From positions 1 through 26,515 of IMG/VR virus record IMGVR_UViG_3300050821_008731: DNA of 26,515 nt; one strand, written 5' to 3'. Origin of the DNA: a virus. Of the stretch, positions 1 to 26,515 are shown piece after piece. The stretch's first letter is position 1. Every line of letters starts with the position of its first letter. The notes below the pieces were generated by a model. That model searched no databases. It was not told the DNA's origin and was given only the letters and a program-made list of their open reading frames with translations. The translations under genes were made by a program, and so were the position numbers.

Positions 1-81
1 TTGCTGCCATAGGTGGTATACGCCCTCGCCGGCCCAAGTATAAAACCAGGTGCCTTCAGGCCGATTTGGTTGCTCATCCAT
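1..81 (-). CDS. Partial small hypothetical protein
   Basis: Reading leftward from an ATG at 81 gives an open frame to the window edge, beginning MDEQPNRPEGTWFYTWAGEG and ending in VYHLWQQ; the C-terminus is outside the window. It follows the next leftward gene by 27 bases, the usual spacing in this operon. The aromatic, tryptophan-rich composition looks like a real protein, but I do not recognise a family. No clear ribosome site precedes the ATG; in-frame TTG (99) and GTG (102) codons are alternative starts. Confidence 0.5.
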   Translation of the reverse strand, partial: MDEQPNRPEGTWFYTWAGEGVYHLWQQ

Positions 82-107
82 GGCGGATTCTCTGCTCAAC
101 ACTGTGC

Positions 108-323
108 CTAGCCGTGCCGCGCTTTGCGGTCGGCCTCGAACTCTTCGACCGTAAAGGCCCCAAATTCAATACCGTGCGGGTAGCACAAGCTTTTGCTCAT
201 GCCGACACATATGCAGGCATCGCATCCGTTGATCTCACAACGCGGCCAGAGCAGGGTTTCGCCATCCTCTAGCTCGAACTCTTCATAACCGCGCCGGGTG
301 TTTCCGTCATATATTAAGGTCAA
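108..323 (-). CDS. Hypothetical acidic early protein with a cysteine cluster
   Basis: A 71-residue acidic protein of unknown function. It contains a cysteine cluster (C..NGCDACICVG, roughly residues 29-41) followed by another Cys about residue 47, which could bind a metal. The C-terminal segment VEEFEADRKARHG looks helical. Its ATG at 323 overlaps the stop of the upstream gene in an ATGA junction, so it is very likely translated by coupling. It is a distal member of the leftward early operon. Confidence 0.65.
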   Translation of the reverse strand: MTLIYDGNTRRGYEEFELEDGETLLWPRCEINGCDACICVGMSKSLCYPHGIEFGAFTVEEFEADRKARHG

Positions 324-697
324 GTGGAGTCTCCATTCGAAACTGCGGCTCGGATCAGAAACAGCCCGACCGCATTCGCGGCTGCATTTTCAATGTAGAG
401 CGTCGTCAGGTGCAGCGTTCCGTCGCGGTGCTTGCCACCCTCCGGGAAGGTGATGCTCACGAGCGTGGGACCGTCCTTGGCCCATTCGTTCTTACCGCCC
501 TTGCCATGGGTGGCAATCCGAAGAACGCCCCAGCGGCCACGGTGGGCGTAATAAACGGCCTCGCTTTTGAGGCTGGCATATCGAAATTCGAAGCCAGCCG
601 TCTTGACCATTTCTGCCGCCATCGCACAGGCTTCGAGCGGCGACATTTTTAATATTGTCGTCGGCTTGGTGTGGCGTGTTCGCATCTGCATCGTCAT
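320..697 (-). CDS. Conserved hypothetical phage protein
   Basis: A protein of up to 125 residues with a compact alpha/beta-looking sequence: SPLEACAMAAEMVKTAGF, then a beta-rich middle with WGVLRIATHGK and LVSITFP, and a helical end with AAANAVGLFLIRAA. Small proteins of this shape occur in alphaproteobacterial phage early operons; no function is known to me. The start is uncertain: ATGs lie at 697, 691, 685 and 646, and none has a strong ribosome site. The stop overlaps the next gene's ATG. The 22 bases between this gene and the 243-residue gene upstream hold nothing recognisable. Confidence 0.7.
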   Translation of the reverse strand: MTMQMRTRHTKPTTILKMSPLEACAMAAEMVKTAGFEFRYASLKSEAVYYAHRGRWGVLRIATHGKGGKNEWAKDGPTLVSITFPEGGKHRDGTLHLTTLYIENAAANAVGLFLIRAAVSNGDST

Positions 698-719
698 GGT
701 GAAGTACCGTGTCTACTGA

Positions 720-1451
720 TCACAAGGTGGTCGTATCGAGCCACCAAGACACGAAGAAGGTCACGACTTGTCCCTTGCGATGAGGCAAGAGGATTTCGCC
801 ACAGATGATCGGGTCTGGCGCCCGCGCTGCTGGCAAGGCTCCCATGCGATCGAACACGCCAAGAGCCATCGCCGCCCGCGTGGCTTCCATGATCTCGGCC
901 TTCGCAAGCCTGAACGGAAAATCTGCGGCGATAAATTTGATAGGTTTTACATGCTTGACCTGTCGCTCAGTGCCGTCCTTATTTTTTTGAGGGAAATAGG
1001 TCTCAACCCTCCGAGGATTTGGGGAAACATATTGACCTTCCCCGGCGGGAAGCATTTTCGCATCGTGCGTAAAGCGGTTCCAGGTGCTGTTGGTCCAATC
1101 GCCCCTTGGCTTGCTACCTTTCTTGACCTTGATCGCGAAGGTATCGACCGGGAATGGCGGCACGATATAATATCCGGCCTCGAGAGCCATCTTGATCTTC
1201 TTGTAAAATTCAACCTTGTCGGTTAGCATCTTGACTTGCTTAGCCCATGCTGCTGGCGACCACTTATGAGCTTTGGCGGCATCAAGATTGGTCTGTGCCT
1301 CAGTCAATTCGATCTTCACTGACTGGATTTTACGGGCGCTCCACAGGATCATGGAACGCTGGGCGCCGACCATATCGGCAGGATTATTCGCAAACACCGT
1401 AAAGTCGTCGGCGTCGTCAAGGATCGTCGGCACGATGGCTGGTTCGTTCAT
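720..1451 (-). CDS. Hypothetical phage early protein, 243 aa
   Basis: A 243-residue protein without recognised domain. The N-terminal half holds a helical, probably coiled segment (about residues 35-90, rich in K/E/A). The middle is basic and aromatic (GDWTNSTWNRFTHDAK). The end contains a hydrophobic stretch (VVTFFVSWWLD) that looks like a buried strand rather than a membrane span. The start at 1451 has a good ribosome site (AGGAGAG, 4 bases upstream) that lies inside the end of the preceding 52-residue ORF. It sits among small leftward early genes downstream of bet, so a role in host takeover or recombination is possible but unproven. Confidence 0.75.
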   Translation of the reverse strand: MNEPAIVPTILDDADDFTVFANNPADMVGAQRSMILWSARKIQSVKIELTEAQTNLDAAKAHKWSPAAWAKQVKMLTDKVEFYKKIKMALEAGYYIVPPFPVDTFAIKVKKGSKPRGDWTNSTWNRFTHDAKMLPAGEGQYVSPNPRRVETYFPQKNKDGTERQVKHVKPIKFIAADFPFRLAKAEIMEATRAAMALGVFDRMGALPAARAPDPIICGEILLPHRKGQVVTFFVSWWLDTTTL

Positions 1452-1452
1452 T

Positions 1453-1611
1453 TTACTCTCCTGTTGAGGTCTGTTGTTCTGCGTTCACCAAGTCTGTGTG
1501 CATTTTGCGCAAGTAAAATGCCAAGCATTCCTTTAGCGGAGGTTTAGCCTTTTCGTATAATTCTAGAAGGCGTCGTGCGGCCTTTATCTTTTCGTCTTTC
1601 GTCAATTTCAT
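1453..1611 (-). CDS. Small basic helical protein, 52 aa
   Basis: A short leftward ORF starting MKLTKDEKIKAARRLLELYE and ending NAEQQTSTGE. It is lysine-rich and predicted to be mostly helical. It fits exactly between its neighbours: its ATG lies two bases after the upstream gene's stop codon, and its TAA ends one base before the ATG of the downstream 243-residue gene, whose ribosome site (AGGAGAG) lies in its last codons. Without it, 1452-1612 would be an unexplained gap inside a packed operon. Function unknown. Confidence 0.65.
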   Translation of the reverse strand: MKLTKDEKIKAARRLLELYEKAKPPLKECLAFYLRKMHTDLVNAEQQTSTGE

Positions 1612-1612
1612 G

Positions 1613-2083
1613 TCACGGCCACTTATTGTGCAAAGCAGTGATTTGGTTCACGAGATCGGCGGCTACCTCGTCGTCGTCCTGTTCTGGCGAATGTTGAGGC
1701 ATCGGTCTTGCTGGCGGCCGTCGCACCTCGCTTAGGCGGCGCTCCTGGGGCGGCTTGGGCTTCGCTGGAGTCTCTGTAACCGGCGGTCGCCCCTGTTCGC
1801 GGGTGAACCGCTTGGCAGCTTCCCTAGCCTCGTTACGGGCGTCCTGAATGACCCCAGTGATGACGTCGAGACGGGTTTCGATTTGGATCGCATAGCCCAT
1901 CCAGAACTTGCGCTCAGTATTGGCCTCGGCGATCTGGTCGTGCAGTTGTTCGTTTTCGGCGATCAGTTTGACCGCAAGCTGTTCGGCCCGTCGACGGCCC
2001 TCCTCTGCCTCATGGAGGGCATCGGCCATGGCCAGCCAATCCGCGGCCGAGCTCTCGAAGGGATTTGAGGCGCGCCGGATCAT
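1613..2083 (-). CDS. Coiled-coil hypothetical protein
   Basis: A 156-residue protein beginning MIRRASNPFESSAADWLAMA. This start was chosen because its ATG (2083) overlaps the upstream stop as ATGA. The open frame extends further upstream, but that part overlaps the signal-peptide gene. Residues about 20-90 form a long charged heptad-like helix (EAEEGRRRAEQLAVKLIAEN). A proline-rich linker follows (TPAKPKPPQE), then an acidic tail (EQDDDEVAADLVNQ). The layout suggests an oligomeric adaptor or DNA-associated protein; no family is recognised. Confidence 0.7.
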   Translation of the reverse strand: MIRRASNPFESSAADWLAMADALHEAEEGRRRAEQLAVKLIAENEQLHDQIAEANTERKFWMGYAIQIETRLDVITGVIQDARNEAREAAKRFTREQGRPPVTETPAKPKPPQERRLSEVRRPPARPMPQHSPEQDDDEVAADLVNQITALHNKWP

Positions 2084-2373
2084 TGTGGCTTGGCCTGCTT
2101 GGCGATCTGGGGTGCCATCTGGGAGTTGATTTTCGTGACTAATGGCATGGCCTCCTTGAACAAAAGTTCCCCGACGCATTTATTCATCGTGGCGATGTCG
2201 TTCTGGTCGAATTCCAGAATGAACTTCGGCGGTCCAACTGGAGGTGCTGGCGCGGCTTTAGTTTCCGTCGGCGCTGGCTGCGTTTCAGGATTCGGCGCGT
2301 CTTGGGCCTTTGCCATATCCAAAAACAGACTTGGCAGAATTATTGCGAGAACGATAAACAGAGATGCTTTCAA
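2080..2373 (-). CDS. Exported small protein with proline-rich linker
   Basis: A 97-residue protein with a clear N-terminal signal peptide: MKAS, a hydrophobic core (LFIVLAIILPSLFL), and a likely signal-peptidase I site after AKA (residues 21-23). A Pro/Ala-rich linker follows (about 26-48). A small C-terminal domain (FILEFDQNDIATMNKCVGEL to about residue 90) resembles short helical phage domains sometimes found with signal peptides, whose function I do not know. Both ends use ATGA-type overlaps. An exported product inside an early recombination operon is unusual; it could act in the periplasm, for example against superinfection, but nothing proves this. Confidence 0.7.
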   Translation of the reverse strand: MKASLFIVLAIILPSLFLDMAKAQDAPNPETQPAPTETKAAPAPPVGPPKFILEFDQNDIATMNKCVGELLFKEAMPLVTKINSQMAPQIAKQAKPQ

Positions 2374-2570
2374 GTTATGTCTCCTCGTTGATAGGGGCGC
2401 GATGCCCGATGGGTAAACTGGTGCATGCGAACGGTGACGCCAATCTCGTCGCTCCTCATGCCCTCGATCATGAGGCTGGCGGTGAAGGTAGATTCGCCGA
2501 TCTGGCCCAACCTATATCGTTCGGTAAGTGCCTCGATCTTCTGAGTTCGATCAGAAAAATCTCGTATCAT
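2370..2570 (-). CDS. Hypothetical protein, 66 aa
   Basis: A 66-residue charged protein beginning MIRDFSDRTQKIEALTERYR. The ATG at 2570 was preferred over an upstream one because it overlaps the previous stop (ATGA). The first half looks helical; the centre (GESTFTASLMIEGM) may form a hairpin. Arginine-rich C-terminus. Function unknown. Confidence 0.6.
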   Translation of the reverse strand: MIRDFSDRTQKIEALTERYRLGQIGESTFTASLMIEGMRSDEIGVTVRMHQFTHRASRPYQRGDIT

Positions 2571-2815
2571 GTGCGGCCGATCTGGATTTGATCTCCATGC
2601 AAAATCTCGCGTGCGCAATCCTGCCAACCGAGAAGGCGCTCGTAAACGGTTGCGATCTGCTCGGCCATGGCGAGCCGGCGTTTAAACTCGTCGCGCTCTT
2701 TGACCACCTCTTCGACGCGATCAATAAGGAGAACAATCTGCTTCTCCTGGTTGAGGATGGTTACCTTCAAAGCCTCATTCTTCGGCACGCGCGGCGGTCT
2801 AATCTTCGTGGCCAT
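2567..2815 (-). CDS. Coiled-coil hypothetical protein, 82 aa
   Basis: Starts MATKIRPPRVPKNEALKVTI at 2815, where AGGAAA lies about 6 bases upstream; the open frame continues upstream but without a better start. After a basic N-terminus comes one long amphipathic helix (about residues 18-65, ILNQEKQIVLLIDRVEEVVK), typical of a parallel coiled coil. Stop overlaps the next ATG. No family recognised. Confidence 0.65.
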   Translation of the reverse strand: MATKIRPPRVPKNEALKVTILNQEKQIVLLIDRVEEVVKERDEFKRRLAMAEQIATVYERLLGWQDCAREILHGDQIQIGRT

Positions 2816-2849
2816 TCTATTTCCTTTCGAGTGTGGGGCTAGGACCGAC

Positions 2850-3347
2850 CTATCTTGGGTCTCTGTGCGGTGTCGGCCGGTCCTTGCTATGCCCACCTCC
2901 CTCCGCTTGTGATTTCATATCGGGGCCGACCATGGCTTCGATCTCGGCAATCAACGCGGCGTCATCCATGCCTGGGATCATGATAGTGACCGCGACGTGG
3001 ACGAGACGCTTAAGCAATCTAGTGTACTCAGTCCCATCCATAGCTCCGAAGTTCGTCGGTTTCGGCTTGAGGATGGCTACGTTACGCAACGGGTCGTAGA
3101 TACGACGAAAATGACGGGCTTCGATCAGCATGAAATCCATAGCGTCCTCTTTGGAGTCGACCCAGTCACAGCCCTTTTCGATCTTCGTCGCCAGCGCCCA
3201 TGCAAACTTTAATTGCCTGAGCGAGCGAGGAGTGGTTGCCTCCACGTTTATCTCGGCGCCTAGTTTGATGTGCGAGAAATCATCTTCGAAAATCTCGCTG
3301 TCGACGAACAGGCCGACCTCGCCAGTCTGCCCAGCACGCTTTCGCAT
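2850..3347 (-). CDS. Conserved hypothetical phage protein (DUF1367/NinB-like?)
   Basis: A 165-residue protein beginning MRKRAGQTGEVGLFVDSE. The order of a beta-rich N-terminal domain, a segment PRSLRQLKFAWALATKIEKG (about residues 40-59), and a helical C-terminal half ending in IPGMDDAALIAEIEAMVG is reminiscent of phage proteins such as DUF1367 or NinB-type recombination accessory factors. I could not confirm either from motif memory. An in-frame GTG at 3362 is an alternative start. It lies a few genes downstream of bet, which fits a recombination accessory role. The tail (SKDRPTPHRDPR) is basic and probably disordered. Confidence 0.6.
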   Translation of the reverse strand: MRKRAGQTGEVGLFVDSEIFEDDFSHIKLGAEINVEATTPRSLRQLKFAWALATKIEKGCDWVDSKEDAMDFMLIEARHFRRIYDPLRNVAILKPKPTNFGAMDGTEYTRLLKRLVHVAVTIMIPGMDDAALIAEIEAMVGPDMKSQAEGGGHSKDRPTPHRDPR

Positions 3348-3354
3348 GACGAGT

Positions 3355-3459
3355 TTAACCACCGTAGATGCTCTCACAGGCTCGGCACATGATGCGGTAA
3401 TCCGATTGCTCAACCGGACAGTGGAACGGCCATTTGCACCACGGGCACATGATCGTCAT
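3355..3459 (-). CDS. Tiny zinc-ribbon protein
   Basis: A 34-residue peptide beginning MTIMCPWCKWPFHC with two CxxC knuckles (CPWC and CRAC) about 20 residues apart, a minimal zinc ribbon. The open frame starts further up at 3549, but that extension overlaps the end of bet and lacks a ribosome site. The ATG at 3459 has a weak site (ATAGG). Stop and the next gene's start are a few bases apart. Probable zinc-binding protein of unknown role. Confidence 0.5.
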   Translation of the reverse strand: MTIMCPWCKWPFHCPVEQSDYRIMCRACESIYGG

Positions 3460-3500
3460 GTACCTATCGGACCCAGGAAATTTCAGTATCTTGCGCGCAC

Positions 3501-4637
3501 TCACTCGTCGGCCTTCAATTGCTGTAGGCGCAGGCCATAACTGTTGCAAAGGTCCGTATAATCAGATGGGAATATCTCTCCCTTGAACAGTTCAACGTGT
3601 GCGTTGAAGTAGGATTCAAGCTCTCCGCCGTCCTCAATTCCCATGATCTTGCCATGGTGGAATTTGAACCAAGCTTCGGCGTCTGTCTTCAGGTCTGGCC
3701 CGTCAGAATTTGTTGGTTTTGATCGGCCGGTTGATATCGGATCGGACTTAGGCTTCGCAAAAGCCGCGCGCTTTTTCTTCATCGCTTTATCAATCGTGGC
3801 GTAGACTGTCTTGGCCTTCTCATTGATCACGGCCAGCAGAGGATCGTTGGCCTTATCCCACTGATCCAACTCAGCCTCGGTTTTTGCCTCGCTGATCGAA
3901 GCGATGTACCGCTCAGCCCATGCCGGGAATTTTTCGTTTTTGAATGGAGTTAACTCGACCGGGCCATTGTCAGTCTGAATGGAAACCTCAGATGGACTAG
4001 GGACGCGCGGGCGACTAACTTGCTCCTTAACTTCTCCAGTTGACAGATCATGATCGCTGGCAATCGACGCTTGAGCCATCTCATCGGAAGTATAAAGCCC
4101 GCTGAGTTCCTGCGGGAAACCCTTGCGAAGCGCTAGAGCCTCGGCGCACTTCGCTATCATGATGTCGGCCATCTTGACCCATATGCTTGTTGGATTGCCG
4201 TCACGCTTGGTCTGAACATAAGATTTGTAGCGCGCCACACCCCAGCAAGTCTCAGTGAAGTCATGACGGAGAACGCCAACCTTGGCAGCAACGGGAGGCG
4301 AATCCTCCAGCCAGACATCAACCCACTTTCCGTCCTTTCCGCACCAGAATGGACCGACCTGGCCGGCGTACTTTCCAGTGCGCTCGGCAATCAACCGAAA
4401 TCCGTCGATGCTAGTCTGGACGCCCATAACTTCGCGTTGGGCTTGGGCATCCCATCGCTTAACGGCATAGATTTGCCGCGCGAATGGATCAAGTCCAGTC
4501 CGCTTGGCCTGATGCAGAAACATCTGCAACTCGTCGTCGGTACCGCCCTTGCAGATCGTGCGTTTGATGAGGTCGATCTGAGAGTCGTCGAATTGGACTG
4601 GCGCTTTGGTATCGTGCCTGACTGCGATCTGGTTCAT
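3501..4637 (-). CDS. bet: Bet/RecT-family single-strand annealing protein
   Basis: A 378-residue phage recombination protein of the lambda Beta/RecT group, which coats single-stranded DNA and pairs complementary strands during phage recombination. The N-terminal 200 residues carry the family pattern: [20 protein letters not shown], then [38 protein letters not shown], and [17 protein letters not shown]. The C-terminal third is charged and less conserved, longer than in lambda Beta (261 aa). The ribosome site GGGGAGA lies just upstream of the ATG, and a sigma70-like promoter precedes it. No partner exonuclease (lambda Exo or YqaJ type) or single-strand binding protein is recognisable nearby. 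Confidence 0.93.
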
Positions 4638-4657
4638 TTTTCTCCCCGTTCTTTTCC

Positions 4658-4700
4658 GTAATATGAGCGCGGCGCGACCAATGTCAACAGGTTATTTTAC
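4658..4700 (-). promoter_or_regulatory. Promoter of bet with shared operator-like motif
   Basis: On the minus strand TTGACA (4687-4682) is followed after 18 bases by TATTAC (4663-4658). Transcription would start about 4650, just upstream of the bet ribosome site. The 19 bases at 4700-4682 (GTAAAATAACCTGTTGACA) closely resemble the motif upstream of 12331 and in the 6670 control region, so this promoter may be co-regulated with them. Confidence 0.6.
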
Positions 4701-5729
4701 CACAGACCGTTCTTCCACAATTGCGTCAGGCACGGTAATTCCAGCATCAACAGACCGTTGAGCCATCTGCAGAAGAAATTGCTGCAACTCAGGTTTTTCC
4801 CTGAAAAAGGCGAATGTTTTGTCGATGTCGATCGACACCACGAATTTCTTGACAGTGACCGACGCCTTGCGGCCAACAGCGGCCGCGATCTGAGACTTCG
4901 GCGCTGGGGCATTCGGGGCGACAGGCGCGGGCGCTTCTGGGATAGGGGCATTCGCAGCAGCAGCCTTGCGCACCGCCTCGGCGTGCTCCAGATCTTTCCT
5001 TTCCTGCTCGGCTTGTGCCTTCCGGGCGGCGTCGCGTTTGAAATCCTCCCAAGCGCCGCATCGATCCCGCAAAAGCACAGTCTGCGCCTTCGCATCCTTG
5101 ATGATCGGGTTGTACTTCCCGTTGATCTCTGCCTGGGCATCGACGTGCGGCCTAACCAAACCCTCGCGGATTTTGTCTAGCTTGCCAGCGAGCGTTGTGA
5201 TCTCGTTCTTTAGGCTCAGCGCGCGCCCGGCCATTTCGTCTGAGTCGATCTTGTCGTACTGCGAGACGCCAGCTTTGGCTTGGTTTATTTCGGCGATCAA
5301 CTGCTGTTCCGGATTAGCAACATATGTGATGTGGCCCGGCAGCATAGACGAAGGCTCGCTTATTAGCCCATCGACCACCATTGGCTTGTTCTTGGTGGGA
5401 TCGTGTGCGTCTGGCCAGGGCTTGCCATGTCTAGCTACCTCGCGATACATACCCTCGCTGATCGCGTTGGCGGCCACGTAGGACCACAACTCGTTCAACG
5501 CATCGCCCGTGACGTCGCGGCCGTCGGCCTCGCTGCCAACCCGCGCCGTCATCACGTCGCCAACCATGAAGATGGCAACCGGTGTCCAGCCGACACGGCG
5601 GTTGTTGCCCTTGGCGTCGCGCTCGTAAACGCCGCGCCTATAGAAACCGAGCCTCGGGTCGTCGACGAACATCTTTGGCTTCAAACCGTCAAGCGATTCC
5701 TGCCAGAACTGATATGCGTTCACCACCAT
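4692..5729 (-). CDS. Coiled-coil early protein, 345 aa
   Basis: A large early protein of unknown function. The N-terminal domain (1-130) is globular, with GRRGVYERD-like beta segments (LGFYRRGVYERDAKGNNRRV). Residues about 135-250 form a long charged coiled coil (AQAEQERKDLEHAEAVRKAA). A Pro/Ala linker follows (about 255-278). A small C-terminal domain contains RKASVTVKKFVVSIDIDKT and ends in FLLQMAQRSVDAGITVP. Its position directly upstream of bet suggests a DNA recombination or nuclease-regulating partner, but no exonuclease signature is visible. Its start overlaps the HTH gene's end by 10 bases; its stop lies within the bet promoter region. Confidence 0.75.
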   Translation of the reverse strand: MVVNAYQFWQESLDGLKPKMFVDDPRLGFYRRGVYERDAKGNNRRVGWTPVAIFMVGDVMTARVGSEADGRDVTGDALNELWSYVAANAISEGMYREVARHGKPWPDAHDPTKNKPMVVDGLISEPSSMLPGHITYVANPEQQLIAEINQAKAGVSQYDKIDSDEMAGRALSLKNEITTLAGKLDKIREGLVRPHVDAQAEINGKYNPIIKDAKAQTVLLRDRCGAWEDFKRDAARKAQAEQERKDLEHAEAVRKAAAANAPIPEAPAPVAPNAPAPKSQIAAAVGRKASVTVKKFVVSIDIDKTFAFFREKPELQQFLLQMAQRSVDAGITVPDAIVEERSVVK

Positions 5730-5950
5730 ATTCCTTTCAAAAGATGCTTCGGAGTTGTACCAAGCGCCGTCGCGTAGCGCTCAATGCCATCAAGCAAGAG
5801 CCTCTGGCGGCCGATCTCTGTATTCGTGACTGAAACACGCTTTAATCCGACGCGCTTAGCCAACTCATCCTGTGTGAGACCAAGCATCTCCCGGATCATG
5901 CGAATTCTTATACCGACCGAAATGTGACAAGCTTCGATTGGCTTTGGCAT
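5720..5950 (-). CDS. XRE/Cro-type HTH transcriptional regulator
   Basis: A 76-residue protein that is essentially a lone XRE helix-turn-helix domain: IRMIREMLGLTQDELAKRVG (about residues 15-34) holds helices 1-2, and RVSVTNTEIGRQRLLLDGIE holds the recognition helix and helix 4. It lacks the C-terminal cleavage domain of LexA/CI-type repressors. Encoded in the leftward operon just behind the divergent control region, it is a good candidate to bind the inverted repeats there and the related motifs at 4682 and 12247. Its ATG overlaps the KTSC gene's TAA (TAATG). Confidence 0.85.
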   Translation of the reverse strand: MPKPIEACHISVGIRIRMIREMLGLTQDELAKRVGLKRVSVTNTEIGRQRLLLDGIERYATALGTTPKHLLKGIWW

Positions 5951-6153
5951 TATTCTTCCCTCTTTTCGAACGGTCTGCCCTTGAAATTCTTGTGGTGATG
6001 CGAACCTTTGCTGTCAGCAGCCATGAATGCCTTGTACTCTTCCGCGGTCGCGTCGTACTCATAGACATGCTTCGGCGACGACTTGAACCGGACGTGCAGC
6101 TTGCCGTCCTCAAAGCCGATGTGCGAAATAGTGCTACTCTCAACGGCCTTCAT
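5950..6153 (-). CDS. KTSC-domain protein
   Basis: A 67-residue protein starting MKAVESSTISHIGFEDGKLH, matching the KTSC-domain family: the SST.I..IGYD-like start, then LHVRFKSSPKHVYEYD, and a closing AADSKGSHHHKNFKG. KTSC domains are small and are common in phages and near DNA-processing genes; their biochemical role is not settled. The start at 6153 was chosen for GGAG 8 bases upstream and for the ATGA overlap with the upstream peptide. The longer frame beginning at 6228 would overlap that peptide. Confidence 0.85.
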   Translation of the reverse strand: MKAVESSTISHIGFEDGKLHVRFKSSPKHVYEYDATAEEYKAFMAADSKGSHHHKNFKGRPFEKREE

Positions 6154-6272
6154 CGGCGCATCTCCATGATCTCGTCTCGTATCGCGTGAGCATTTATGGT
6201 GGTGACCGCCAAGTTGATCACACCCCATGTGGCGATGATGAAAACGAGCGAGATGAATTGCATTGATCTCAT
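6150..6272 (-). CDS. Single-span membrane peptide, 40 aa
   Basis: MRSMQFISLVFIIATWGVIN is followed by a hydrophilic charged tail ending IRDEIMEMRR. One transmembrane helix (about residues 5-24) is predicted by eye. The gene is embedded between two perfect ATGA junctions: its ATG (6272) overlaps the HNH gene's stop, and its stop overlaps the KTSC ATG. AGGGG lies 6 bases upstream. Function unknown; lambdoid early operons also carry such peptides. Confidence 0.65.
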   Translation of the reverse strand: MRSMQFISLVFIIATWGVINLAVTTINAHAIRDEIMEMRR

Positions 6273-6658
6273 CTGGATCCCCTCGATTGAATTTTCTGCC
6301 TTAGGTGAGGCGGCTTGCGCGGCTTGATCTTGCGCGGTGCCCGAGGCTTGCCGCCCGTGCCGCCGAATTCTTGATACAGAGTGATTGCCTCCAGAAATGG
6401 ATCGCGATTGCAGATGTTAATCCAGAAAAACAACTCACCAACATTGTGCTGGGTGTCGTGGCATTCTCGACAAAGAGGGAGCGCCCATTTATCATCTGGC
6501 TTCTCGGCCATGCCTGTCTCGCGCTTACCAAGTACTAAGCAGCCAGCGCGGATATGAGCTGCGTCAGACTTCGGCGGCCGACCGCAAGCAAGGCAGTGGC
6601 GTAGCCGAAGCCAAGCTAGATAGGCTTGGTCAAAGTGGCGAGGGTGTCTTTGGCTCAT
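6269..6658 (-). CDS. HNH-type nuclease-like protein (DUF968/YbcO-like)
   Basis: A 129-residue protein with the pattern of small phage HNH recombination nucleases: CLACGRPPKSDAAHIRAGCL (first zinc knuckle plus a histidine), then GMAEKPDDKWALPLCRECHD, TQHNVGELFFW. Cys-x2-Cys and Cys-x2-Cys-His form the metal site, and AHIR with the second His cluster resembles DUF968/DUF1364 proteins that act on recombination intermediates. The basic tail (RAPRKIKPRKPPHLRQ) probably binds DNA. The ATG at 6658 was chosen because the upstream extension to 6709 encodes only the repeats of the control region. It is the first gene of the leftward operon. Confidence 0.75.
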   Translation of the reverse strand: MSQRHPRHFDQAYLAWLRLRHCLACGRPPKSDAAHIRAGCLVLGKRETGMAEKPDDKWALPLCRECHDTQHNVGELFFWINICNRDPFLEAITLYQEFGGTGGKPRAPRKIKPRKPPHLRQKIQSRGSR

Positions 6659-6739
6659 GGTGGTTATAGTGTCAACGGTTATTCTTACTGTCAAGTCAAC
6701 CGTTGACATTTTCCATAAAAATATTTACGACGGTTCCTT
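6659..6739. promoter_or_regulatory. Divergent early control region with inverted repeats
   Basis: Between the leftward HNH gene and the rightward HTH gene lies a perfect 10-base inverted repeat: GTCAACGGTT at 6671-6680 and AACCGTTGAC at 6698-6707. A nested pair, TGTCAA (6689-6694) and TTGACA (6703-6708), lies inside. TTGACA elements point both ways (minus 6694-6689 and 6675-6670; plus 6703-6708). The minus copy at 6688-6670 matches the 12247-12265 motif in 18 of 19 positions. The -10 elements are weak (minus ACTATA near 6670-6665; plus TACGAC near 6726), so exact promoters are unclear. The layout matches a phage pL/pR switch. Confidence 0.7.
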
Positions 6740-7090
6740 ATGGAAAAACTCCGGCCGCCTGTCCTCGCAGGGTATGACCTCGCCATCGAAAAGGCCAAGC
6801 ATCTGCACAAAGAGCGGACGGGAAAGCATCATGGCGCCGTCGCCTGGCTGGCCGGTAAGCTTGGCGTCACGAGGCAGACGATCGACAATTGGTCTGAGCG
6901 GGCGGGATTTCCCGAGGAACACGTCAGCAAGGTTGCCAGATTGCTCGACATCCCGGCCGAGATTATACGTCCTGAGACTGTCTTGGCGGAAATGCCCAAA
7001 ACGGCATGGGAAACCATCGCCAAAATCACTCCGAAATTCCTGATAGATCAGGCTGTTGTTTACTCGTCGAAGCGGCGCCGTCATGGATAG
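6740..7090 (+). CDS. Cro/YdaS-like HTH regulator
   Basis: A 116-residue DNA-binding protein, first gene of the rightward operon. HHGAVAWLAGKLGVTRQTID (about residues 30-49) with NWSERAGFPEEHVSKVARLL is the YdaS/Cro-like helix-turn-helix; WLAGKLGVTRQTIDNW is the classic core. A position opposite the leftward XRE gene, across the inverted repeats, fits a Cro-type role in the early switch. No ribosome site precedes the ATG, and a plus-strand promoter using TTGACA at 6703 would start transcription only a few bases before it, so the mRNA may be leaderless. Its stop overlaps the next gene by 8 bases. Confidence 0.85.
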   Translation: MEKLRPPVLAGYDLAIEKAKHLHKERTGKHHGAVAWLAGKLGVTRQTIDNWSERAGFPEEHVSKVARLLDIPAEIIRPETVLAEMPKTAWETIAKITPKFLIDQAVVYSSKRRRHG

Positions 7091-7427
7091 GCCTCAGTTC
7101 GCGCTAGGGCGCCTCAGGACGGGGGAAATGAACAAGGGCGAAGCTGCCTATGCTGTAGAATTAGAGCGCCAGAAAGCCTCGGGAGAGATCCTATGGTGGA
7201 AATTTGAGGGGCTGAAGCTTCGCCTAGCCGACAATACCTTCCTGACCGTCGATTTTGCCGTCATGGTCAAGGATGGAACCTTGGAAATGCACGAGGTAAA
7301 AGGCCATTGGGCCGACGACGCTCGAGCAAAGACCAAGATCGCCGCGGCTATGTACCCGTTCCGGTTTATCGCACTGCGGCCGGAGGCCAAGAAGCGCGGC
7401 GGTGGGTGGATTGTTGAGGAATTTTGA
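7083..7427 (+). CDS. DUF1064 nuclease-like protein
   Basis: A 114-residue member of the DUF1064 family, small phage proteins with an endonuclease-like fold thought to act in DNA processing. Family features: MNKGEAAYAVELERQKASGE near the start, GLKLRLADNTFLTVDFAVMV in the middle, LEMHEVKGHWADDARAKTKI (the E-x-K of a PD-(D/E)xK-like site: D in VDF, E and K in HEVKG), and YPFRFIAL near the end. The ATG at 7083 sits inside the end of the upstream HTH gene; the frame is open to 7056 but that start lacks support. Its stop (TGA) overlaps the methyltransferase ATG. Confidence 0.85.
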   Translation: MDRPQFALGRLRTGEMNKGEAAYAVELERQKASGEILWWKFEGLKLRLADNTFLTVDFAVMVKDGTLEMHEVKGHWADDARAKTKIAAAMYPFRFIALRPEAKKRGGGWIVEEF

Positions 7428-8716
7428 TGACCACGGAAACCTTTCTCGACGGCCGGGTGACTATGCACATTGGCGACGTTCGCGAGAAACTGCGGGCGAT
7501 GCCGGCCGACCATTTCGATTGCGTGGTAACGAGTCCACCCTATTGGGGACTGCGGGACTACGGCACGGCAACATGGGAAGGCGGAGAGCCTGATTGCGAC
7601 CACCGTTCGCCCACCATGCGCGAAGGCCGGAATGAGGACCGCGCGACCCTTGATGGATCGGCCGCGACGAACTCAGCTCAACTGCTTTTGGCTCATCGCT
7701 CAGCATGTGGAAAGTGCGGGGCCGTTAAGGTGGATAGGCAGATCGGCCTTGAGCCGACCCTTGGCGAGCATCTGGCCGTCATGGTTGAGGTTTTCGAGGA
7801 AGTCCGCCGCGTCCTGAAACCTACCGGCACGCTCTGGCTAAATTACGGCGATTGCTACGCTACTTCGCCGAATGGGCGATCTGCGGCTGATACGAAAGCG
7901 GTTGGCAACGACGACCGGACATTTCGCGACAAGCCGTTTTCGACCATCGGCAAGATTTACCCACCAACCGGCGATGACCCTTTTAACCGAGCCGCTGGCG
8001 GACGGCGCGGCGGCGGTCTAAATAGCGATCCGTCGCTCAAAGCCAAAGACCTCTGTATGATCCCGAACCGCCTCGCCATTGCTCTGCAAGAGGCGGGCTG
8101 GTGGGTTAGGTCGGAAATCATCTGGCATAAGCCAAATCCGATGCCTGAAAGCATTAAAGATCGACCTGGGACGAGCCACGAAAAAATATGGTTACTCGCC
8201 AAGAGTGAGAGATATTTTTACGATTCTGATGCTATTGCGGAGCCGGTAACAGCATCCAGTATCGCGCGCGTTTCACAAAACGACGGCAATCCCATCTGGA
8301 ACGGCAATAGGGATAGATCGTCTACCCAAAATCCACAGACGCTTGATATCAATAAACTCGTCCGAGCGGACGGACTACGCAATGCGCGCAATGTTTGGAC
8401 GATAGGAACGGCCGCATTCTCCGAGGCACACTTCGCGACTTTCCCGCCTGAGATACCCGAGCGCTGCATCAAGGCTGGTTCACCACTCGGCGGCGAGATT
8501 TTAGATCCGTTCGGCGGCAGCGGGACAACCGCAATGGTTGCCGCCTCACTGGGCCGCAAAGCCACGCTGATTGAGTTAAACCCCGAGTATGCCACTTTGG
8601 CCCGCGCCAGGATCGAAGCAGCGTTCATGGGCAAGGAAGAAGGCCAGCGCCACATGATAAAAAATCTCGGCAAACTAGCGGTAGACGCTGGTCCGCTATT
8701 CGCCACTACCCGTTGA
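7427..8716 (+). CDS. Beta-class DNA methyltransferase (N4-cytosine or N6-adenine)
   Basis: A 429-residue exocyclic-amino DNA methyltransferase. Catalytic motif TSPPYW is at residues 35-40; the SAM-binding motif DPFGGSGTT is near 360-368, followed by the NPEY segment. Catalytic motif first, then a long target-recognition insert, then SAM motif is class beta. A CDH...CGKCG zinc-like insertion lies around residues 60-100. TSPPYW is compatible with N4-cytosine methylation, but N6-adenine cannot be excluded. The ATG at 7427 shares a base with the previous TGA and has GAGGA 7 bases upstream. No restriction partner is present, so a role in protecting phage DNA is likely. Confidence 0.9.
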   Translation: MTTETFLDGRVTMHIGDVREKLRAMPADHFDCVVTSPPYWGLRDYGTATWEGGEPDCDHRSPTMREGRNEDRATLDGSAATNSAQLLLAHRSACGKCGAVKVDRQIGLEPTLGEHLAVMVEVFEEVRRVLKPTGTLWLNYGDCYATSPNGRSAADTKAVGNDDRTFRDKPFSTIGKIYPPTGDDPFNRAAGGRRGGGLNSDPSLKAKDLCMIPNRLAIALQEAGWWVRSEIIWHKPNPMPESIKDRPGTSHEKIWLLAKSERYFYDSDAIAEPVTASSIARVSQNDGNPIWNGNRDRSSTQNPQTLDINKLVRADGLRNARNVWTIGTAAFSEAHFATFPPEIPERCIKAGSPLGGEILDPFGGSGTTAMVAASLGRKATLIELNPEYATLARARIEAAFMGKEEGQRHMIKNLGKLAVDAGPLFATTR

Positions 8717-8782
8717 CGCCGCATATTTGACGATTGCTTGACGAAACGAGGAATCTGGGCGTAAGTTGCCCCCGAAACGAAA

Positions 8783-8808
8783 TAACCCGCCGGGGGCGTG
8801 GCGGGTTA
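8783..8808 (+). terminator. Possible terminator or attenuator hairpin
   Basis: TAACCCGCC (8783-8791) pairs perfectly with GGCGGGTTA (8800-8808) around an 8-base loop. It lies 66 bases after the methyltransferase stop. No U-run follows on the plus strand, so it is a weak intrinsic terminator, a processing site or an attenuator ahead of the replication genes. Confidence 0.45.
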
Positions 8809-8830
8809 CTCCGTTAATACCGATGTAGCT

Positions 8831-8901
8831 TTGACGGGCCATCGGCGGCGATTACCTATCTAGGCGAACTACGCCTGACGGTCAAGAGCCTCCCGTATAA
8901 T
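8831..8901 (+). promoter_or_regulatory. Promoter and operator candidate for the replication genes
   Basis: In the 227-base gap before the initiator gene a perfect TATAAT (8896-8901) follows CTGACG (8875-8880) by 15 bases. A 9-base palindrome TGACGGTCA (8876-8884) and a small hairpin AGGCG/CGCCT (8862-8876) overlap the -35 side. TGACG, the reverse complement of the origin iteron core CGTCA, occurs at 8714, 8728, 8739, 8832 and 8876, so the initiator may bind here and control its own synthesis (inference). The rest of the gap holds the hairpin at 8783 and no ORF. Confidence 0.5.
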
Positions 8902-8943
8902 CCCGCCAAATATCATCGGTTCCTATTTTTAGTTGGGGAACCC

Positions 8944-9519
8944 ATGAACGCGATCAAAGAAGTTATTTCCTATCTCATCACCGGTGGTATGGACACGGCC
9001 GAGGCGGCCGCCCTCGTTGCTATGGCTGTAGCTGAGGGGAACTTACAAAAGCGATCCTCAGGGGCAGAAAGAACGGCGAGGTGGCGCGAAAAGAAGGCGT
9101 CACAAACCGTCACAGAACGTCACAATGTGACACCTACAGACGACCGTCACAAACCGTCACTAAGCGTCACAGAACGTCACAATGTGACGCAGCTCTCTCT
9201 CTCTGTAGATTCTAGTACGGTAGTAAAAGGTAAAGAAGAAAAGAAAGAGAGAGAGCCAAGGCGCAAGCCGCGTCACGGGCTACCAGCCGATTTCAAGTTG
9301 ACCGATGCGATGCGGCAGCTTGCCCTGGACCGCGGCGTCTCCACCGCTCGAATACCACAGGACTTTGACCGGTTTTGTGATTATCACCGCTCGAAGGCAA
9401 CCCTGTCGGCCGACTGGATGGCGAGTTGGAGGACTTGGGCTGACCGATCAGTCCAATACGCGCAACAAGCTGAGACGGCTCAGCGCCAGGCCTCTACCTA
9501 CGTCGACGGCCGCCTATGA
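8944..9519 (+). CDS. Replication initiator-like protein (O-like) containing the origin
   Basis: A 191-residue protein. Residues 1-40 form a helical domain (AIKEVISYLITGGMDTAEAA). Residues 41-105 are low-complexity linker with a repeated VTERHNVT segment encoded by DNA iterons. The C-terminal domain (LPADFKLTDAMRQLALDRGV to about residue 178, with FCDYHRSKATLSADWMASWR) matches the C-terminal helical domain of many phage replication initiation proteins. An initiator gene holding its own origin is the lambda O arrangement. The ATG at 8944 follows GGGGAA by a few bases. Next downstream, overlapping by ATGA, is the primase zinc finger. Confidence 0.75.
   Translation: MNAIKEVISYLITGGMDTAEAAALVAMAVAEGNLQKRSSGAERTARWREKKASQTVTERHNVTPTDDRHKPSLSVTERHNVTQLSLSVDSSTVVKGKEEKKEREPRRKPRHGLPADFKLTDAMRQLALDRGVSTARIPQDFDRFCDYHRSKATLSADWMASWRTWADRSVQYAQQAETAQRQASTYVDGRL
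9098..9256 (+). repeat. Iteron array with AT/purine-rich flank: probable replication origin
   Basis: CGTCAC occurs in direct orientation at 9098, 9108, 9118, 9145, 9155, 9165 and 9175. The spacing is exactly 10 bases within each cluster, so all sites in a cluster face one side of the helix. Each cluster ends in the palindrome GTCACAATGTGAC (9119-9131 and 9176-9188). Downstream, GCTCTCTCTCT (9192-9202) and AGAGAGAGAGC (9246-9256) are inverted repeats flanking an AT- and purine-rich stretch (9203-9245), a plausible unwinding element. One more CGTCAC lies at 9271. The array is inside the initiator gene, as in lambda ori. Confidence 0.75.
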
Positions 9520-9830
9520 AAACCGCCGACGACATCCTCCGCGAGTTCGGCGTGCAGATCCGCTCGAGCTCCCCGGGTCGGTATTACGCGATCTGCCCAA
9601 AATGCTCGCACAAGCGAAAACAATCTCATCAACGGCTCAAGTGCCTCGGCGTCACGATCGACGGCGAAGGTGTTTCAATGGGCTGCAATCACTGTGGTTT
9701 TACCGGAGGAGGATACTATGACAGCAAAGATACTAGGCCCTATCGGGGTGGAAGCGTTCGAACGGCGCGGAATCCAAGCCGAGACGGCCGCGAGGTTCGG
9801 GATTTATACCGCCAGCCACCTAGACGGTGA
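9516..9830 (+). CDS. Primase zinc-binding domain ORF
   Basis: A 104-residue ORF whose first 65 residues are a T7 gp4-type primase zinc finger: YYAICPKCSHKRKQ with C27-x2-C30, then VSMGCNHCGFTGGG with C57-x2-C60. This domain recognises the primase template trinucleotide in T7-like enzymes. Residues after about 75 are arginine-rich and do not look like a folded domain, because here the frame overlaps the TOPRIM-helicase gene (starts 9718). A CCC-U sequence at 9738-9741, in phase with this frame, could allow a +1 shift into the helicase frame, giving a 563-residue fusion close to T7 gp4A in size. Start overlaps the initiator stop (ATGA). Confidence 0.75.
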   Translation: MKTADDILREFGVQIRSSSPGRYYAICPKCSHKRKQSHQRLKCLGVTIDGEGVSMGCNHCGFTGGGYYDSKDTRPYRGGSVRTARNPSRDGREVRDLYRQPPRR

Positions 9831-11208
9831 AGTTGTCCCAGACCCGTCTGGTAGCATCGTAGTTTTCCCGTTTTTAGAGCGGGGCCTGACCGGCAAAGAA
9901 AAATACCGCGCGCCAGGCAAGAAGTTCTGGCAATCGACTGGCGGCCGCCGAACTTTCTGGAACTCAGACGCGCTCGACGATCCCGCTCTCGAGGAGGGTC
10001 GCATGCCGCTCGTCATCACCGAGGGGGAGATCGACGCGCTGACCGCGATCGAATGTGGCTTCCCGCTTTCGGTGTCGGTCCCCGACGGCGCACCTGGCGT
10101 ACAGGAAGACGAAGACCCGGAAGATCTCAAGCCGCTCGGCGACGACACATCGGGGAAATTTGAGTTTGTTTGGAACAACCGCGATCGTCTGAAGAAGGTT
10201 AGGCGGTTTATTCTGGCAGTCGATTCGGACCGCCCAGGAAGACGCCTAGCGGCCGAACTTTTGAGGCGCCTATCGGCGTCAAAGTGCTATTTCGTCGAAT
10301 ACCCGCTAGGTTGCAAGGATTTGAACGATGTCCTGCAGCAAAAAGGATCGGAGGCAGTTACCGCAGTGCTCAACGCAGCCAAACCGTATCCGGTGAAAGG
10401 CCTTTACCGCCTTTCAGATTACCCGGCCCGGCCCGGTGTCTCAGTCTATTCGACAGGATGGTGGACACTCGACAACCATCTGCAATTATTCCCCGGCGAG
10501 TTCATGGTGGTGACCGGCATCCCAAACCACGGCAAGAGTACGTGGGTTTTAAATTTGCTCTCCAATGCGGCCAAGCTGCATGGGTGGCACTCGGCAATAT
10601 TCTCACCGGAAATGCCCACGGTCCCTTATCTAAGGAACAAGCTGCGGCGCATCAACAATATCCACGACGGTATCGGAGATGCTTTCATCGACGAATATTT
10701 CAGATTTATCGATTCGGACCCGACGGGCGCCGAGGATGATGATTTTGATTTGAATTGGATTATCGACAAAGCCACCGAGGCGGTGTTGCGCGACGGGATC
10801 CGATGCCTGCTGATCGACCCGTGGAACGAGGTTGAGCACGCACGCGAGCGCAACGAATCAATGACCGACTACATCGGCCGAGGCATTCGAATGCTCAAGA
10901 GGTTTGCCAGGCAATACGACGTCGCGGTGATCGTGGTCGCCCATCCGACCAAGGACATTGCAAAGGACGGGAAAAGCCGAGCGGTGAACCTGTACGATAT
11001 CGAGGGGTCGGCCCACTGGTTCAATAAATGCGACCATGGCATAGTGATAGATCGGCCTAACTCGTATGCTGACGAAGCTGTTGTCCGTATCGCGAAGGTT
11101 CGGTTTGAAGAGACTGGGGTAAAGGGTGAAGTGAAAATGAGTTACGACCGCGTATCGTCAAAATATCTAACTCTGGATGGATCCACCGATGCCGGCCAAA
11201 TCACCTGA
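9718..11208 (+). CDS. TOPRIM primase-helicase (T7 gp4/Twinkle-like)
   Basis: A 496-residue replicative DNA helicase with an N-terminal TOPRIM primase domain. TOPRIM residues: ITEGEIDALT (about 100-109, catalytic E102) and AVDSDRPGR (D169, D171). Helicase: Walker A GIPNHGKST from about 267, Walker B CLLIDPWNE with D367, and HPTKD downstream typical of RecA/DnaB-like phage helicases. It unwinds the fork and lays down primers. The ATG at 9718 has GGAGG 5-6 bases upstream and lies inside the zinc-finger ORF, like the internal start of T7 gp4B (503 aa). It overlaps the next gene by 20 bases. Confidence 0.92.
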   Translation: MTAKILGPIGVEAFERRGIQAETAARFGIYTASHLDGEVVPDPSGSIVVFPFLERGLTGKEKYRAPGKKFWQSTGGRRTFWNSDALDDPALEEGRMPLVITEGEIDALTAIECGFPLSVSVPDGAPGVQEDEDPEDLKPLGDDTSGKFEFVWNNRDRLKKVRRFILAVDSDRPGRRLAAELLRRLSASKCYFVEYPLGCKDLNDVLQQKGSEAVTAVLNAAKPYPVKGLYRLSDYPARPGVSVYSTGWWTLDNHLQLFPGEFMVVTGIPNHGKSTWVLNLLSNAAKLHGWHSAIFSPEMPTVPYLRNKLRRINNIHDGIGDAFIDEYFRFIDSDPTGAEDDDFDLNWIIDKATEAVLRDGIRCLLIDPWNEVEHARERNESMTDYIGRGIRMLKRFARQYDVAVIVVAHPTKDIAKDGKSRAVNLYDIEGSAHWFNKCDHGIVIDRPNSYADEAVVRIAKVRFEETGVKGEVKMSYDRVSSKYLTLDGSTDAGQIT

Positions 11209-11545
11209 AGCACTTGAGAAGAAACGCCAGCGGCGCCGCGATCGAAGGGCCAAGCCAGCGCTGTTGCAGCTCAAGAAATCCGATCTACCGTGCTACAAGA
11301 TCACGGCACGGCGGATGATGCCTAGGCTGCCGGAGAATATCAGCAAGGCTGACCTTCGGGCGATGCTGGCTGAGGCTGTGAGAAATACGGTATTAAGCCT
11401 CTCGCGATCGACCTTTTTTGCGGCCTTGGCGGTTGGACTGAGGGGTTGCTGGCCGAAGGGTATTACGTGGTCGGTTTTGACATCGAGCGGCATGTCTACG
11501 GCGAACATAGCTATCCGGCCCAGCTTGTGCTGCAGGATGTCATGA
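11189..11545 (+). CDS. Small basic protein with probably lost stop codon
   Basis: As read, 118 residues, beginning MPAKSPEALEKKRQRRRDRR. The first 68 residues look genuine: a very basic helix, then LPCYKITARRMMPRLPENIS and KADLRAMLAEAVRNT. Beyond about residue 68 the frame runs out of phase across the conserved start of the C5-methyltransferase and is not protein-like. A G instead of T at 11394 would give a TGA stop here and at the same time an ATG for the next gene, making the ATGA junction common in this genome. The original product was therefore probably 68 residues. Possibly DNA-binding; no family recognised. Confidence 0.5.
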   Translation: MPAKSPEALEKKRQRRRDRRAKPALLQLKKSDLPCYKITARRMMPRLPENISKADLRAMLAEAVRNTVLSLSRSTFFAALAVGLRGCWPKGITWSVLTSSGMSTANIAIRPSLCCRMS

Positions 11546-12231
11546 CGCTCCATGGATCGCAGTTTAAGGGCGCGGCGCTGATCGTGGCTTCGCCGCCGTG
11601 TCAGGCTTATAGCTACCGCGCGATGCCATGGAAGCGAGCCAAGGCCCTTCCCCCGCCCGATAATAGCCTCTTTGAGGCATGCTTTCGTATCCAACGCGAA
11701 GCCTGCGAAGCGGCTGGCCGTCATATCCCGTTGATCGTGGAGAACGTCCGCGGTGCCCAGCCATGGGTCGGGAGAGCTCGCTGGAACTATGGAAGCTTCT
11801 ACTTGTGGGGCGACGTGCCGGCATTGATGCCGCCGACGTTTAAAGCTCACAAAAATCCCGGCTTTAGATTTGATGGCTCTGGACGCTCGTTTCAATCCGA
11901 GAGCGTTGACCGGCATACCAAGAACACAGGCGGCTCCTGGTTCAATATCGCCCACAATACGACGAGCGGGAAGGGAAGAAACTCGGACGGTCGCAAGGTC
12001 CCGAGTGATACCGGCCGTCGTACCGATATTGGCAAGGGCGCGCGGCTCACGACACGCGATTGTGGGCTAGAGGGACGAAAGAATGGTAACGACTGGTTCG
12101 GGGCTGGCGAGAATTGCTCTCTGCAACGTCGCCACGGCTCCAAGTCTAACGGCCGTAAAATGGCCGCCGCGATGATCGCAAAGATACCTCTACCGCTCAG
12201 CAGGCATATCGCGGCTACGTACCGCCCTTGA
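11392..12231 (+). CDS. C5-cytosine DNA methyltransferase, start codon ATT
   Basis: A 279-residue 5-methylcytosine methyltransferase if read from ATT at 11392. Motif I AIDLFCGLGG (residues 5-14), catalytic motif IV ASPPCQAYSY with Cys70, and motif VI VENV (about 116-119). The second half contains glycine- and asparagine-rich sequence and ends LPLSRHIAATYRP, like motif X. No ATG, GTG or TTG exists upstream of motif I in this frame; the first conventional start, TTG at 11446, would delete the SAM-binding motif. So either ATT is used or the gene lost its ATG at 11394. Probably an anti-restriction modification enzyme. Confidence 0.8.
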   Translation: MKPLAIDLFCGLGGWTEGLLAEGYYVVGFDIERHVYGEHSYPAQLVLQDVMTLHGSQFKGAALIVASPPCQAYSYRAMPWKRAKALPPPDNSLFEACFRIQREACEAAGRHIPLIVENVRGAQPWVGRARWNYGSFYLWGDVPALMPPTFKAHKNPGFRFDGSGRSFQSESVDRHTKNTGGSWFNIAHNTTSGKGRNSDGRKVPSDTGRRTDIGKGARLTTRDCGLEGRKNGNDWFGAGENCSLQRRHGSKSNGRKMAAAMIAKIPLPLSRHIAATYRP

Positions 12232-12246
12232 TATATTTTGCGCAAC

Positions 12247-12288
12247 GTAAAAATAACCGTTGACACGGCCTATTTGGCTTCTTATGTT
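12247..12288 (+). promoter_or_regulatory. Strong promoter with operator-like motif
   Basis: TTGACA (12260-12265), a 17-base spacer and TATGTT (12283-12288) form a near-consensus sigma70 promoter. The 19 bases at 12247-12265 (GTAAAAATAACCGTTGACA) match the motif in the 6670 control region in 18 of 19 positions and resemble that of the bet promoter. It probably drives the long rightward accessory operon, under the same regulator. Confidence 0.75.
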
Positions 12289-12330
12289 GGGTGCGTCGGG
12301 GCCGCAGTGGCCCGCTCCAAGGAGGACCAA

Positions 12331-12498
12331 ATGCCGAATTTCTCAGAAATGAACCCCGCCGAATTGAATGACTGGTACGAGCTGGCGGTTGGTTACCGGC
12401 CGCAAGTTGACGACCCTACCATGAGCGACGCGGTTTTGTGTGAATTGTGCCTGAGCTACTGGGAGGCCAGCACCGAAACCGATCTAGAGGACTGCTGA
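12331..12498 (+). CDS. Hypothetical acidic protein, 55 aa
   Basis: Starts MPNFSEMNPAELNDWYELAV and ends STETDLEDC. Acidic, with three cysteines in the last 20 residues (LCELCLSYW). The AAGGAGG ribosome site is perfect and the promoter at 12247 lies just upstream, so it should be among the most strongly expressed genes of the window outside the virion genes. Small acidic proteins in such positions are sometimes DNA mimics or anti-host factors, but there is no direct evidence. The longer frame starting at 12238 would lie within the promoter and is rejected. Confidence 0.75.
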   Translation: MPNFSEMNPAELNDWYELAVGYRPQVDDPTMSDAVLCELCLSYWEASTETDLEDC

Positions 12499-12704
12499 TG
12501 CGCGCAACACCCCAAGTTTTCATCGGTCCGACCGCGCTGATCCTCGAATGCCTGTTCGAGCCCCGTTACGACGAGCACATGAAGGCGTGGCGGTGGCACG
12601 AGATGATGGTGCAGGCCGATCCTGGCTATCTTTCCAAGATCGCCGCGCGGCAGGCATGGAAGCGCGCCGTAGGGATCGGACAGGAGGGGCTGTGCAGGGC
12701 ATGA
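12498..12704 (+). CDS. Hypothetical protein, 68 aa
   Basis: Starts MRATPQVFIGPTALILECLF. It contains an aromatic-rich middle (MKAWRWHEMMVQADPGY) and a helical basic C-terminus. Its ATG overlaps the previous TGA by one base (TGATG) and its stop overlaps the next start (ATGA). No family recognised. Confidence 0.65.
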   Translation: MRATPQVFIGPTALILECLFEPRYDEHMKAWRWHEMMVQADPGYLSKIAARQAWKRAVGIGQEGLCRA

Positions 12705-13345
12705 CCGACCACCCTGCTATCATGTCGGCGCCTATGGTTATGGCCTGCCTGCGCGAGGTCCGCGAGCCGGGCAGTGGAAAGACGGAAACAAGGCGACTCC
12801 TGTACTCGGAACGCGTCGCCAAGAACGGAATCATTCCGGGCTCGGCGACGTATCTGCAAGCCCACCGCCCGCCGATCTGCCTGTTCGGCCATTACTGGAC
12901 GCTGACCGGCTGGCAGAACCGCAAGCCCGGCGATCGGCTTTGGATTCGAGAGAACGCCTATTTCATGATCGACCAACGTACAGGCAAGCCAGCCAAAACC
13001 GAGGGCTATTTTGCCGACGGCCCCAACCCGTTCGAGGACAACCACACCGTGAAGGCGCGACCGTCCATCCACATGCCTCGCTGGGCGTCCCGCCTCACGC
13101 TGATCGTCACCGACGTGCGAATCGAGCGGCTGCAAGACATCACGGAAGCCTCTGCTCTGGCCGAGGGTGCGCCGCTCGCGCAGGCGGGCCAAGGTGAGCA
13201 CGGCCCGATTCGAACGTACAGAACTGGCTTTGTGCGACTGTGGGGATCGCTCCACGGCCCGCAGTCATGGTTAGATAATCCGTGGGTCGTCCGGGTCGCC
13301 TTTCGGCCAGTGCTAGCCAATATTGATTCGCTGGAGGCTGCATGA
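12701..13345 (+). CDS. ASCH/PUA-like phage protein
   Basis: A 214-residue protein of a type widespread in phages of proteobacteria. It opens with IMSAPMVMACLREVREPGSG and KTETRRLLYSE (the MV.A.L.G.KT.TRR pattern). A strand pattern follows: GDRLWIRENAYFM, then RPSIHMPRWASRLTLIVTDV, RIERLQDITEASALAEGAPL, and a terminal FVRLWGSLHGPQSW...NPWV. The fold is ASCH/PUA-like, which suggests RNA or nucleic-acid binding; the biological role in phages is not known. ATGA overlap at 12701 defines the start, although the frame is open further upstream. Confidence 0.75.
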   Translation: MTDHPAIMSAPMVMACLREVREPGSGKTETRRLLYSERVAKNGIIPGSATYLQAHRPPICLFGHYWTLTGWQNRKPGDRLWIRENAYFMIDQRTGKPAKTEGYFADGPNPFEDNHTVKARPSIHMPRWASRLTLIVTDVRIERLQDITEASALAEGAPLAQAGQGEHGPIRTYRTGFVRLWGSLHGPQSWLDNPWVVRVAFRPVLANIDSLEAA

Positions 13346-13524
13346 GCACGTCCGTAGCAATTCGCGTGGCCGAGCTCGCATACGAGGCGGAGAAGCGCAA
13401 CGCCAAGGTTCTAGGGCATGATCGGCTTGATGCGGCCGTGCTCAGTTTTAGGGCATTCTGCGACGTGCTGACACTGGCGTATTCGGACGATCGGCCGCTA
13501 GTGCTAACGAGGTTTCGGCTATGA
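13342..13524 (+). CDS. Hypothetical helical protein, 60 aa
   Basis: Starts MSTSVAIRVAELAYEAEKRN; mostly alpha-helical with LDAAVLSFRAFCDVLTLAYS in the middle. ATGA overlaps at both ends place it firmly in the operon. No family recognised. Confidence 0.6.
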   Translation: MSTSVAIRVAELAYEAEKRNAKVLGHDRLDAAVLSFRAFCDVLTLAYSDDRPLVLTRFRL

Positions 13525-13802
13525 ACCGCGAGCCTCGGCACACTATGGACGGAAAGGCGTTTCGGAAGATACGCCAGCAGCTCGACTTGAGCATGGATTC
13601 GTTCGCGATCGAGCTTGGCTATGAGGGGAATTTGAACTCAAACCGCACGACCATGAAACGGTTCGAGACTGGCGAGAGGCCCATTCCGTTGCCAGTCGCA
13701 AAATTGGCTTGGCTCCTGGGGCAGCACGGGATTCCCTCGGCTTGGCCGGCTGGGCTCGAGGCGGTTCTGCAGGACAGCACCGATGTGAGGGCATCGACAT
13801 GA
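13521..13802 (+). CDS. HTH regulator of the XRE type
   Basis: A 93-residue DNA-binding protein. MDGKAFRKIRQQLDLSMDSF followed by AIELGYEGNLNSNRTTMKRF forms the helix-turn-helix, with an enlarged turn (NLNSNRT) compared with a standard XRE domain, and ETGERPIPLPVAKLAWLLGQ supplies helices 4-5. Similar proteins occur in rhizobial prophages. It may regulate late genes or the accessory operon. ATGA overlaps on both sides. Confidence 0.75.
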   Translation: MNREPRHTMDGKAFRKIRQQLDLSMDSFAIELGYEGNLNSNRTTMKRFETGERPIPLPVAKLAWLLGQHGIPSAWPAGLEAVLQDSTDVRAST

Positions 13803-13933
13803 TCCTGGCAATCTTCCTGATCGACAGTGCGCCTGTCCCGGTATTCAACTGGGCCATGTTCTCCGACGTCGCTGTGTGGCTCGCCTTGGGCCTCAGCGCG
13901 ATTGCCCTCATAACCGCATTGGTGCGCCGATGA
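13799..13933 (+). CDS. Membrane peptide, 44 aa
   Basis: MILAIFLIDSAPVPVFNWAM opens with a hydrophobic stretch and is followed by a clear transmembrane helix (VAVWLALGLSAIALITALV) and two arginines at the end. One or two spans. Coupled to both neighbours by ATGA overlaps. Function unknown. Confidence 0.6.
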   Translation: MILAIFLIDSAPVPVFNWAMFSDVAVWLALGLSAIALITALVRR

Positions 13934-14577
13934 CCATCTGCGATGATTTTTCAGTCTCCCGCGTCATGAGGGCATTGAGCGGCGATGGCAAGCGCATGAG
14001 ATGGATTAGGGCTCATCTTGACTATCCCCATGAACAATCTTGTCTGATTTGGCCATTCGGGGTTAGCGAGGGAACACGCCTAGCCGAGCAGTTGGCAGAC
14101 GTTGTCATGATGCTGGATGCGCCAGATGCCTACGCGAGGCACTACGTAGCCGCCGTATGTCGCGGCATCCTTTCCGCCCTAGCGCCCGGCAATGCCCAAT
14201 CAACGGGCGCGGCAGAACTAGATTACATACGACGCGTGATCATCGAAAATGCAGAGCGAGTGGACGACATCGTTTTCGATACCGCCGGCCAAGAACAGAA
14301 CGGTGGGATACTTGGCATCAAGGCAGTCGCCGAACAGGCAGCGGTAAGTTTGCGCGCCGTTGCGGATCGTCTCCGCGCCCTAGAGCCAGGCAATGCTGGC
14401 GCGGTGGAGGCGATACGCCCGCATCTGATCGACAACGACGCTGGCGAGATTACCGTGACCTTGAACGACAAGGAACTTCGCGGCTGGTCCTACAAGGACG
14501 ATACCGAGCGCCGAACGAAGATGCTTGCGGCGCGAGAGTATATCGAGGGCTGGTATGACGGGAGGGAAGCACGATGA
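13930..14577 (+). CDS. Hypothetical protein with HNH-endonuclease-like N-terminus
   Basis: A 215-residue protein. The N-terminal segment MRWIRAHLDYPHEQSCLIWP followed by FG closely resembles the start of phage HNH endonucleases (the C.IWPF.R motif), but the His-Asn-His core expected after it is missing. The frame continues instead into unrelated helical sequence (ISALAPGNAQSTGAAELDYI; AVAEQAAVSLRAVADRLRAL) and a small terminal domain (NDKELRGWSYKDDTERRTKM). It may be a fusion or an eroded endonuclease remnant. ATGA overlaps on both sides. Confidence 0.65.
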   Translation: MTICDDFSVSRVMRALSGDGKRMRWIRAHLDYPHEQSCLIWPFGVSEGTRLAEQLADVVMMLDAPDAYARHYVAAVCRGILSALAPGNAQSTGAAELDYIRRVIIENAERVDDIVFDTAGQEQNGGILGIKAVAEQAAVSLRAVADRLRALEPGNAGAVEAIRPHLIDNDAGEITVTLNDKELRGWSYKDDTERRTKMLAAREYIEGWYDGREAR

Positions 14578-14882
14578 ATTGTCCAAAATGCGACGCTGAC
14601 ATTGGCGATTCCTACGAGCCGGATGATTGGTCGGTTGGCATCTGCGGCGGCTGGTACTGCGACGCTTGCGATCTAGCGATTAGCGAACACGAGGTACAGC
14701 GCGAGCCAATGGAAGGAGAAGTGCCAATCATGACAGCGAAGGAGTTTCGCGGTGATCGACCATTAGGGACGCCTCTTTCGGAACTCTCAAACCAACCCGG
14801 CGATCCGAACAACTTGAGCGATCCGCGCCATGCTGGCTATGCCGAATGGAAGCGCATTTGCAGGTCATACGGATATGACTGA
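14574..14882 (+). CDS. Zinc-ribbon protein, 102 aa
   Basis: Starts MNCPKCDADIGDSYEPDDWS. Two knuckles, CPKC (3-6) and CDAC (29-32), form an N-terminal zinc ribbon; the tail (GTPLSELSNQPGDPNNLSDP, then AEWKRICRSYGYD) looks loosely structured. Probable metal- or nucleic-acid-binding protein of unknown role. ATGA overlap with the upstream gene; 8-base overlap with the next. Confidence 0.65.
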   Translation: MNCPKCDADIGDSYEPDDWSVGICGGWYCDACDLAISEHEVQREPMEGEVPIMTAKEFRGDRPLGTPLSELSNQPGDPNNLSDPRHAGYAEWKRICRSYGYD

Positions 14883-15150
14883 AAAACTCGACAAGGCAGA
14901 GGCGCTGGCAAAACGCATCGAACAAACTCCGGTAGGACAGTTCGCGATTTTGCTTGGACTAAATGACGGCACGCATTTCAAAGAAATAGTTGAAGCGAGA
15001 TCAATGATCGTGGCTGCGCTTCGCACCACTTCCCGCTCGCCCGGCGATGTTTTCCGTATTCTTCTGCCTTCTGACTTTGTGATTAACAATGAAACCGATA
15101 CGCCCCTTCCCGCCGCCCCGCTTCCCGCAACTCAGGCTCCCGAAAAATGA
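14875..15150 (+). CDS. Hypothetical helical protein, 91 aa
   Basis: Starts MTEKLDKAEALAKRIEQTPV inside the end of the upstream gene. The first 60 residues are helical (KEIVEARSMIVAALRTTSRS); the C-terminus is proline-rich (PLPAAPLPATQAPEK). No family recognised. The 18 bases after its stop hold the ribosome site of the next gene. Confidence 0.6.
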   Translation: MTEKLDKAEALAKRIEQTPVGQFAILLGLNDGTHFKEIVEARSMIVAALRTTSRSPGDVFRILLPSDFVINNETDTPLPAAPLPATQAPEK

Positions 15151-15168
15151 TTTTGATGGAGACGGGGA

Positions 15169-15351
15169 ATGAGCGAGAAAGAAACAGGATTAGATCGCTG
15201 CATTCGCACCGTTGTAGCTGCCGTGATGACGCTTCGTGATTGCGGCGAGAGTGACAGCGACATCGCGAAGGCGCTCAATGCTGTAAATCTTTTTGGGCCG
15301 CTTGAGGTCATCAAGAGAATGGATGCCGCGTCACAGGAGGATCGCCCATGA
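15169..15351 (+). CDS. Hypothetical protein, 60 aa
   Basis: Starts MSEKETGLDRCIRTVVAAVM. All-helical by eye, with CGESDSDIAKALNAVNLFGP resembling a degenerate helix-turn-helix. GGAG/GGGGA lies just upstream of the ATG and the stop overlaps the next start (ATGA). Confidence 0.6.
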   Translation: MSEKETGLDRCIRTVVAAVMTLRDCGESDSDIAKALNAVNLFGPLEVIKRMDAASQEDRP

Positions 15352-16412
15352 CAGACGCAATGAAGGTGAAAGAGGCGCTGCAACTTCGCCACGACGAAAT
15401 CTCGAAATGGCTCGGCCATAACGCGCCATACGTCGTGGCTGATCAGAAGCATCTGGACGAAAACACGCCGGAGCGCGCCTATTGGCACTACGGCTACAAA
15501 GCCGCCCTGTCTGACGTGCTGGCGCTCGCCCCATCCCCCGCCGCGCTAGACCCGGTGACAAAAGCACTTCGTAGCTTAATTTTTGCTGTCGAGAATCAAG
15601 CAAAAATTTCCATGCTTAGCGGCCTTTTGGAACGCGCTCTAAAAGAGGCAAAAGCCGTCATTGATCCGGTGGAGCGCAAGCCGACACAGATTAAAGATTT
15701 TCCCGGTCGTGCTGTTGATGCGCATCTAAAGGCGACCGGTCGGTTGCCCAACGATGGTGATCGCGCCGCGCTGGACCCGGTGACGGTGGAGGCGTGCGCG
15801 ACGGTCGCTGAGAAGAAGATAATCGAGAACACATGCGATGGCGAGGATTGGTGTCACGTCGAAGGATCTAATGATGCCGCTCGTAATATCGCGGCGGCCA
15901 TCCGCGCCCTGATCGGCCAGCCCGCCCCCACCGGCAATGCGCCGGAGCAGGTTCGAGCGTCTTTAAAGGAACTGCTTAGACTATTCCGGGACGATTTCCT
16001 AAGCGACGAAGAAACGATTGACGGAATATTCCAAGAGGTCGCCGCCTCGGCCAGCAATCCCCAAGAGGTGGGGCCTGCCAAACTTTGTAGCTGCAAGGCT
16101 AGCGAACGCGATGGCCAGCATATGATGTGGTGCCCAGTCTCATCGACAGTCCGGGCCGAGCAGGAGCATGCTGCTCTTAATGCGCTCGGATGCTTTGACG
16201 ACGCCGAGATCCCGCGCGAAATCCAACCGCTCAGTTGGCTCAAATCCATGATCGACAGTGCTGTTGAGCGTGGGCCAGAACCGGACTGCGACGATCCCGG
16301 CGCCTACGTCGAAATGGTCTGCGAAGTGAAGGCGCTTTATAGCAGCCTTAAGGCCATTTTCGATGAAGTGCGCCCGGTCTCTCAGACCAACTCGACCTCC
16401 GGAAGCGAATGA
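15348..16412 (+). CDS. Mosaic hypothetical phage protein, 354 aa
   Basis: A multi-part protein of unknown function. Three modules can be seen: an N-terminal one ending in ERAYWHYGYKAALSDVLALA (41-60), a central one with DPVTVEACATVAEKKI and AARNIAAAIRALIG, and a C-terminal one with WCPV cysteines and VEMVCEVKALYSSLKAIFDE. The sequence AALDPVT occurs at residues 65-71 and 140-146; at DNA level 15540-15560 and 15765-15785 match at 19 of 21 positions. Similar modules occur as separate or fused small proteins in rhizobial phages, so this gene looks built by recombination at the repeat. AGGAGG lies upstream of the ATG. Confidence 0.65.
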   Translation: MTDAMKVKEALQLRHDEISKWLGHNAPYVVADQKHLDENTPERAYWHYGYKAALSDVLALAPSPAALDPVTKALRSLIFAVENQAKISMLSGLLERALKEAKAVIDPVERKPTQIKDFPGRAVDAHLKATGRLPNDGDRAALDPVTVEACATVAEKKIIENTCDGEDWCHVEGSNDAARNIAAAIRALIGQPAPTGNAPEQVRASLKELLRLFRDDFLSDEETIDGIFQEVAASASNPQEVGPAKLCSCKASERDGQHMMWCPVSSTVRAEQEHAALNALGCFDDAEIPREIQPLSWLKSMIDSAVERGPEPDCDDPGAYVEMVCEVKALYSSLKAIFDEVRPVSQTNSTSGSE

Positions 16413-16546
16413 TGACAGTCATTCCATGGTGGCCAGACGCTGTGATTATTGCCGTCGGCATGTGGGCGTCTTTTGGCCTCGGAATTATTTACGAAAAGTT
16501 CAGCGCCAAATATCCGTTGCCCTCTAAACCACAGACCTCCAAATGA
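16409..16546 (+). CDS. Single-span membrane peptide, 45 aa
   Basis: [20 protein letters not shown] followed by [11 protein letters not shown] and a polar tail. One transmembrane helix at about residues 10-28. ATGA overlaps on both sides make it credible despite its size. Function unknown. Confidence 0.6.
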
Positions 16547-16995
16547 AGACATGCATATGCAAGAAGTGTGGTGTCAGCTTCGAGACCGGGTCTAGCCGGC
16601 GCGGCGTCTATTGCAGCAAGGCTTGTTGCTTGGCCGATGTGAACCGTCGCCACGGTCTCTGCGAGACTCCTGAGTATCAGACATGGGTGAATATGCGAAG
16701 CCGATGCCTTCGGCCGACTGATCCAGCTTACCCAAAGTATGCCGGTCGCGGAATATCGATTTGCGAGCGCTGGGATGTCTATGAAAACTTCCTCGCAGAT
16801 ATGGGTCCTCGCCCAAGCAAGGGTCATAGCCTAGACCGCATCGACAATAACGGAAATTACGAACCGGCCAATTGCCGCTGGGCTACTCGCTCAGAGCAAA
16901 TGAAAAACCGTAGGCCAATTTCTGAATGGACATGGCACGTCTCACGCAAGGACGAGCTAGGCCCATGCTCTCTACAAGACGAGGCCTCAAAATGA
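16543..16995 (+). CDS. HNH homing-type endonuclease
   Basis: A 150-residue phage HNH protein. An N-terminal zinc finger ([11 protein letters not shown], then VYCSKACC) is followed by [32 protein letters not shown] and the nuclease core [20 protein letters not shown], containing the H-N-N/H arrangement, then [11 protein letters not shown], a typical DNA-contacting segment. The residues after this (about 130-150) are unrelated to the family and may be a C-terminal drift. Such free-standing HNH genes often spread as selfish elements between phages. ATGA overlaps at both ends. Confidence 0.85.
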
Positions 16996-17285
16996 GCTTC
17001 ACGGATCAAAAGCGCCGCGTTGCGACGGACGAGGAATGCCATCGCCAATGGGCTGGCGAGCCCGATGGTAAGCGCTTCCGATGCGGGCTATGTGGCCATC
17101 GCTTCAAGTCGGGGGATGGCTGGCGCTGGGTTTATGGCGCTGGTCGCGGCTTTGAAACGGACGGCAAGAAATGGGGCGTTACCAACTTCCTGACGTGCGA
17201 TCCCTGCGATGGCGAGGATGTTCTTGATCGATGGATTGAGCGCCACAAGGAATTTTACGCCGACAAGTTTTGGGCACTCCGATGA
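16992..17285 (+). CDS. Zinc-binding hypothetical protein, 97 aa
   Basis: Starts [20 protein letters not shown]. Two CxxC pairs, CGLCG (about 36-40) and CDPCDG (about 73-78), surround an aromatic-rich hairpin ([15 protein letters not shown]), suggesting a treble-clef-type zinc domain. No specific family recognised. The ATG (16992) overlaps the HNH stop; the stop overlaps the next start. Confidence 0.65.
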
Positions 17286-17932
17286 GTTTAGGCGCCGTCA
17301 TCAGCCTCTGTGATCTGACTGGCAACATGGTGAGACCATGGGCCGAGGCTGGCTATGAGTGCTGGTGCTTCGATATCCAGCATTCGATCCGGCGCCCGCG
17401 CAAGGAAGGCAATATCAATTTCGTCTGGGGCGATGCCAGGACGGTTCGCCGGCCAACCGATAAGACGATCGTCTTTGCAATCGCTCAGACCCCCTGCACC
17501 CACGTTGCAGTCAGCGGCGCCCGCGACTTCGAGACCAAGGGCGAGTACATGCTGGTGGATTCCTTGGTCCTGTTCGCCGCGGCGCGTCAGGTTTGCGAGT
17601 GGTCCGGCGCTCCCTACATGATGGAGAATCCGGTCGGCGTGCTTTCGAGCATCCCGCACATCGGTAAGCCGGACTATTATTTTCATCCTCACGAATACGC
17701 CGGCTTTGAACTTACCGACAACTACACCAAGAAAACCTGCCTCTGGACCGGAAATGGCTTTGTAATGCCGGAGGCATGCCCCGCGCCGGACCTCGGCAAG
17801 CCGGACAACCGCATCCATTTTGCTTCGCCCGGCGACGATCGCGCCGACATTCGAGCCGCGGCGCCGATGGGATTTTCACGAGCCATATTCCAGGCAAATG
17901 CGCCGCACCTCAAACTGAGGGCGGTCGCGTGA
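17282..17932 (+). CDS. C5-MTase-like protein (second cytosine methyltransferase)
   Basis: A 216-residue Rossmann protein of the phage DNA-cytosine-methyltransferase-like group. The SAM-binding start is ISLCDLTGNMVRPWAEAGYE (motif I degenerate), then WCFDIQ, catalytic-type AQTPCTHVAVSG (TPC at 70-72, Cys72), MMENPVG (115-117 ENP instead of ENV) and TCLWTGNGF. It is shorter than Dcm-type enzymes and lacks an obvious target-recognition domain, so activity cannot be assumed. A related role in modifying phage DNA is plausible. ATGA overlap with the zinc protein. Confidence 0.7.
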   Translation: MSLGAVISLCDLTGNMVRPWAEAGYECWCFDIQHSIRRPRKEGNINFVWGDARTVRRPTDKTIVFAIAQTPCTHVAVSGARDFETKGEYMLVDSLVLFAAARQVCEWSGAPYMMENPVGVLSSIPHIGKPDYYFHPHEYAGFELTDNYTKKTCLWTGNGFVMPEACPAPDLGKPDNRIHFASPGDDRADIRAAAPMGFSRAIFQANAPHLKLRAVA

Positions 17933-17977
17933 CTTCGCATCACCAGACACAAACCGCTGAAATTAAAGGAGATTGAT

Positions 17978-18361
17978 ATGCTTTACGATAAGCGTTGGGA
18001 CAAGCCGGAAGTCAAATCCGATAACGAAACCGTAACCGCCTTGTTGACGGCGCGCGGCATTGTCTCCGATCCGAAAAAATGGACATGCGGAGATTATGCG
18101 AAAGATTCTTACGGGAGGTGGGTGGGGACTACCAACCCATCGGCGGTCAGTTTTTGCTCCGTAGGCGCCCTTGCCGTGGCTATGGGCGTCGCTGTGAGAG
18201 AAGCCGAGGACTCGGGTGCCGGCAAATATCTTGTAATGGCCGCGCGCGAACAGGGATGCGAATACGCACACGATCTCAACGATAAGGGTCATGCGAGCGC
18301 GTTGGCGATGTTTGATCGCGCTATCGAACTCGCACGGTGTCCACAGGAGAGCGGGTCATGA
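17978..18361 (+). CDS. DUF6197-like hypothetical protein
   Basis: A 127-residue protein. The pattern GIVSDPKKWTCGDYAKDSYG, a cysteine-containing SFCSVGALAVAMG, and the ending LNDKGHASALAMFDRAIELA resembles small bacterial and phage proteins of the DUF6197 type, whose function is unknown. AAGGAG precedes the ATG; the stop overlaps the next start (ATGA). I am moderately sure of the family and sure that it is a gene. Confidence 0.7.
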   Translation: MLYDKRWDKPEVKSDNETVTALLTARGIVSDPKKWTCGDYAKDSYGRWVGTTNPSAVSFCSVGALAVAMGVAVREAEDSGAGKYLVMAAREQGCEYAHDLNDKGHASALAMFDRAIELARCPQESGS

Positions 18362-18573
18362 AAGACATTTTGGATAAATGCGACGTTGTTCTTGATGCCG
18401 GCGATCCCGACTTCGCTGATCAATTACGCGAAGCTATCGGAGCGAAGCCCGGCAAAACGATCGAGTTCATCACGCCGCAATTCACTAGAACCGATGGTGT
18501 GACGCCAGTGGCGGCGCTGGATGATTTTAGCGCCCTATCAAAGCTATCGCCAGAAACGCTGAAGGCGATCTGA
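18358..18573 (+). CDS. Hypothetical protein, 71 aa
   Basis: Starts MKDILDKCDVVLDAGDPDFA, acidic, with a short hydrophobic patch (KTIEFITPQFTRTDG). The start at 18358 overlaps the previous stop as ATGA; a longer frame exists but is less likely. No family recognised. Confidence 0.6.
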   Translation: MKDILDKCDVVLDAGDPDFADQLREAIGAKPGKTIEFITPQFTRTDGVTPVAALDDFSALSKLSPETLKAI

Positions 18574-18815
18574 TTTCGAACACGCCTAACCTCACGAATA
18601 TTGTTCGAACTGGATTTTGCGGCGCAATATCAGGACCGCCGAAGCCTGATCGTGCTGGCTATCGCATTTGGCTATTCTTTGCCAAACAGTTGGCAATATG
18701 GGATAAATGGCCGGCCGTTACGTTTCCTGACATTCCCAACGGAGACTCTCTTGCGGAAGAATATTTGAATTGGATACGCGCTCGCGTTGCTCAAGGACCG
18801 CCTCCAGGTTTCTAA
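18570..18815 (+). CDS. Hypothetical protein with CTG start
   Basis: An open frame of 81 codons fills an otherwise empty gap: ISNTPNLTNIVRTGF, then GYRIWLFFAKQLAIWDKWPA and a Trp-containing C-terminus EYLNWIRARVAQGPPPGF. The composition is protein-like. No ATG, GTG or TTG start exists upstream of the conserved-looking part. A CTG at 18570 overlaps the previous TGA as CTGA, copying the ATGA junctions used throughout the operon, with GAAGG 4 bases before it. Either CTG is used or an ATG was lost. Function unknown. Confidence 0.5.
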   Translation: MISNTPNLTNIVRTGFCGAISGPPKPDRAGYRIWLFFAKQLAIWDKWPAVTFPDIPNGDSLAEEYLNWIRARVAQGPPPGF

Positions 18816-18827
18816 ATTTAGGGCTAA

Positions 18828-19154
18828 ATGCAGATAGAACCACGCAAAAAGACAGGCGGCCGGCAAAAGGGAACGCCCAATAAGCGCAGCAAGAAAGTGC
18901 TTTTGGCCGAAGCTGCTGAAAAAGCACGTAAATTATTGGGAGATGATGGCGGCATATTTGATGGGAATGCCCTTGCCTATCTCATGTCACTATACAAAAA
19001 TCCTATGCTAGATATAGAAACGCGGAAAGACGCTGCAAAGGCTGCAATTCCATTCGAATCGTCGCGTTTGATGGCGTCGACCGTTGCGCATTCCGGCACA
19101 TTGACGCTGGAATCTCTTGTGACCGAGGCGATAAAGAACCCTCCGAGTGAGTGA
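18828..19154 (+). CDS. Candidate small terminase subunit or DUF5681-like DNA-binding protein
   Basis: A 108-residue protein beginning MQIEPRKKTGGRQKGTPNKR. The GGRQKGTPNK motif opens many phage and bacterial DNA-binding proteins (DUF5681-like) and is often found upstream of large terminases. A helical region follows (LLAEAAEKARKLLGDDG; DIETRKDAAKAAIPFESSRL). Position about 1.6 kb before the large terminase and the size make it the best candidate for the small terminase subunit, which recognises phage DNA for packaging. A dedicated motif is not visible, so this stays tentative. Confidence 0.55.
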   Translation: MQIEPRKKTGGRQKGTPNKRSKKVLLAEAAEKARKLLGDDGGIFDGNALAYLMSLYKNPMLDIETRKDAAKAAIPFESSRLMASTVAHSGTLTLESLVTEAIKNPPSE

Positions 19155-19388
19155 GACAGAAAATAATTGTTGTCTCAGACCGTGTCCTGTGCAATTGTTG
19201 TCTCGTGAGCAAGCTTGACCAGATCAGGGCTAACGGCCAGCGAACCCGAGCGGAGAAAAACCGTGCGGCCGTGGCTCCCTACAGCAAGGGAGGAACCCAT
19301 GAAGTAGCCACTCGCGTTCCCAAACAGAGAAATCCTGACATTGTAAAAGATATTGGCCCAAGCCGGAGATTGGCACCGGGCCCGCAAA

Positions 19389-19413
19389 GGCCCCAGCGGG
19401 AAATGTTGGGGCC
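19389..19413 (+). other. Hairpin upstream of the tRNA
   Basis: GGCCCCA (19389-19395) and TGGGGCC (19407-19413) form a 7-bp stem ending 10 bases before the tRNA. A competing stem CCCGC (19381-19385)/GCGGG (19396-19400) overlaps it. No U-run follows, so it may be a processing or structural element of the tRNA precursor rather than a terminator. Confidence 0.35.
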
Positions 19414-19423
19414 AACCAATTCT

Positions 19424-19499
19424 TGCGTGGGTGGAGCAGCGGCAGCTCGTCAGTCTCATAAGCTGAAGGTCGAGGGTTCAAGTCCCTCCCCCGCAACCA
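19424..19499 (+). tRNA. tRNA with anticodon CAU, initiator-like body
   Basis: D stem GAGC/GCTC, anticodon stem TCAGT/GCTGA with loop CTCATAA (anticodon CAU), T arm GAGGG-TTCAAGT-CCCTC, 3' acceptor strand CCCCGCA and an encoded ACCA end. The 5' acceptor strand TGCGTGGG pairs with CCCCGCA only if one T is bulged. Body and loops resemble bacterial initiator tRNA(fMet) (TGGAGCAGC, GCTCGTC, CTCATAA, GAAGGTCG). It has a U1-A72 pair instead of the C1-A72 mismatch and lacks the three G-C pairs in the anticodon stem. It may be an elongator-like or tRNA-Ile2-like derivative. It probably supplements host translation. Confidence 0.85.
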
Positions 19500-19605
19500 A
19501 ATCCAAGCGAGGCCGGCCCAAAGTCGAGGGACCTCGTCCGTGGGATGTCGCGGGCATTTCTCGCGCAGAATGGTATCGGCGCCAGGCCGAGAAGCGGGAG
19601 GGGAA

Positions 19606-19689
19606 ATGACCCTGCTCCACCGCTTTTGGAAGTGGTTTACCACCCCAGCAGAACCGACCGACGAGGACATAGAGAACAGCAAATGGTGA
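19606..19689 (+). CDS. Tiny ORF, 27 aa
   Basis: MTLLHRFWKWFTTPAEPTDE followed by DIENSKW. ATGA overlap at its start and 7-base overlap with the next gene's ATG. A short aromatic amphipathic N-terminus suggests membrane association. Small size keeps confidence low. Confidence 0.4.
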   Translation: MTLLHRFWKWFTTPAEPTDEDIENSKW

Positions 19690-19772
19690 GGTTCTACAGA
19701 TTTCTCCGGCGCGGTTACTGGCGCGTCATGAACGCTATCGACGACTGGCTTGATATTCAGGAAAAGCGCTGA
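19683..19772 (+). CDS. Tiny basic/aromatic ORF, 29 aa
   Basis: MVRFYRFLRRGYWRVMNAID followed by DWLDIQEKR: basic and aromatic, an amphipathic helix candidate. Its stop overlaps the next ATG (TGATG). The packed arrangement supports it; function unknown. Confidence 0.45.
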   Translation: MVRFYRFLRRGYWRVMNAIDDWLDIQEKR

Positions 19773-20056
19773 TGAACGAAGCACCGTATAAGGTGATGTT
19801 CTGGGTTTTGTTCTTTCTCGTATGTGTGGCCCTGGTCGCGGATATCGCGAGCGGATTCGGGACTGTCCGCGCGATGGTTGCGGCTATTGTGCCTGCGCTA
19901 CTCATCGGCGCTGTGCTAATTGGGGCATGTGGTTACATCGCCTTGGCCTATGTCTTCTGGGCAGACGGGCAGCGAGAAAAGCGGATGACCAAGGCTGAGC
20001 TGGAACGCGAGTATTTGCGCCGCGCTTCCGGTGTCGATAAGGCTTACAGGATATGA
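19772..20056 (+). CDS. Two-span membrane protein, 94 aa
   Basis: MNEAPYKVMFWVLFFLVCVA begins the first transmembrane helix (about 8-28); a second spans about 34-62 (AAIVPALLIGAVLIGACGYI). A charged cytoplasmic tail follows (REKRMTKAELEREYLRRASG). Not a recognised holin: it lies before the terminase rather than in a lysis cassette, though a holin-like role cannot be excluded. Overlaps both neighbours. Confidence 0.65.
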   Translation: MNEAPYKVMFWVLFFLVCVALVADIASGFGTVRAMVAAIVPALLIGAVLIGACGYIALAYVFWADGQREKRMTKAELEREYLRRASGVDKAYRI

Positions 20057-20307
20057 AAGCCCAACTTAAATTCAGCCCAAAGCGCGAAGCGGCGATACAA
20101 TCTAATGCAGAATTCATCTACAACTGGCTGCAGCAACTGAAATCCCCGGCTGACGCTGCGGCCGCTCTTGCGATGGTACAGTGTGCGCTGATTATGGGCC
20201 AGCGCCCGGGTAGTGAAGCTGACGTCCGCGAGAAAATGCGAATCACGACGGAAGGCATCGTGGATATGTGGAAGCAGCAGGTTTCACAGCAGAGCGAGAC
20301 GAGGTAA
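20053..20307 (+). CDS. Hypothetical helical protein, 84 aa
   Basis: Starts MKAQLKFSPKREAAIQSNAE; helical throughout (ADAAAALAMVQCALIMGQRP in the middle). ATGA overlap at the start, TAATG overlap at the end. No family recognised. Confidence 0.6.
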   Translation: MKAQLKFSPKREAAIQSNAEFIYNWLQQLKSPADAAAALAMVQCALIMGQRPGSEADVREKMRITTEGIVDMWKQQVSQQSETR

Positions 20308-20390
20308 TGAGCCCGCGCGCGTGGTTCTGGGGCATTTTGCTTTCTGTCCAGTTGTGGGGCATTATTTTGCTCATGGTTTCATATTTATAG
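20307..20390 (+). CDS. Single-span membrane peptide, 27 aa
   Basis: Almost entirely one hydrophobic helix: MSPRAWFWGILLSVQLWGII then LLMVSYL. Its ATG overlaps the previous TAA (TAATG). Basic residue at the N-terminus suggests an N-in topology. Function unknown. Confidence 0.5.
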   Translation: MSPRAWFWGILLSVQLWGIILLMVSYL

Positions 20391-20398
20391 GTGAATTC

Positions 20399-20707
20399 AT
20401 GGGCATCCAAGGCCATTTCGGGTTAACGCGGGCTGAGGGGAAGTTGCTTACGATATTGCTGGAGCAAAACCGGCCAACTCTCCTAGATATCATGGACTAT
20501 ATTTACGGTTCCTCGAACGACTTGCGGCCCAGCGTGAAGATAGTTCCAGTCATGGTCTGCCATTTGAGGAAGAAGATGGACCGATTCGGGATAGAAATTG
20601 AGAACGTCCACGGCATCGGCTACCGGATAGAGCCAGAGGTAAAGGCCAAGATCAGGCAGCAAATATGTGCTGAGGACGAATCGGCAGGGAGTGTGGTGGC
20701 GATTTGA
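20399..20707 (+). CDS. Stand-alone winged-helix (OmpR/PhoB C-terminal-type) regulator
   Basis: A 102-residue protein that is only the DNA-binding half of an OmpR-like regulator: FGLTRAEGKLLTILLEQNRP (helix 1 region), IMDYIYGSSNDLRPSVKIVP, VMVCHLRKKMDRFGIEIENV (recognition helix HLRKKM) and the wing VHGIGYRIEPE. The receiver domain is missing, so activity would not depend on phosphorylation by a usual kinase. AGGTGA lies 5 bases before the ATG. Position just before the large terminase suggests control of late genes. Confidence 0.8.
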   Translation: MGIQGHFGLTRAEGKLLTILLEQNRPTLLDIMDYIYGSSNDLRPSVKIVPVMVCHLRKKMDRFGIEIENVHGIGYRIEPEVKAKIRQQICAEDESAGSVVAI

Positions 20708-20799
20708 GATTGGCATGGCGCAAGATATTCTGGATTTATCGATCTGCCGCCGGTGGTTGGTACGTCAGCATATTTAAGCGCGGTTTCCATCTCAAATGA
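20704..20799 (+). CDS. Small basic aromatic peptide with TTG start, 31 aa
   Basis: Starting with TTG at 20704 (TTGA overlap with the previous stop) the frame reads RLAWRKIFWIYRSAAGGWYV followed by SIFKRGFHLK and ends in an ATGA overlap with the terminase start. GGTGG lies upstream. The exact fit between two stop/start junctions is the main support. Confidence 0.45.
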   Translation: MRLAWRKIFWIYRSAAGGWYVSIFKRGFHLK

Positions 20800-22253
20800 G
20801 CGCTGCCAGCGACCAGATCTTCCGGTGGAAAATGCACCCGGACAGGATGGTGCGCGACCTGTTCGGCGTCGAGCCGGATTTCTGGCAGGAGGAGGGCCTT
20901 CAGGCTTTTCCAACAACTCAACGCATGGCGTTCAAGGCTTCGAAGGGCCCAGGCAAGACTTGCGAGCTCGCCTGGATGATATGGAACTTTCTCCTCACGC
21001 GGCCACATCCGAAGATCGCCGCAGTATCGATCGACCGGGACAATCTCCGGGATAATCTGTGGACCGAACTGGCGTATTGGCAACAAAAGTCGCCACTCCT
21101 ATCCAAGACGTTCACATGGACGAAAGAGCGTATATTTGCCAACGATTTCCCGGAAACGTGGTGGTGTTCGGCTCGATCCTACGCCAAGAGCGCCGATAAG
21201 GCCCAGCAGGCCAACACGCTGGCCGGTCTGCATGCTGAATATATCATGTTCGTTCTAGACGAATCTGGTGGCATGTCTGACGCGATTATGTCGGCCGCCG
21301 ACGCAGCTCTAGCGTCGTGCACTGAGGGTCATATCATCCAGGCCGGCAATCCTACCCACCTGACCGGCCCGCTTTATGATGCCTGCACGCGGCACAAATC
21401 GATTTGGAAGGTCATTGAGATCAATGGCGACCCCGACAATCCAAAGCGTGCTAAGCGTGTCAATATCGAATGGGCGCGCGAGCAAATCAGGCTGCATGGC
21501 AAGGATAACCCTTGGGTATTGATTAACGTCTTCGGTCAGTTTCCGCCGAGTTCGCTCAATACCTTGATCGGACCTGATGAAGTCCGGGCCGCGATGAAGA
21601 GGTATTATCGCGAATATGAGATCGGCAAAGCGCCGAAGGTTCTCGGCGTAGACGTCGCGCGATTCGGAGACGACACCAGCGTTATTGCACCGCGGTGGGG
21701 TATTCAGATGTTACCACTCATCAAGCGCAGGAATATCGACAGCACGCAAGGCGCCGGCATGGTTGCAAGAGAATGGGACGATTGGGGGGCAGATGGATGC
21801 TTTATCGACGCCACCGGCGGATTTGGATCTGGCTGGATTGATGCTCTCGCACAGCTCGGTAAAGCCCCGGTCGGTGTGCAATTCGCGGGGAAGGCACACG
21901 ACAGCGGTCGTTTCTTTAACAAGCGTTGCGAGATGGCCTTTGATTTCGTCGATTGGATCAAGGCCGGGGGTGGATTGCCGGAGGATGACAATCTCCTAGC
22001 CGCTTTGGTCAACACGACTTACACCTTTAAGGGCGACAAATTCCTGCTCGAGCCAAAAGACGACGTGAAAATCAAGATCGGTTCCTCGCCAGACGAGTTT
22101 GACGCGTGTATGTTGACGTTTGCCGAGCCTATCACTGCGGCCGCTGCTAAACGCCGCGAGAACCGATCGGCGATGCCTCAGCAGTACAATGAATTTGCCG
22201 AGATGGATGCTTTGGCAGCAACGGAAGACCTCCACCGTGGGAGATCGCGATGA
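20796..22253 (+). CDS. terL: Terminase large subunit
   Basis: The 485-residue packaging motor. ATPase domain: Walker A ASKGPGKT (residues 48-55), Walker B MFVLDES (151-157) and QAGNP as the coupling motif. Nuclease domain: GVDVARFGDD with D286, FIDATGGFGSGW and SPDEFDA near the C-terminus provide the acidic metal site. It cuts concatemeric DNA and pumps it into the prohead through the portal encoded downstream. Length is normal for the family. ATGA overlap at the start and at the end with the next small gene. Confidence 0.93.
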   Translation: MSAASDQIFRWKMHPDRMVRDLFGVEPDFWQEEGLQAFPTTQRMAFKASKGPGKTCELAWMIWNFLLTRPHPKIAAVSIDRDNLRDNLWTELAYWQQKSPLLSKTFTWTKERIFANDFPETWWCSARSYAKSADKAQQANTLAGLHAEYIMFVLDESGGMSDAIMSAADAALASCTEGHIIQAGNPTHLTGPLYDACTRHKSIWKVIEINGDPDNPKRAKRVNIEWAREQIRLHGKDNPWVLINVFGQFPPSSLNTLIGPDEVRAAMKRYYREYEIGKAPKVLGVDVARFGDDTSVIAPRWGIQMLPLIKRRNIDSTQGAGMVAREWDDWGADGCFIDATGGFGSGWIDALAQLGKAPVGVQFAGKAHDSGRFFNKRCEMAFDFVDWIKAGGGLPEDDNLLAALVNTTYTFKGDKFLLEPKDDVKIKIGSSPDEFDACMLTFAEPITAAAAKRRENRSAMPQQYNEFAEMDALAATEDLHRGRSR

Positions 22254-22414
22254 GATTCGGCATGGAAGCCAATCGTGGCAAGCGTCGCGAATTTTATCCG
22301 CCACCGTCGCGCGGCCACGTTTTGCGGATAGCGGTGGTGTTCGCCAGTGGGTTGGTCGTGATGATTGGCCTCGTCTATTTGGGCGATGTTTCACTTCACT
22401 TGCCCAGCCACTAG
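22250..22414 (+). CDS. Small membrane protein, 54 aa
   Basis: MRFGMEANRGKRREFYPPPS, a basic N-terminus, then one transmembrane helix (HVLRIAVVFASGLVVMIGLV, about 24-43) and a short outer tail. ATGA overlap with terL. Small membrane proteins follow terL in several podoviruses; function unknown. Confidence 0.65.
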   Translation: MRFGMEANRGKRREFYPPPSRGHVLRIAVVFASGLVVMIGLVYLGDVSLHLPSH

Positions 22415-22516
22415 GGGTATGATTTGTGAAGCAAATCAGCCAGCTAAGCCTATTTGTTCAGGAACCGATCCATCCCAGCGGGCTTTGGAGCCTGTGGGAC
22501 ATGATGGACTTATGGG

Positions 22517-22539
22517 GGCGAAGTTACACTTCACATACC
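22517..22539 (+). repeat. Left terminal inverted repeat of the IS
   Basis: Begins GGCGAAGTTACACTTCAC; reverse complement of the right end with two mismatches (positions 6 and 16). Confidence 0.8.
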
Positions 22540-22580
22540 TACCAGCTACAGGTATGTTCTAGCCCGGCGGGAGGGGTGCA

Positions 22581-23456
22581 ATGAATGCACCCCAGCACCA
22601 CTCGGGTTTCATCAGCGATCTTTGCGTAGCGCTGGCGCACCGGTGGGGGCCGGAGCGTAGTTTCATGATTCTGACCAGTTATCTTGACGAAAGCGGCACC
22701 CACGGTGGCGATGTCACCATTATGGCCGGGTTCCTTGCGGACACCCGTCAATGGCGCAAATTCGAGAAGCGAACGACTAAGTTATTCGCCCGCTATCGGG
22801 TCGATATTTTCCACACCATCGACGTGAAGCGCACTGACAAGGATTTTGAAGGTTGGACCGTCGATCGCAAGATCGAGTTTCTTGATGAGTTTCACCACAT
22901 CATCAATGAAACGACGGAAATGGGTTATGCGGCGATTTTGCTGGAGAAGGACTATCAATATTACCTGTCCTTACCGTGGCCCGCAAAAGCCCGAAAGGAT
23001 GCCCGCTATACCCTTCTGTTTAGGGCATGCATGGCAGATGCCATTGACGGCGTGCTGTCTATTGAGCGGTTGAGGGAACAGAGAGAGCCGCGCCTTACTG
23101 TCGTGCTGGAAAGCGGCGGCCCAAATCCTGGTGACGTAACCCGCCTGTATGACTCTTTCAAAAAGCGGTTTGGCGCTGTTTCAAATCGAATTTTAGCGGG
23201 CCTCACATTTGAGGATAAGGCCGATTGCCTGCCACTCGCCGCCGCCGATCTTTTCGCTTATTCGGTTCACGCCCAAGAGACTGGGGCGAAGCCCATCGGC
23301 GTGCCTAAAAAGCCGCTGAAATCCGACAAATCTTATCCGGGCCATCTGCACCGTATTCCGCTAATTCCGGATGTCTTGCGCTCACTACACGAGCAAGCGC
23401 TGGAGATTGCTAGCGGGGGTCTTCCTTTGTCCGATTCTTTGGGGCGACCTTCATGA
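22581..23456 (+). CDS. DUF3800 protein (IS passenger)
   Basis: A 291-residue DUF3800 protein. The signature YLDESGTHGG (about 33-42) with conserved Asp/Glu near the start, IFHTIDVK, LLFRACMADAIDGVL, and the C-terminal LAAADLFAYSVH are typical. The spread acidic residues are compatible with a nuclease-like fold. DUF3800 genes are common on mobile elements and in defence-rich regions, but their role is unproven. The start may be the internal ATG at 22665, since family members usually begin just before YLDESG. It lies just inside the left repeat, and its 3' end overlaps the opposite-strand gene by 47 bases. Confidence 0.85.
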   Translation: MNAPQHHSGFISDLCVALAHRWGPERSFMILTSYLDESGTHGGDVTIMAGFLADTRQWRKFEKRTTKLFARYRVDIFHTIDVKRTDKDFEGWTVDRKIEFLDEFHHIINETTEMGYAAILLEKDYQYYLSLPWPAKARKDARYTLLFRACMADAIDGVLSIERLREQREPRLTVVLESGGPNPGDVTRLYDSFKKRFGAVSNRILAGLTFEDKADCLPLAAADLFAYSVHAQETGAKPIGVPKKPLKSDKSYPGHLHRIPLIPDVLRSLHEQALEIASGGLPLSDSLGRPS

Positions 23457-23568
23457 GAGCCTCGTCAAAATCCTCTGGATCGTCCGAAGCCTCGGCTCTG
23501 CGAGCTTCCTCAAGGAATCGCTTGTGGCGTTCGGCATCCGTCAACTTGGGCTTTGATCGCTCTGGCAC
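23410..23568 (-). CDS. Small passenger protein of the KLTDAERH type
   Basis: VPERSKPKLTDAERHKRFLE, then ARRAEASDDPEDFDEALMKV. The pattern KLTDxERHxRF...A..VEASDDP..FD.A..K is that of a short conserved protein frequent in Rhizobiales, of unknown function. GTG at 23568 is preferred: AAGGAG lies 9 bases upstream, whereas the ATG at 23592 has no ribosome site. It overlaps the DUF3800 gene tail to tail, so both transcripts may interfere. Confidence 0.65.
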   Translation of the reverse strand: MPERSKPKLTDAERHKRFLEEARRAEASDDPEDFDEALMKVAPKNRTKEDPR

Positions 23569-23660
23569 TTCTGTCTCTCCTTTGTCTGACATCAGATCAA
23601 TAACATATGGAACCGGATATAAGCGGATTGAAGATGTCCCAGGGTTTTATATCGGGACAA

Positions 23661-24062
23661 CTAATTTGCCCTTTCTCCAGCCTTCGGGCCCGTTGCCTCG
23701 CCCTTCTGCACCAACTGCTTCCCGCATTCTATGGCGCTTTGCGATGGCAATTGGAACGTTAGTGTCGTTCCTCCGAAAATTTCTAAAATCAAGATGGGTT
23801 CGCCGTTGAAGGTGGAAATTCCAGTGGCAAAACTTCGTATAGGAAGATGGCAACCGGGGATAATCGTTCCAATCAACGGAGGCGACGGGCTTTGGTCGGC
23901 AAAGGCACAACATAGAAGCGGAGCTGCTACCTTCGGGACATCGGCTATTTTCAGGAAAATTTCTGCGTCAGCGCCGGAAAAATCCTTCCCGGCAATGATC
24001 ACTGATTTTGTTGGCCCTATCCGAACGTCTCGAACGGAATCGAAGCTAATCGCATTTCTCAT
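23661..24062 (-). CDS. Hypothetical IS passenger protein, 133 aa
   Basis: Starts MRNAISFDSVRDVRIGPTKS at 24062 with AGGAG 8 bases upstream; a longer frame to 24092 is less likely. Beta-rich by eye (AIIAGKDFSGADAEIFLKIA-like strands; ISTFNGEPILILEIFGGTTL), no signal peptide or membrane span, helical charged C-terminus (GKQLVQKGEATGPKAGERAN). No family recognised. It lies downstream of the transposase on the same strand, separated by a strong hairpin, so it is probably transcribed independently. Confidence 0.6.
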   Translation of the reverse strand: MRNAISFDSVRDVRIGPTKSVIIAGKDFSGADAEIFLKIADVPKVAAPLLCCAFADQSPSPPLIGTIIPGCHLPIRSFATGISTFNGEPILILEIFGGTTLTFQLPSQSAIECGKQLVQKGEATGPKAGERAN

Positions 24063-24106
24063 GGGTTTCGCTCCTAAGTTGGTTGGCACCACTCAGGATA
24101 GCGAAA

Positions 24107-24136
24107 GCGGCGGTAGGCGTCATTTCCTACCGCCGC
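24107..24136. terminator. Terminator hairpin after the transposase
   Basis: GCGGCGGTAGG (24107-24117) pairs with CCTACCGCCGC (24126-24136), an 11-bp perfect stem with an 8-base loop. CCCTTT follows on the plus strand and GCTTTC on the minus strand, so it may act in both directions. It separates the transposase from the downstream passenger gene. Confidence 0.65.
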
Positions 24137-24168
24137 CCTTTAATGGAAAATTAAGCTGGCGTGGCCGT

Positions 24169-25107
24169 TTAGGCTGTGGCGCGATTAGTTGTTTGATAGG
24201 TGAGGCGCTTGCCCTTTGCGCCTTTCACGGCATTAGCCGCACGCTCGGTATCATCAACGCCAAGTGCGATCCGATTGTTGTATCTAAAATCGAACTCGCA
24301 GAGATACCGCTTCAAATGGGCCTCGGAGACGTGCTGATAGATGCCATAGATGCCCCGCTTGAGGTTGCTGAAATATCCCTCAACGGTGTTGGTATGCACG
24401 TCACCACGAACGTATTCGCGGTTAGTGTGATTGATAGTTCCGTGCGAAGCAAAGTTGTGGCCAACGTAAGTGTAGATAGTGTGTTCGTCGGTCATCAGAC
24501 GGCTCTCAAGCGAGATATTGCTGGCCATGGTGCTGCGCAGAGTATTGGCGCGGATGGTCGGGAAGTGGAACGACCGCACGCCGCCATTCCGTTCGACCAA
24601 AGCAACAACTGGCTGCTTCTCGGAAACAGGCAGGAAAGCTTTGGTGCCAGCCTTGCGACCAACGTAGGTCTCATCGACTTCCACGGTCTTGCCAGCGCCA
24701 CCCATAGGCGGGGTGAAGATGCCACGGCTTTCCTTCATAGCTTCGCGGATGCGATGGGTGAGGAACCAAGCGGTTTTCATGCTGCATTCGAGCATCCGCT
24801 GCACCTGACGGGTGCTGATACCCTTCTTGCTGGCGCACATGAGATGGATGATTTGCAGCCACAGATGCAGCGGCAAATGGCTGTCCTCGAAAATGGTCCC
24901 CATCCGCACGGTGAAGGGCTTCTTGCAGGCGTAGCACTTGCGCAGGCCGAGACGGGTGGTTTTGCCCTGAAGGCGGCCGATCCGCTTCTGATCGGCGTTT
25001 CGGCAATGCGGGCAGACCGGGCCATTGGGCCAAAGCATCGCCTCGACATGGCCGAAAGCAGCGGCTTCATCTTTGAAATGCGGGGCGTTCAAAACGGACT
25101 TGGCCAT
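24169..25107 (-). CDS. IS1595-family (ISXO2-like) transposase
   Basis: A 312-residue transposase with the ISXO2-like DDE domain. N-terminal zinc ribbon CPHC (about 32-35) and CYAC (58-61), then an HTH (KGISTRQVQRMLECSMKTAW). Catalytic core: VEVDETYVGRK (first Asp), LMTDEHTIYTYVG (second Asp) and the IS1595 ending HTNTVEGYFSNLKRGIYGIY, which carries the family's terminal acidic residue. The protein is full length, so it may be active. It would mobilise itself and the passengers between the terminal repeats. Confidence 0.93.
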   Translation of the reverse strand: MAKSVLNAPHFKDEAAAFGHVEAMLWPNGPVCPHCRNADQKRIGRLQGKTTRLGLRKCYACKKPFTVRMGTIFEDSHLPLHLWLQIIHLMCASKKGISTRQVQRMLECSMKTAWFLTHRIREAMKESRGIFTPPMGGAGKTVEVDETYVGRKAGTKAFLPVSEKQPVVALVERNGGVRSFHFPTIRANTLRSTMASNISLESRLMTDEHTIYTYVGHNFASHGTINHTNREYVRGDVHTNTVEGYFSNLKRGIYGIYQHVSEAHLKRYLCEFDFRYNNRIALGVDDTERAANAVKGAKGKRLTYQTTNRATA

Positions 25108-25148
25108 GGCAGTAGCTCCTATGGCCAGAACACTAAATCAGGTGGTAT

Positions 25149-25171
25149 GGTATGTCAAGTGTAACATCGCC
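25149..25171 (-). repeat. Right terminal inverted repeat of the IS
   Basis: On the minus strand it begins GGCGATGTTACACTTGAC, pairing with the left end at 21 of 23 positions. The transposase ATG is 42 bases inside. Confidence 0.8.
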
Positions 25172-25361
25172 AAAGAAAAAGGGTCAGCCTCTACGCTCAA
25201 AATTGAAGAGCAAGACGGGCAGACGTATGAAACGCCCTTAAGGCTCCTTTGCGAGCCCTCCAGCTTAATCGGCTTGGCCAATGCTATAACCGCACAATAT
25301 CTAGACATTTGCCGCGCGTGGCCCTACCATGCATGCCTCACGCTGATTTTTGGGCGGGCTC

Positions 25362-25598
25362 ATGTCATTTTTAGCACCAAGTCCACCACCGTCTGCTCCG
25401 GCCATCGCGCCACCTCCGCCACCTCCTCCTCCGCCTAATCCACCGTTGCTTGCCGGCGGGTCCGCTCAGGCCTCGGGCGCGGCTCAGCGCGCGGCGGCAG
25501 CTGCGGCGTTTGGTGGTGCGGCGACGGATAAGACGACGCCACAAGGGGCGGCAGCACCATCTACGACAGCGGGCGCAAAATCGCTTTTGGGACAATAG
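25362..25598 (+). CDS. Proline/alanine-rich virion-associated small protein
   Basis: A 78-residue low-complexity protein: MSFLAPSPPPSAPAIAPPPP with a nine-proline run, then AQASGAAQRAAAAAAFGGAA, ending KSLLGQ. Short proline-rich proteins of this type stand just before the head-tail connector gene in many podoviruses and are probably minor capsid or connector-associated factors (inference). No ribosome site stands out. The 120 bases upstream (25242-25361) hold a small GGCTC/GAGCC hairpin but no gene. Confidence 0.65.
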   Translation: MSFLAPSPPPSAPAIAPPPPPPPPPNPPLLAGGSAQASGAAQRAAAAAAFGGAATDKTTPQGAAAPSTTAGAKSLLGQ

Positions 25599-25601
25599 CC
25601 C

Positions 25602-26515
25602 ATGGAAGGCTCACGCTGGGCAACGGCGCCTTACGAGGAGCAAAGCGCCTCACTTCTGGCCGAGCAGCCGATTACGCCAACCGATGAAATGCCGAATCCC
25701 AATGAGAATTGGGACACGCTGTTCTCACATCTCGAGGCGCGGCTCGGAATGCTGCGGAGTTGGCGATACAGTTGGTGGGCCTTCTGGGCGGTCCTCGCAA
25801 GATTTTTTTTACCCAGGCGTTACCGATGGCTCGTCGTAGCTAACCGTTTCGACACCGGAATTTCTCTCAACGATGCCATCATCGACAGCACTGGGCAGTT
25901 AGCGGTTCGAACGTGCTCCTCCGGCATGTGGACCGGGCTTACAAGTCCGTCGAGACCATGGTTCAAACTAGCCAATAGTCTGCCGTGGATCACGCTGGAT
26001 GCTGCGGCGAAGGCGTGGATTGAGGACACAGAGACGCGGGTTTACACGGTCCTTGCCGGGTCAAACTTTTATACCCAGATGGCCCAGGCGTTTCAGGACG
26101 TCACGGTGTTCGGGACGGCGCCGGTCATCATTTATGAGGACGACGAGGATGGGATCCGGCTCTATCTGCCTTGCGCCGGCGAGTACTATTTAGCCGTTGG
26201 GTCGCGCAATGACGTAGACACCCTATACCGCGAATTCAACATGACGTCGCGCGCGATCGTGGAGATGTTTGGTTTCGACAATTGCCCACATCAGGTCCAA
26301 ACGGCGTTCAACACTGGTGGGGCGTCGTGGGACCTGGAATTCACCGTTGCCCATGCGATTGAGCCTAACGTCAAGCTTAGTTCGCGGGGCGGCAAGAATT
26401 CGACAATCAACGTCCTTCCTGGCGTTTTTGTTTACCGCGAGGTCTATTGGCTCAAAGGGACGAAAACCAATAAGCCGTTGAGCAAGCGTGGTTTCCGTAC
26501 AAAGCCATTTATGGC
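25602..26515 (+). CDS. Head-tail connector (portal) protein, T7 gp8-like, partial
   Basis: An open frame from ATG 25602 to the window end (304 codons; C-terminus missing). It shows the features of T7-like head-tail connectors: an early amphipathic region with RPWFKLANS, AWIEDTETRVYTVLAGSNFY, MAQAFQDVTVFGTAPVIIYE, the strand-rich IRLYLPCAGEYYLAVGSRND, EFNMTSRAIVEMFG, and VKLSSRGGKNSTINVLPGVF then VYREVYWLKGTK. The dodecameric portal is the DNA entry channel, docks the terminase and later joins the tail. The match fits PF12236-type connectors. It marks this genome as a podovirus-like phage. Confidence 0.88.
   Translation, partial: MEGSRWATAPYEEQSASLLAEQPITPTDEMPNPNENWDTLFSHLEARLGMLRSWRYSWWAFWAVLARFFLPRRYRWLVVANRFDTGISLNDAIIDSTGQLAVRTCSSGMWTGLTSPSRPWFKLANSLPWITLDAAAKAWIEDTETRVYTVLAGSNFYTQMAQAFQDVTVFGTAPVIIYEDDEDGIRLYLPCAGEYYLAVGSRNDVDTLYREFNMTSRAIVEMFGFDNCPHQVQTAFNTGGASWDLEFTVAHAIEPNVKLSSRGGKNSTINVLPGVFVYREVYWLKGTKTNKPLSKRGFRTKPFM

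Follow-up and report, generated by a model that had tools for sequence, protein, structure and literature searches.

Does a phage gene that carries a dense array of the hexamer CGTCAC within its coding sequence contain the replication origin on which its own product acts? The question is raised by the gene at 8944..9519 (+ strand) of phage record IMGVR_UViG_3300050821_008731, which was analysed over its whole length of 26,515 nt (hereafter the window; all coordinates are window positions). A few model phages are known to have their origin within a gene, and each of them uses an initiator of its own. The region studied here is likely to be such an in-gene origin: the encoded 191-residue initiator would bind the CGTCAC iterons, most likely via a basic helix, and replication would start from there.

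DNA anatomy of the array and the adjoining segment

The array consists of two iteron clusters on the + strand, each ended by an inverted copy on the - strand: cluster 1 (9098..9123; CGTCAC at 9098, 9108 and 9118) by the inverted half TGTGAC (9126..9131), and cluster 2 (9145..9180; CGTCAC at 9145, 9155, 9165 and 9175) by the inverted iteron TGTGACG (9183..9189). Pitch is exactly 10 bp inside both clusters, the iteron core comprises 6-7 bp, and GTCACAATGTGAC is found at 9119 and 9176, i.e., once at each cluster end. These seven positions, their 10-bp phasing and the closing element had been reported in an earlier, sequence-only reading of this DNA and proved exact; a distal single iteron (9271..9276, + strand) is added as the eighth copy.

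Chance does not account for this density. Over 100 bp, the array holds a single 6-mer eight times (counting both strands), compared to at most four elsewhere in the window and to maxima of 3-5 in Markov-1 simulations of the whole window. When residues 51-83 were resampled synonymously with the protein held fixed, the observed eight copies were reached in none of 100,000 trials. A pitch of 10 bp takes CGTCAC through each of the three codon phases (read as RH, VT and AS/PS), and peptide repetition therefore cannot be the cause of the DNA array. The peptide VTERHNVT, whose repetition in the linker had likewise been recognized before, is present at residues 56 and 75, with 23 of 24 coding bases identical. 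Thus, selection acts on the DNA of the array and not on the linker peptide. Folded as a single strand, the array region yields z = -4.6.

Directly behind cluster 2 lies an AT-/purine-rich segment (9203..9245), a candidate unwinding region with 67 % AT and 72 % purine (the whole initiator gene has 44 % AT). It is enclosed by a perfect 11-bp inverted repeat with arms at 9192..9202 (GCTCTCTCTCT) and 9246..9256 (AGAGAGAGAGC), 100 % complementary and 43 nt apart, in agreement with the earlier description; neither segment nor arms are assigned to a strand. In close relatives, the segment past the last inverted iteron is also AT-rich (mostly 67-81 %) and flanked by inverted arms of differing sequence (CCTCTCTCTCTT, CGCTGTTTCGCCT, CGTTGTTTTGC and others). 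Recurrence of the inverted repeat among the 10 relatives tested is significant (combined p 3.5e-6; four individually at p <= 0.01), and a further iteron beyond it is present in the window as well as in L261, L262 and L263. As a general trait of the wider class of arrays described below, the inverted repeat was rejected, since it was significant in only 3 of 27 tested members and holds for close relatives only. In the wider class, pyrimidine- or purine-rich DNA often follows the array. Many of these post-array tracts (L117-L200) code for SPSPSP, SLSLSL, TETETE or DRDRDR and are microsatellite-like, as in the lactococcal phage gene Tuc2009 rep.

GC skew, which the sequence-only reading had proposed as a check for an origin, does not turn at the array site; its cumulative minimum is at about 6-6.5 kb, where gene direction switches. 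No Rfam match was obtained at the array site, and scans for bacterial promoters and terminators returned nothing useful. A strong hairpin (AACGAAATAACCCGCC / GGCGGGTTACTCCGTT) is located at 8776-8815 between the methyltransferase and initiator genes; the T-run of a classical terminator was not found with it. The 26.5 kb record also contains a lone tRNA-Met (CAT) gene at 19424-19499.

Initiator domains and neighbouring genes

The open reading frame at 8944..9519, PHROG matches and an AlphaFold model (built with 13 sequences) define an initiator predicted to comprise four parts: (i) an N-terminal helical hairpin of no known family (residues 2-30; 8947..9033, + strand), modelled as helices 2-13 and 18-30 and conserved in relatives, (ii) a basic helix (residues 39-53, SGAERTARWREKKAS; 9058..9102, + strand), proposed as iteron reader from the model and from the motif-word covariation described below, (iii) a linker with a predicted disordered stretch (residues 55-98), which is the part coded by the array, and (iv) a DnaT-like C-terminal domain (residues 108-188; 9265..9507, + strand), modelled confidently (pLDDT 94-97).

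Pfam assigned no family of its own to the window initiator, and in particular no match to Phage_rep_O up to E 1; Phage_rep_O is also absent among the families matched by 61 aligned class members. With PHROGs, the protein matches phrog_3992 (phage primosomal protein) weakly (E 7e-4); of the 13 proteins in the family alignment, 12 match the same group (best E 4.5e-18), and 10 match a PHROG annotated as replication initiation protein. The assignment of the C-terminal domain is based on structural matches and on PF17948 in relatives. Its best solved match is the DnaT ssDNA-binding domain (6aeq; Z 5.9, rmsd 3.1 over 67 residues), a match that is only moderate, since two sigma-factor chains score 5.2-5.3. 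DnaT also leads the Foldseek matches (prob 0.75 to 4ou6), and the modelled domain resembles DnaT bound to dT10. PF17948 is not matched by the window protein itself; five of the 13 family members match it below the curated cut-off (best E 3.6e-5, 23.8 vs 25 bits).

Downstream, a Toprim plus DnaB-type helicase (primase/helicase) is encoded at 9718..11208 (+ strand; PF03796, E 4.5e-11; Toprim_2, E 2e-7; PHROG primase/helicase, E 1e-77), the start of which is placed at the in-frame GTG 9670 in the ORF list. The small ORF at 9516..9830 (+ strand) contains a zinc-finger-like CPKC...CNHC sequence and, without a clear family match, probably represents the zinc-binding part of the primase. The zinc-finger-like (9516-9830) and Toprim-helicase (9718-11208) parts of the primase-helicase are thus separate, overlapping ORFs.

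Relatives, the wider class and the basic motif

No relative was found when the whole window protein was searched against viral contigs, a motif search of genome contigs yielded no confirmed relative, and 15 N-termini, once aligned, proved too diverse to serve as query. A protein search with the motif only retrieved 11 relatives, all 11 of which carry a CGTCAC array directly past the motif, mostly at a pitch of 10 bp and in some cases at 9-14 bp. Their linker peptides differ, and the DNA word is the same. The case which the sequence-only reading had named as its refutation, related phages encoding the protein without the array, thus did not occur among these 11. The one exception noted is L043, which retains N-terminal hairpin and C-terminal domain but has neither the basic motif nor any array. 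Among relatives of the helicase, the upstream initiator is swapped as a module. Two more distant relatives found in this way also have the short N-terminus and retain the plan, with a different word: GTCAGC with closing palindromes GTCAGCTGAC in L019, and TTCCACCGG at 11 bp in L020.

Two further arrangements were observed. The initiator-like gene at L035:2620-2980 contains two unlike in-gene arrays (GTCCGCCAATTTGGCAGA and AATTCGAAAAACGAACAAAGGTTAACG). In Pseudanabaena phage Pam5 (L277:1424-1560), three near-identical GGGGTCAGAATGTGACCCC palindromes, outside annotated coding sequences, adjoin a relative of the C-terminal domain.

The array of the window is one member of a widespread class and not an isolated oddity. 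In viral contigs, at least 119 stretches contain CGTCAC three times at a pitch of 10 bp, compared to 25 for the reversed control word CACTGC, and a basic stretch is encoded upstream in the same ORF for 60 of the 119 CGTCAC stretches listed vs 3 of the 25 controls; the search pattern biases the spacing statistics of this array-found set in favour of 10 bp. Matches to four CGTCAC copies in genome contigs were mostly microsatellites of the type (CGTCA)n or tandem repeats of other kinds and were excluded as evidence. The N-terminal parts of the motif-bearing proteins (with CGTCAC or CGTTAC arrays) fall into 15 unrelated clusters; among class members, the N-terminal family of phage replisome organisers is matched by three and the DnaA N-terminal domain by one.

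The sole common feature adjoining the array is the basic motif A-x-R-x-x-x-[W/Y/H/F]-R-x-[R/K]. The motif is also present, with differing residues, in initiators that carry CGTTAC arrays: Val is found at motif position 3 in 8 of 13 CGTTAC vs none of 48 CGTCAC proteins (p 4e-7), and His/Phe at position 6 in 10 of 13 vs 1 of 48 (p 3e-8), counts which derive from array-found sets selected by word and are not fully independent, since the Val/CGTTAC proteins L281 and L290 are related, as are L306, L313, L345 and L349. Covariation persisted when permuted within the N-terminal clusters (p 2e-4; four informative clusters). In a set of 79 genes collected blind to motif and word, CGT[CT]AC arrays are present in 4 of 9 motif-positive vs none of 70 motif-negative genes (p 8e-5). 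Five copies of a third word, CGTTTC, accompany a Val motif in L017 (among the nine motif-positive genes) and in L092, the motif of which is a near-match outside the strict pattern.

The covariation suggests that the basic helix recognizes the iteron, the simplest reading being that motif position 3 senses base 4. Whether this extends to a general rule appears evenly balanced to us: a short basic helix that stands alone (A-x-R-x-x-x-[W/Y/H/F]-R), handed on among otherwise unrelated phage initiators and undescribed before, may read in-gene CGTnnC iterons at one-helical-turn spacing, Val at position 3 going with T and Thr, Ala, Gln or Lys with C at iteron base 4. A putative iteron reader shared across unrelated initiators is apparently undescribed so far; the pairing of motif and array was not found in the literature searched.

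Proposed mode of action and comparison with known systems

Other functions of the array are conceivable. That the VTERHNVT peptide was selected and the DNA repeat arose as by-product is extremely improbable: the peptide repeat is real, but the hexamer occupies every codon phase, resampling never yields the observed count, the linker is predicted to be disordered and relatives share the DNA word with different linker peptides. The occurrence of CGTCAC in phages with unrelated N-terminal domains could also indicate binding by a host protein in place of the phage initiator; however, residues of the basic motif in the phage protein itself vary in step with the word, and none of the 70 motif-negative genes retrieved in the same way has a CGT[CT]AC array, rendering this highly unlikely. 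Somewhat more credit, although still little, may be given to control by the initiator of its own gene (as transcription roadblock or copy-number switch), with replication starting elsewhere. The location of the array inside the initiator's own gene and the GC skew without an origin sign would fit such a role, but a plain operator has no need of the AT-rich segment and inverted repeat that follow the array in a layout as in lambda and Tuc2009, and a helicase gene lies downstream.

A variant that is compatible with an in-gene origin concerns the reader only: the N-terminal hairpin may recognize the iterons, while the basic helix provides non-specific affinity. In lambda O, the iterons are read by a folded N-terminal domain, and many class members possess a folded N-terminal domain of their own. 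However, one word is common to proteins with unrelated N-terminal domains (the 15 clusters in all), and L043 has the same hairpin with neither motif nor array; we therefore regard this variant as rather doubtful, if less so than the alternatives above.

For the preferred in-gene origin, the following course of events may be envisaged. The N-terminal part of the initiator, most likely basic helix 39-53, would bind the CGTCAC iterons; the basic helices would read the major groove and meet the same DNA face at each 10-bp step. Once loaded with protein, the array could strain the DNA such that the adjacent AT-rich segment opens, and once the strand is open, its inverted repeat could fold back as a hairpin. 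The exposed single strand may then be held by the DnaT-like C-terminal domain and passed to the primase/helicase encoded just downstream, whose recruitment would lead to initiation.

If true, origins and their readers would be predictable from sequence in many unannotated phages, and few sequence-specific initiator modules would be smaller than this reader, a helix of about 15 residues. The origin and its reader would adjoin each other within one gene and be transferred together from phage to phage, as one cassette; this would explain the swapping of replication specificity among phages.

The bZIP basic region of eukaryotes offers an analogy only, in that a short site would be read by a single basic helix; the CRE half-site is CGTCA, and L019 displays a sub-threshold bZIP_Maf match (E 0.005). 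In contrast to bZIP proteins, the window initiator lacks a leucine zipper, its helix stopping at residue 53 with the disordered linker next, and the sites are tandem direct copies and not CRE palindromes. Of 64 proteins, a single one (L128) shows the bZIP signature N-x2-A-x3-[SC]-R; the window protein does not. DnaT (PF17948) resembles the window protein in its ssDNA-binding domain, to which the C-terminal domain aligns, but is a host primosome protein without iterons, and identity in the structural alignment is below 10 %.

Mycobacteriophage proteins annotated as replication initiation or RepA-like (Brujita, Xeno, Nazo) have a related C-terminal domain (33-42 % identity to the relative L171) and have in-gene repeats of their own, e.g., GGGGAACA, but differ in N-terminal domain and repeat and have no CGTCAC array. 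The mycobacteriophage replication initiation genes L272, L273 and L276 contain GGGGAACA in tandem as well as TTCGCGA-like sites and therefore probably represent in-gene origins too. RepA origins were tested in other phages (Miko, Rachaly and Jeeves), where the origin is likewise placed within repA or beside it (PMC7157519).

The scan used for the window, when applied to accepted in-gene origins, finds the arrays of lambda O, the record of which annotates the iterons, and of Tuc2009 rep, the record of which states 'contains origin of replication'. The rep genes of the lactococcal phages Tuc2009 and TP901-1 resemble the window in that the initiator gene is annotated as containing the origin (Tuc2009) and in the succession of short repeats (CAACCA x4) and a purine-rich tandem tract; they differ in their words, in a DnaD-like annotation and in having no such basic motif beside the array.

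In lambda, the iterons are located mid-gene in O, beside an AT-rich tract required for unwinding (PMC7466680). The window likewise has its iterons midway in the initiator gene, an AT-rich tract directly after them, a protein linker coded by the array and adjacent replication genes. Unlike the four annotated 18-bp iterons of lambda at 20-24 bp pitch, the window has a 6-7 bp core at 10 bp as well as inverted closing copies, and a primase/helicase takes the place of the loader P. Accordingly, the earlier designation as lambda-O-like origin holds for the plan (an origin-like array in an initiator gene, with an adjacent helicase, kept by relatives) and not for the protein, which has a DnaT-like C-terminal domain in place of Phage_rep_O and a putative DNA-binding part that is not homologous to lambda O. 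The plan of this probable origin is of the known lambda kind; its parts are new, and its putative reader is different.
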